Notes under the pieces: generated by a model | Database searches by the model: none | What the model was told of the DNA's origin: nothing | What the model saw: the letters and a program-made list of their open reading frames with translations, nothing else | Position numbers and translations under genes: made by a program | Part shown: positions 1 to 43,352 of the stretch, piece after piece | Numbering within the stretch: the first letter of the stretch is position 1 | How the letters are laid out: every line of letters begins with the position of its first letter | NCBI GenBank assembly: GCA_028282325.1 | Contig: JANQID010000106.1 | Location: forward strand, 1 to 43,352 | Length of the DNA stretch: 43,352 bases | Direction: 5' to 3' | Source: Chloroflexaceae bacterium | Lineage (GTDB): Bacteria > Chloroflexota > Chloroflexia > Chloroflexales > Chloroflexaceae

Positions 1-100
1 GCGCAGCGAAGAATCCCGGCTGTCGGGGACGCTGAGACCCTTCCCCTTCGCTTCGCTCAGGGTCAGGGTGACATGCGGCCTGTTCATTATCGTTTGGTAT
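1..100 (+). repeat. MITE-like element copy 1 (truncated at window start)
   Basis: This is the right part of the dispersed element described for the copy at 15530-15668. The right end GTTTGG followed by TA lies at 92-99. The interior carries the family's core, including a segment of the type CTTCGCTTCGCTCAGGGT. The left end lies outside the window. It is in the same orientation as the copies at 25987 and 43236. No coding potential is seen. Confidence 0.75.
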
Positions 101-125
101 CTATGAATACGGGATAAGAAAACAC

Positions 126-179
126 ATCAATGGAAAAATTGATGGCAAGCCGGAAAATCCGGCTATGCGCGGCTTTTTT
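126..179 (-). terminator. Stem-loops downstream of dnaB
   Basis: Two small hairpins lie just past the dnaB stop. One is ATCAAT/ATTGAT (126-131 with 138-143). The other is a 7-bp AGCCGGA/TCCGGCT stem with an AAA loop (148-164). On the minus strand the 126-143 hairpin is followed by GTGTTTTCTT, a weak U-tract. They could end the rplI-dnaB transcript, but neither is a textbook terminator. Confidence 0.3.
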
Positions 180-223
180 ATACCTTATGTAGTTCATAAC
201 ATACGCTTCCATTACAGACAAAG

Positions 224-1558
224 TCAATATCCTTCCGGCATACGATAGCGTTCCAAATTCTGGAACCGGGTGGTATTCGCCTCGAAGCGCAACGGGATCA
301 CGCCAAGTGGGCCGTTGCGATGCTTGGCGATATGCAGTTCGGCAATACCTTTTTTATCGGTTTCCTTATCATACAGCTCTTCGCGATAGATAAAAATCAC
401 CATATCGGCGTCTTGCTCGATGCTCCCCGATTCTCGGAGGTCGGCCAGCACCGGAATGTGGCTAGTGCGGCCTTCTACCGCACGCGACAATTGACTCAAT
501 GCAATCAGCGGAACGTTTAACTCACGGGCCAGAGCTTTTAATCCCCGGCTGATCTCGCTCACTTCCTGCACGCGGTTGTCGGTGCGGCGACCTTGCATCA
601 GTTGCAGGTAATCGACCATCAACAAATCGATGCCGGCCTCGGCGCGCAATCGTCGGGATTTGCTACGCACCTCGGCAATGCTCACCCCCGGCGTATCATC
701 GATATACAACGGCGCGGAGGAGAGTATACCCATCGCCTCCATCACCGCCTGCAGGTCGTGATCGCGGATATTGCCGGTGCGCAGTTGCTGCGTATTAATC
801 GATGTGTGCATCGACAGTAAGCGTTGGATAAGTTGATCGCGGCTCATTTCCAGGCTAAAAAGCCCGACGGTTGACTGCGTATGCATCACGACATTGTAGG
901 CAATGGAGAGCGCCAGGCTAGTTTTCCCTACGCTGGGCCGCGCCGCAAGAATGATCAGGTCTGACGGCTGCAACCCGCCAGTCAACTCGTCGAGGTCGTG
1001 ATAGCCGGTTGGTACGCCAACCACCTCGCCGCGCCGCTCTTGCAAACGGGTGACTTGTTCAAAGAACGAATTCACCACCTGGCCGATATGCACAAAATCT
1101 TGCGCAGATTGGCGTTGCGCAATGTTAAAGATCTCAGCCTCGGCTTTGTCGAGCGTATCCTCTAGATCTTCGCTTTCGTCATAACCCATCGCCGCAATAT
1201 TTCCACCGGCTTCGATCAATCGACGCCGCATCGCGGTGCGCTCAACAATGCGCGCATAATATTCGACGTGTACGGCGGTCGGCACATCGGCGGTCAGGTC
1301 GGTCAACATCGCGATCCCGCCAACCGATTCAAGGCGTTCGCGGCGGCGCAACTCATCGGCGACAGTGGAAATATCGGGAGGAATGCGCTGGCTATAGCAA
1401 GCCAGCATCGCCTCGTAGATCCAGGCGTGTTTCTCCAGGTAAAAATAGTCGGCGAACAGCCACGGCGCAATGGCAATAATGGCATCGCGATCAAGCATCA
1501 CAGCGCCGAGCGTCGCACGCTCCGCATTAATATCAGCCGGCAGTGAACGCTGTTCCAT
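224..1558 (-). CDS. dnaB: Replicative DNA helicase DnaB
   Basis: Hexameric 5'-3' helicase that unwinds the replication fork and recruits primase. The 444-residue product is the usual family length. Residues 1-105 form the helical N-terminal domain (it begins MEQRSLPADINAERATLG). Residues 180-440 form the RecA-like motor, with Walker A ARPSVGKT (206-213), Walker B LLMVDY (312-317), and a late KHRNGP motif (412-417) typical of DnaB. The ATG at 1558 fits the family N-terminus and follows a purine-rich GGAG/GGGGA stretch. The reading frame stays open 37 codons further upstream, but that stretch is not DnaB-like. It lies 178 bp downstream of rplI on the same strand, the common rplI-dnaB order. No intein or frameshift is seen. 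Confidence 0.97.
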   Translation of the reverse strand: MEQRSLPADINAERATLGAVMLDRDAIIAIAPWLFADYFYLEKHAWIYEAMLACYSQRIPPDISTVADELRRRERLESVGGIAMLTDLTADVPTAVHVEYYARIVERTAMRRRLIEAGGNIAAMGYDESEDLEDTLDKAEAEIFNIAQRQSAQDFVHIGQVVNSFFEQVTRLQERRGEVVGVPTGYHDLDELTGGLQPSDLIILAARPSVGKTSLALSIAYNVVMHTQSTVGLFSLEMSRDQLIQRLLSMHTSINTQQLRTGNIRDHDLQAVMEAMGILSSAPLYIDDTPGVSIAEVRSKSRRLRAEAGIDLLMVDYLQLMQGRRTDNRVQEVSEISRGLKALARELNVPLIALSQLSRAVEGRTSHIPVLADLRESGSIEQDADMVIFIYREELYDKETDKKGIAELHIAKHRNGPLGVIPLRFEANTTRFQNLERYRMPEGY

Positions 1559-1736
1559 ACGATTTGTCCCCACTTCTCCCGCGCCAATCCCCCGGTTCTC
1601 AAGACCTTGTCCACATCCTGCGCTCAGAATCGATAATGTGCCAGCGGCCGCAGCCGGGCACATTATCAACCCTTCGAGACGTATGCGATTGTCGCGCTGT
1701 CAGCTATGGGCGAGAGCGTCAGGCGTTCTTCTCAGG

Positions 1737-2246
1737 CTACGCCTCAGCTTCAGTTTGCTCGCTATCGTCGGTAACGGCAACCGAGCCTTCGGTTGCCTCC
1801 ACCACGACATTCACAACTGGCTCCAGATCGCTCGCCAGGCGCACCTTGACCGGATAGATGCCGATGCGCTTGATCGGCTCTTCAAGATCTACCTTGCGTC
1901 GATCAACCTCGATGTCAAGGGTCTGGCTCAGCTTCTCCGCAATATCAAGGTTGGTGACGGAGCCGTAGAGGCGATCCAGCTCGCCAACGCGGGCGGTAAA
2001 ACGAATGGTCTGGCCGTTGATGCGCGCTGCCAGCGCCTCGGCATCACGCCGCACCGCCTCAGCGTGTCGCTGCTGCGCCTTGATACGCTCTTCGGCCTGG
2101 CGCACCTGACCGGGCGTCGCCATGACGGCAAACCCTTTGGGAATCAGATAATTGCGCCCAAAACCACCAGCAACATCTTTGATTTCTCCTGCCTGACCCA
2201 GCTTTTCAACATCCTGGGTCAGCAGCACTTTCATTTTCGAACCCAC
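1737..2246 (-). CDS. rplI: 50S ribosomal protein L9
   Basis: L9 of the large ribosomal subunit: an N-terminal rRNA-binding domain, a long connecting helix and a C-terminal domain. The signature block running from MKVLLTQDVEKLG to GGFGRNYLIPKG is intact, and a charged helix (around residues 60-85) leads to the second domain. The C-terminus is a Glu/Asp/Thr-rich tail. The start is ambiguous. A strong GAGGAG site (2254-2259) sits 7 nt before a GTG at 2246, giving MGSKMKVLL. The canonical ATG (MKVLL) is at 2234, 19 nt from that site. I chose the GTG on ribosome-site spacing; the ATG gives 165 residues. It is upstream of dnaB, probably in one transcript. Confidence 0.95.
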   Translation of the reverse strand: MGSKMKVLLTQDVEKLGQAGEIKDVAGGFGRNYLIPKGFAVMATPGQVRQAEERIKAQQRHAEAVRRDAEALAARINGQTIRFTARVGELDRLYGSVTNLDIAEKLSQTLDIEVDRRKVDLEEPIKRIGIYPVKVRLASDLEPVVNVVVEATEGSVAVTDDSEQTEAEA

Positions 2247-2364
2247 AATAGTACTCCTCAAAGCACACGACGCCGTAAATTGAAACGGAACCTATCATAC
2301 CATAACTCATTCAACGGCGCCACCGCTAGATGCGATTAGTTATAGACCGAAGCTTCGGCCTCGA

Positions 2365-3102
2365 TCACGCGCCTAATCCCGCCGTCACAGCGCTCACAAG
2401 CAATAGCGCGCAAAGACCGAGCAGCGCAAGAATGCCGCCAATGGCCGGGAAGAATGCGACGGCGATTGCGGCGCGTCCATTGTCAAGGCGATGGGCCACC
2501 CCAGCGCTGACGATCAAAATCACCAGTCCCCATCCCCACGCAATCAGGCCAAATGCACTGCCGAGAAATGGAACAAACGTGAGCGCATCGAGCGCATGCG
2601 GCGCCACCGAGAGCGCTCCCAGTCCCAGCATTTGCTGGATATTGCCCTGCCCGCCCAGCCAGCGCGCAGCAATGTGGGTAAAGATGACCGCGATCAGCAA
2701 CCCGCTCAGATAGCTGAGCGGTTGCGAGACCAGCACGCCCAGGCCTTGAAACAACGCGCCGGCTGGTTGCGGCAACGCAACTGGCAGATCGTTCAGGGTA
2801 CGCGCCAGATCAAACGCAGGATCAATGTTCTCGCGAATGAGCTTGACTGCCTCGCGCTGTTCGGGGGCGGTCGCCGCCAACGCTTGCTGGTCAAGCATAT
2901 CGAACCACGCTTCGCGGAGCGTCGCAAATTCGCGATCCGGATTGAGAACTCCCATAAATGTGCGTACGCCGTTTACACCGCCGACGAGCAATCCCACCAG
3001 GAGCACAACCAGCATTCCCCGTCGCACGGCATGCGGCGATTCGCGCAGCCCGTAGAGTAGCGTCTGGTTCAGCGTTAATGCGCCGTTGAACGTGTCGATC
3101 AT
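2365..3102 (-). CDS. Yip1-family membrane protein (second of a tandem pair)
   Basis: Integral membrane protein of about 245 residues with an N-terminal cytosolic stretch, one hydrophobic segment near residues 29-45 (MLVVLLVGLLVGGV) and several more in the C-terminal half. The stretch MLGLGALSVAPHAL after a GGQGN turn resembles the Yip1 domain, and the same layout occurs in the upstream neighbour, so the two look like diverged duplicates. The molecular role of bacterial Yip1-type proteins is not established. The start at 3102 (MIDTFNG) has AGAGGAG 10 nt upstream; an ATG at 3111 is too close to that site. It starts 19 bp after its paralogue ends and reads toward rplI, so it is probably in the same operon. 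Confidence 0.75.
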   Translation of the reverse strand: MIDTFNGALTLNQTLLYGLRESPHAVRRGMLVVLLVGLLVGGVNGVRTFMGVLNPDREFATLREAWFDMLDQQALAATAPEQREAVKLIRENIDPAFDLARTLNDLPVALPQPAGALFQGLGVLVSQPLSYLSGLLIAVIFTHIAARWLGGQGNIQQMLGLGALSVAPHALDALTFVPFLGSAFGLIAWGWGLVILIVSAGVAHRLDNGRAAIAVAFFPAIGGILALLGLCALLLVSAVTAGLGA

Positions 3103-3121
3103 CAGGCTCATTCTCCTCTTG

Positions 3122-3832
3122 CTATCCGCCGACCGCGTTGGCGATTGCCGAACCAAAGACGCACACAATGCACGTCAACAGCGTCACCAGCAGAAACGGC
3201 CCAAGCAGCGTCGCCCAGAAGGCGCGCCACGGCGCAAGCGCATGTGCCTCGCGAATAGCGACATAGTTGGCGAGTAATGCCAGCAGCACGGTTCCGGCGA
3301 CCTGGGCGAACGGCACTATCTGCACCAGACCAAGCAAGTTGGCGCCGCTGGCCAGAGCGGTGCATCCCAACGTTTGGATCAGCGTGCCCTGGCCGCCCAT
3401 CAGGCGCGCAATACTATGCGCAAATAGCCCGTATATGCTCCAGACCAATAATGCGATCACCGGAGTGAGCGCCAGACCAATGAGATCGCCGGAGACGTTG
3501 CCGTCAACCAATTGCACGATGCGCGATACCTGGTCGAATTGTTCGCGAAAGCTTGTAGCGAAGCCGGGAATGTCGGCGCTCAACTGGCGATGCCACGGCA
3601 TTGCCGCCAGCCCTTCATAGAGGGCGCGCTCAAAAACTTCCCGTTCGGGCGATGTCAATACCTCGCCGATGCGGCCGATCAGTTTAGCTACAGCGACCAT
3701 CAAGCTGATGATAACGACCAGAATGGCCCCGCGGGTCAATCCATCGGGCGATTCGCGTTGTTCTCGATACACGTCCGTTTCGAGAAACAGACCGCCCAGG
3801 CCCAGACGAACATAGTCACGAGCGGCTTGCAT
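3122..3832 (-). CDS. Yip1-family membrane protein (first of a tandem pair)
   Basis: A 236-residue membrane protein. It has a short N-terminal helix, a hydrophobic segment at about residues 35-52, a soluble middle, then three or four hydrophobic segments from residue 117 on. The motif MGGQGTLIQTLGC before the next membrane span is the hallmark Yip1-type stretch. Its layout matches the downstream gene at 2365-3102, including the opening block ending in RESP followed by a short run and a membrane span. No enzymatic residues are recognised. An extended -10 site (TGC TAGAAT) lies 39 nt upstream between 10-bp inverted repeats, so it probably heads the transcript running toward rplI and dnaB. Function unknown. 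Confidence 0.75.
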   Translation of the reverse strand: MQAARDYVRLGLGGLFLETDVYREQRESPDGLTRGAILVVIISLMVAVAKLIGRIGEVLTSPEREVFERALYEGLAAMPWHRQLSADIPGFATSFREQFDQVSRIVQLVDGNVSGDLIGLALTPVIALLVWSIYGLFAHSIARLMGGQGTLIQTLGCTALASGANLLGLVQIVPFAQVAGTVLLALLANYVAIREAHALAPWRAFWATLLGPFLLVTLLTCIVCVFGSAIANAVGG

Positions 3833-3842
3833 CGTTATGTCC

Positions 3843-3901
3843 TTGCGATTTCAATCTTCAAACCTGTCGTATTCTAGCACACTCGCCTGGGGAAATCGCA
3901 A
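3843..3901 (-). promoter_or_regulatory. Extended -10 promoter framed by a 10-bp inverted repeat
   Basis: The perfect inverted repeat TTGCGATTTC (3843-3852) and GAAATCGCAA (3892-3901) brackets a minus-strand extended -10, TGC TAGAAT (3871-3879), located 39-47 nt upstream of the Yip1 gene. The -35 is poor. The arrangement would suit a dimeric repressor or a looped operator. The sequence is direct evidence; the regulatory role is inferred. Confidence 0.4.
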
Positions 3902-3932
3902 AGCGCGGATCGAGTCGCGCCTTTCGGGTAGG

Positions 3933-3950
3933 GGCGAAAGACGTTTCGCC
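3933..3950 (-). terminator. Stem-loop after the HtrA-like gene
   Basis: A perfect 7-bp stem, GGCGAAA/TTTCGCC, with a GACG loop lies 48 bp past the stop of the protease gene. No U-tract follows, so it may be a stabilising hairpin or a rho-assisted stop. Confidence 0.4.
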
Positions 3951-3997
3951 TGTACTTCGCATCGTAGCACGGCGCACGACAATCTCAAAGGGTATTG

Positions 3998-4963
3998 TTA
4001 CGTCGTGGGGATGAGACTTACCGTACGACGACGACCATCGCGCAGGAAGGTAACGCGCCATGGGCGACGATGCTTCAGCGCCTGCACAGCTTCGCGCAAT
4101 GCAGCGACGGTTTCGATTTTGCGCTCCTCGATGTCGAGCAGGATGTCTCCGCCACGCAAGCTGGCGCGATCCGCTGCGCCTCCCGGTGCAACTTCCAACA
4201 GGAGCACGCCGTTGCTTTGTTGCAGGTTGTTCTGCCGCACGATGGATGCATCGATTTCTAGATCCAGGCCGCTGATGCCGAGCAAACCCTTCGCAATGCT
4301 CTGGCGATGTCGCTCGGTAATGCGCCCGATCACTTCATATGCGGTGCTGGCGGAAATAGCAAAGCCCAGCCCCTGAGCAAAAGGCAGAATCGCCGTAGTA
4401 ATGCCGACAATGCGCCCATGCACATCAACCAGCGGACCGCCGGAATTACCCGGATTGATCGACGTGTCGGTCTGGATGAGCTGATCCAGTTTCTGATTCG
4501 GTCCGATCGGCAGCGAACGATCCAGCGCGCTCACGACACCTGTCGTCACGGTGAAGTCCAGGCCATAGGGATTGCCGATCGCGATCACAAGCTGGCCGAC
4601 CCGCAGCGGAGCCGCGCTGAGTTCCGCCACAGGCAGACGGTTGGCGGCCACCCGCAGTACGGCAAGATCATAGGCGCTTTCGGCGCCGATCACGCCGGCG
4701 GGAAGTGCGCGCCCGTCGGGAAGCGTGATCGTAACGCGGGAGGCGTCGGCGACCACATGCGCATTCGTGAGAATATACCCGTCGCTGCTGTAGATCACGC
4801 CGGAACCAACCCCGCGCGGATGTTGATCGCCGCGCCAGGGCCAGACTTGCCGCCCGCCGCGCCCGGTTTCGACCTTCGCCACCGCCGGACCGGCGCGCTC
4901 CGCTGCGGTGGTTATTGCTTGCGAATATGCATCAAGGGCTTCCGCCTCTTTTCCCGTTGACAT
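3998..4963 (-). CDS. HtrA/DegP-type serine protease without signal peptide
   Basis: Trypsin-fold serine protease with a C-terminal PDZ domain, 321 residues. The catalytic triad is visible as His69 in TNAHVV, Asp99 in YDLAVL and Ser174 in GNSGGP. The PDZ domain covers about residues 225-315 (GVLLLEVAPGGAADRASLRGGDILLDI). Family members usually carry a signal peptide or membrane anchor. This one starts MSTGKEAEALDAY with no hydrophobic N-terminus, so it is predicted cytoplasmic unless the true start lies elsewhere. An AAGGAAGGAA site precedes the ATG, and a strong promoter (TTGACG-17-TATACT) lies about 60 nt upstream. It is monocistronic and reads away from the CHAT/sigma cluster. Family assignment is firm; substrate unknown. 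Confidence 0.93.
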   Translation of the reverse strand: MSTGKEAEALDAYSQAITTAAERAGPAVAKVETGRGGRQVWPWRGDQHPRGVGSGVIYSSDGYILTNAHVVADASRVTITLPDGRALPAGVIGAESAYDLAVLRVAANRLPVAELSAAPLRVGQLVIAIGNPYGLDFTVTTGVVSALDRSLPIGPNQKLDQLIQTDTSINPGNSGGPLVDVHGRIVGITTAILPFAQGLGFAISASTAYEVIGRITERHRQSIAKGLLGISGLDLEIDASIVRQNNLQQSNGVLLLEVAPGGAADRASLRGGDILLDIEERKIETVAALREAVQALKHRRPWRVTFLRDGRRRTVSLIPTT

Positions 4964-5020
4964 TGGTGTGTTCCTTCCTTGTCCCCAGATACTCTACAAC
5001 TTTGATAGTTAATGATATTA

Positions 5021-5049
5021 AGTATATCGCACCGAGACGTGTACGTCAA
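5021..5049 (-). promoter_or_regulatory. Sigma-70-type promoter of the HtrA-like gene
   Basis: On the minus strand, TTGACG (5044-5049) and TATACT (5021-5026) are separated by exactly 17 bp. The predicted start near 5014 gives a leader of about 50 nt. Confidence 0.7.
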
Positions 5050-5164
5050 CAGTACAGCACTACTGCGTAATCATGTAATTCATCTCATTCGTTGGCAAGC
5101 TGCAAACTGCGCGCATTTTCGCCTCCGGCGTTGATACGTTTTGCGCCTCATTGCTTCTTCTTCA

Positions 5165-5182
5165 GTGTCGTTACGGTGACAC
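5165..5182 (+). promoter_or_regulatory. Operator-like inverted repeat before the small peptide gene
   Basis: GTGTC (5165-5169) and GACAC (5178-5182) form an inverted repeat around an 8-bp spacer, 27 bp upstream of the start of the 55-residue peptide gene. The position suits a regulator site or the base of an RNA hairpin. Its role is inferred. Confidence 0.35.
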
Positions 5183-5209
5183 AGCTTATCTGAAGAGGAG
5201 GCAACTACG

Positions 5210-5377
5210 ATGACACAGCGAATGACACGATGGACGGCGGGTGCGTTGCTTGCGCTTATGCTGACCTTTGGCATGGCCGCAGGAGCCAGTCAGTTGCAAA
5301 GCGCTGCGGCTGAACAGCCCACGACTGCGCCGGTTCAGATGATCGCCGATCCGGGCGGCAGTTGCGGCAACGGCTAG
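5210..5377 (+). CDS. Small secreted peptide precursor (55 aa)
   Basis: A short gene supported by a near-perfect ribosome site (AGAGGAGG, about 8 nt before the ATG at 5210). The 55-residue product has a basic N-terminus (MTQRMTRWT), a hydrophobic core (AGALLALMLTFGMAAG) and a signal-peptidase-like end, followed by a short Ala/Gln/Pro-rich stretch and a C-terminus DPGGSCGNG with a single Cys. Secretion of a peptide of roughly 25-30 residues is predicted. No family is recognised. A Gly-rich Cys tail might mean modification, disulfide dimerisation or a signalling peptide, but none of these can be shown here. A stem-loop at 5395-5424 follows it, and the sigma-factor gene begins 264 bp downstream on the same strand. 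Confidence 0.7.
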   Translation: MTQRMTRWTAGALLALMLTFGMAAGASQLQSAAAEQPTTAPVQMIADPGGSCGNG

Positions 5378-5394
5378 AGAAGACGAATCACGAT

Positions 5395-5424
5395 AATGAC
5401 GGCGGGCTGGCGCCGCCCGTCGTT
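5395..5424 (+). terminator. Stem-loop between peptide and sigma genes
   Basis: AATGACGGCGG (5395-5405) pairs with 5413-5424 across a 7-nt loop, with one bulged base. It is GC-rich and stable but has no U-tract. It could end or attenuate the peptide transcript. Confidence 0.4.
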
Positions 5425-5576
5425 CATTCACCAACACCGGCACGTTATGTGTGATATTCGCCTTGTCTGTCCCGTTCATCATCTGCAATCCGGTCGCGTG
5501 TGCATCTGCCGCAACAGAGCAGCGACTCGGACAACGGACAAACTCTGGCAACCGCCACAGCCAATCGATTCGGCGA

Positions 5577-5606
5577 TTGACGCTTTCCCCTCGCCTGTGA
5601 TACCAT
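5577..5606 (+). promoter_or_regulatory. Candidate promoter of the sigma-factor gene
   Basis: TTGACG (5577-5582), an 18-bp spacer, and TACCAT (5601-5606). The predicted start near 5613 gives a leader of about 29 nt before the GTG at 5642. The -10 matches only 4 of 6 consensus bases. Confidence 0.45.
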
Positions 5607-5641
5607 CAGAGCAACACGACGAGGGCGGAAAGGACAGCAGC

Positions 5642-6433
5642 GTGAGCGATCCGGAGCGGAACGCGCTACGGACTGCCTGGCAACGACTGGCGCAGCGTTA
5701 CGATTGGCAGTTGGCTCAAGATGAAGCTGCGTTTCTGGAAAGCGCGGCGACCGAACTCCAATCTCTGGTCAGTGATGCATCCCTGTCTCGCAGATGCCAG
5801 ATTGCGGTCTGGCGCGCGTACAGCGCATTGTTGTACCGCGGCTTGTGGCATGGTCAAGAACGCGCGGCGCAGGAACTCTGGCTGGCGTTTGCCCGGCTTG
5901 CGCTAGGCAAAGGCGTTGCGCGGCCTAATGCTGAAGAGCTTGCCCAAGAGACTGTCACACGCGCGCTGGAAAAGTTGCCCGTCCTTCAGCAGCCGCAGAG
6001 TCTGCTGTCCTGGGCATTGACAATCTTCCGCACGGTGCGGCGCGAGAGTCAAGTGGTCGCCGAAAACGAAATCGCTCTGCCGCACGATCCCGATGACCGA
6101 GTATGGGAGATTGAAGATCCGGCGAATCTGGCGGCGGATGTTGAAGAACGTCTGGTGAGCCGGGAGTTGCAGGCGTTGCTGTGGGCAAAATTGCCCAACG
6201 ACCTGGAACGCCTGGTGTTGTTGCGCATAGTCGTTCTGGATGACAAACCTCGCGATGTTGCACGTGATCTGGGCTTGCCGCTGCACCGCGCGCGCATTGC
6301 CAAACACCGCGCGTTGGCCCGGTTGAAAGAAGATTCTGAAGTATTCGAGGCCCTCCGCGATCTTGTCGGCGATCCACGTTTGACCCCGACTGCTACGGAA
6401 GGAGAGGGCGATGGCCCGTGGACCGAACCCTGA
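5642..6433 (+). CDS. ECF-like sigma-70 family RNA polymerase sigma factor
   Basis: A 263-residue protein with two sigma modules. Region 2 spans about residues 55-137 (AEELAQETVTRALEKLP, then a LLSWALTIFRTVRRES helix). Region 4 spans about 174-230 (LPNDLERLVLLRIVVLDDKPRDVARDLGLPLHRARIAKHRALARLK), a helix-turn-helix for -35 recognition. There is a roughly 50-residue N-terminal extension and a short acidic tail. The GTG start at 5642 follows AAGGA by 7 nt; upstream in-frame sequence shows no domain. Its last 23 bp overlap the next gene, so the pair is translationally coupled, the usual arrangement for ECF sigma and anti-sigma. Region 4 is clear and region 2 is divergent. It likely controls genes of this cluster, which is an inference. 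Confidence 0.8.
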   Translation: MSDPERNALRTAWQRLAQRYDWQLAQDEAAFLESAATELQSLVSDASLSRRCQIAVWRAYSALLYRGLWHGQERAAQELWLAFARLALGKGVARPNAEELAQETVTRALEKLPVLQQPQSLLSWALTIFRTVRRESQVVAENEIALPHDPDDRVWEIEDPANLAADVEERLVSRELQALLWAKLPNDLERLVLLRIVVLDDKPRDVARDLGLPLHRARIAKHRALARLKEDSEVFEALRDLVGDPRLTPTATEGEGDGPWTEP

Positions 6434-7103
6434 GCGTGAGGCAGCGGAACGCCTCTTACACGCACTGAAGCCGTCGGGCGCGCTGAGTTGCGAGCAGGCG
6501 CGCATACTGATTCCTGCGCTTGTGGAAGCCGAATTCGCCGGCGAAGATGTGGACGCATCGCCGGTGTTTGCGCCTGTGCTGCGTGCGATCGATCACTGCC
6601 CCGATTGCGCCGAGCTTTATGCGCAACTCGCGGCGGATATGGAAGCGTTGCTGGGTGACGCCGAAACAGCGGCGGCGCTTGAACCAACGCCGTTGAAACC
6701 GCCGACATTTTTTACGCCGACGCGAGCGAGCGAGCATATTGTGGTACGCGTATTGCAGGGCGTGGCGCGCCAGTTCGATCTCTCCCTCGCAACCGCACGC
6801 CTGCTTCCCGCCGCGGGAACGCTCAGCGGCGGACGGCAGATCAATCTCTTCACCGACCACTTGTCCGAAGTATCCGGGGCGCCGTTGGTATCGGTGTCGC
6901 TGCAGGTTGAGAATGACGCTGCGGCGTTGCTTGTCGCGGTGCGTGAAGCGGAGGCGACGACACGCTGGGAAGTCCGGACTATGGTCGCCGATCAGATGCA
7001 TACCGCCACGACTGACGATCACGGGATCGCCCGGTTCGCACCGATCGCACTGGCGGCACTCGACGCGCTTGTGGTGCGCTGCGTCGAGCTACTCCCAGAG
7101 TAG
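6411..7103 (+). CDS. Candidate anti-sigma factor with a Cys/His site
   Basis: A 230-residue soluble protein whose start overlaps the sigma gene by 23 bp. The N-terminal 80 residues have a putative zinc site, Cys27 with His62-Cys63-x2-Cys66 (HCPDC). This resembles the zinc-binding anti-sigma fold (zf-HC2/ZAS), though the usual His-x3-Cys-x2-Cys spacing is not kept. A linker with Pro/Thr (90-105) leads to a C-terminal domain (about 108-230) with alternating hydrophobic strands (PLVSVSLQVENDAAALLVAVREAE) that suggest a beta-rich module. There is no membrane span. Gene position and the metal-site motif support an anti-sigma role. The linker could be a protease target of the neighbouring CHAT proteins, which is untested. 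Its 3' end overlaps the convergent CHAT gene by 15 bp. Confidence 0.6.
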   Translation: MARGPNPEREAAERLLHALKPSGALSCEQARILIPALVEAEFAGEDVDASPVFAPVLRAIDHCPDCAELYAQLAADMEALLGDAETAAALEPTPLKPPTFFTPTRASEHIVVRVLQGVARQFDLSLATARLLPAAGTLSGGRQINLFTDHLSEVSGAPLVSVSLQVENDAAALLVAVREAEATTRWEVRTMVADQMHTATTDDHGIARFAPIALAALDALVVRCVELLPE

Positions 7104-9032
7104 CGCCAGTGTGAGCAGCAACAGCGCCAGCGTGAATGCGCCGGGACCTGGGTCGAGTAAGAACGCCCAGGGTGTGTCCAGCAGAAAGACGACACCGTAC
7201 GGCGCGGCTGCTAGCGCCGCTGCGGCGACGAGCGCCAGGGTCAGCGTGCCAGGGCTAAACAGCTCCGGTTGCAGCGGGGCGATGGCGAGCGCGCTGCGCA
7301 TTTGCGCGCGAGCGGCGGCATAGCTGGCGAACAGGCCGCCGAGCAGCATCCCAGCAAAGAGCGTCAATGCCGCCATCGTCGACATAAACGCAAACGCGCC
7401 GATAAGCCAGATTGCCGCAAGCGCCGTAAACCCGACGAGACCGCTTAGCACGTACCCCAGATACGCTCCTATCCACTGGGCATAGCGCGCCGCACGACGC
7501 ACCCCCGCACTCAGGTCGGCGCGATTGCGTACCCCACGATATGCAGCCGCGATGATTGCCGGACCGATCAACCCCAACTCTGCCCAGAGCACCCACACGC
7601 GCAGCAACGTCTCGCGGTGCAGCGGCTCCGGGGTCGGCAGCAGCAGCCAGCGCACCATTCCCACAGCCAGCAGCACAAGCGCGATCGTCGCTATGCCGCC
7701 GCGCCCAGTGCGCTGCGCCGAGGCGTGGTATACACAGCGCTCGAACACGCTATCGGCCAACCGGCCGTACCAGGGTTCCGGCTCGGCAAAACCGCTGCCT
7801 TGATAGAGCACCGGCATGCTCCAATCGACCAGACCGCCGGCGGCGCGCATTGCAATGCGACCCGCTGCGACCGCTTGCTCCAGCGACCGACCTTGCGCAA
7901 ACGTATGGTACAGCGCCCGGATGAACGCCTCAGACGATGCCTGATCGACGGCGCCCTGCATCGCGATCACCGCCGGCGCGCATTGCCGAATAAGTTCGAG
8001 CGCAATGCTTTCGACTGCCAATCGTTCGCGGTCAGCGTCTGCGCCGTTGGGGCGGTTTTCCAGATTAGGAATAGCATCGCCAGCGTGACAGGCTTGCAGC
8101 ACAATTAGTTGCACATCGCCAGCCAGCGAGAAAATTGGTGCAAGATCGAACGCACTGACTCGCTGAATATAGCCGTCGCGATGAGTGAACAGCAAGCTGT
8201 TGCGCCCGCGATTGCCGATGTCCTGGCGTTCGCCATGGCAAAGGATGTGAACAATCTGTGGATTAGTCGCTTGCAATCGGCGCTGCAATTCGCCGAGGGT
8301 GTCGGCGTCGGCGTACCACCAGCACGGAATCGGCTGATCGGGAAGCACCGACGCGATGGAGGCGCGGGTCGCTCCAAGATCGATCGGTTGCCCGTCTGTC
8401 GGCGTTGCGGCGAAAGCTTGCAGCCGCAACGGACGCGCGAGGCGCGGCACGACGTTGCATCCAATCGATTGAACCTGGCGGATTAGCGTCACGTCGGCGT
8501 TGAGCAATACGAACCCCTCGTCGTCGTGCTCGGCCTGCGCGCCGCGCACGAGCGGCAGGACCATCAACTCCCACGGCACGCCGAGGAGGTATTTGGCATC
8601 GCGTGCGACTTCCAAGATCAAGCGCAGCGCGCGGCGACGCTGTCTGGAGCGCTGAATTGCCGCAATGATGCTCTGGCGCACCGTCTGTGGCAGGATCTCG
8701 GCGACGCGGCGACCCAGGTCAATGAGTGCGCGCAGATCGTAGCGATCAAGCGAAGGCGTGGGGAGACCACAGGCTTCCAATTCGCGCTGGAGTCGTAGGC
8801 GTTGCTCGTAGGCGCGGCGCAGTTCGCAAACCTGGCTAAATTGGAACGCCTCTCGCTGACGAAACGGTCCGCCGAGCATCCCCACGCCGGGCCGCTCAAG
8901 TGTGGCGTGAAACAACTCCTCGTCCTCGGCGACAGTCCGACTGATGATGACACGCACAACGTCATACGCAGGGCCCAACGGCGGAATCGATTCTCGGCTC
9001 CGATAGCGCGGCAGTAATGATGCGATAGTCAT
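7089..9032 (-). CDS. CHAT-domain protease with C-terminal membrane anchor
   Basis: A 647-residue protein. The CHAT (caspase-HetF-associated with TPRs) cysteine-protease domain occupies about residues 140-415, with predicted catalytic His266 in VHILCHGE and Cys315 in LQACHAGD. The N-terminal 130 residues are helical and basic. After residue 445 there are about six hydrophobic segments (446-464, 478-498, 521-545, 548-572, 595-617, 624-646), so the protease domain is probably held on the cytoplasmic face of the membrane. GGAG lies 5 nt before the ATG. It starts 9 bp after the membrane-protein gene at 9042-10460 ends, so the two are co-transcribed, and it converges on the candidate anti-sigma gene. 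CHAT assignment is firm; the substrate is unknown. Confidence 0.85.
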   Translation of the reverse strand: MTIASLLPRYRSRESIPPLGPAYDVVRVIISRTVAEDEELFHATLERPGVGMLGGPFRQREAFQFSQVCELRRAYEQRLRLQRELEACGLPTPSLDRYDLRALIDLGRRVAEILPQTVRQSIIAAIQRSRQRRRALRLILEVARDAKYLLGVPWELMVLPLVRGAQAEHDDEGFVLLNADVTLIRQVQSIGCNVVPRLARPLRLQAFAATPTDGQPIDLGATRASIASVLPDQPIPCWWYADADTLGELQRRLQATNPQIVHILCHGERQDIGNRGRNSLLFTHRDGYIQRVSAFDLAPIFSLAGDVQLIVLQACHAGDAIPNLENRPNGADADRERLAVESIALELIRQCAPAVIAMQGAVDQASSEAFIRALYHTFAQGRSLEQAVAAGRIAMRAAGGLVDWSMPVLYQGSGFAEPEPWYGRLADSVFERCVYHASAQRTGRGGIATIALVLLAVGMVRWLLLPTPEPLHRETLLRVWVLWAELGLIGPAIIAAAYRGVRNRADLSAGVRRAARYAQWIGAYLGYVLSGLVGFTALAAIWLIGAFAFMSTMAALTLFAGMLLGGLFASYAAARAQMRSALAIAPLQPELFSPGTLTLALVAAAALAAAPYGVVFLLDTPWAFLLDPGPGAFTLALLLLTLALLWE

Positions 9033-9041
9033 ATAACTCCA

Positions 9042-10460
9042 TTATGCCATCAAAAACTGACGTTGCTTGTCATCAAGGCGTCGGCGTTCAACAGCAAGCA
9101 AAAAATGTATATGCTCGTATATCGTCGCCAGCAGATCGGATGGCCAGCCTGTCAACCCGCACGATGCAGATGGAAACGCCGTGATGGCCGCACCGCGTTC
9201 AAGCGCGTCGTTGGTTGCCAGCGAACGCAATTGGAGCAGCGCACGGCTAATCGGATCGGCGACATCGGCGCAATGCGGCGCCGCGAGGAGGCGCTCCCTC
9301 GCCGCGGACCAGCGCGTTGATTGTAGCACTGCGAGACTGAGATCCAGCAATATCGCCAGCGATGTTGCACTGGGCCAGTCCTGGCAGGCGACCAGCAAAA
9401 CACGCCGGCGTTTAATCTCCGTCGGCCATGCCTCAGGTGATTCGACGTGCGCCAGTGCAGCATACGCAGCAACCAGCGGATGGGGTTGGGCTGAACGCTC
9501 GACGATGCCCCGCAGCAATGCGGCGCCATCGGAGCGGGTGCTGAGCCGCAAGAGTAAAGGATGCGCCATCCGGCGATCCTGCCCGGCGGCCAGAATGGCC
9601 CGCTCCGCAGCTCGATGCTGCCCAGGATGGCGCGCAACGTCCAGCAACCAGTCGCATCCCGCGTCGCTATCAACGGCGCACGCTCGCACGAGCAAGCCGC
9701 GCAATCCCGGCAGCGGCGGCAAACTCAGATCGTCGTAGGAAACGGGGTGCCATTGGCGGATCGAGCGCACGCATACGCCTGTTCGTACGGCGACTACCAA
9801 CGTTACACTGAGCAACGCCGCCCAGAGATAGCTCAGCGGACGTAACACGCCGACGGCAAACCCGATGAACGCGGGGGAGAGCGCCACGCAAGCCGGATGC
9901 AGCGTGTATGATTGCCAGAGCGCGCCGCCGATCACAAGTGCGCCGCCTGTGATGAGCCAACGCGCGGCGTTGGCCTCGTCGCGACATTTATGGCGTGCCA
10001 GGATAACCGTGACAACACCACCGACCAATACGCCAAGCATACATCCGATGGATATGTGAGGGGCGTGCAACAGCGGCGGCTGCGCGCGTGCGTCGTTTAA
10101 CACCAGCGCCAGAACCAGCGTCAACGGCGGCGTCATCGCGAGTAGGTTGCGCAGCATCCAGAACGCACCGTTGCGCAGCGGCCCCAGGCGTCGATCAGCG
10201 CTGATCATCGTGCAAATTCCGGCAATTGCGATGGGGATCGTGATCGCGAAGCACAGGCTGGCGATCATTTCCGTCGGACGTAGGCTCAGCAACGACCCGA
10301 TGCCCAGGACAAGCAATCCCAATGCCCCAACGAGCGTAGTCAGCGCCGCCAGCGCTGTCCAGACGAGGTTGCGTCGCCCGCCCGCCAGATAGTCGGCAAA
10401 ACGTCGAGGCCGGAGCAGCGTGGCGGCTATGATTTTGAACAGATGCGGCGATTGCGACAC
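9042..10460 (-). CDS. Membrane protein with helical C-terminal domain, unknown function
   Basis: A product of about 472 residues. The N-terminal half has around seven hydrophobic segments (for example TALAALTTLVGALGLLVLGI and MLGVLVGGVVTVILA). The C-terminal half (from about residue 245) is soluble and built of short Ala/Leu-rich helices that could form an alpha-alpha repeat fold. No known domain is recognised. The start is uncertain: the GTG at 10460 (MSQSPHLFK) has AAGG 6 nt upstream, whereas the frame extends to a TTG at 10499 that overlaps a likely -10 site. It lies 9 bp upstream of the CHAT-TM gene and is probably its partner, such as a sensor or scaffold. It is divergent from the TPR-CHAT gene. 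Confidence 0.7.
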   Translation of the reverse strand: MSQSPHLFKIIAATLLRPRRFADYLAGGRRNLVWTALAALTTLVGALGLLVLGIGSLLSLRPTEMIASLCFAITIPIAIAGICTMISADRRLGPLRNGAFWMLRNLLAMTPPLTLVLALVLNDARAQPPLLHAPHISIGCMLGVLVGGVVTVILARHKCRDEANAARWLITGGALVIGGALWQSYTLHPACVALSPAFIGFAVGVLRPLSYLWAALLSVTLVVAVRTGVCVRSIRQWHPVSYDDLSLPPLPGLRGLLVRACAVDSDAGCDWLLDVARHPGQHRAAERAILAAGQDRRMAHPLLLRLSTRSDGAALLRGIVERSAQPHPLVAAYAALAHVESPEAWPTEIKRRRVLLVACQDWPSATSLAILLDLSLAVLQSTRWSAARERLLAAPHCADVADPISRALLQLRSLATNDALERGAAITAFPSASCGLTGWPSDLLATIYEHIHFLLAVERRRLDDKQRQFLMA

Positions 10461-10498
10461 GATCGACCTTGAACAACGGCAGAGAATCTCTCTATCCA

Positions 10499-10529
10499 AC
10501 TATACTATACTATTCGCGCCGCTACGCAA
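10499..10529 (-). promoter_or_regulatory. Weak promoter candidate for the membrane-protein/CHAT pair
   Basis: Minus-strand TTGCGT (10524-10529) and TATAGT (10499-10504) are 19 bp apart, within overlapping TATAGT repeats. If used, transcription would begin near 10492, which favours the GTG at 10460 as the start codon. Confidence 0.35.
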
Positions 10530-10665
10530 GATGTGACGCAATGTTTGGCACAAAACTCGGGTATTATGAGACGATGGCGCCTGCTATCGGATCGACTCAT
10601 TCCAGGATGCAATGAGCGGCTATGTTCTACGCAAATAGCTAATCTCCGTTGAGGAGGCTTGACCC

Positions 10666-13581
10666 GTGACAGCGCACATACATGACAGGGACGTCATAGC
10701 CCGATTGCTCGCATTGGCCGAAATTCATCCCCGTCGCGCGGTTCGCCTGACGCGTCGTTTGCTCCAGACTATCCCAACCGGCAATGTATTTGTTCATGCT
10801 CGCGTCAGTTATGTTCTCGGCTGGTCGCTGCTGCTCTGGGAGCGTTTTGATCAGGCGCGCCCCTTTCTCGATGCGGCGCAACACATATTCAATCGCCTGC
10901 AACGACCGTACGATGCACTGCGTTGCGAACACGGCCTTTTGCGCATCAACGCCGCCCAACTACGTCAGCCCGATCTGGAATCGGCCTTTACCGATCTAAC
11001 CCTTCGTTTTTCACAGATCGGCGCGGCGCGCGAGTCGCTGACCGTGCAGCTTGATCACGTCCAACTGGCGACCGCCCAAGGGCATTGGCAAGATGCCCAA
11101 AATATCTTGAGCGATATCGAACCGGCTGCTGCCGCAGCGGGCAATCTCACGTGGGCGCTATGGCTATGGCGTCGTGGTGTTGTCGCCATTTCCTCAAATG
11201 ATTTTGCCTACGCGGCGATGTTTTTGGAGAAGGCGGAGAATCAATTTGCCAAGCTGCATCAACGCTTGTACGTTGCTCGTTGTTGGGCCGACCAGGGCGT
11301 TCTGGCAACCCGACTGGAAAAACTCGACTATGCGCTTGAGTGCTACCAGCGTGCTGAACATGTATTTCGCCGTCTCGATTTACCCTTGCGTATGGCATTC
11401 TCAACACGCAATACCGGCCTTGTCTTTATGATGCGCGGCGAGTACGATCAGGCCCTCACGGCGACGCTCACAGCCCTCGAATATTTCACTGCTCTGGGTC
11501 GCGCCAGCGATGTTGGCGGCGCACAGCTCAATCTCGGAAACATCCATTTTTATACCGGGCGAATGGAAGCCGCGCTGGCGAATTATGTCCGTGCGGAAGC
11601 GCTGTGTGAAAGAACCGGGATGCTCGCCGAACGACTGCTCGCCCGACGCAATCGCGCGATGGTCTATCGCGCGCACGGCCGTCTCGAAGAGGCTCGTACA
11701 TTGCTGGACGATGTTGAACAACAGGCATGGGAGCTTAGATACCTCTCGGAAGTCGCCGAAGTGCGCAGTGTGAAGGCGGCGCTGCACGTTGACGAAGGCC
11801 AGAATGCTGATGCGATGCGACTGTATGCAGAAGCAAGTACTTTATTCGATCAGATCGCCAATGCGCCCGCGGCAGCCGAATGCCGAATGGAGCAGGGCTG
11901 GCTGGCATTGCGAAGCGATGCATTCGATCAGGCGCGTATGTTCTTCCAATCCGCCGAAGCAGATCTGCAACGACATCCGCATCATCATTGGCGCATCAGT
12001 TATGGGTTGGGAAAATGCGCTGAAGCCAGCCAGGACGTTCAAACTGCGCTGCATTTCTATGAACAAGCGAGCGCAATCATCGCCGGCTTACGTCTGCGCC
12101 TGGCAAGCGAAGAGGCTTCAAGCGCACTCTACAATCAGGCTGCACAGTTCTATACCGATGCCATTCACCTTGCCTCAGCATCCAACGCGCTGGAGAAACT
12201 ACTGGTTATCAGCGAGTCGCAACGTGGATTGACATTGCAGCGCCTGATGGCAATCGAACGCTACCGCCTTCCAGAATCCTGCCGAATAGAGCATAACGAA
12301 CTGCGGATCCGGATCGAAGCGGCGCTTGAACCTGAACAACCGACCGCCGCGCAGACCGCCGCCCTCGACGAACTGCTGGCTACATACAATGATCTGTTAC
12401 TGCGCGCCCGCCATCACGAAGGCATGCCGCCAGTAGAGCATTCGCGGCGTCTGGATCTTGCCAAGCTCCGTACTCAGCTCAACACAGCATTCCCCGACGG
12501 ATGGACCGCGCTTGTCTATGTGTTGCTCGATGGAGAACTGCTGATCATCACATACACCGACACAACCCTGGAACTTGATCGTACGCCAGTCGATGCACGA
12601 CTGCGCCAGTGCCTTGATCGCGCCTGTTTGCCGAGACATCGCCGATTTACGTATCTCAATCTACGCTATATGAGTGGACAGGAGCCGGCTCCCTGGAAAA
12701 CGTTGACCGAGCTATCCAAAAGGCTGATCCCTGAGCAGGTGCATAGCCGCTTGCACGACAACCATCGCTTGCTGATCGCACCAAGCGGTTTGCTCCATGC
12801 ATTGCCCTGGTCGGCGCTGCGCATAGATGACGCCTGGCTCTGTCAACGTGCAGTTGTGCAACTCGTGCCCGGCTTACTGCTCTGGTCGCACCTGGCGACA
12901 TCGCCGACGACGCATGAACACAACGCGCTCTTGCTAGGATGCAGCCAGTTTGGCGGTCGTGCGGCAGATTTGCCGAATGCTTTGCCATCCCTCGACCTTG
13001 TTCAACGTTACTGGCACGGCCCGACAATGCGCCTGGAAGACGCCGCAGCAACACGCAAAGCGCTGCTGACCGGGGCGACACAAGGCGTATGGCAGCGCTA
13101 TCGATTGCTCCATTTTGCCACGCATGCGCAATTTATCCCGAATCGGGGTATGCTTGCGCATATGAAGCTCGCTGATCGCGATCTGTTCATCGATGACATT
13201 TTGTGGCTAGGGCTGCGTGGCGCGCTGGTCGTTCTCGCCGCATGCGACGGCGCCGCTCATGAGGTATTGTCCGGCGAGGAAGTATTGAGTTTGAGCCGGG
13301 CTTTTCTGGCTGCCGGAGCCCGTGATGTGGTCGCCAGCCTCTGGAAGATGTACGATCATGCGATTCTGGAAATCCTGGAACCCTTCTATGCAGTGCTGGC
13401 GGCGGGCGAGGATGCGCCAACAGCGCTAGCTCACGCGCAGCGAATGATGATTACGCGCTACGAAAATGGCGACACCGCCGGCCAACCAATTTACTCACCG
13501 CTGGTGTGGGCCAGCCTGAGCGCGCTCGGCGCCGGAGCGACTTCGGTATCCGCACGAAACGAACAGGCTGAAGCGAAATAA
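10666..13581 (+). CDS. TPR-repeat CHAT-domain protease
   Basis: A 971-residue protein. Residues about 20-480 are tandem TPR-type helical repeats (for example ALECYQRAEHVFRRLDLPL, AQLNLGNIHFYTGRMEAALA), a protein-binding superhelix. A linker of about 150 residues follows, then the CHAT domain from about 640 to 960. The predicted catalytic His820 lies in HFATHA and Cys860 in LAACDGA, followed by the family's SLSRAFLAAGARDVVASLW stretch. The GTG start at 10666 is preceded by GAGGAGG with an 8-nt spacer. There is no membrane span. The architecture is that of the TPR-CHAT (separase/caspase-like) proteases, including the protease partner in type III-E CRISPR, but no CRISPR gene is nearby. It is divergent from the membrane CHAT operon and a strong hairpin follows it. 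Confidence 0.92.
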   Translation: MTAHIHDRDVIARLLALAEIHPRRAVRLTRRLLQTIPTGNVFVHARVSYVLGWSLLLWERFDQARPFLDAAQHIFNRLQRPYDALRCEHGLLRINAAQLRQPDLESAFTDLTLRFSQIGAARESLTVQLDHVQLATAQGHWQDAQNILSDIEPAAAAAGNLTWALWLWRRGVVAISSNDFAYAAMFLEKAENQFAKLHQRLYVARCWADQGVLATRLEKLDYALECYQRAEHVFRRLDLPLRMAFSTRNTGLVFMMRGEYDQALTATLTALEYFTALGRASDVGGAQLNLGNIHFYTGRMEAALANYVRAEALCERTGMLAERLLARRNRAMVYRAHGRLEEARTLLDDVEQQAWELRYLSEVAEVRSVKAALHVDEGQNADAMRLYAEASTLFDQIANAPAAAECRMEQGWLALRSDAFDQARMFFQSAEADLQRHPHHHWRISYGLGKCAEASQDVQTALHFYEQASAIIAGLRLRLASEEASSALYNQAAQFYTDAIHLASASNALEKLLVISESQRGLTLQRLMAIERYRLPESCRIEHNELRIRIEAALEPEQPTAAQTAALDELLATYNDLLLRARHHEGMPPVEHSRRLDLAKLRTQLNTAFPDGWTALVYVLLDGELLIITYTDTTLELDRTPVDARLRQCLDRACLPRHRRFTYLNLRYMSGQEPAPWKTLTELSKRLIPEQVHSRLHDNHRLLIAPSGLLHALPWSALRIDDAWLCQRAVVQLVPGLLLWSHLATSPTTHEHNALLLGCSQFGGRAADLPNALPSLDLVQRYWHGPTMRLEDAAATRKALLTGATQGVWQRYRLLHFATHAQFIPNRGMLAHMKLADRDLFIDDILWLGLRGALVVLAACDGAAHEVLSGEEVLSLSRAFLAAGARDVVASLWKMYDHAILEILEPFYAVLAAGEDAPTALAHAQRMMITRYENGDTAGQPIYSPLVWASLSALGAGATSVSARNEQAEAK

Positions 13582-13590
13582 CGACAAGCA

Positions 13591-13623
13591 AATGCGGCAG
13601 CCGTTTCTATTGGCTGCCGCATT
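13591..13623 (+). terminator. Strong hairpin between the TPR-CHAT gene and tRNA-Val
   Basis: A 12-bp perfect stem (13591-13602 with 13612-13623) with a 9-nt loop, placed 10 bp after the TPR-CHAT stop and 2 bp from the tRNA 3' end. It is suited to a bidirectional terminator, but neither strand has a proper U-tract. Confidence 0.6.
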
Positions 13624-13624
13624 C

Positions 13625-13701
13625 TGGTGGGCGATAGTGGACTCGAACCACTGACCTCGTCGGTGTGAACGACGCGCTCTAACCAACTGAGCTAATCGCC
13701 C
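13625..13701 (-). tRNA. tRNA-Val (anticodon CAC)
   Basis: The minus strand folds as a cloverleaf. The acceptor is GGGCGAT/ATCGCCC, the D arm is GCTCAGTTGGTTAGAGC, the anticodon stem is CGTCG/CGACG with loop TTCACAC (anticodon CAC, Val), and the T arm contains GGTTCGAGTCC. The discriminator A and the 3' CCA are encoded (13625-13628). Confidence 0.96.
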
Positions 13702-13714
13702 AAATGATTACGGG

Positions 13715-13743
13715 AGTATAGCATACCCTGTTGGCGTTTGCAA
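13715..13743 (-). promoter_or_regulatory. Promoter of tRNA-Val
   Basis: Minus-strand TTGCAA (13738-13743), a 17-bp spacer, and TATACT (13715-13720) with an extended TGC. The predicted start near 13708 gives a leader of about 6 nt. The -35 overlaps the outer arm of the hairpin that follows ugd. Confidence 0.6.
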
Positions 13744-13784
13744 CCACGCCCGCCAGCTTTCTCCGCTGGCGAGCGTGGTTGCAA
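13738..13784 (-). terminator. Long hairpin downstream of ugd
   Basis: A 19-bp stem with one A-C mismatch (13738-13757 with 13765-13784) around a 7-nt loop, beginning 31 bp after the ugd stop. It is very stable and ends with TTGCAA at both feet. It lacks a U-tract, and its downstream foot doubles as the tRNA-Val -35. Confidence 0.6.
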
Positions 13785-13814
13785 TGGATCGTTCGTCTGG
13801 TTGCGATGTTCAAG

Positions 13815-15170
13815 TTAGCACTGGGGAACCACTTGATCAAGCGGCAGAAGCTGCTGTTCGATCAAGATCGGCTGCGCTCCACGACCAACGCCCCAGTAGG
13901 TGAATCCGCGTTTGGCCATATCCTGCGGATCATAGATATTGCGCCCGTCAATGATAATAGGTTGACGCATCACACGCTGGATCTTATCCAGGTTGATCTG
14001 CTTGAACTCATTCCACTCAGTGATGATAAGCATCACATCGGCATCTTTCGCCGCATCGTAGGGCGTAGCGCAGAACGTGACTTCGGGCATAACCTCTTCG
14101 GCGCGCTCCATAGCTACGGGATCATACGCTTTGACCGTGGCCCCGCCTGATTGCAATGCTTGAATGATGTCAATCGACGGCGCTTCGCGCATATCATCTG
14201 TGTTGGGCTTGAACGACAACCCAAGAACGCCGATCACCTTGCCATCCAAATCCGATAGAAGCGTACGCACTTTATCGACAAAACGGCGGCGTGCATCCTG
14301 GTTGATATCCATCACGGCCTGCAACAACTGGGGGTGACAGCCAGCGCTCGCAGCCATATGCCGAAGCGCCAACACATCTTTCGGAAAACACGAACCGCCA
14401 TAACCAATGCCTGCGTCCAGAAAGTGCGGCCCAATGCGTTTGTCCGCACCCATACCGCGAGCAACTTCGCGCACATCGGCGCCCAGGCGTTCGCAAATCT
14501 GAGAGATCTCGTTGATAAAAGAAATACGTGCAGCTAAAAAGGCATTAGAAGCGTACTTGATCATTTCAGCGGTGCGCAGGTCGGTGATAATCACCATTGT
14601 ACCCAGCGGATCATGCAATGCGGCAACTTTCTCGGCAGCTTCGCGATCAGTCGAACCTAGCACAATGCGATCAGGATGGAAGAAATCACTTACGGCGCTG
14701 CCTTCGCGAAGGAACTCAGGATTCGAGACAATAGAGAAGGGAGCGCTGGTATGCGAATGCTCGGCGATAATCTGGCTTACTTTGTCGCCGGTGCCAACCG
14801 GGACAGTGCTCTTATCAATAATGACAATTGGCCCGGTGAGCGCACTGCCAATCCCGCGCGCTGCGGCCTCGACATAGCCAAGATCGGCGGCGCCATCGTC
14901 GCTCATCGGCGTTCCTACCGTGATGAAAGCAAAATCGGCGCCTTCAACAGCGATAGCATAGTCATCGGTAAACGAAAGGCGTTCTGCGCGCATATTGCGC
15001 TCCATCAGCTCTTCGAGCCCTGGCTCATAAATCGGTGATTTTCCGGAGCGCAGCAAATCAACCTTTTGCCTATCAATGTCCATGCACACGACGCGATTGC
15101 CAAGATCGGCAAAGCACACACCAGTGACGAGGCCGACATAGCCCGTTCCGATCACGCATATCTGTTTCAA
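13815..15170 (-). CDS. ugd: UDP-glucose 6-dehydrogenase
   Basis: Oxidises UDP-glucose to UDP-glucuronate with two NAD+, feeding polysaccharide and glycolipid synthesis. At 451 residues it has the usual UDP-glucose/GDP-mannose dehydrogenase layout. The Rossmann motif GTGYVG is at 8-13, the central helix contains Lys205 (AEMIKYASNAFLA), Glu154 lies in NPEFLREG, and the catalytic Cys261 is in GYGGSCFPKD. The C-terminal UDP-binding domain contains GLSFKPNTDDMREAPS. The start is a TTG at 15170, 6 nt after AGGAGG, giving MKQICVIGTGYVG; no better start is available. It is monocistronic, bounded by a long hairpin on the tRNA side and open intergenic DNA upstream. The neighbours do not suggest a specific polysaccharide locus. 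Confidence 0.97.
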   Translation of the reverse strand: MKQICVIGTGYVGLVTGVCFADLGNRVVCMDIDRQKVDLLRSGKSPIYEPGLEELMERNMRAERLSFTDDYAIAVEGADFAFITVGTPMSDDGAADLGYVEAAARGIGSALTGPIVIIDKSTVPVGTGDKVSQIIAEHSHTSAPFSIVSNPEFLREGSAVSDFFHPDRIVLGSTDREAAEKVAALHDPLGTMVIITDLRTAEMIKYASNAFLAARISFINEISQICERLGADVREVARGMGADKRIGPHFLDAGIGYGGSCFPKDVLALRHMAASAGCHPQLLQAVMDINQDARRRFVDKVRTLLSDLDGKVIGVLGLSFKPNTDDMREAPSIDIIQALQSGGATVKAYDPVAMERAEEVMPEVTFCATPYDAAKDADVMLIITEWNEFKQINLDKIQRVMRQPIIIDGRNIYDPQDMAKRGFTYWGVGRGAQPILIEQQLLPLDQVVPQC

Positions 15171-15529
15171 AACCGTCCTCCTTAGACGTACAGATGTATT
15201 GTGAACCCAGGCGCAGGTTCAAACATTCCAATGATGTGCAAGTGAACGTAACGATTGTACCCGATTTCTATTACGACGCTGTAGATGCAGATCTAACCTT
15301 CAACTAAATGCAGAGTATAAGGAGCAATAGTGACGATTTTATGAATGGCGCTACGCATACATATAAGCATATCAAGTTACTGTGCAATGCGTTCAAACGA
15401 TAAAGCAATTCTATCCAATCTATTACGTAACAAACCAACACTTGCCAGATGCGACGCGCCAGGCTTGACAAACGCCTCTATTAACGCGTTGCCGCACCTG
15501 AAAGGTTTACACGGCATGTACGACTGCTC
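15171..15529 (-). other. Intergenic DNA upstream of ugd
   Basis: About 360 bp with no supported gene. On the minus strand a TACAAT (15254-15259) could be the ugd -10, but the -35 is poor. Short open frames here lack ribosome sites and recognisable domains. The stretch ends at the MITE-like copy beginning at 15530. Confidence 0.4.
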
Positions 15530-15668
15530 TACCAAACGATGATGCGTATGCTGCATGCCACCCTTCCCCTTCGCTGCGCTCAGGGTCAGGGTCTCGATGG
15601 CCTTGGAGTCCGAGATTCTTCGCTGCGCTCAGAATGACCGCATGCGGTGTCTTCAATATTGTTTGGTA
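15530..15668 (-). repeat. MITE-like element copy 2 (complete, 139 bp)
   Basis: A complete element with TA|CCAAAC at the left (15530) and GTTTGG|TA at the right (15668). These are terminal inverted repeats with TA on both flanks, as expected of TA-targeting IS630/Tc1-type insertions. There is no coding sequence. The interior holds palindromic pieces of the type TTCGCTGCGCTCA. Compared with copies 1 and 5, an inner segment of about 33 bp bounded by ACCCT/AGGGT is inverted relative to the element ends. Confidence 0.75.
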
Positions 15669-15795
15669 TCTATTCATACACTGCCGTTCATCTAGAGGTT
15701 ATGAAAAATCGTTTATGCAGCACGCCTGATGAAGTCGAGCAGTCGTTCATTGCAGCGTTGAGAATATTGCAAGCCAGTGGCGAACCCTTTCACGC

Positions 15796-15838
15796 AAAAA
15801 CGCTTCCTTGCCAGTACAACATTGGCAAGGAAGCGTTT
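15796..15838 (-). terminator. Rho-independent terminator of the S1 gene
   Basis: A 15-16-bp perfect stem (15798-15813 with 15823-15838) around a 9-nt loop, followed on the minus strand by TTTTT (complement of 15796-15800). It lies 26 bp past the S1 stop and is a textbook terminator. Confidence 0.88.
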
Positions 15839-15863
15839 CTTTGCAGATGATTCGGGCCAAAAA

Positions 15864-17183
15864 CTACTCTGTAGGATTGGCCGCTTGCTCAGTCGGCGAT
15901 TCAGCCTGACTGGCATCGGTCGGCTCGGCAGTATCGATAGCGCTTTCACCGGATGGCTCAACAGTATCGTCCGCATCGGACATTATCGACGTCGCCTCAA
16001 CGCCATTACTGTTGTCAGCGCTGTGCTCCGCCTCAACGCCATCTGCATCCTGATTATCGCGGTCATCGTCGGACACGCGGCGAAGCGAGAGTCCCATACG
16101 CTGACGCTGCCGATCCAGGCTGATCACCTTCGCCGTGACCATCTGCCCCGGTTGGAGTACATCACGCGGCTGCGTCTGTGGATCAACATCCAGTTCGCTT
16201 GCGTGGATTAACCCCTCAACCGCCTCTTCGATCTGGACAAACGCCCCGAACGGCGTCACATTGGTGACTGGCCCGGTGATGAGTTGACCGAGGCTATAGC
16301 GCTGGTCGATCGTCTCCCAGGGATTCTCCTGCAATTGCCGCAAGCTCAAACCGATGCGCTCCCGCTCGCGGTCGATCTCAACCACCACGACCTTGACCTC
16401 CTGGCCAGGGGAGAGCACCTCGCGAGGGTGATTCACGCGCTGCCAGGATAGCTCGCTGATGTGAGCCAGACCATCGGCGCCACCAAGGTCGATGAACGCG
16501 CCAAAGTTGGTCAACTGATTAACGCGCCCATCCAGGATATCGCCGGGCTGCAACTCGGTGAGTAACCGCTGTTTCTGCGCTTTACGCCACTCCTGGGTCG
16601 CACTGCGCTCAGAGAGCACCAGGCGGTTACGCTCGCGATCAACCTCGATCACCTTCAATGGAATTTCCTGGTTGACCATACGCTGAAGCGCTTGCTGACG
16701 CTCCTCAGCAGCGGTGCGACCATGAAGCTGGGCCACCTGGGATGCAGGCACAAACCCACGGATGCGATTGAACTGAACCAGAAGACCGCCCTTGTTGAAG
16801 CCGATCACCTTGCATCGAACGATACCGCCGTCCTGATGCAGGCTGGCGGCGGTTTCCCAGTCTTTAGCGACCTGAACCATCGTCAGCGAGAGAATAAGAT
16901 CACCATCACGATTTTCAGGTTCTTGCACGTAAACCTGAATAGTGGCGCCCACTTCCAACGTGGTTGTGAGTTCCTCGCCCATAGCGCGCAGATCACTCGA
17001 GGGGATAATCCCTTCACGCTTGGTTCCGATAGATACCAGAACGCCATTCTCCTCGATTTGCATAATCAGCCCATCGCGCAATTCGCCGCGTTGCGGCCGG
17101 GCGTAATCATACGCATCAAGGAGCTGAGTCCAATCCAATTCTTCCCCATCTCGCGGAGTAACCTGATCCGGTTGCACCGTCAT
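15864..17183 (-). CDS. rpsA: 30S ribosomal protein S1 (four S1 domains)
   Basis: A single-stranded RNA-binding protein that helps mRNA reach the 30S subunit. Its 439 residues hold four S1/OB domains at about 32-102, 118-192, 213-282 and 299-368, the third and fourth with the strong [13 protein letters not shown] and [13 protein letters not shown] cores. A 70-residue acidic Asp/Glu/Ser/Thr tail follows. E. coli S1 has six domains; four-domain versions are common outside Proteobacteria. AGGAGG sits 9 nt before the ATG. Upstream is a leader of about 300 nt with a consensus promoter and an attenuator-like hairpin pair, so expression is probably controlled in the leader, consistent with S1 autoregulation known in other bacteria. 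A strong terminator follows. Confidence 0.93.
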
Positions 17184-17490
17184 TGTACAGAGCCTCCTAA
17201 GAAAACGATTTTGTGGTCATAGCGCCTACGTTGCTCAACCCATAAAAAAGCGCCACCTGTGCCGATGGTTAGGTAGGCGCAGAATCGACATACGCGACTG
17301 TTTGGATGTCTAAAAATATACGCTGAGTCCCTTAGTCTCTTTTTCCGTGGCGAATGTTTGTGACAGAGCGTATCATCCAGTGCCTACGAGAGTTCCGCGT
17401 AGATGGCTGGCTCTCCTTAACATATCGCCGTGACGACTATGGGAGTGGCTACCGTTGCGGATATACACAGCATATTTTACAATGGCGCTT
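17184..17490 (-). ncRNA. Structured S1 leader RNA (or independent small RNA)
   Basis: Transcription from the promoter at 17491-17519 would give about 300 nt of untranslated RNA before S1, or a free RNA of about 240 nt if it stops at 17244. Visible structure includes a GACAT/ATGTC stem and the terminator/alternative pairing at 17222-17280. No known RNA family is recognised by eye. Short open frames in it overlap the promoter or lack ribosome sites and are not credible genes. Confidence 0.5.
17222..17280 (-). promoter_or_regulatory. Attenuator: terminator and competing hairpin before S1
   Basis: On the minus strand the segment GCGCCTACCT (complement of 17271-17280) can pair with AGGTGGCGC (17250-17258), with one bulged base, followed by TTTTTT (17244-17249): an intrinsic terminator. 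The same GCGCCTAC can instead pair perfectly over 8 bp with GTAGGCGC (17222-17229) further downstream, which would break the terminator. Mutually exclusive folds of this kind indicate leader control. The trigger is unknown. Confidence 0.65.
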
Positions 17491-17519
17491 ATTATATCGA
17501 GGCCGTTCATGCTTGTCAA
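17491..17519 (-). promoter_or_regulatory. Consensus sigma-70 promoter upstream of S1
   Basis: Minus-strand TTGACA (17514-17519), exactly 17 bp, then TATAAT (17491-17496): a full consensus match. The predicted start is near 17484, about 300 nt upstream of the S1 start codon. Confidence 0.85.
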
Positions 17520-17598
17520 ATAGCTTTGTTTCGTCGAAATCGACGTGACAGTGTGCAACGAATTTCATACGTCGGCATTATAAGAAGTCTAGGCATAC

Positions 17599-17634
17599 AA
17601 AAACGAGCGCGGATTGCAGCATCCGTACTCGTTT
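17599..17634 (-). terminator. Rho-independent terminator after rpmG
   Basis: Stem AAACGAG/CTCGTTT (17601-17607 with 17628-17634) with an inner GGAT/ATCC pairing, followed on the minus strand by TTTTT. It lies 34 bp past the rpmG stop and closes the bchH-hydrolase-arsA-rpmG series. Confidence 0.8.
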
Positions 17635-17668
17635 CATTGTTCAAAACCTGCCGGAACGTTCGGCAATG

Positions 17669-17833
17669 TCACTTCGTCTCGCGATAGGTCACGTGCCGTC
17701 GAACAAGCGGATCGTATTTGCGCAACTCGATGCGGCTGGTGTTATTGCGCCGGTTCTTCTCCGTCGTATAGGTATGACCGCTTTCGGTGCTCTTGAGTTT
17801 AATAACAATGCGGTTCCCTTTTTTGCTGGCCAT
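17669..17833 (-). CDS. rpmG: 50S ribosomal protein L33
   Basis: A 54-residue L33 of the large ribosomal subunit: [13 protein letters not shown], a [17 protein letters not shown] block, and the typical C-terminus ending YRETK. It lacks the two CxxC pairs, so it is the zinc-independent (C-minus) form. AAGGAG lies about 12 nt upstream of the ATG at 17833, slightly long but the only candidate. The frame extends 19 codons further without family similarity. It starts 100 bp after the ArsA-type gene and is followed by a clear terminator. The usual rpmG-tRNA-secE-nusG neighbourhood is absent. Confidence 0.95.
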
Positions 17834-17933
17834 AGCGTCGTTCAGCTCCTTGAAAAGAAAGGCGCACGGCAAAAGCCGTGCAGCGCTCATAGGCTAATCG
17901 TCATTGTAGCATCGGTTTTGTGAGCTGGCAAGC

Positions 17934-19094
17934 TCAGCGTGTAAAAACGACCCGCAACGTCTCTTCTTCAAAGAACGCATCGTTCGCGCGCATCCGCGCC
18001 AGCGACTGGGGCAACACCACACGGTGGCGATGCCAACCCACCGAAATGATCAGCTCATCAGCGCTCTGAGCCAGATGAACCTGATCCTCGGCAACAAAAG
18101 GCAATGGAACGATTAGGTCGAAGCCATTCACGGTGCGCTCCAGGCGCTGCAAAGGCCCGCGATAGAAAAACTCACTCGGATCGCGATCGCCATAGAGCTG
18201 TTCTCCGAGCTGTTCAAGCAACACGGAACCGATGATTTCGCGCGGAAAGTGCGGCGCTTTGAAAATTGGCAGCGGATTAAACAGCTCTTCAACATGAGGT
18301 GCATAACCCTGCTGCATCTCCCGCCATGCCGCAAAGTGGCGATCGACATTCTCAGGCAAAATACGATTTACCACGACAGCATCTACACCATAGCCGAACA
18401 GACTCAGGTAGGTCAGGCTGCGTTGCGCTTCACGGATGACCATTTTCTCCAGGTTCATCACAACTCGTGCGCTACAAACATTCTGGTCAGTCAGAATGCG
18501 GCGCACGTCAACCAGCGCATCGATTGCTTCCTGAGCCGTGTTCAGCACATCATCTTCGACGATGGGCATATCGGTAACCCGTCGCACAACGGGGCGCACG
18601 ACCTTGAGGAGCGCACGGGCGACCGGCATCAGTCGCGCAATCCACCAGCGCATAATGTCGGGCAACGATAGCAAGCGCAATGTCTCACCGGTAGGTGCAG
18701 CATCAACCACCAGCACATCAAACTTGCCCTCGTCATAGTGGCGTTTGATCTGGAGCAAGCTGAACAACTCTTCGGTTCCTGGAACAACCGAGAGCTCGCC
18801 CTGGGCGATAGTCTCGACGCCCTGCCAGGCCAGCAACTCTGAAAGGTATTGCTGTACGTTGCCCCAGCTTGCTTCCAACTCGTAAAGAGCGTTAATCTCT
18901 TGCGCCCAGAGATTGGTCTGCACTTGCATCGGTTCTGCACGCAATTCGACGCCAAGGGAATCGCCGAGCGAGTGTGCAGCATCAGTACTGAGCACAATTG
19001 TCCGATAGCCTCGTTGAGCGCAACGCAATGCTGTTGCGGCTGCTACGCTCGTTTTTCCGACGCCACCTTTGCCGGTATAGAATAGAATGCGCAT
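17934..19094 (-). CDS. ArsA/Get3-family ATPase
   Basis: A 386-residue single-domain member of the deviant-Walker ATPases. It has Walker A GKGGVGKT (8-15), the STDAAHSLGDSLG switch I loop (about 36-48), and the VVDAAPTGETLRLL switch II. It lacks the Cys triad of arsenite-pump ArsA and has no duplicated half, so arsenite export is unlikely. A targeting or chaperone role in the style of Get3 is possible. The C-terminal 60 residues form a beta-rich extension (VHLAQSADELIISVGWHRHRVVLPQSL), seen in bacterial homologues. It is in series with bchH and a hydrolase; ArsA-like genes near bacteriochlorophyll genes are familiar in green bacteria, but the exact role there is not established. The ribosome site is weak. 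Confidence 0.88.
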   Translation of the reverse strand: MRILFYTGKGGVGKTSVAAATALRCAQRGYRTIVLSTDAAHSLGDSLGVELRAEPMQVQTNLWAQEINALYELEASWGNVQQYLSELLAWQGVETIAQGELSVVPGTEELFSLLQIKRHYDEGKFDVLVVDAAPTGETLRLLSLPDIMRWWIARLMPVARALLKVVRPVVRRVTDMPIVEDDVLNTAQEAIDALVDVRRILTDQNVCSARVVMNLEKMVIREAQRSLTYLSLFGYGVDAVVVNRILPENVDRHFAAWREMQQGYAPHVEELFNPLPIFKAPHFPREIIGSVLLEQLGEQLYGDRDPSEFFYRGPLQRLERTVNGFDLIVPLPFVAEDQVHLAQSADELIISVGWHRHRVVLPQSLARMRANDAFFEEETLRVVFTR

Positions 19095-19151
19095 AGGAGT
19101 TACTACTTCCAGTCAGTGCGATACGCTCTCTCTTAGAAGCAAGAGGCAATC

Positions 19152-19166
19152 TGCGCAATTTGCGCA
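19152..19166. promoter_or_regulatory. 15-bp palindrome between the hydrolase and ArsA genes
   Basis: TGCGCA-ATT-TGCGCA, a perfect 6-bp inverted repeat with a 3-bp centre, in the 156-bp gap upstream of the ArsA-type gene. Its size and symmetry fit a dimeric transcription-factor site. The regulator is unknown. Confidence 0.35.
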
Positions 19167-19250
19167 TACTTGAATTTGCCTTGCCATCTCACGCCACAAA
19201 AGAACGATTTGCAGAGTTGATGCCGCTGCGCCGCACATTGTCGCCTCCCG

Positions 19251-20003
19251 TCAGGCGCGGCGTAGCATTCCTTGCGTCGGCTCACGCTCGACTTCTTCAA
19301 CAATCCTCCACCAGGAATGTACGGTAGCTTCGTCCTGGCCATACCAGGGTTGGTCGGAATGGGGATTGTGGCGCAACCCTTCAAGGATTACATGCCGTGC
19401 GCCATCCAATAAAGCGCTCTCAATCGGTATTATGCCATCCCCCCACTGCGATCCGTTTCGTGTGAGCATTTCGTAACTTTGCCAAGCGCCTCGCTCCTGC
19501 GGCGTACCACTCTTCAAGCCATAGATCCCCTTGGAGATCACGGTGACGTAGCGGATAAATCGCCAGTAGGCGCCGGGATAATGCTGCTGCACGAACGCAA
19601 TCTGATTCAATCCGCCCTGGCGACCGGCGTTTGCCGTTGTGTGCGGCGTACCGAGCGTCACCAGGGTCGCGACTTTCTGAAATCCATTAAAAATAAGTTG
19701 CTTGCGCCCATAAGGCCGATCGCCCATATAGATTCTCGCAAGCACACCGCCCGCACTGTGCCCAACCAGCACCAGGCGTTCGACGCCAGTGTCGCGCAGC
19801 ACGTTCGACACCGCACGATCCAAAACTTCCAAGATCCCGCTGTAATCGTCGCTGATCGCCACGCCGAACCAGTCGAATAGCGCAATAGGAACGAGATCAA
19901 CAATCCGTCCGCTGATGGTCTGCAACGTTCGGCGCAGAGGCTGATATTGCTGCCAGTTCGCACCAAAACCGCCGACGATCAGAACAGGAAGCGAATTTGG
20001 CAT
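19251..20003 (-). CDS. Alpha/beta-hydrolase (lipase/esterase-like)
   Basis: A 250-residue alpha/beta-hydrolase. It begins with the family's first strand (PVLIVGGFGANWQQYQPL, the oxyanion-hole loop), has the nucleophile elbow GHSAGG with Ser83, then a TLGTPH strand, a likely acid Asp189 in WGDGIIPIES, and a His at 212 or 215 in LRHNPHSDQPW. The closest recognisable relatives are lipase-class-2/PGAP1-like esterases. No signal peptide is seen. It lies 95 bp downstream of bchH on the same strand and 156 bp upstream of the ArsA-type gene. Its conserved place next to bchH would suit a role in pigment or lipid ester metabolism, such as trimming bacteriochlorophyll esters, but that is only an inference. 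Confidence 0.85.
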   Translation of the reverse strand: MPNSLPVLIVGGFGANWQQYQPLRRTLQTISGRIVDLVPIALFDWFGVAISDDYSGILEVLDRAVSNVLRDTGVERLVLVGHSAGGVLARIYMGDRPYGRKQLIFNGFQKVATLVTLGTPHTTANAGRQGGLNQIAFVQQHYPGAYWRFIRYVTVISKGIYGLKSGTPQERGAWQSYEMLTRNGSQWGDGIIPIESALLDGARHVILEGLRHNPHSDQPWYGQDEATVHSWWRIVEEVEREPTQGMLRRA

Positions 20004-20098
20004 AAGGCTACCCGATATCGCGACACCGAATACTTGTTAGCACAAAATGTTCGATGCACATAGTATAACACTGATAGCCCTATCGTGTTCAACCGCAA

Positions 20099-23000
20099 CT
20101 ATGCGACGCCCTCCAGTTTATCTTCCAGGTCGGCATACAGTTCGCGCAGGCGGTCAAGCGTTTCATCGTCGGCTTCCCAGATGCCGCGATTGTTGGCTTC
20201 CAGCAAACGGCCAACGGCGTTGCGAGCAGCCTCAGGGTTGGCCGCCTCCAGGCGCTGGCGCATCGCGTCGTCGAGCACGAACGTTTCCGCCGCCTGGTCA
20301 TACACCCACTGATCGACTTCGCCGGTCGTTGCGCTCCAGCCCAGCATATAGGTAAAGCGATTCGCAATTTCCGCTGCACCGTTGTGACCGTGGCGCAGGA
20401 TGCCTTCGTACCACTTCGGATTGAGCATCTTGGTGCGGTATTCCATCCGCAGCACCTGGCCTAGCTCTTGCACCTTCGTCTCGGCGGTAAAGCTTTCGAC
20501 ATATTTGAGGCGTACGTCACGACCGCTGTGGCGTTCGGCGGCAGCCTTCAGCGCGCCGCTGTAGCCATAGTAGTGCTGCATATCAGTCAAGCCGTATTCG
20601 ACGCTGTCAATTTCTTGCGATACCTGGCCCACCGTGCCGAGGAGCGACTTGAGCACCTCCGGCTGGGCGCCGCCGCCCTTGGCGCCGCCAAAGGCATATG
20701 CATTTCGACGTACGAACATCTCTTCTAGATCCTGGCGCTCTTCCCAATTGCCGCTATCCACGGCATCATCAACGTAGGTGCCATAGGTGCCGGAGGCTTG
20801 CGAGAAGATGCGCGCCGTGGCCTGTTCAAAATCGACACCGGTCGCCATTAATGCGTTGACGTGCTTACGCACGTAGTTCATGTCCTCCGGCTCATCCACA
20901 GAGGCGGCGTCGCGCACGAGCTTGTCGAGCATATCCATTGCGCCCGCAAACGTGTCACGGAAAATACCGCTTGTCGTCATCAGTACGTCAATGCGCGGAC
21001 GATTCAGATCGGACAGAGGCGCGAGTTTGTAGCTCCAAATCTTGCCCTGTCCATCCGCCATAGGGTAGGCGCCCATCAGCCGCAGAATTGTGCCAATAGC
21101 CTCGCCCTTGGTCTTAATGGCATCGAGACCCCAGAGCACCTGGGCAATTGTTTCGGGATACGCGTCATCGTTCTCGGCGCGATACGCCGCAATCAAAGCG
21201 TCGGCAATGCGCGAACCGCGCTCGAACGCAGCATCGCTGGGAATGCGCATCGGATCGAGCGAGTGAATGTTGCGTCCTGTCGGCAGCACCGCCATCCCAT
21301 CGCGGATCAGGTCGCCGCCCGGCCCCGCCGGAACATAGCCGCCGCTCAGACCTTTGAGCAAGAAATCCATCTCCTGGGTGTTATCGCGCAGCGCGTTGAT
21401 CATCGAGCGGCCATGTTCGGTCATCGCTTTGAGTTCTTCTTGATGCGACACATGCGGCGTATTCCGCCCTGACTTGCGTTCATCGCCGGTCTGGCTCAAC
21501 GCCCCGGCCATCGCCGCATCGAGCGGCTGCTGTTCAAGCACGGCCCGCTGAACAAAAGCGACGCAGATACGATCCACAACATCGCGCAACTCAAGCGCCG
21601 GGACATCGCCGTGACGGGCCATTGACATCATCTCGGCGTAGGATCGAATGCCCTGCAATGTTGCACGCTGGCGGCCATTGTCAGCGCCGGGACTAGCCCC
21701 CAACTCGATGCTCTGATCGTTGCGCAGCATATTGATCACCAGGTCGCTCAAGCCCATCTCGCCACTGCGCGAAACCTTGAGCGTCTCGGTCAACAACGTT
21801 AGCTGATGATCATCCGGCGGCGCGTCGCCCAGCACGTGCAGGCTATCAACGATCATCGCTTGTTCCAGTTCGCGCAGGTAGGCATAGATTCGCGATGCGA
21901 ACGATTCAAACGTCTCGTCGGGTCGCTGAACGACATCCGCATCCATATTCAACAACTCCAGCTTCTGGCGGATCGCATCTTCGAGCGTGCCGGGTTCGCG
22001 GTTGCGCGACACAGCCTCGCGATATTCATCCAGCGTATCTTTCAACGCAATCAGCTCTTTGTACAAGCCGGCGCGTCCATACGGCGGAATGGCGTGGCCG
22101 ATAATCGTGCTGTAGCCGCGCCGTTTGGCAATATTCGCCTCTGCCGGGTTATTGATGGGATAGATATAGAAGTTGGGAATTTCACCCAGCAGAACATCGG
22201 GCCAACAATCGCCGCTGACGCCCAGTTGCAAGCCGGGCATCCACTCGGCAGTGCCGTGCATGCCGACATGCACGATGGAATGAGCGCCGAAGCCTTCAAC
22301 CAGCCAGCGATAGAACATAATGTACTGATGATGCGGCGTATTCTCGCGATCAAACAGCAGACGCATCGGGTCGCCGGGCATGCCGATCATCGGCTGTACG
22401 CCGATATAAACGTTGCCGAAACGCATCCCGCCGAGGAACACATCATCGCGTCCTACCGGCGCAAGCTCGCCGGGAAAAGCTCCCCAGCGTTCATCAATAC
22501 GTTGCTGATCCGTTGGTCGTACCCAATCGTGGAACTGCTGTCGCGAAACCGTGATCGGCGCGTGCGTTACCGGATAGTCGGGCGGAGCTTCGGTCTCATC
22601 GCGGCGGATGCTGTGCTCAATGGCGCGCACCAGTGTGGTGGGGTCGTCGGGCACATCGCCGACATCATACCCTTCGTCGCGCAGGCGTTTCAACAGGCGG
22701 AGGATGCTATTCGGAACGTCAAGGAGCGCGGCGGTGGCAGCGTTGCCCATACCAGGCGGGTAGTTGTAGACGACGATCGCCACTTTCTTGTCGCGGTTCG
22801 CCGCCTTGCGCAGCTTGATAAAACTGTTGGCCAGACGCGCCAGACGCTCGATACGGTCGGAGACCAGCACAATATCATTACCCTGGATGCCGCCAAGCGC
22901 CACAGGGGATACCGCGCCGTCCATCTCCGGCAGGCTGAAAGTGATAATGCTCTGCAGCGGACCGACGCCGTTCTTGCGCCAATCATCAACATCTTGCAGA

Positions 23001-24040
23001 TACATCGGCGTGGCCACGATATAGGGCACATCGAGCTTGCCCAGCAACTCACGGGCGACGTTTGTCGTCAGGCCGGCCTTCGCTGAACCGACCGGGCCGC
23101 CGACCAGCGGAAAGCCCATCGTATTGATAATGACATCCACGCCCAGTCGGGACAACCACTCGCGCACGACGACGTGATTCTCAACGCCCACGCAGAAGAT
23201 AGGCAGCACGCGCATGCCGCTGGCTTCGAGCGTGCGCACAATGTCGTTGTGATACTGAGTTCCGCTGAGAATATGGACACGGTATGAAAGCAACGCGACC
23301 GTGCCGATGGGCTCGGTCTGGGGTGCGCCTTTGCGTTTTTTGGCCACCTTCTTACGATCACGCTCCCAGCGTTCATACTCTTCGGGCTTGCCGAAAAGGC
23401 GCGGCGCATCGGGATGGGCGAAACCCATTGTCGGCATCTCAACCGGCGACTCGACCTTCAACTTGTTGAAGCCGAGATACTCCCGCAGAATGAGCTTGAA
23501 CATGTTGGCGATGTTCTTCACGCTGCGGTTGTTCCAGTAAATGCTGACGTTGGTCCAGTTGCGGAAATCCTGAAACCGCTTGCCTGGCAGGAAATTGATT
23601 ACCTTCGAGGTGATTTTCTGCAACTTCAGATAGCCATACACCGCGTCTTCTTCGCGACCGCCGACAAGCAGGCGGGCTACATTCTGGACGGGCTTGGGCA
23701 TCCCTTTGGAGTTCGCCAGGTTGTATGAACCGACCTTGGTCAAGTTGAGAACTTCAGGAACACCTTCGAAGCTAAACACCACCGGAGGATCATACTTCTG
23801 AACGCGCGGAATAAGCCACTCGGTCTGCTCGGTCACATGGAGAAGCGCCATAAACAAGCAGGAAGCGCGTGAAATCGCCGCCTCAAGTTCATCCGACTTA
23901 AGCAGCGTGTCACGATCCTCAAAGACATGCAGCCGAAATCCAGGAACCGCCTTGCGTACTTCAGCTTCGACCTGATCAAAGAATGTGCGACTATAGCGCT
24001 CCATACCGAGGAGCAGAACAAACTCCGTTGCTTGTGTCAT
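20099..24040 (-). CDS. bchH: Magnesium chelatase subunit H
   Basis: The large porphyrin-binding subunit of magnesium chelatase, which inserts Mg into protoporphyrin IX with BchI and BchD, the first committed step of bacteriochlorophyll synthesis. The 1313-residue product has the BchH-specific N-terminal domain (DUF3479, about 10-165, with the VFSFEGVPEVLNLTKVGSYN stretch). The CobN/Mg-chelatase domain follows (about 170-1290), with HVGMHGTAEWMPG and GNYYGYSG-like blocks (MQHYYGYSGALKAAAERHSG). The N-terminal domain favours BchH over cobaltochelatase CobN. The ATG at 24040 has GGAGG 6 nt upstream. It heads a series with a hydrolase, an ArsA-type ATPase and rpmG; bchI and bchD are not in the window. 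Chloroflexales often carry several BchH paralogues, so this may be one of them (BchH, BchS or BchT). Confidence 0.93.
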   Translation of the reverse strand: MTQATEFVLLLGMERYSRTFFDQVEAEVRKAVPGFRLHVFEDRDTLLKSDELEAAISRASCLFMALLHVTEQTEWLIPRVQKYDPPVVFSFEGVPEVLNLTKVGSYNLANSKGMPKPVQNVARLLVGGREEDAVYGYLKLQKITSKVINFLPGKRFQDFRNWTNVSIYWNNRSVKNIANMFKLILREYLGFNKLKVESPVEMPTMGFAHPDAPRLFGKPEEYERWERDRKKVAKKRKGAPQTEPIGTVALLSYRVHILSGTQYHNDIVRTLEASGMRVLPIFCVGVENHVVVREWLSRLGVDVIINTMGFPLVGGPVGSAKAGLTTNVARELLGKLDVPYIVATPMYLQDVDDWRKNGVGPLQSIITFSLPEMDGAVSPVALGGIQGNDIVLVSDRIERLARLANSFIKLRKAANRDKKVAIVVYNYPPGMGNAATAALLDVPNSILRLLKRLRDEGYDVGDVPDDPTTLVRAIEHSIRRDETEAPPDYPVTHAPITVSRQQFHDWVRPTDQQRIDERWGAFPGELAPVGRDDVFLGGMRFGNVYIGVQPMIGMPGDPMRLLFDRENTPHHQYIMFYRWLVEGFGAHSIVHVGMHGTAEWMPGLQLGVSGDCWPDVLLGEIPNFYIYPINNPAEANIAKRRGYSTIIGHAIPPYGRAGLYKELIALKDTLDEYREAVSRNREPGTLEDAIRQKLELLNMDADVVQRPDETFESFASRIYAYLRELEQAMIVDSLHVLGDAPPDDHQLTLLTETLKVSRSGEMGLSDLVINMLRNDQSIELGASPGADNGRQRATLQGIRSYAEMMSMARHGDVPALELRDVVDRICVAFVQRAVLEQQPLDAAMAGALSQTGDERKSGRNTPHVSHQEELKAMTEHGRSMINALRDNTQEMDFLLKGLSGGYVPAGPGGDLIRDGMAVLPTGRNIHSLDPMRIPSDAAFERGSRIADALIAAYRAENDDAYPETIAQVLWGLDAIKTKGEAIGTILRLMGAYPMADGQGKIWSYKLAPLSDLNRPRIDVLMTTSGIFRDTFAGAMDMLDKLVRDAASVDEPEDMNYVRKHVNALMATGVDFEQATARIFSQASGTYGTYVDDAVDSGNWEERQDLEEMFVRRNAYAFGGAKGGGAQPEVLKSLLGTVGQVSQEIDSVEYGLTDMQHYYGYSGALKAAAERHSGRDVRLKYVESFTAETKVQELGQVLRMEYRTKMLNPKWYEGILRHGHNGAAEIANRFTYMLGWSATTGEVDQWVYDQAAETFVLDDAMRQRLEAANPEAARNAVGRLLEANNRGIWEADDETLDRLRELYADLEDKLEGVA

Positions 24041-24165
24041 TGACAACCTCCGGTGACAGTGAGCACGAATGGAACACCAACAGACGCGTCAGATGGATTG
24101 GCGCCGCCCACACAATATGCAATCATACTGATGTTATCGGTTATATGGATTTTACAGCGTTGCTT

Positions 24166-24194
24166 ATTATCGATCTAAGTGTCAGAAAAGACAA
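24166..24194 (-). promoter_or_regulatory. Candidate bchH promoter
   Basis: Minus-strand TTGTCT (24189-24194), 17 bp, GATAAT (24166-24171). The predicted start near 24159 gives a leader of about 119 nt. Confidence 0.5.
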
Positions 24195-24255
24195 ACTGTG
24201 CATTTATCAGGCAAAGCATCGAAAAAAGCGTCACACCAGAAATCACAACCATGAT

Positions 24256-24299
24256 AAAAGGGCTGGCAACGCACTCAGGTGCGCAACAAACCAACCCTT
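24256..24299 (-). terminator. Terminator of the gene at 24323
   Basis: AAGGGTTGG pairs with CCAGCCCTT (outer arms 24258-24266 and 24291-24299, one G-U pair), with an inner CGCAC/GTGCG hairpin, followed by TTTTAT on the minus strand. It lies 23 bp past the stop. Confidence 0.7.
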
Positions 24300-24322
24300 C
24301 AACGATATGCTTGTCGTTGCCC

Positions 24323-25435
24323 TCAAGGCGACTGCGTTGGTGAGCCTGACTGCGCTTGCTTCTGGGCTTGCTCCTGTTCTCGTAGATCATTGAATGCTCG
24401 GAAGTTGCCTGTCCACCATGAGATAACATTGGTGAGCCGACTAAGCGATCGGGTAGCAGGAGGCGGTGCGGGAACATAATGCGGTGATTGTGAAATCACC
24501 GATGACTGATAGGCCTTCGGGTAACCGTTTCCGCTTCCGCTCCCATTGCTATAGCTTTTCCCGTTGCCATTGCTATGGCCGTTCCGGTTGCCGTTGGCCT
24601 CTGGCTGAGGCGCTGCTGCCGTCGGTTGCGGTTCGGCGGCGGGAGTCGCTGTCGTTTCGGCTGGCGCGTCTGCCATCTCTGGCCATCGATCGGCGGGAGC
24701 AGGCTCGGATGCCGTCGCCGTCGAATGCGACGCCGCCACAGTCGCTGTCGGTATAATACTGATCGGCGCCGCAGCGGTTAGCGCCTCCACGTCTTCCGCC
24801 GTCGGCACAACGTTCGTGGGCGCTGATTTCGGCGTTTCCGCTGTCGCCGTCGGCATAACGCTGATTGGAGCCGAAGAGAGCACCGCTTCCACTTCCGCCG
24901 CCGCCGGCATAACGTCCATCGGCGCCGCAGCGGTCGGCGTCGACGCTTCGACAGACGGCGCTGCAACAACCGGCTCTGACACCGCCGATGCCTTATGCAC
25001 AGCCTTGGTTTCAGCCGATCGTTTGGTTACAACCTCAGCCGGACGTCCGGGTAAATTGGGCAACTTCGATTCATGCAGCGAGGGAAGACCACGAGACGAA
25101 AGGAGGAACTTCAGCGCGTCGTGTTCGTTTCCAAATAAACCGATACCGCTGAACAACCGAACCATCGGGGCGAATACTAACATATGCTTTTGCTCTACGA
25201 CGAAAGCGATATGGCCCAGATGCGGATGGTGGGCCACCTGTTCAGAACGTCGTCGAGCTGCGTAATTGGCGCTATGCATCTCACGTCCGTCCACCAGAAG
25301 ATCAGTCGGATGCGGCGAGTCGTCGAGCCGTCCCCAGATGTCTTGGAAGAAGGCGTCTGCATGATGCATCTCCATATGACCACGCATCACAACCCACAAT
25401 AAGTCCGACTCGTGCCTTACAATCTGGTAAAGCAT
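24323..25435 (-). CDS. STAS-like N-terminal domain with long low-complexity tail
   Basis: A 370-residue protein. Residues 1-115 look like a compact alpha/beta domain of the SpoIIAA/STAS type (LLWVVMRGHMEM, then TDLLVDGREM and a C-terminal helix), which would bind partners or lipids; this is a fold-level guess. From about 125 to the end it is Ala/Pro/Thr/Ser-rich. Four imperfect repeats of the form APxxVxPTA lie around residues 168-240, then an Asn/Gly/Ser tract (about 283-303), a short motif with WWTG, and a Gln-rich end. The tail is probably disordered. AGGAGG lies 8 nt before the ATG, a strong promoter is about 77 nt upstream, and a terminator follows. It is monocistronic. Function unknown. 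Confidence 0.75.
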   Translation of the reverse strand: MLYQIVRHESDLLWVVMRGHMEMHHADAFFQDIWGRLDDSPHPTDLLVDGREMHSANYAARRRSEQVAHHPHLGHIAFVVEQKHMLVFAPMVRLFSGIGLFGNEHDALKFLLSSRGLPSLHESKLPNLPGRPAEVVTKRSAETKAVHKASAVSEPVVAAPSVEASTPTAAAPMDVMPAAAEVEAVLSSAPISVMPTATAETPKSAPTNVVPTAEDVEALTAAAPISIIPTATVAASHSTATASEPAPADRWPEMADAPAETTATPAAEPQPTAAAPQPEANGNRNGHSNGNGKSYSNGSGSGNGYPKAYQSSVISQSPHYVPAPPPATRSLSRLTNVISWWTGNFRAFNDLREQEQAQKQAQSGSPTQSP

Positions 25436-25511
25436 GACTGATTCCTCCTGGATCTAGATTTTGCGTTTCGATCCATAGCATATGTGGAAGCGCGGGCTGG
25501 AATTTTGACGC

Positions 25512-25540
25512 ATTATACAATAGAATACTTGCAATGTCTA
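25512..25540 (-). promoter_or_regulatory. Promoter of the STAS-like gene
   Basis: Minus-strand TAGACA (25535-25540), 17 bp, TATAAT (25512-25517). It matches the sigma-70 consensus at 11 of 12 bases. Confidence 0.75.
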
Positions 25541-25686
25541 GCATTGTCTTCAGAAACGCTATATCTAAAATGTATAAAAAACTTATTACAATGCTGTATT
25601 CACGCTCTACACTATAACCAAAAAGCAAAGAAATCACCACTTACAGTGAAGAAATGCAACACGTTCTTCTGCATATAAACAAAACT

Positions 25687-25727
25687 TGTGCATTCTTGTG
25701 ATCTGTGCATCAACAAAGTTTGTGCAT
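25687..25727 (+). repeat. Three TGTGCAT heptamers at 17-bp spacing
   Basis: TGTGCAT occurs at 25687-25693, 25704-25710 and 25721-25727 with unrelated sequence between them. The constant 17-bp period is iteron-like. A degenerate TCTGCAT precedes the set at 25668. A protein-binding role is inferred only. Confidence 0.45.
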
Positions 25728-25737
25728 AAACATCCCA

Positions 25738-25876
25738 TATCAAACGATGATACCCATGCCGCATGTCACCCTGAACGGAGCCGTAGGCAGCGTGAAGGGT
25801 CTCGGCGTTGTGGGGATCTGAGATTCTTCGCTGCGCTCAGAATGACACTCTGCGGTGTCTCCCATATGGTTTGGTA
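25738..25876 (-). repeat. MITE-like element copy 3 (complete, 139 bp)
   Basis: It starts TA|TCAAACGAT (one change in the terminal repeat) and ends GTTTGG|TA. Its interior matches the reverse complement of copy 4 almost throughout. Together with copy 4 it forms a large inverted pair separated by about 110 bp. Confidence 0.75.
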
Positions 25877-25937
25877 CCACTTATGCAAAATGCGCATATC
25901 AATGCCGGCGGTCAGGATTCCAACTGAGAGGCCGGCG

Positions 25938-25984
25938 GCAACACAAAAGGCTGCAAGTCAACGACCTACAGCCTTTTGTGTTGC
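25938..25984. repeat. 16-bp perfect stem-loop between two MITE-like copies
   Basis: 25938-25953 pairs perfectly with 25969-25984 around a 15-nt loop. The hairpin lies between inverted copies 3 and 4 and ends 2 bp from copy 4. There is no U-tract beyond its foot. It could be a terminator for read-through from either side, or a remnant of another small mobile element. Confidence 0.55.
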
Positions 25985-25986
25985 GA

Positions 25987-26174
25987 TACCAAACAATATT
26001 GGAGACACCGCAGAGTGTCATTCTGAGCGCAGCGAAGAATCTCAGATCCCCACAACGCCGAGACCCTTCACTCCGCCTGCGGCTCTGTTCAGGGTGACAT
26101 GCGGCACGGGTAGCATCCACGCTGCCTGCGGCTCCGTTCAGGGTGACATGCGGCATATGTATCATCGTTTGGTA
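25987..26174 (+). repeat. MITE-like element copy 4 (188 bp, with internal duplication)
   Basis: TA|CCAAACAATATT at the left and CGTTTGG|TA at the right. It is 49 bp longer than the 139-bp copies because a segment containing GTTCAGGGTGACATGCGGCA is duplicated (instances begin at 26087 and 26136, 49 bp apart). It is in the opposite orientation to copy 3. Confidence 0.75.
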
Positions 26175-26228
26175 GATACAGCCGCTATCCGGCAGTACAG
26201 AGACAGGTCCAAAAGGAAGCAATGCCCT

Positions 26229-28151
26229 CTAGCGCGTCAGACAGTTGACGCTGCGATCCGATGTCACCAAAGTTCCACGAACCCCACTCTCCAGATCCCA
26301 GAACCAGAGTGTGGTCGGGCTATCCGACAGAAGCCCAAATGCGCCGCACGGCCTCGCTGCAACGTGCGCGACAGTAGTGTAAGCCAGACCATCGCCGACG
26401 ACTGTCGCTCCACCAATCGCTCCCTGACTCACGCCTGCGACCAAAAGCTGATCACGCCCCAGCCAGTAGCGCGAGATCGCGTAATCCTGCACCGTTGAGC
26501 TGGCGCAGGCAGTCGTCAGGTACAAGAGTTCGCCGTCTTCGTTCCAGGCGAGCGGGCGCGTCCAGTAGGCTAGCTCACTCTCAGAAGCGGCATTGATGAC
26601 CGTTTGTAACGTGCCATCAGCCTCGATCAGCAAGAGATCCGCCCCTGGCTCATCGGCGCGGAGGGCTTCCACAGCAAACAGACGACCATCGCGTGAGGCG
26701 AGCGGACGAAGAAAGCCGCGATAGCGCACGCCTTCATCATCGCTGACGCTTATCGTTGCCCCAATGTCAAGCTCTTCGCCCTGAGCCGTGCGTAAGAACA
26801 GTGTACTGCGACCATCTTGCGAATCCGCACTATATGCCAGCGCGCCGCCATCCAGCGCCTGCAGGCCGAAGCGATTCCATTCATCGCCGCCGACCACAGG
26901 TGTGGCAGCCCCACCGTCGATCGGCGCTTGCCAGATGCTGCGTTGAGCCGGGGGCACGCCGGTTTCATCCAGGCTAAAGAAAATCGTCGCGCCATCACCG
27001 CTAAATGTCGGATTGGCGCAACTGACGCCCGGCGCAATGATCTGTCGCGGCGCATCACTGCCATCCGCTGCCATCACCCACAAGCCGCTCGGCATGACAA
27101 CAGCGCTGGAATCAGGATCTCCCCCCGGCCCCTGGGTGCGACAAAACGCCAGGAGCGTGCTATCAGGGCTTATCGCTGCGTCATACTCGACTTCAAGCGA
27201 TTCGGTCAAGTTCAATGCGTTGGCGCGTTCAACGCTCAGTGATCGGGTTGCGGGGGTTGGTTCAACGCCTCGATCGCTATCGTACGGATCGAGGCGCCAG
27301 ATATCGCCATCTGCAACGAAGAATAGCGATTCTGGCAACTGAACATCGCCTCCGCCCGCCGGAACATTGAGTTGGTCGCTGGTAGCAACGAGCGGTGATG
27401 AGCGCGCTACCTGTATTTCTAGCTGCAATGGGCGGCGCGACAATGTCACTCGATACGGAACCAGATCATCAAGCGCCACAAATACTGTCGCGCCCGCCGC
27501 AGCTTCCGGATCAACCTGAAAGCTGATGCTCTTTAACATTGTGGTTGTGGAGAGATTCAGCGTTTCAGTAAGCGGCGACGTCTCAAGGGCCTCATCGTGG
27601 ATCCAATATGGAAGATCAATCTGGATCACATAAGGGCCGGGGGCGGCAGGCTCGTCCGTCAACGCGACATAGTCTTGCTCGTGCAGACAGCGTACATCCG
27701 CGCTGAACGGCGCCGAGTCTTTCGTCAGTGTGAAGTCGAACGTTATCTGCTCAAACGCCGGGAAGCTCGTTGTCTGGACCGCATCCAGCCGGGCCGAGAA
27801 GCGCCCGCTGCCCGGAACCCCCGCAAACTGATCGCAATAGCTAAATCCCTCCAAAGCCGGATTTGGCGTCGGCGTCGGCGGCAGCGGCGTCACGGTCGGC
27901 GTCGGCGTATCAGTGGGCGTTGGCGAAGGCCCCGCCGTTGCGGTCAGCGTCGGCGAGGGAAAAGGGGTTGCCGTATTTGTTGGCGTCGGTGTTACCGTCG
28001 GCGTTCCGGCGATGATGGTCTCAACATTGGCGATTTCCTCTTCCTGGCTTACTGATGTCTGCTCGCAGCCGACCAGCCCAAACAGCGCTATAGCAACCAA
28101 CAGGAGCAAAAGTCTGAACGTCGAACGTGCGTGATTCTTCTGGGTTGTCAT
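26229..28151 (-). CDS. Secreted lipoprotein, probable beta-propeller (TolB/WD40-like)
   Basis: A 640-residue predicted lipoprotein. It has a basic N-terminus, a hydrophobic core, and a lipobox LVGC with Cys29 as the lipidation site. A Thr/Pro-rich linker (about 47-97, repeated TPT units) of a type common in Chloroflexota surface proteins follows. Residues about 100-255 form a beta-rich domain with two Cys, and about 270-640 has repeated WxxDPxxGDW-like and SPDSTLLAF-type strands typical of TolB/WD40-like propellers (for example AAISPDSTLLAFCRT and NPTFSGDGATIFFS). It probably acts outside the membrane as a binding or sensing protein; the ligand is unknown. AAAGG precedes the ATG. It begins 30 bp after the response-regulator gene and is co-transcribed with it. 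Confidence 0.85.
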   Translation of the reverse strand: MTTQKNHARSTFRLLLLLVAIALFGLVGCEQTSVSQEEEIANVETIIAGTPTVTPTPTNTATPFPSPTLTATAGPSPTPTDTPTPTVTPLPPTPTPNPALEGFSYCDQFAGVPGSGRFSARLDAVQTTSFPAFEQITFDFTLTKDSAPFSADVRCLHEQDYVALTDEPAAPGPYVIQIDLPYWIHDEALETSPLTETLNLSTTTMLKSISFQVDPEAAAGATVFVALDDLVPYRVTLSRRPLQLEIQVARSSPLVATSDQLNVPAGGGDVQLPESLFFVADGDIWRLDPYDSDRGVEPTPATRSLSVERANALNLTESLEVEYDAAISPDSTLLAFCRTQGPGGDPDSSAVVMPSGLWVMAADGSDAPRQIIAPGVSCANPTFSGDGATIFFSLDETGVPPAQRSIWQAPIDGGAATPVVGGDEWNRFGLQALDGGALAYSADSQDGRSTLFLRTAQGEELDIGATISVSDDEGVRYRGFLRPLASRDGRLFAVEALRADEPGADLLLIEADGTLQTVINAASESELAYWTRPLAWNEDGELLYLTTACASSTVQDYAISRYWLGRDQLLVAGVSQGAIGGATVVGDGLAYTTVAHVAARPCGAFGLLSDSPTTLWFWDLESGVRGTLVTSDRSVNCLTR

Positions 28152-28181
28152 ATCGCCTTTTGCTTTCCCGCCTCCGCGCGA

Positions 28182-28868
28182 CTACTCTCCCGGCAAAACG
28201 ACCTTGATCCATCCGCGACGCATTGCATAAACGACGGCCTGGGTGCGATCATTAACTGCCAGTTTGCGCAGAATCGAAGAAACGTGGTTCTTAACCGTCT
28301 GATTGCTGATATCCAGCAAGACCGCGATCTCCTTGTTTGTGCGACCAGCAGCAACCAATTCCAGCACTTCCAGTTCGCGGGGCGACAACGGCGAGTAGAT
28401 ACTCTGGTCGTCTTCATCGACCACCATTAAACGAAACGCTTCTAGAACTTGAGATGCCACATCGGGCAACGACAGCACCAATTCATTGATCGGATAGTCG
28501 CCCTTACGTACATCTTGCATCGTACGCAGCAACGCGTCCCATTCAACGTTATGCGGCAAATATGCAGCAACCCCGGCGCGTATCGCCTTGACCACTTGCT
28601 GCCCATTCATATCATCGCCAACGAGAATAATACCGACATGCGGATGCGAGCGTTTAATCGCCCGCGCGACTTCCAGGCCGTTGATGCCGGGCAGGTTAAC
28701 CTCCATCACAACAAGCTCGGGGTCGGTATAATCCACCATTTGGATTGCTTGCTGACCGTTGCTCGCCTCGCCGGTAACTCGAAATTCGGGAAGCCCTTCT
28801 AAATTATGGCGAAGACCCTCACGGAAAAATGTGTGGGCATGAACGAGCACAACGCCAGTAACACTCAC
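28182..28868 (-). CDS. LuxR/NarL-family regulator with degenerate receiver
   Basis: A 228-residue protein with a receiver-like domain (about 5-120) and a C-terminal LuxR-type helix-turn-helix (about 160-222: LSPRELEVLELVAAGRTNKEIAVLLDISNQTVKNHVSSI). The DNA-binding part is intact. The receiver is not a working phospho-acceptor: the acidic pair is His10-Ala11, the aspartate to be phosphorylated is Glu56 (VVMEVNLPGING), and the conserved Lys near the end is replaced (YLPHN). Control is probably independent of phosphorylation, or the Glu may mimic the active state. The GTG start at 28868 lies 6 nt after GGAGG; a TTG at 28874 is too close to that site. It is upstream of, and co-transcribed with, the lipoprotein. 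Confidence 0.9.
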   Translation of the reverse strand: MSVTGVVLVHAHTFFREGLRHNLEGLPEFRVTGEASNGQQAIQMVDYTDPELVVMEVNLPGINGLEVARAIKRSHPHVGIILVGDDMNGQQVVKAIRAGVAAYLPHNVEWDALLRTMQDVRKGDYPINELVLSLPDVASQVLEAFRLMVVDEDDQSIYSPLSPRELEVLELVAAGRTNKEIAVLLDISNQTVKNHVSSILRKLAVNDRTQAVVYAMRRGWIKVVLPGE

Positions 28869-28895
28869 GAGCAACCTCCCTCACATAACCGCACA

Positions 28896-28923
28896 ACTAT
28901 AGTGGCGACCGATTCCCAGACAA
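28896..28923 (-). promoter_or_regulatory. Candidate promoter of the regulator-lipoprotein operon
   Basis: Minus-strand TTGTCT (28918-28923), 16 bp, TATAGT (28896-28901). The predicted start is about 20 nt before the GTG. Confidence 0.5.
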
Positions 28924-29060
28924 AGGTAGTTGAAGGCGTCGGCAGGCAATACGGTGAACCACTGAGTGTGTAACTCAAAGTAAGGGATTTGTTCAGCGTC
29001 TCAAGACGAAAGGCTCTCGACATCTGAAACGTCCCAGTCTATACCAAACAACTAGCGCTT

Positions 29061-29134
29061 ACAGGCGTTATAGCAGGCTTCCATCCCGGAAATACGCCAG
29101 AGTGAAGAAGGCTGAATGCCGATATAACGCCTGT
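29061..29134. repeat. 12-bp inverted repeat with 50-bp spacer
   Basis: ACAGGCGTTATA and TATAACGCCTGT, perfect over 12 bp and nearly continued by CTT/GAAG outside. As RNA from dnaN it would form a long-looped stem; as DNA it could be a transposon-end remnant or a binding site. Confidence 0.5.
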
Positions 29135-29222
29135 GAAGTTGCTGTAACACCGTACAAAATGCTTTACATTGCAACGTGGAATTGGATGTATTATAGTTTA
29201 TCCCTGTCAAGAAAACAAGGCG

Positions 29223-30356
29223 TTAGCGAATGGACATAGGCATAATAATGTGAACGTACCCCTCCTGGCCGACCGGCTTAAAAACGCCTGGGCTTTGCGA
29301 AGACTGCGTTTCGAGCGCCACCTGGGCTGTTTTGATCGCCCCCAGCGCATCGCTTAAGAATTTTACATTGAGTGCAATCTGCCCGTCTTCACCATGCACC
29401 ATTGCATCCAATTCGCCGGTATTATCTCCAACCTCTGCTGCGTTGGCGCTGATCGTAATTCGGCCCGGACCAAGATCATCTCCCGGTTCAACGCTCAATT
29501 TGGCCACGTTTTGACTTGCGGTCGCAAACAATGCGGCAAGTTTCGCCGCCTTGGCAAGCTCGGCGGTGTCTACTACAGTTCGAGTCGCATAGGAAGATGG
29601 AATAATCCGCTCGAAGTCGGGAAATTTCCCATCGATCAGGCGTGAGATGAGCTCCGTCGTCTCGGTGTGAAAGAGCGCCTGTCCGCCTCCCGGCGTCACG
29701 GTTATCGTCACGTCGCTTTCAGCATCGCCGATAATCCGCGACAACTCGGTCAAAGCGCGCGCCGGAACGATAAAATCCTGGGACTCGGCGACCGGCGCCG
29801 GCAATTCGATTGTGCGGGTCGCAAGGCGAAAGCCATCGGCTGCGGCCAGGATTGCCTGCTGATCACGCAAGCGAACAAGCACGCCCGCCAGCACCGGGCG
29901 CGAGTCGTCGCTGGCTGCAGCGAAGGCAACTGTATCAATCGCTTCGCGTAAGACATCCGGCGACAGGATGACCGTCGGAGCGCGATCGCTTATCGTCGGG
30001 ATCGTCGGAAACTCGTCAGCTTCGACCCCTTTAATATTGCTCGTAAAACGCGCACACTCGACTTTGAGCGACTGCGTACGAGCATCCAGCGTCAGGTTTA
30101 CGGTATCATTCGGCAGACCGCTAATGACATCGCTAAATAGCTTGGCCGGAATCGTGATCGCGCCTTCTTCTTCGATCTGCGCGCCAATCCAATAGGTAAT
30201 GCCAACCTCCAGATTGGTCGCCGCCAGTTTGAGTCGTCCTCCATCGGTCGCCAACAGCACGTTCGACAACACCGGCAGCGTGCTCTTCCCGGCAACGGCA
30301 TGGCTTACCGTGGCCAGGCCGCGCTTGAGATTACCCTGGAGACACGAGAGCTTCAC
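29223..30356 (-). CDS. dnaN: DNA polymerase III subunit beta (sliding clamp)
   Basis: The ring-shaped clamp that tethers DNA polymerase to the template, 377 residues, the usual length for the family's three-domain protomer. The N-terminus MKLSCLQGNLKRGLATVSHAVAGKSTLPVLSNVLL and the C-terminus YVHIIMPMSIR are diagnostic, and the domain pattern (ADGFRLATR, LIDGKFPDFERIIP) is clear. The GTG start at 30356 lies 8 nt after AAGGAGG. It is monocistronic and not next to dnaA in this window. An extended -10 promoter is 85 nt upstream, back to back with pepA. Confidence 0.97.
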   Translation of the reverse strand: MKLSCLQGNLKRGLATVSHAVAGKSTLPVLSNVLLATDGGRLKLAATNLEVGITYWIGAQIEEEGAITIPAKLFSDVISGLPNDTVNLTLDARTQSLKVECARFTSNIKGVEADEFPTIPTISDRAPTVILSPDVLREAIDTVAFAAASDDSRPVLAGVLVRLRDQQAILAAADGFRLATRTIELPAPVAESQDFIVPARALTELSRIIGDAESDVTITVTPGGGQALFHTETTELISRLIDGKFPDFERIIPSSYATRTVVDTAELAKAAKLAALFATASQNVAKLSVEPGDDLGPGRITISANAAEVGDNTGELDAMVHGEDGQIALNVKFLSDALGAIKTAQVALETQSSQSPGVFKPVGQEGYVHIIMPMSIR

Positions 30357-30440
30357 CCCGCCATCCTCCTTGCCCGTATCCGCATGCTTCGCTTACGGGA
30401 ATGTTAGGCTGCAACAACGTTGAGTATATGAATGTTTCAG

Positions 30441-30449
30441 ATTATAGCA
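30441..30449 (-). promoter_or_regulatory. Extended -10 of dnaN
   Basis: Minus-strand TGC TATAAT: consensus -10 (30441-30446) with the TGn extension. The -35 is weak. The leader would be about 78 nt. Confidence 0.55.
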
Positions 30450-30517
30450 CACGAGTGACGGTGACACCAGATCGCTGATTATGTATGCGCATCACGCTTA
30501 CGGGCATTCACTAACGT

Positions 30518-30547
30518 TTGACACTCATACAACCCGTGGCGTAGAAT
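30518..30547 (+). promoter_or_regulatory. Promoter of pepA
   Basis: TTGACA (30518-30523), 18 bp, TAGAAT (30542-30547). The predicted start near 30554 gives a leader of about 88 nt. Confidence 0.7.
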
Positions 30548-30641
30548 ACGCAAATATGCAATCGTGTTGTAAAAATACGCCGTTCAGCAACGCCGTTGAA
30601 GCTGAACAAGATGAATAAACGTCATTGAAGGATGTGAGCGA

Positions 30642-32123
30642 ATGGACATTAATCTGCATCAACGCAATGCATTTGAAGCTGAAACGCCGTTGCTGGCGTT
30701 AGGGGTCTTTGAGGACGAACCGCTGCCTGACTCTGCGGCGGCGCTCATCGAAGTCGATGACTTTAAAGGGGCCTGGCAACAGCATATCATCACGCATCCA
30801 CGCGATAGCCTGCCGTCGCAGCGTCTGATGTTGCTAGGCCTGGGGAAACAGGCTACGGCCACTGCTGACAATGTGCGCCAATTCGCCGCCCAGGCAGCGC
30901 GAAAAGCCCATGAATTGCGCCTGGCGAGTTTCAGCATCAATCTGCCGATAATAGCAAATCTCTCGGCGAGCCTCGTCGCTCAGGCGTTGGCGGAAGGCGC
31001 TGAGCTTGGACTGTATCAGTATCTCGCGTATAAAAGCGAACTGACTGACGAACAAAAACATCGGGTGGAACGCCTTGATGTCATGATCCATGATGATGGT
31101 GATGTTCATATCGTTCAGCAGGGCGTAGCGCTGGGACAGGCTACCGCCAACGGCGTGAAGCTGGCTCGCGATCTCGCCAACGGTCCGGGCAACGCCGTCA
31201 CCCCGGCGCATCTGGGCAAGACCGCCCAGGATCTGGGGACGCAGTTTGGTTTTCGCGTCACCGTGTTGGATCGCGATGCGTTGGAAGAGCAAGGGTTCGG
31301 CGGCATTCTCGCCGTAGGACAAGGTTCGGCGCAGCAACCGCGCTTCATCGTAATGGAGCACGGCAGCGCGGCTGAGGATCGTCCGACTATCTGCCTGGTG
31401 GGCAAAGGTATCACTTTTGATACCGGCGGCATTTCCATCAAGCCGGCAGAACGTATGGACGATATGAAGATGGATATGGGCGGCGCCGCGGCGGTCTTTG
31501 GCGCAATGCACATTGTGGGCGCACTCCAACTACCGCTGCACATCATCGGCCTTGTCGCCTCCGCCGAAAATATGCCCAGCGCCGCGGCGTACAAGCCCGG
31601 CGACATTATCACAACGTTGAGCGGCAAAACAGTTGAAGTTCTCAACACCGACGCCGAAGGGCGTATCGTATTAGCCGATGCACTCACTTATGCGCAACGC
31701 TATCAGCCCCGGGCAATCGTCGATCTGGCCACGCTGACCGGCGCGATCATGGTCGCGCTCGGCCCACACGCTATTGGGATGATGGGCAACAACCAGGAAC
31801 TTATTGACCGTCTCGCCGCCGCTGGCGAGGCCGCATCCGAACGAGTCTGGCAATTGCCCTTGTGGGACGACTATCGCGATATGATCAAGAGCGACATCGC
31901 CGACTTGAAAAATGTGGGCGGGCGATACGGCGGCGCCATCACTGCGGCCAGTTTCTTGTCTGCGTTTGCCGGCGACTATCCCTGGGTTCATCTCGATATT
32001 GCCGGCACAGCCTGGACCGACGCCCCCCGGCGGTCGGACCAGATCAAGGGAGCGACTGGCGTCGGCGTGCGCTTGCTTGCGCAGATGTTGCAGACCTTTG
32101 TCAACAACAGGAACCAATCCTGA
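30642..32123 (+). CDS. pepA: Leucyl aminopeptidase (M17, PepA)
   Basis: A cytosolic two-metal aminopeptidase of the M17 family, which forms hexamers and releases N-terminal residues from peptides. At 493 residues it has family length. The N-terminal domain covers about 1-165 and the catalytic domain follows. Metal and catalytic motifs are GKGITFDTGG with Lys255 and Asp260 and the NTDAEGRIVLADAL signature at 335-348. GAAGGA precedes the ATG by about 9 nt. A promoter lies about 95 nt upstream, and the metallo-hydrolase gene follows after 62 bp on the same strand and may share the transcript. Confidence 0.96.
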   Translation: MDINLHQRNAFEAETPLLALGVFEDEPLPDSAAALIEVDDFKGAWQQHIITHPRDSLPSQRLMLLGLGKQATATADNVRQFAAQAARKAHELRLASFSINLPIIANLSASLVAQALAEGAELGLYQYLAYKSELTDEQKHRVERLDVMIHDDGDVHIVQQGVALGQATANGVKLARDLANGPGNAVTPAHLGKTAQDLGTQFGFRVTVLDRDALEEQGFGGILAVGQGSAQQPRFIVMEHGSAAEDRPTICLVGKGITFDTGGISIKPAERMDDMKMDMGGAAAVFGAMHIVGALQLPLHIIGLVASAENMPSAAAYKPGDIITTLSGKTVEVLNTDAEGRIVLADALTYAQRYQPRAIVDLATLTGAIMVALGPHAIGMMGNNQELIDRLAAAGEAASERVWQLPLWDDYRDMIKSDIADLKNVGGRYGGAITAASFLSAFAGDYPWVHLDIAGTAWTDAPRRSDQIKGATGVGVRLLAQMLQTFVNNRNQS

Positions 32124-32185
32124 TCGCCAATCGTCGCATGCTATAGCTCACTCGACATCGACCATCGCCGGAAGAGGACTTATCG

Positions 32186-33097
32186 ATGACAGACGACGCG
32201 TTCATTGTTCGATTCTGGGGAGCCCGCGGCAGCTATCCCGCTCCAGGACCATCTACCGTTCGTTATGGAGGCAATACAACGTGTGTTGAAGTTCAGGCGG
32301 GCAAGCACACGATCATTATCGATGCCGGAACGGGTATTATTAACCTGGGACATGACCTGTTGCGCCGTTCACAGCAGCAAGGCGGCAAACCGATAATTGC
32401 CACCATTCTGCTCTCCCACATGCACCATGATCATACCCAAGGGTTTCCGTATTTCACCCCGGCGTATATCGGCAGCAGCATATTGTACATTCTTGGACCT
32501 CGAACATTTGAACGAGACCTCGAAGAGGCGTTTGATCATGCGGTACTCCCGCCGAATTTCCCGGTCAGGTTGCACGAAATGCCTTCTTTCAAAATTGTGC
32601 GCAGCATGAGCGAGACCGAGGCTGTGATTCTAACACCCTATGAAAACCAGCCTTATATCTATAACCCATATCATGAGAAGGTAGCGTATAATTCTGAGAC
32701 CGTGCGCATATCAATACACAAAAGCTACGCGCATCCGCGAAATGGCGTGTATGTCTATCGCATCGAATGGCGTGGGAAATCTATGGTCTTTGCGAGTGAT
32801 ACGGAAGGCTACATTAACACGGATCGGCGACTGGTCAAATTCGCCAGCCAGACCGACCTGTTGATCCACGACGCGCAATATTCCGACGCGGACTATATTT
32901 CCAATCGGCAGGGATGGGGGCATAGCACGCCGCGTATGGCATGCGAAGTCGCGCGTCTGAGCGAAGCCAAACGCCTGGCGCTTTCTCACCACGAGCCGCG
33001 TTATGACGACGCAATGATCGCTGAACTCGAACGCGAGGCACAGCAACTCTTCCCAAACACTGTGGCTGCCTACGAGGGGTTAGAAATTGTCTTGTGA
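32186..33097 (+). CDS. Metallo-beta-lactamase-fold hydrolase
   Basis: A 303-residue protein with the MBL metal motif SHMHHDH (His78, His80, Asp82, His83), further candidate ligands in FASDTEG (the Asp bridging two metals) and a late His in LSHHEP. The N-terminus VRFWGARGSYPAPG followed by RYGGNTTCVEV is typical of the PhnP/cyclic-phosphodiesterase-like MBL branch acting on phosphodiesters, although the true substrate is unknown. GAAGAGGA lies about 7 nt before the ATG. It is downstream of pepA and converges on the large histidine kinase, with only 17 bp between stops. Confidence 0.9.
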   Translation: MTDDAFIVRFWGARGSYPAPGPSTVRYGGNTTCVEVQAGKHTIIIDAGTGIINLGHDLLRRSQQQGGKPIIATILLSHMHHDHTQGFPYFTPAYIGSSILYILGPRTFERDLEEAFDHAVLPPNFPVRLHEMPSFKIVRSMSETEAVILTPYENQPYIYNPYHEKVAYNSETVRISIHKSYAHPRNGVYVYRIEWRGKSMVFASDTEGYINTDRRLVKFASQTDLLIHDAQYSDADYISNRQGWGHSTPRMACEVARLSEAKRLALSHHEPRYDDAMIAELEREAQQLFPNTVAAYEGLEIVL

Positions 33098-33114
33098 TGC
33101 ACAGATGTTGGGGT

Positions 33115-36100
33115 CTATTCCGAAATCAGGGGCATCTCATCTTCAGGCATCTCAGCTATGGGCAATGTAAAGGAGAATGTGCTGCCCTTGCCGAGCTCGC
33201 TCTCAACCCAGATCTTCCCGCCATGGGCTTCAGCGACCAGCTTGCAAAATGTCAAACCCAGCCCGGTGCCGCCGCTGCGATGACCGCCGGCCTGGCCAAA
33301 CTTAGAGAAGATCTTTTCTTGATCCGCCGGGCTGATGCCGGCACCGGCGTCTTTGACGCCAATTGTTACATAGCGCTGCGGATAGGCTTTAAAAAATGCG
33401 GCTGCTTGATCGCCAACCATTCTCATCCTGGTCGGCTCGTCAGGCCGCAGCGGCGGCGGATTGCGTGCAAAAATCGTCACGCTACTGTCGCGAGGGCCAA
33501 ACTTCAGCGCGTTGTCGATCAAATTTTGCATTACCCGTAAGACAAGTTCGCTGTCAGCATACGCAAGCGCCAATCCAGGATCAACGTCGACAACAAGCTG
33601 GATGGATTTGCTCTGCGCCAGCGCATCTAAGTGACTGATCGCCCGCTGCACCAGGCGTGCAATGGGCTGCGGCGACAAGTTCAAGGGCATACGGCCGCCC
33701 TCAAGGCGACTGATATCGAGCAACATATTGACCATAGTCAGCAGATTCTGCGTGCTGGCGTAGGCGATGCTGAGAATCTCGCGCTGCAACGAACTTGTCT
33801 CCCCAGCCACCCCTTTAAAGATCATATCAATCGAGGTCATTATGCTGGTAAGCGGGCTGCGCAGATCATGCACAATCATACTTGTCAGATCCTGGCGCAA
33901 ACGCTCGGTCTCTTTTGCATCGGTAATATCGCGTAACACCAGCAACAGCGGAAGTTGCCGTTCATAGGACTCGCCGTCTGCGGCGCCATTAACCGAGTCT
34001 TTGCCGGCGACCCGCAAGGCCGTCCACTCAAGCGCCTGCAATTTAGCGTCGGTCTGGTTCAATTGACCCTGCGCGAGCGGACGACTCCCGCTGGCGATTT
34101 GTTCGAGACCAATTCGCAGATCGGCCCACTCCGCATCTTCATAGCGTTCGATCGTCGCCCAGCGATTAAGAAACTCGTTGAGCGAAAGTCCGATAGTAGC
34201 ACGTTTCGCCGCCTCAGCGTCATAATCTTCAGTCACGGCTCCGATCAACTCAAAGAAGGTGGCGTTAATCACTGCCACTTTGCCATCCGCAGCGATGAGC
34301 GCAATCCCCTCGTGAGTGGAAGCCATAATCGACGCTAGTTGATCGCGACCTTGACGAACCGCATCGAATAACCAGATGCTCTCAACCGCGACAGCGGCCA
34401 GATTGGCGAACAGGGCTAACGTTTCCAGATTACTCGCGGCAGGAAACCCATCGGCATAGCCGACGCACATCGCGCCGATCACGCGACGGGTGGCCCGAAG
34501 GGGAATGATAACCCACGCTGCACAACTCTCGCCGTCAAGGCTGGAGGTCTCGCGAAACCCTAGTCGACCGCTGTTCGTGGCCTCAAGCGCCAGATCAGCA
34601 GCTAGAGCCTGATCGGCATCATTAAGCTTGCCCACGCTGGAAATCCGCAGCAGCGAGCGCGGCGAAACAGCATCATCGCCATCGCCAACCATAGCGATGG
34701 CGGGCAACTGGTTGGCGGTAATCAAGGCCACAGCGCACCGCGCCGCAGTCATTTCAACCATACCACTGATTATCAATTCGAAGATCTGCGCCGGCGAGCG
34801 AAGCGTTGTATTGAGGGCGATGCTCAACCCGCTCAACGCCGTCATAATTTGCAAGTTGCGCTGTTGCTCGCTATACAGGTGGGCGTTTTCGATCGCAACC
34901 GCGGCCTGGTTGACAAAAATTTCTAAGATCTGCACCTGCTCCGGCGTCGGCGGTTTATTGTCTTCGGGGTGTGAAACGCCAACTACCCCTCTAATTGCGC
35001 CATCTTTATTCTGCATCACGCAAAAGAGCATATCGAGCGGATGCCACCCGCCCAGAACTCTCTCAGGCAAGGTGGCAATATATGCGGGGTGGACTTGTTC
35101 CCACAATCTTCGATATGCCGCATTGTTGTGATCGAGCAAATAGGTTGCCGAACCACGCCGAGTTTCGGGGCGCAGCAATGCCTGAAACGCTTTCAACGGC
35201 ATTGAGGTCGGCTCAATGTCGCGCATAATGTCAGCCGCGGGACCATAGACGATCATCTGGCGCAAATAGGGCTGCGTGGCGATTTGATCGTCGACCAGTG
35301 CGATGACTGCACTCTGGAAACCGACGCTCTTGCTCACTGCCTGTGTGATTAGCTGAAGGAGATCGTCAAGACGGCGCTCGGCGCGGAGTGCGTTGCTGAG
35401 ATCCAACAGGGTATGGAGTTGCGAGTTGTTGCGGTTGAGCTCCTGCGCCCGGCGAGTCAGCGCCTGGTCGATCTGGGCGAAGCGGCGAGCATTCTCAAGC
35501 GCGATCACCGCTTGATCAGCCACCGCTTCCAGCATACGCCGATCTTCATCGACAAATGGCGCGTTATTGCTCCGGTTCATCACCTCGATGACGCCGCGCA
35601 CGCCGCCAATATCACGCAGCGGCACAGCAAGCAGCGAGCGGGTGGTAAAGCCCGTATTCTGGTCGGTCGTCCCATCAAATCGCTCATCGCTGCTGGTATT
35701 GTTTACGATCTCCGATTGGCCGCTATCGACGACATATCCTGCGATGCCCGTTCCCAATGGCAAGCGCTCGCCAATAAGCTGGCTGCCCGTGGGGCCGCTC
35801 GCGTAGGTGAAAACCAACTCGTTCGTTTCTTCGTCGCGCAGCAGCAGCGAGCCCTCTTCGACGCCCAGCAGTTCCTGCACCTGCTGCATAATCAGTTGGG
35901 GAACACGTTCTGGATCGAGAGAGGAGGTAATCGTACGTCCGATCCGATTTAGCATCGTAAGTTGACGCGCCTGGCGTTCAACCTCGACGTAGAGCCGCGA
36001 ATTCTCGATCATCGTCGCGGCTTCATCGGCCAGAAATTGCAGCAATTCCACCTGGATCGGGCTAAATGTATGGCTGGGCTGCGTATGGAAGGCGTTTAGG

Positions 36101-36921
36101 GTGCCAATAACGCGATCACGCGATATGAGCGGCACGCCCAGCCACGCGTATGGCTGGGCGGAGCCTTTGAAAAGCAGCGGGGGAATGCCGCGCAACTCGC
36201 ACTCGCTGACATAATTGTCGGTATAAATTGTCGTGCGATTTGCGATGACGGCGCCGCTCAATCCGGCGTCGGCACGCCAGAAGTGATGCATATCAGAACG
36301 TCGCCCTTTGTCGGCGAAGTATACTAACTCCAACCATTCGTTTTCCTCGTCACACAGCACAACCATAAACGAGGCGGGTTCGAGCCAGTCATACGTAATC
36401 TGGTAAATGTGATCGAGGAGTTCATCGAGTTCGATAACGCCGCGCAACTGGTTGAGCGCCGCGACAAACGCGCGCCGCTGCTCTATCGATGCACCATAGA
36501 TGCGTTGAACGAGGATCGCGCTGATCGGGCCAAGAACCGCGGCTAGACTGGTCAGGCCATAGATTTGCCGTTCGTTCCAATCGCACGGCGTAATGCACAG
36601 CCAACCTTGCAACTCGCCACCCGGACATAGCGGCACGTAGCCCGGCCCGCCCTCGGTGGAAGTGACAACTTCGCCCATACGCAGGCGACGAATATCTGCT
36701 GGAGCAGGCATATGGGCGGGAGTATCGCCCTTGCCGCATAAGCAACGCGGACGTCCGCCCATCTCCCATATGAGTTCGGCCTCGGAATTGGGAACAATGG
36801 CATCAAGAGCCAGCGTATACCGTCGATGTAAATCCGGCAATGCGTTTGCCTGAGCTACTTCGATAGTCAACGCTAGCCAGTTCTGGGCGAGGTCAAGCGT
36901 GTCGAGAGGCGAACGGCTCAT
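33115..36921 (-). CDS. Multi-GAF sensor histidine kinase
   Basis: A 1268-residue soluble sensor kinase. Successive GAF-type domains occupy about 1-140 (divergent), 165-320, 340-495, 520-690 and 715-870. A PAS-like segment follows (about 885-1000), then the kinase core: phospho-acceptor His1018 in [12 protein letters not shown] box NLIDNALKF (about 1137), and the G boxes ending GTGLGLTF (about 1220). Domains near 340-495 and elsewhere keep the GAF pattern [17 protein letters not shown]. No membrane span is found, so it senses cytoplasmic small molecules or binds a chromophore. No Cys sits in an obvious phytochrome motif. No response regulator adjoins it; the only regulator in the window has a degenerate receiver. 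The ribosome site is weak, while a promoter is about 95 nt upstream. Confidence 0.93.
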
Positions 36922-37013
36922 AGGGCGCTAATCATCACATACAGTGATATTACATATGGGTTTAGTCAATGGGTCGTTTACGGACTCTCGCTAGTTCAGC
37001 ATGGCCAGATTGT

Positions 37014-37042
37014 ATCATAGCAGATCGAAAGCGGTTTGACAA
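37014..37042 (-). promoter_or_regulatory. Candidate promoter of the multi-GAF kinase
   Basis: Minus-strand TTGTCA (37037-37042), 17 bp, TATGAT (37014-37019) with an extended TGC. The leader would be about 85 nt. Confidence 0.55.
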
Positions 37043-37319
37043 TTTATTAACTTTATTCCTCAGGCCATAGCAAAGCCATTTAGACGCCCGATCACGGTTA
37101 GACCAGCCGCGCCTGCCGGATTGTCGCCCGATCAGCAACGATTCCAGACATTGAAAATAAGGCCGGATAAGAAAGCAAAGGCGAGCGTCATTCGCGTACT
37201 GAAAGGCGAAGCAGCCATATTCAGGCTTCCAGTTCAAATATGACCAGACACAGCAAACATAACATACTACTGCATGGCATAATAACAGTTTGTTTATCGC
37301 GCTGTCGGCCAGGCGTAGT

Positions 37320-37349
37320 TTGACTTGGCCATACTTCCGCTGGTATAAT
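37320..37349 (+). promoter_or_regulatory. Promoter of the small membrane protein gene
   Basis: TTGACT (37320-37325), 18 bp, TATAAT (37344-37349) with an upstream TGG that gives the extended -10. The predicted start near 37356 gives a leader of about 42 nt. Confidence 0.8.
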
Positions 37350-37397
37350 CGCCGTCATTCCGCTGATCGCATCTGGAAGCCTGGAGCGTGTATTTTT

Positions 37398-37892
37398 ATG
37401 ACCAACCCTTTCGACCCGAACTACCTCACAACCGCCAGCGTGATGTTTGGCCCTCTTGCCTGGGTATTTTTCCTCCTCCAGATCGGCGCAACAGCGGCAG
37501 GCGCGTATTTTGCATTCCTTCGACAAGACAATAACGCATTCCGGCGCGGCGAATTTAGTCGGCTGGGGAATGTGCTGATGATCATTGGCGGCATTGGCAC
37601 GCTGCTAGGCATCCTGCGAATGAGTGATGTTCCTCTCTTGAATCAGCGCTTCTGGTTTTATGTTCTTCTGGTTGTCGAGTTAGGATTGGCCGGGTATATC
37701 TTCTATTACGCGCGGTATGTCTACCCGACGCTGCGCGCGCAAAGTTTCACCGCCCGCGGCAAAGCTCGGCGCGCCGTTCCATCGGATAGCGCCGGCGCCA
37801 GTGATAGTTCAGCCGCCAATGAGCTGGAACGGGCTGTTCCTGTCACCCGACGTCGCGGCGCGCGACGCGATCGCAAACGCAAGAATCGGTAA
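37398..37892 (+). CDS. Small membrane protein with basic C-terminus, unknown
   Basis: A 164-residue product with three hydrophobic segments (about 17-38, 56-75 and 86-106: MFGPLAWVFFLLQIGATAAGA, VLMIIGGIGTLLGIL, WFYVLLVVELGLAGYIFYYA). A soluble tail ends in a strongly basic run (RRRGARRDRKRKNR), perhaps for contact with nucleic acid or membrane phosphates. The ATG at 37398 is chosen because the start must lie downstream of the TATAAT at 37344; the frame is open further upstream. GGAG lies about 11 nt before it. The gene converges on aat with a 28-bp gap. No family is recognised. Confidence 0.75.
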   Translation: MTNPFDPNYLTTASVMFGPLAWVFFLLQIGATAAGAYFAFLRQDNNAFRRGEFSRLGNVLMIIGGIGTLLGILRMSDVPLLNQRFWFYVLLVVELGLAGYIFYYARYVYPTLRAQSFTARGKARRAVPSDSAGASDSSAANELERAVPVTRRRGARRDRKRKNR

Positions 37893-37920
37893 TCATCAAG
37901 AAGCGAATAGCGACGGTAGC

Positions 37921-38505
37921 TCAGAAGATGGCTGACGCGTTCAGCGCTTCAGCCAGCAGCGCTTTGTAGCGGGCCCGCGGTATCTCGACGGCGCCGAATT
38001 GCAGCAGGTGGTCGCTGCCGAGGAATTGGGTGTCGAGGAGTCGAAAACCGCTGCGCCGCAGCCGATCGACCAGATGAACGAGAGCTACTTTGCTGGCGTC
38101 GCGTTCGCGGCTGAACATGCTTTCGCCGGCGAACAGGCCCCGAATGGCCACGCCGTACAGTCCCCCCGCCAGTTGCCCATCGCGCCAGCACTCGACGCTG
38201 TGGGCGATCCCCAGGCGATGCAGTTCGGCATAGGCTTCGATGATCTGAGGCGAAATCCAGGTTGAGTCGCGATCGGGCGCGGGGGCGGCGCAAGCTTCAA
38301 CGACTGCGCGGAACGCATAGTCGAACCGCGCGTCAAAGCGTCCGCCGCGCACCGTGCGGGCCAACCGGCGCGGCACATGAAATGCGTCGAGCGGAATGAT
38401 CGCGCGTGGGCTGGGATCGTACCAGCTGATCGCGCCGGTATCATCGGCCATTGGAAAAACGCCCTGGGCGTAGGCCGCAATGAGGAGATCGGGAGTCAGT
38501 TTCAT
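37921..38505 (-). CDS. aat: Leucyl/phenylalanyl-tRNA--protein transferase
   Basis: It transfers Leu or Phe from charged tRNA to proteins with N-terminal Arg or Lys, creating bacterial N-degrons for ClpAP/ClpS-type turnover. The 194-residue product has the family core: GVFPMADDTGAISWYDPSPRAIIPL, RRLARTVR, GQLAGGLYGVAIRGLFAGESMFSRE, and DTQFLGSDHLLQFGAVEIPR. The ATG at 38505 matches the family N-terminus (MKLTPDLLIAAYAQG); the long upstream extension in frame overlaps another gene and is not real. It is the last gene of the purL operon, 14 bp after the membrane-protein gene. The ribosome site is weak, consistent with coupling. Confidence 0.95.
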   Translation of the reverse strand: MKLTPDLLIAAYAQGVFPMADDTGAISWYDPSPRAIIPLDAFHVPRRLARTVRGGRFDARFDYAFRAVVEACAAPAPDRDSTWISPQIIEAYAELHRLGIAHSVECWRDGQLAGGLYGVAIRGLFAGESMFSRERDASKVALVHLVDRLRRSGFRLLDTQFLGSDHLLQFGAVEIPRARYKALLAEALNASAIF

Positions 38506-38519
38506 CGCCGCGCCACGCT

Positions 38520-39233
38520 TCAAATCACGCCGCTTCGATTCATCCGGCGCAGGCCGCTGATCACGATATGCACGCCCCAGAGCAATAGCGCCAGAGCGCT
38601 GAGCGCCCCGATCTGGAGCGCCCAGGTGCGCCCGTCGAGCATCAGCACAATCCAGAGCGGCGCGCCGAGCAGACCGCGCACGAGCAGTAGGATCAGGAAT
38701 GTCGCTGGCAGCAGCGTCATCAGCAGGCTGGGCCAGGCATAATGGCGGACGGCCAGCAGCGCATAGAGCAGCGCCAGCGAGACCAGCGCCGCAATCAGCG
38801 CCGTGAGCAAGGCGTTTGAGACGCCAAACGGCAAACCGGCGACCCGATAGCTCCAGGTCTGCGTGCGCAGCCCTAGACCTTCCACCAGCATATGGTAAAT
38901 GAGAAACGCCGCGTACGTCAGCGCGCCGGTGATGTAGCCGGGAAACCACCAGTGCGTCTGGTAGAGCGCCAGCGTCAGGAGGGCCGGGAGAGCATAGAGC
39001 CACGTCGATGCGATCAACACAAACCAGGTGAGCGGTTGACCCATAAACGTCGCCGCTACGCTCAGATCGGCGCGATAGCTGATGCCATATAACCACGACC
39101 ACAACGGAATCGTCAATGCGCCCAGATGCCCCGAAAGCAAGGCGATCATAAAGATCGGCGATTGAAACCGCCGCCATGCATACGCCGCCAGCCCGTAACA
39201 CACGATCGCCAGCAGAATTGACGCTATTTCCAT
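38520..39233 (-). CDS. Polytopic membrane protein, unknown function
   Basis: A 237-residue highly hydrophobic product with about seven membrane spans (MEIASILLAIVCYGLAAYAW at the start, then WFVLIASTWLYALPALLTLAL, YITGALTYAAFLIYHMLV, ALLTALIAALVSLALLYALL, LLMTLLPATFLILLLVRGL and the last near 205-225), and a basic C-terminal tail. No domain is recognised. The ATG at 39233 follows a G-rich GGGGTGG stretch; a GTG at 39239 is the alternative. It sits between the DUF1444 gene (28-bp gap) and aat (14-bp gap), so it is part of the purL operon. GC-rich codon use matches its operon partners. Confidence 0.8.
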   Translation of the reverse strand: MEIASILLAIVCYGLAAYAWRRFQSPIFMIALLSGHLGALTIPLWSWLYGISYRADLSVAATFMGQPLTWFVLIASTWLYALPALLTLALYQTHWWFPGYITGALTYAAFLIYHMLVEGLGLRTQTWSYRVAGLPFGVSNALLTALIAALVSLALLYALLAVRHYAWPSLLMTLLPATFLILLLVRGLLGAPLWIVLMLDGRTWALQIGALSALALLLWGVHIVISGLRRMNRSGVI

Positions 39234-39261
39234 GCCCACCCCGGCAATGCCCGGTTCGTCA

Positions 39262-40095
39262 TCAATCCCATTCGTACGCGCGAACTTCGCCGTTGCTCAA
39301 CGTGAACAACTGATCGGTTAGCCCGTGTTCATGCTGCACCGAGTCAAGCTGGATCTGGCGGGCCATATTGGCCAGCACCGTGCGGTCGATGTCGCTGAAC
39401 GCGATGAGAAAATCGCGGTTCGGCACGGCGATCACGATGCTGCCCGGCAATTGAGCGCGCCATCGGTCGAGTATCTCTGGAATGAGCAGCCGCGCGGCGT
39501 CGAAACCATCTTGCGTGTTGAAGATGAACAAACGCTGATCGCCGCTGCCGGCCACCGTGTATTCGCTTGTTTCCAGGGTACGACGTCGCAAGTTCGCCAG
39601 CGCCTGCTCGTGGAGTTCGTGTTCGCCGATGCCCCACACCGTCAGGTGTTCTTCGTTGACGAACGCGACGCTCTCCGGCTCTTTGATCACATAGGTGATG
39701 ATCAGATCGGCCAAAAACGGACGATAGACCGGCATCGGCATATCGCCTTCATACATCGTGTTCAGCAGCGTGATCGGCTTGAGCATCGGCAGCAGGCGAT
39801 CACGCAACTCGGCGAAGGTGCGGGGCGAGCGCGACGCTTTCAGGTGCTGAAGCGACTCGATTGCGACGGCGATGATCGCATCGATCTGGTCGGGATACTG
39901 GCGATAGGCGGCATAGAATTTCGCCAGGTTGACTTTCAGATCGGTCGTGCCTACCCGCACGGTCAATGCCAGGCCCATACGCCCAAGCACGTCGATTGCG
40001 TCGAGGTCCTCGATCTGGCTTTCGACCGTCGCGCCAAACTCTTCATCGTCGAGGAGGTTGCTGTCGCGGATCTGCCGATCCTCGCGCATACTCAT
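39262..40095 (-). CDS. DUF1444 (YtpQ-like) protein
   Basis: A 277-residue soluble protein of the DUF1444 family, represented by B. subtilis YtpQ, whose function is not known. Recognisable blocks are LIITYVIKEPESVAFVNEE, a HEQALANLRRR helix, FNTQDGFDAARLLIPEIL, and IVIAVPNRDFLIAFSD. The ATG at 40095 overlaps the purL stop in an ATGA, indicating translational coupling; the longer frame that starts inside purL is not used. It has an acidic N-terminal stretch with no signal peptide. The stable pairing with purL is contextual only and does not imply a purine function. Confidence 0.88.
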   Translation of the reverse strand: MSMREDRQIRDSNLLDDEEFGATVESQIEDLDAIDVLGRMGLALTVRVGTTDLKVNLAKFYAAYRQYPDQIDAIIAVAIESLQHLKASRSPRTFAELRDRLLPMLKPITLLNTMYEGDMPMPVYRPFLADLIITYVIKEPESVAFVNEEHLTVWGIGEHELHEQALANLRRRTLETSEYTVAGSGDQRLFIFNTQDGFDAARLLIPEILDRWRAQLPGSIVIAVPNRDFLIAFSDIDRTVLANMARQIQLDSVQHEHGLTDQLFTLSNGEVRAYEWD

Positions 40096-43073
40096 AAGTC
40101 GATGCTCTCCAGTCCGCCCTGCCACGCCGCTTTGAGCGTCGCCAGGTCGGCGCGTAGTATCTCCGTTCCCGTGTCGTCAATCACGCGCAGTTCGGCTTCG
40201 GCGTGCGTCGCGCCGATCTGCGCCAGCGCCACGCCGGCGAGCGTCGCCTCGAACGCGGCGGCGTCTGCGGGCCGCACCTCGACCAGGAAGCGACTCGGCG
40301 TCTCGGCGAAGAGTTGGACGAGCGTTCCACCACTGCCATCGCTCACGCGCAGCGCGCCGAGGTTGAGCATCAGGCCGATCCCGCCGGCGAAAGCCATCTC
40401 GGCGGCGGCGACGGACAGCCCGCCTTCGCTGAGATCGTGGCAGGCTTGCACCAGCCCGGCGCGGATGGCGCTATGCAGCGCGGCGAATGTCTTCGGCGCA
40501 ATGGTCAGATCGACCTTCGGCAGCGCCGAAGGCAGGGTCGCGCCCATCACCAATTCGAGATGGCTGCCCGCCAGTTCGTCGCGCGTCGCGCCGACGAGGT
40601 AGACGACATTCCCCGCTGCTTTGAGATCCATCGTCACCGTTTGGTCCACGTCGGGAACTTCGGCCAGTGCCGAGATGAGTAGCGTCGGCGGGATCGCCAC
40701 CCGCACGCCGGTTGCGTCGCGATATTCGTTGTTGAGCGAGTCTTTGCCGCTGATGAACGGCGTGCCGAATGCTCGCGCCGCGTCGTAGCATCCCGCCGCC
40801 GCGCGGGTCAGCCCAGCCATACGGTCGGGCTGGCGCGGATCGCCCCAGCAGAAGTTGTCGAGGATCGTTGCGCGCGCCGGGTCGCCGCCGGTCGCGACAA
40901 CGTTGCGCAGGGCTTCATCGACGCAGGCCAGCGCCATCCAGTAGGGGTCGATCTTGCCGTAGTTCGGGTTGATGCCGCAGCCCAGCGCCAACCCGCGGTT
41001 GCTGTGGCACAACGGCTGGAGCGCCGTCGCATCGCCGGGGCCATCGCTCGCCGCGCCGACCAGCGGCTTGATCACCGTCGCCCCGCCGACCTCGTGGTCG
41101 TAGGTGCGCACGATCCGCTCTTTCGAGGCGATGTTGGGATGGGCGAGCAAGGCCAGCAGCAGCGCGAGCGGTTCGCCGGATGGAATCGACGACGGTTCCG
41201 CCGCCGCACGCGCCGGGCCGGATGGATCCCAAAGTGCATCCAACAATCGTTGCGGCAGGCCGTCGTGCAAAAAGTTCATGCCGATTTCAACGACAGTCTG
41301 GCCGGCGTGGGTAATGCGCAACATCTTATCGTCGGTAAAGCGGCCGATCGCCGTCGCTTCAACATCCTCGGCGGCGCAGAGGTCGAGAAAGGCCGCGAGG
41401 TCGTCCTGAGGCACGGCGAGCACCATGCGCTCCTGCGCTTCAGACAGCCAGATCTCCCAGGGCTGCAACCCGGCGTACTTGAGCGGCACGCTCTCCAGTT
41501 CGACGGTCGCGCCGATCCCTGCGCCCATTTCACCGACGGCCGATGAGAGGCCACCCGCGCCGCAGTCGGTGATCGCGTTGTACAGCCGTAGATCGCGCGC
41601 CTGGATGATCACATCGAGAACTTTCTTCTCAGTGATCGGGTCGCCGATCTGCACCGCGCTGCCAACCTCGGCGGCGGTGCTGTGGGTCAGCTCGACGCTG
41701 CTGAAGGTTGCGCCGTGGATGCCGTCGCGCCCGGTGCGCCCGCCTGCCACGACGATCGCGTCGCCGGGTTGCGGGTCGCGCGGGTGTGCACCGCGCGGGG
41801 CAATGCCGAGCGTGCCGCAATAGACCAGCGGGTTGGCGGTGTAGCCGGGATCGAACAGCACCGCACCGTTGACCGTTGGAATGCCCATTTTGTTGCCATA
41901 GTCACGCACCCCGGCCACAACGCCGGCGCAGATTCGGCGCGGGTGCAACACCCCGTCGGACAGGCCGGCAGCGTCCAGGTCGGGCGGACCAAAGCAGAGC
42001 ACGTCGGTGTTGGCGATCGGCAGCGCCGACACGCCCAGCACGTCGCGGATCACGCCGCCCACGCCGGTGTTCGCGCCGCCGAAGGGTTCCAGCGCGCTGG
42101 GGTGGTTGTGCGTCTCTACTTTGAACGAGACTTCGTAATCGTCGGTGAAGGCCACGATGCCGGCATTGTCCACGAACGCGCTGAGCACCCAATCCGACGC
42201 GGATCGCGCCGCCAGGATGTCGCTCGTTGCGCTCATCAGAAAGGTGCGGATCAAGCTGTTGATCTCGCAATCTTGCCGGAGCATGTGGTACGCCGCGTAG
42301 CGGTCGGCGTCCAGGTCGGCGGGCGGTTCGCGTTCGGCGGACGGCTGCACCCGGTACCGCACCCGCGCCTTGAAGGTCTTGTGCGAGCAGTGTTCGCTCC
42401 AGGTTTGCGCCAGCGTCTCCAGTTCGCCGTCGGTCGGGTCGCGGCCCAGCGCGGCGAAGTAATCGCGGATGGCGTGCATCTCGGCGAGGTCGAGCGCGAG
42501 CACGCCGGCGCGGCTAATTTCCAGCAGCGTCGTGTCATCGGCGTCGCGCAGCGGCACGCGGGCCGTGTGTGGCATCACATCGGCGGGCGGGGTGAGCAGA
42601 TCGGCGTAGAAGCGCCGGCGCTCGGCATTCGCCACAGCATCGCGGTCGTGGTAGACCAGCGTGGTTTGCACCAGGTCGTTCGCCAGCTCGCGCGCGGCGG
42701 CCCGCACGTCGGCGCCGGCGGGCAACAGGCAGCGGCGCAATGCCCGCACGCGCTCGACCCCGGCCACGCCCAGGCGGCGCGACCCTTCGAGCGCGCTTTC
42801 GGCCTCGTTGTCGGTGACGCCGGGGCGATAGGCGATCTCCAGTACGCCGCGTCCGGCAGCGCCAATCGCCGCGCGTGCCTCGGCGGCGAGATCGGCCTCC
42901 GTGAGCGCACACCAGCGCGCGTGCTGCGTCACCGGGTCGTGCAGCAGTTCGGCGGCGAGCTGCGCGACAGCGGCATCGGCAAGCGTCGAACCGGCAAGCA
43001 GATACAGCGACTGGACGGCGGGTTCGGCGGCGCTTGATTCGCGCGGCGCGACTGTTACCAGATATTGGGGCAT
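40092..43073 (-). CDS. purL: Phosphoribosylformylglycinamidine synthase (PurS-PurL fusion)
   Basis: It catalyses the ATP- and ammonia-dependent conversion of FGAR to FGAM in purine synthesis. The 993-residue product has an N-terminal region of about 150-200 residues with PurS-like pieces (VLEIAYRPGVTDNEAESAL near residue 75). The PurL synthetase domains follow (AIR-synthase-like, NHPSALEPFGGANTGVGGVIRD, GGGLSSAVGEMGAG-like and a late DLSEGGLSVAAAEMAFAGG block). It lacks the C-terminal glutaminase (PurQ) of the E. coli 1295-residue enzyme, so PurQ must be encoded elsewhere. The start at 43073 (MPQYLVTV) is chosen because the promoter places transcription near 43107; an ATG at 43103 would leave almost no leader. 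It heads the GC-rich purL-DUF1444-membrane-aat operon. Confidence 0.93.
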   Translation of the reverse strand: MPQYLVTVAPRESSAAEPAVQSLYLLAGSTLADAAVAQLAAELLHDPVTQHARWCALTEADLAAEARAAIGAAGRGVLEIAYRPGVTDNEAESALEGSRRLGVAGVERVRALRRCLLPAGADVRAAARELANDLVQTTLVYHDRDAVANAERRRFYADLLTPPADVMPHTARVPLRDADDTTLLEISRAGVLALDLAEMHAIRDYFAALGRDPTDGELETLAQTWSEHCSHKTFKARVRYRVQPSAEREPPADLDADRYAAYHMLRQDCEINSLIRTFLMSATSDILAARSASDWVLSAFVDNAGIVAFTDDYEVSFKVETHNHPSALEPFGGANTGVGGVIRDVLGVSALPIANTDVLCFGPPDLDAAGLSDGVLHPRRICAGVVAGVRDYGNKMGIPTVNGAVLFDPGYTANPLVYCGTLGIAPRGAHPRDPQPGDAIVVAGGRTGRDGIHGATFSSVELTHSTAAEVGSAVQIGDPITEKKVLDVIIQARDLRLYNAITDCGAGGLSSAVGEMGAGIGATVELESVPLKYAGLQPWEIWLSEAQERMVLAVPQDDLAAFLDLCAAEDVEATAIGRFTDDKMLRITHAGQTVVEIGMNFLHDGLPQRLLDALWDPSGPARAAAEPSSIPSGEPLALLLALLAHPNIASKERIVRTYDHEVGGATVIKPLVGAASDGPGDATALQPLCHSNRGLALGCGINPNYGKIDPYWMALACVDEALRNVVATGGDPARATILDNFCWGDPRQPDRMAGLTRAAAGCYDAARAFGTPFISGKDSLNNEYRDATGVRVAIPPTLLISALAEVPDVDQTVTMDLKAAGNVVYLVGATRDELAGSHLELVMGATLPSALPKVDLTIAPKTFAALHSAIRAGLVQACHDLSEGGLSVAAAEMAFAGGIGLMLNLGALRVSDGSGGTLVQLFAETPSRFLVEVRPADAAAFEATLAGVALAQIGATHAEAELRVIDDTGTEILRADLATLKAAWQGGLESIDL

Positions 43074-43113
43074 AGCTTTCGTCGTGGTTATGTTTGTAGA
43101 CATCGGGATTGCG

Positions 43114-43142
43114 ATTGTAGCCGATTGTAGAGGGATAGTCAA
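43114..43142 (-). promoter_or_regulatory. Promoter of the purL operon
   Basis: Minus-strand TTGACT (43137-43142), 17 bp, TACAAT (43114-43119). The predicted start near 43107 gives a leader of about 34 nt to the ATG at 43073 and decides the start codon. Confidence 0.8.
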
Positions 43143-43235
43143 GCAGCCGCGCGCGTTTGCCATACCCGGCATACGGCGTCTGAAGGGTTTGGGTTCTTTA
43201 CAGATCGGCGAGAATCGTTATAGTATTGGGAACTC

Positions 43236-43352
43236 TACCAAACAATATTGGAAACACCGCATGCGGTCATTCTGAGCGCAGCGAAGAATCTCGGATTCCC
43301 AGGCCATCGAGACCCTTCCCCTTCGCTGCGCTCAGGGTCAGGGTGACATGCA
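43236..43352 (+). repeat. MITE-like element copy 5 (truncated at window end)
   Basis: It begins TA|CCAAACAATATT at 43236 and runs off the window inside the element. It is the same orientation as copies 1 and 4 and has the uninverted form of the inner ACCCT...AGGGT segment. Confidence 0.75.

Follow-up and report, generated by a model that had tools for sequence, protein, structure and literature searches.

A conserved Chloroflexales gene cluster linking CHAT proteases to an ECF-like σ factor and its candidate anti-σ protein

Introduction

The presence of a CHAT gene beside one for an ECF σ factor is already known from two settings, type III-E CRISPR and the ECF54 group. In the type III-E (Craspase) system, the TPR-CHAT protease Csx29, the 565-aa σ inhibitor Csx30 and an RpoE-type σ (CASP-σ) are encoded together (PMC10028731; PMC9729208). 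For ECF54, the neighborhood is described as encoding CHAT as well as carboxypeptidase and subtilase proteins, and proteolytic regulation has been proposed (PMC8999054, citing Casas-Pastor 2021).

The locus described here occupies part of the window, the complete 43,352-nucleotide contig JANQID010000106.1 of a Chloroflexaceae bacterium (assembly GCA_028282325.1). Like Craspase, it groups the genes for a TPR-CHAT protease, an ECF-type σ and a σ inhibitor, here a probable one, and cleavage of the inhibitor is proposed here as well. It differs from Craspase in having no gRAMP, crRNA array or Csx31, in having an inhibitor of 230 aa that combines a ZAS-derived and a MATH-like part, and in adding a membrane CHAT protease (mCHAT) with its partner and a secreted peptide; the CHAT domain is the sole homology detected between the two systems. 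The likeness to ECF54, drawn from neighborhood and description, is the CHAT gene near the σ gene, but ECF54, whose model member is actinobacterial, is described in that account without an anti-σ, whereas here one is adjacent or fused (PMC8999054). CalpL/CalpT/CalpS also forms a cascade of protease, anti-σ and ECF σ but is outlined as using a CRISPR-linked, cA4-activated Lon-type protease with a SAVED domain (PMC11417357). EACC2-caspase loci with TRADD-N likewise group caspase-fold protease, ECF σ and TPR genes in bacteria of multicellular habit; there the caspase is fused to EACC2 and no anti-σ is named, whereas this module has CHATs and a separate anti-σ (PMC8195603). The ZAS motif of the zinc anti-σ proteins RsrA and ChrR recurs in most relatives of the module protein, and ChrR also ends in a beta domain, but that sensor domain is cupin-like (PMC8999054) and the one here is predicted to be MATH/TRAF-C-like. 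The surprising parts of the module are the peptide and the MATH-like anti-σ.

Gene content of the locus

A sequence-only reading of the window had proposed the gene content in Table 1, and it stands: all module genes are open at the positions listed, and the σ and CHAT domains are matched by domain models. The σ and anti-σ genes share exactly 23 bp, the ends of the convergent anti-σ and mCHAT genes overlap by exactly 15 bp, and neither CHAT gene in the window forms one operon with σ. A comparison of the regions upstream of the peptide, σ, partner and TPR-CHAT genes for a promoter motif found no common stretch of more than 8 bases.

Table 1. Genes of the module and their positions in the window
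Feature	Position	Strand	Remarks
Secreted-peptide gene	5210..5377	+	55 aa; signal peptide, short spacer, tail ADPGGSCGNG
ECF-like σ factor	5642..6433	+	Regions 2 and 4; extra N-terminal region of ~75 aa
Soluble anti-σ (6411 protein)	6411..7103	+	Motif alignment, AF2 model, PDB fold matches
Membrane CHAT protease (mCHAT)	7089..9032	-	CHAT (H266, C315), then ~6 TM
Membrane partner of mCHAT	9042..10499	-	~6 predicted TM; start codon uncertain
TPR-CHAT protease	10666..13581	+	H820, C860

The σ protein has the ECF feature of regions 2 and 4 only. Taken alone it matches TIGR02937 (E 5.7e-5, under the cut-off) and Sigma70_r2 (E 8e-4), and TIGR02937 is matched by 11 of 11 homologues (best 4.5e-15), while the family profile matches SigL and RpoE structures (E 7e-7 to 3e-6). 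A search with five close σ proteins retrieved four loci, all of which were also in the class scan.

Both CHAT domains (PF12770) score over the cut-off (E 1e-16 and 1.8e-39). The assignment of both proteins as proteases is upheld insofar as they look catalytic from their residues: the mCHAT dyad is invariant in 8/8 membrane-CHAT homologues, and that of the TPR-CHAT in all 30 untruncated linked TPR-CHATs. The CHAT domain of mCHAT is presumed to be cytosolic, ahead of the TM segments. Its partner, in which no known domain was found, has a soluble C-terminal half after its TM segments and is co-directional with mCHAT in other loci too. The same genome carries seven other CHAT genes that have no σ/anti-σ neighbor.

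The anti-σ protein

The 6411 protein, which has no Pfam match of its own, is predicted to consist of an N-terminal helical domain (7-89), a disordered Pro/Phe linker (90-104) and a C-terminal sandwich (105-228). That it is the partner of σ was proposed from gene order, and this is strengthened by its family: 52 of 62 full-length proteins are encoded directly 3' of σ, and in other loci the two proteins are fused. In a motif alignment, the relatives bear C...HxxxCxxC (His in 51/60, Cys in 51-52/60), and the only NCBIfam models that match them are anti-σ models (RsrA 0.0036, generic 0.0066, RseA 0.0078). The earlier label of ‘Cys/His’ protein holds for cysteine, as C27, C63 and C66 are retained, but not for histidine, since the zinc-ligand position (59) is Ala; in the close orthologues L053 and L054 Cys is lost. 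Judged by these residues, the window protein appears to be ZAS-derived rather than a canonical ZAS member, with zinc ligands decaying in its clade. The N-terminal domain, folded alone, gives a four-helix model; a fold search with it returned no anti-σ match, a result that weighs neither way. A PDB search with the anti-σ profile gave nothing relevant and no Csx30 chain.

An AF2 model (pLDDT 84) predicts that the C-terminus is a MATH/TRAF-C-like beta sandwich. All 50 of the 50 fold matches listed are MATH/TRAF (Z 9.5, rmsd 2.5-2.8 over 106-110 residues), and Foldseek gives E 7.9e-4 against the same fold; no Pfam sequence match to MATH/TRAF was obtained for this domain. In locus L066, a different region, weakly matching TRADD-N (5.6e-4), takes the place of the anti-σ N-terminus, and the sandwich is still convergent to mCHAT; no neighboring σ was detected on that short contig.

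Linkage across genomes

The cluster is real and conserved, as the σ, anti-σ, mCHAT with partner, and TPR-CHAT genes recur jointly across Chloroflexales genomes. A profile search of 82 genomes identified 57 relatives of the anti-σ, and linkage was scored as a CHAT gene within 3.5 kb. The co-occurrence proposed as a check was found for 36/57 relatives, 36/48 of those with enough flank and 23/29 of the best matches, far above the chance expectation of ~1.7% each (from 121 CHATs in ~76 Mb). The link is retained in four layouts: σ/anti-σ convergent to mCHAT (the window, L055, L058, L059, L063, L064, the mCHAT order being the same in all); co-directional σ-anti-σ-TPR-CHAT operons with gaps of 0-54 bp (L058, L063, L113, L121, L124); a third clade convergent to CHAT (L065, L109, L120, L157, L159, L161, L186); and σ-anti-σ fusions with TPR-CHAT directly 3' (L127, L209, L211, L212, L214, L215). 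For the fusion P0007, a CHAT gene was present in 15/15 loci retrieved. The fusion protein of L127 measures 488 aa.

Widespread σ/anti-σ pairs free of CHAT neighbors had been named in advance as evidence against a functional link, and these occur in part: ~12 pairs with enough flank, mostly more distant, have no CHAT gene within 3.5 kb (among them L164, L170, L176, L181, L184 and L183, the last in this same genome). Because such pairs exist, σ and anti-σ appear able to work without CHAT. Outside Chloroflexota, no σ or anti-σ is annotated in four neighborhoods of plasmid-borne CHAT genes, and a plasmid search with the fusion protein found nothing.

A proposed mechanism and its alternatives

We propose, with moderate confidence, that the module is a CRISPR-independent, protease-gated transcription switch in which an activated CHAT protease cuts the anti-σ and frees σ. 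The ZAS-derived domain of the anti-σ would hold the ECF-like σ inactive, as motif, gene order and natural fusions suggest, and its MATH/TRAF-C-like sandwich would be recognized by a CHAT protease. A signal would activate the TPR-CHAT, or mCHAT with its six-TM partner; the activated protease would then cut the anti-σ, probably in the flexible Pro/Phe linker, and the freed σ would drive transcription of a regulon, of which the module itself may be part. This proposal draws on the CHAT linkage, its four layouts, the fusions, the sandwich kept in L066, the invariant dyads and two precedents: genes of CHAT substrates commonly adjoin the protease gene (PMC9729208), and the σ inhibitor Csx30 is cut by Csx29 (PMC10028731). 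An inhibitor-fused σ is, in addition, hard to release except via cutting or a conformational switch. Speaking against the proposal are the σ/anti-σ pairs that lack CHAT, the separation of the CHAT genes from the σ operon in the window, the failure to find a common promoter motif and the seven CHAT genes of this genome that have no such pair beside them.

The main alternative, to which we give appreciable but clearly lower weight, is that the σ/anti-σ pair switches on the CHAT genes (and that of the peptide), that the CHATs cut another substrate, for example one related to cell death or a secreted one, and that the anti-σ is released otherwise. ECF σ factors often autoregulate their own neighborhood. 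The pairs that lack CHAT also fit this alternative, as does the cutting of gasdermin by a bacterial TPR-CHAT protease, a result cited in PMC9729208. It accounts less readily for a link retained over several CHAT architectures and over gene orders that include convergent ones and fusions, or for L066, in which it is the C-terminal domain of the anti-σ that stays beside mCHAT.

It is improbable that the anti-σ is a zinc or redox sensor of the RsrA type with the CHAT genes as mere neighbors: most relatives carry the ZAS motif and RsrA is the best NCBIfam match, but the ligands lost from the window protein and its closest orthologues, and the CHAT linkage, speak against it. Least probable by far is that the locus is a type III-E CRISPR system, be it degenerate or ancestral, even though TPR-CHAT, anti-σ and σ occur together as in Craspase and type III RAMP genes occur separately in the genome. 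The sequence-only reading had seen a CRISPR-free relative of Craspase, and the first half of this description survives, as the window has no CRISPR-like array and the genome no gRAMP/Cas7-11-sized RAMP frame (RAMP frames, on other contigs, reach at most 432 aa). Descent from Craspase is not supported: the Csx29 model scores 30 bits against a cut-off of 300, matching only the shared CHAT domain, and no match to Csx30 was found in the PDB.

The secreted peptide

The peptide gene, preceded by the RBS GAGGAGG, lies ~265 bp upstream of σ in both the window and L053. Its place in the gene set, first suggested from the window, is borne out by similarly built relatives, which join a signal peptide to an ‘ADPGG..G’ tail and are encoded next to a TPR-CHAT or σ gene at 13 or more loci; these were detected by a position-aware scan, single-sequence search giving mostly noise. 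NCBIfam offers no convincing family for the peptide, and the family is apparently undescribed so far.

TPR receptors of the Rap/NprR/PlcR kind read peptides. Tentatively, and with considerable doubt, the Gly-tail peptide could be the signal, being exported, processed and read by the TPR of the TPR-CHAT or by the MATH-like domain, so as to trigger anti-σ cleavage and σ release. Hints in this direction are that a TPR-CHAT gene adjoins the peptide gene in most peptide loci, that two family members lie near NB-ARC-TPR genes (L244, L245), and that one precursor (L060) carries the core LDLACGNPIVCGGGGG twice.

Implications

Analysis of this module uncovers very small secreted peptides that form a family associated with CHAT proteases, and its structural model points to a MATH/TRAF-like domain in a bacterial anti-σ. 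It also puts forward a candidate substrate for two orphan groups of caspase-like proteases. If the peptide is the signal, the module would be a peptide-signaling circuit driven by a caspase-like protease. If the proposed mechanism is true, control of σ by TPR-CHAT via an anti-σ would be a recurrent design in Chloroflexota, not a peculiarity of CRISPR, and type III-E CRISPR may have drawn parts from such modules, the direction of this exchange being conjecture.

Identity of the σ, the anti-σ and the proteases

The window is one entire contig of a 4.6-Mb genome, and every gene named in the sequence-only reading is open at the coordinates assigned to it. The σ scores weakly against single models, TIGR02937 is matched by 11 of 11 homologues, and the family profile aligns with the SigL and RpoE structures; judged by such alignments, its identity is certain at the family level. 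The two CHAT domains score above the Pfam threshold, and their His/Cys pair is invariant in 8/8 membrane-CHAT homologues and in all 30 untruncated linked TPR-CHAT homologues.

Searched alone against Pfam and NCBIfam, the 6411 protein gave no match. The proposal that it is a Cys/His anti-σ holds in part: its three Cys are kept and its relatives carry the ZAS anti-σ motif C...HxxxCxxC (aligned His in 51/60, Cys in 51-52/60), but in the window copy Ala stands where the zinc-ligand His would be. Because this His is absent and Cys are lost in the closest orthologues, zinc or redox sensing is unlikely in this clade. The only three NCBIfam models touched by the relatives are all anti-σ models, and 52 of 62 full-length relatives lie directly behind a same-strand σ gene; the profile also picks up ~100-aa proteins, and the five fetched (91-97 aa) are all directly downstream of a σ gene. 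An AlphaFold2 model (60-sequence alignment, pLDDT 84) predicts four helices, a disordered linker (residues 90-102) and a β sandwich. Among the structural matches listed for the sandwich, 50 of 50 are MATH/TRAF-C domains (SPOP, Z 9.5; TRAF6, Z 7.9; best Foldseek value, 7.9e-4), a modelled likeness of fold, at 4-10% identity, that is no proof of kinship. The recurring linker motif, PPTFF or, in other clades, P.PDLSFL, might serve for docking or for cleavage.

Locations and arrangements of the features discussed (L-numbers, loci from related genomes)
Feature	Location	Strand	Context
HtrA/DegS-like trypsin-PDZ protease	window 3998-4963	-	~250 bp before peptide gene
55-aa peptide	window 5210-5377	+	
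σ	window 5642-6433	+	
Anti-σ (6411 protein)	window 6411-7103	+	
Anti-σ linker with short conserved motif	window 6678-6722		
Membrane CHAT	window 7089-9032	-	H266/C315
Six-TM partner	window 9042-10499	-	
TPR-CHAT	window 10666-13581	+	H820/C860
tRNA-Val (CAC)	window 13625-13701	-	just 3' of TPR-CHAT
Doubled-core precursor	L060:6146-6418		
Peptide member	L242		beside unrelated genes
Peptide member	L243		beside CHAT gene
Peptide member	L244:7044-7184		NB-ARC-TPR (NLR-like) gene nearby, 8359-11103
Peptide member	L245:7171-7314		beside CHAT remnant; NB-ARC-TPR (NLR-like) neighbour, 7487-9793
488-aa fusion protein	L127:10318-11781	-	CHAT gene overlaps its end
578-aa sandwich protein	L066:373-2109		convergent to membrane CHAT; N-terminal part replaced, weak TRADD-N match
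Anti-σ convergent to membrane CHAT	window, L055, L058, L059, L063, L064		
σ-anti-σ-TPR-CHAT operon	L058, L063, L113, L121, L124		
Third anti-σ clade	L065, L109, L120, L157, L159, L161, L186		convergent to CHAT
σ/anti-σ/sandwich fusion	L127, L209, L211, L212, L214, L215		followed by TPR-CHAT gene
Second σ/anti-σ-sandwich pair of the window's genome	L183:7057-9030 (contig G000:C118)		no CHAT neighbour
Pairs similar to L183	L170, L172, L176, L184		separate subgroup
628-661-aa protein family	L062:2567-4453, L065:11900-13885, L109:3848-5734, L120:3552-5519		adjoins third-clade CHAT/anti-σ loci

Linkage and fusions

The predicted co-occurrence of the 6411 protein with CHAT genes was borne out by an anti-σ profile search, blind to CHAT, of 82 genomes of the order: a CHAT gene lies no more than 3.5 kb from 36 of the 57 relatives, against a chance of ~1.7% each (121 CHATs, ~76 Mb), and the binomial P of ~3e-49 gives only the order of strength, as related genomes are not independent. 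Nine of the 21 relatives without a CHAT gene at this distance lie near contig ends. That the gene layouts differ speaks against a single frozen locus. Several genomes (L060, L061, L062) have two σ/anti-σ pairs around a single TPR-CHAT. No σ/anti-σ neighbours were found for the other seven CHATs of the window's genome, and at four plasmid-borne CHAT loci in other phyla none are annotated.

In one 488-aa protein (L127) σ, helical domain and sandwich form a single chain, and at least eight further σ/anti-σ fusions occur in other genera. A CHAT gene, usually directly downstream, is present in 15/15 loci fetched with the L127 protein, a set gathered with a query itself found beside CHAT. These fusions support a predicted σ/anti-σ contact, and since the two are joined, cleavage would be a natural route of σ release, for which the fusions are ideal single-chain test substrates. 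The L066 protein keeps its sandwich convergent to a membrane CHAT despite a different N-terminus, so the sandwich seems to travel with the protease, and the N-terminal regulator part can apparently be exchanged.

The secreted peptide family

A small-frame scan showed that peptides built alike, with a basic start, a hydrophobic stretch, a short spacer and a tail of the form 'ADPGG..G' or 'ACxPxxCGGGG', recur around the modules. One filter left eight candidates in 1.04 Mb, and seven of these are no more than 250 bp from a module gene, although such zones make up 4.2% of the sequence; because the filter was modelled on known members, the P of ~2e-9 errs on the optimistic side. Four members were added by a profile search of the 82 genomes, and the closeness of two of them, L244 and L245, to NB-ARC-TPR genes suggests that TPR domains may be what these neighbourhoods share. 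The L060 precursor carries the core LDLACGNPIVCGGGGG twice, an apparent resemblance to multi-copy signal precursors. Both the window and L053 (Candidatus Chloroploca mongolica) have the peptide gene ~265 bp upstream of σ; elsewhere it mostly stands immediately behind the TPR-CHAT gene, the spot occupied in the window by tRNA-Val.

Proposed mechanism and relation to known systems

The best-supported reading is that a CHAT protease would cut the anti-σ and so free σ. The linkage, dyads, domains and fusions are computed observations; we infer inhibition of σ by the anti-σ, its cleavage, the site and the trigger. Precedent exists in Craspase, where Csx29 cuts Csx30 and inhibition of CASP-σ is lifted (PMC10028731), and CHAT substrates are commonly encoded nearby (PMC9729208). 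More speculatively, signals from the envelope might be handled by the membrane CHAT and its six-TM partner, and cytosolic or peptide ones by the TPR-CHAT.

The suggestion of a CRISPR-free relative of Craspase stands as to CRISPR, with no array found in the window and no gRAMP-sized frame in the genome, but finds no support as to kinship: the Csx29 model falls far below its cut-off on the window TPR-CHAT, and a PDB search with the anti-σ profile found no Csx30 similarity. The module would work in the same manner as Craspase and CalpL/T/S, a likeness short of demonstrated membership in either. For the ECF54 group, a link of ECF σs with CHAT genes is already on record; set beside the module by description, this group is said to lack an anti-σ (PMC8999054). 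Loci grouping caspase, ECF σ and TPR genes have also been reported (PMC8195603), and literature of incomplete coverage yielded no description of the Chloroflexota σ/anti-σ/CHAT module or its peptide. We conclude that this kind of system is already known, and that its unusual elements are two, the secreted peptide and the MATH-like anti-σ.

Follow-up and report, generated by a model that had tools for sequence, protein, structure and literature searches.

We found that the gene for S1 paralog A of a Chloroflexaceae bacterium is preceded by a leader that is probably a cis-acting transcription attenuator of this gene, composed of an aptamer, an antiterminator and a terminator, with free S1 protein as the most likely ligand. 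In gamma-proteobacteria, S1 is known to control itself by repressing translation; if our reading is true, a distant phylum regulates an S1 gene through another RNA mechanism, namely transcription termination. The leader lies within a stretch of 43,352 nucleotides (the window), and was compared with leaders from a survey of named genomes plus 82 genomes of the order Chloroflexales, which provided 55 loci (L032-L086) and further leaders.

Promoter, terminator and gene layout

The features of the leader and the basis of each one are the following:

17491-17519, minus strand: sigma-70-type promoter TTGACA-17-TATAAT (12/12 consensus)
17470-17484, minus strand: presumed 5' end of the RNA, (C)AUUGUAAAAnAU, conserved and presumed unpaired (alignments)
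17457-17461, minus strand: 5' strand of P1, UCCGC, pairing with 17394-17398 (97.6% of cells paired, invariant)
17451-17453, minus strand: 5' strand of P2, GGU (helix of the P1-enforced MFE; pair types UG/CG/UA in the family)
17442-17445, minus strand: 5' strand of P3, CUCC (P1-enforced MFE, family alignment)
17421-17441, minus strand: P4, an apical hairpin that varies between leaders and in the window is CAUA-UCGU / GCGA-UAUG (constrained MFE)
17413-17416, minus strand: 3' strand of P3, GGAG, Shine-Dalgarno-like with no start codon following (P1-enforced MFE, family alignment)
17405-17407, minus strand: 3' strand of P2, GCC (P1-enforced MFE, family alignment)
17394-17398, minus strand: 3' strand of P1, GCGGA (folding, family alignment)
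17383-17403, minus strand: window-specific hairpin CUACG/CGUAG replacing the family P5, a would-be anti-antiterminator (pair probabilities about 0.8-0.9 in the pre-terminator transcript)
17380-17387, minus strand: putative antiterminator arm 1, GUAGGCAC, corresponding in relatives to P5's 3' strand with the bases that follow (the 8-mer pairing best with the terminator 5' arm)
17366-17379, minus strand: putative antiterminator extension, arm 1 (swap test)
17281-17298, minus strand: putative antiterminator extension, arm 2 (swap test)
17250-17280, minus strand: terminator hairpin, whose 5' arm GCGCCUAC at 17280-17273 would double as antiterminator arm 2 (terminator scans)
17244-17249, minus strand: terminator U-tract TTTTTT (sequence)
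17222-17229, minus strand: competing arm of the original prediction, GUAGGCGC, past the U-tract and not seen in relatives (sequence, comparison)
17193-17198, minus strand: canonical Shine-Dalgarno sequence AGGAGG (sequence)
15864-17183, minus strand: S1 paralog A, 439 aa, four S1 domains (four Pfam S1 stretches)

Three elements of the original prediction were recovered in this layout. The TTGACA-17-TATAAT promoter at 17519-17491 was re-read as a perfect 12/12 match, the sole such site within 13500-20200 (6.7 kb); the leader of about 300 nt extends from about 17484, a start site placed from the position of the -10 box, to the S1 ATG at 17183; and the terminator at 17280-17244, GCGCCTACC...GGTGGCGC-TTTTTT, has a folding energy of about -14 kcal/mol and a U-tract. 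A promoter-like site, defined by a relaxed pattern, was also present ahead of S1 in 54/55 related loci. The folding stability of the whole leader was not unusual for the window sequence alone (z = 0.36), and a leader peptide was discarded after a look by eye, which showed neither a conserved start codon after GGAG nor a conserved short ORF.

A bL33 gene is located directly upstream of the leader (17680-17836) and is followed by a terminator-like hairpin at 17610-17625. No L33 motif was seen upstream of S1 in the 55 relatives, whose forward frames were searched; the upstream neighbour differs, so that the element goes with the S1 gene.

Terminators were detected in 44 of 68 distinct paralog-A leaders, versus 59 of 680 shuffles. 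The first scan was blind to the long-stem terminators of Chloroflexus, which a wider scan picked up in 6/8 leaders (the one of L131 being doubtful), and a DNA search of relatives with the leader gave only short matches, yet these indicated a conserved terminator. When the leaders of the second S1 gene, paralog B, were scanned over fixed stretches of 110 nt, just one of the 16 had a terminator, and the attenuator was absent from 15/16.

Genes of the paralog-B type occur in most Chloroflexales genomes, including most of those with paralog A, and were the only S1 found in family f2. Paralog B matches ribosomal S1 models better than paralog A, since it scored above the NCBIfam cut-off of PRK06676 (397.7 vs 368), whereas paralog A was below the cut-offs of both PRK06676 (341.2 vs 368) and PRK06299.1-2 (343 vs 524). 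The paralog B of the genome to which the window belongs (G000:C135:8066-9322, L211:1567-2823) encodes 418 aa, is about 45% identical, and has a short leader and its own promoter.

The structured element P1-P5 and its distribution

The leader contains an element of about 100 nt, P1-P5, with AUUGUAAAAC ahead of it at what is presumed to be the start of the RNA. The core common to the leaders of Chloroflexaceae and some Roseiflexaceae consists of AUCCGC, GG, CUCC, GGAG(AGCC)AGCC, GCGGAGCC and GUAGGCGCC, with AUUGUAAAACAUAG at its presumed 5' end in Chloroflexaceae, and in the alignment the bases outside the helices were nearly invariant. When P1 (UCCGC/GCGGA) was enforced, the common fold comprised P2 (GGY/RCC), P3 (CUCC/GGAG, with the variants CUCUUC/GGAGAG, ACCUUC/GGGGGU and CUUCC/GGGAG in relatives), a variable P4, and P5 (GCCU/AGGC) beside P1. 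The unconstrained MFE contained P1 in 35/40 segments, which had been cut at P1, and these 40 aptamer segments had a mean z of -1.07, with z below -1 in 19 of them.

Pairing on alignment A5 reached 93.4% of cells, versus 88.3% after shuffling and 33-51% when the partners were slid, and two-sided changes were found in 25 cells versus 5.8 in shuffles (0/500 shuffles had as many), counts that lean toward the structure because A5 was fitted to it. Compensatory changes occurred in P3-P5, and in P4 at all three family pairs. P1 was invariant, so covariation neither supports nor opposes it, and it was broken in three Chloroploca leaders (L032, L036 and L056). Plain MAFFT alignments gave RNAalifold nothing informative apart from P1 and P5, and misalignment weakened the hand-anchored counts for P2-P4 in alignment A1; model R2, built from 15 well-aligned leaders, was used instead. 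A pseudoknot seen by eye in the window (CCAG/CUGG plus CUACG/CGUAG, enclosing GCGGA) was dropped, as it was not general.

Model R1, representing the core, matched 42 of the 82 Chloroflexales genomes at E<=0.002, most of these matches belonging to its training set, with one site each and always directly upstream of paralog A. By family, the matches were 33/41 in f1, 9/26 in f4, 0/9 in f3 and 0/6 in f2, and weaker ones (two in G060 and a second site in G022) look like chance. Among 301 sampled genomes of the phylum there were 20 R1 matches, all in Chloroflexales. Of 49 sources, R2 matched 34, among them 19 on which it had not been trained, Chloroflexus and Roseiflexus included; every match was at the S1 leader and no other was found in the 49 sources. 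The 15 sources with no R2 match include L047, L049, L079, L131 and L143, all matched by R1. Searched with the covariance models of Rfam 15 at gathering and permissive thresholds, neither the window leader (up to E = 5) nor the leaders of 10 relatives gave a match.

The element therefore has features sought in r-leaders: a conserved secondary structure with covariation, P1 itself being invariant; an expression platform, the terminator of 44/68 leaders, which is not found in Roseiflexus; and a position upstream of an S1-domain gene in 42/42 R1 matches (E<=0.002), with paralog A below the NCBIfam S1 cut-offs. As the terminator scan found no U-tract terminator in the Roseiflexus leaders, which keep the aptamer, their output must differ. 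This last observation, together with the conservation of P1 and of the 5' end as sequence with no covariation, is consistent with a constitutive leader, in which the conserved part would be a promoter or DNA-level signal or an mRNA stabiliser and the terminator would set a fixed level; we consider such a leader improbable, because of the compensatory changes in P3-P5 and of the paired replacement of the antiterminator and terminator arms in Chloroflexus described below.

The original prediction had also offered a small RNA of about 240 nt. A strong promoter, a strong terminator and a conserved 5' sequence would suit a promoter yielding mainly a terminated, trans-acting RNA of this length, with S1 expressed by read-through. 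The same gene, however, always lies directly downstream of the element, which disfavours a free-standing form, and a simple small RNA offers no obvious reason for a conserved segment complementary to the terminator arm; we judge this explanation highly improbable, the terminated RNA being more probably a by-product of attenuation.

Pairings that compete with the terminator

The last segment of the element, GUAGGCRC (17387-17380 in the window), gave the best pairing with the terminator 5' arm in 15 of the 21 leaders having both aptamer and terminator, about 160-190 8-mers being compared per leader, and was also the best 8-mer within the window leader; in 6/21 another 8-mer paired better with the arm. 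In Chloroflexus, P5 has GGCUCGCGC as its 3' strand, while the terminator arm reads GCGCGACC, and this pairing was the best of all 9-mers in 4/8 leaders. The four are closely related, so that the paired change of both arms is one event; the antiterminator pairing was not shown in the remaining 4/8. Mutually exclusive antiterminator and terminator sharing one arm, as in the rplJL type of leader, are thus predicted in 15/21 leaders plus 4/8 of Chloroflexus.

Covariation in the leaders of relatives, a check put forward with the original prediction, was partly observed. The extension arms of the upstream pairing covaried in the partner-swap test (p = 0.003 with 21 leaders, 0.015 with 14 representatives), but the 8-bp core alone did not do so significantly (p = 0.14 and 0.40). 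Other set-ups were weaker (p = 0.03/0.24 when the window terminator was misplaced; 0.011/0.13/0.15), the early swap tests having used wrong or over-long segments. In the window, L047 and L079 the 5' strand of P5 is lost but GUAGGC, complementary to the terminator, is retained, which suggests that selection acts on the pairing of GUAGGC to the terminator.

For the pre-terminator transcript of the window, the computed probabilities of the antiterminator and of P1 were 0.0, the antiterminator fold was 1.3 kcal/mol above the optimum (-55.0 vs -56.3 kcal/mol), and an equally good upstream 8-mer appeared in 114/500 shuffles. The case for the putative upstream switch is comparative, and the energy of the window alone does not favour it. 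The window extension arm at 17366-17379 can also pair with the nearer 17318-17325 (AUACGC/GCGUAU), in a competing hairpin.

The original prediction had placed the competitor downstream. The complementarity between GTAGGCGC at 17229-17222 and GCGCCTAC at 17280-17273, the first eight bases of the terminator, is real (8/8) and, in the single sequence of the window, unlikely to be due to chance, because, when the 60 nt separating the U-tract from the ATG were shuffled by dinucleotides, only 14 of 5000 shuffles equalled it; moreover, in the window this pairing is stronger than that of the upstream 8-mer (-14.8 vs -10.8 kcal/mol). The arm at 17222-17229 is nevertheless transcribed after RNA polymerase passes the U-tract and so cannot prevent termination, and no 8-bp match of this kind was found in the 13 relatives compared; the conserved competitor lies upstream, at 17387-17380. 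We therefore regard it as hardly credible that this pairing, private to the window, is the switch, although it may reshape the read-through mRNA. Some relatives, for example L080, L033 and L049, have other partial downstream pairings of similar energy, which in L033 and L049 fall in the Shine-Dalgarno region.

Proposed attenuation, its ligand and related leaders

Conservation, restriction to one gene, structure, terminator and competing pairing are observations on the sequences; from them we infer that the RNA switches, as well as the direction of control and the ligand, according to the following scheme. The nascent RNA would start with AUUGUAAAAC and fold the aptamer, with P1 (UCCGC/GCGGA), P2, P3 (CUCC/GGAG), P4 and P5 (GCCU/AGGC). 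With no ligand, the 3' strand of P5 and the following bases (GUAGGCGC plus the extension) would capture the terminator 5' arm GCGCCUAC, the terminator would be blocked and S1 transcribed. A ligand holding the aptamer with P5 closed, or in the window the CUACG/CGUAG hairpin, would let the terminator form and end transcription about 240 nt into the transcript; with free S1 protein as the most likely ligand, this would make a negative-feedback loop. As for the new attenuation element in Chloroflexota of the original prediction, attenuation of the S1 gene is very probable and the leader has no Rfam match, with the amendments that the competitor lies upstream (17387-17380) and that paralog A is below the NCBIfam S1 cut-offs.

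S1 is usually regarded as an RNA unwinder of low specificity. That it recognises its own nascent leader, an undescribed structured RNA, and forces termination, thereby keeping one of the two S1 isoforms under feedback control, is a possibility that we put forward tentatively. If true, the leader would be a compact RNA for asking how S1 recognises a specific fold, and would point to a division of labour between the two S1 paralogs in Chloroflexales, the second being constitutive-looking. The same attenuator could respond to another ligand (paralog B in cross-regulation, another protein or a small molecule): paralog B co-occurs in most paralog-A genomes and passes PRK06676 where paralog A fails (397.7 and 341.2 vs 368), and the aptamer is an elaborate one, in which bases outside the helices hardly vary. 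This seems to us rather unlikely. Riboswitches for metabolites usually govern several genes, and the element sits before one gene only; for this reason paralog A is favoured as the ligand, following the available text of PMC7247131, which names an r-protein as ligand when the leader sits solely upstream of the gene of that r-protein.

In the parts of PMC4538822 available, the L10(L12)4 protein complex stabilises an anti-antiterminator in the B. subtilis rplJL leader, followed by an antiterminator and an intrinsic terminator. The S1 leader has the same order of elements in a ribosomal-protein leader, and by this analogy P5, or its substitute in the window, is proposed to be the anti-antiterminator; stabilisation by protein is shown for rplJL and proposed here. 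The two differ in gene, lineage and presumed ligand, binding of S1 to its leader being a prediction, and the rplJL leader has a leader peptide, of which no conserved counterpart was seen in the S1 leader. The rpsA operator of E. coli and other gamma-proteobacteria, as described in the available portion of PMC10931766, acts by translational autoregulation and has no canonical Shine-Dalgarno sequence. It shares with the present leader an S1-type gene, an AU-rich single-stranded part and autoregulation, established for rpsA and proposed here, but the latter has a canonical AGGAGG at 17198-17193 and an upstream terminator. The leaders of Eckert and Weinberg (2020) are likewise lineage-restricted structured RNAs before one r-protein gene only; in the text of that article as available (PMC7247131), none of the 20 r-leaders of Table 1 is for S1 and Chloroflexota are not named. 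No S1 leader in Chloroflexota was found in the accessible text of the literature searched, mostly outside subscription papers (including PMC7247131, PMC10931766, PMC11109978, PMC2864571 and PMC2965389). The kind of element, a ribosomal leader with attenuation, is known; its combination of target and lineage was not found in that literature.

Mimicry of an rRNA site was rejected as a general feature, because in 6/8 comparisons with 16S rRNA no shared stretch was longer than chance. Two Chloroflexus leaders share 11 nt with 16S rRNA (4 and 7 of 100 shuffles had stretches as long), and UCACCUCC of the 16S tail occurs in 5/40 leaders, all Roseiflexus-type.

Several S1-A leaders depart from the common arrangement. 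Those of other Roseiflexaceae (L073-L078 and L082) have no aptamer and carry a strong terminator at most about 50 nt from the -10 box, which a competing GCCA/UGGC hairpin seems to precede immediately; this would be a different attenuator. Leaders of family f3 (L162-L168 and L173) have the terminator and no aptamer, and in the Viridilinea leaders L052 and L053 the aptamer seems to lack its 3' half, from GGAG to GUAGGC, through loss, while the terminator is kept. L033, L037 and L038 show an additional U-tract right after P5, which could be a second, earlier terminator.
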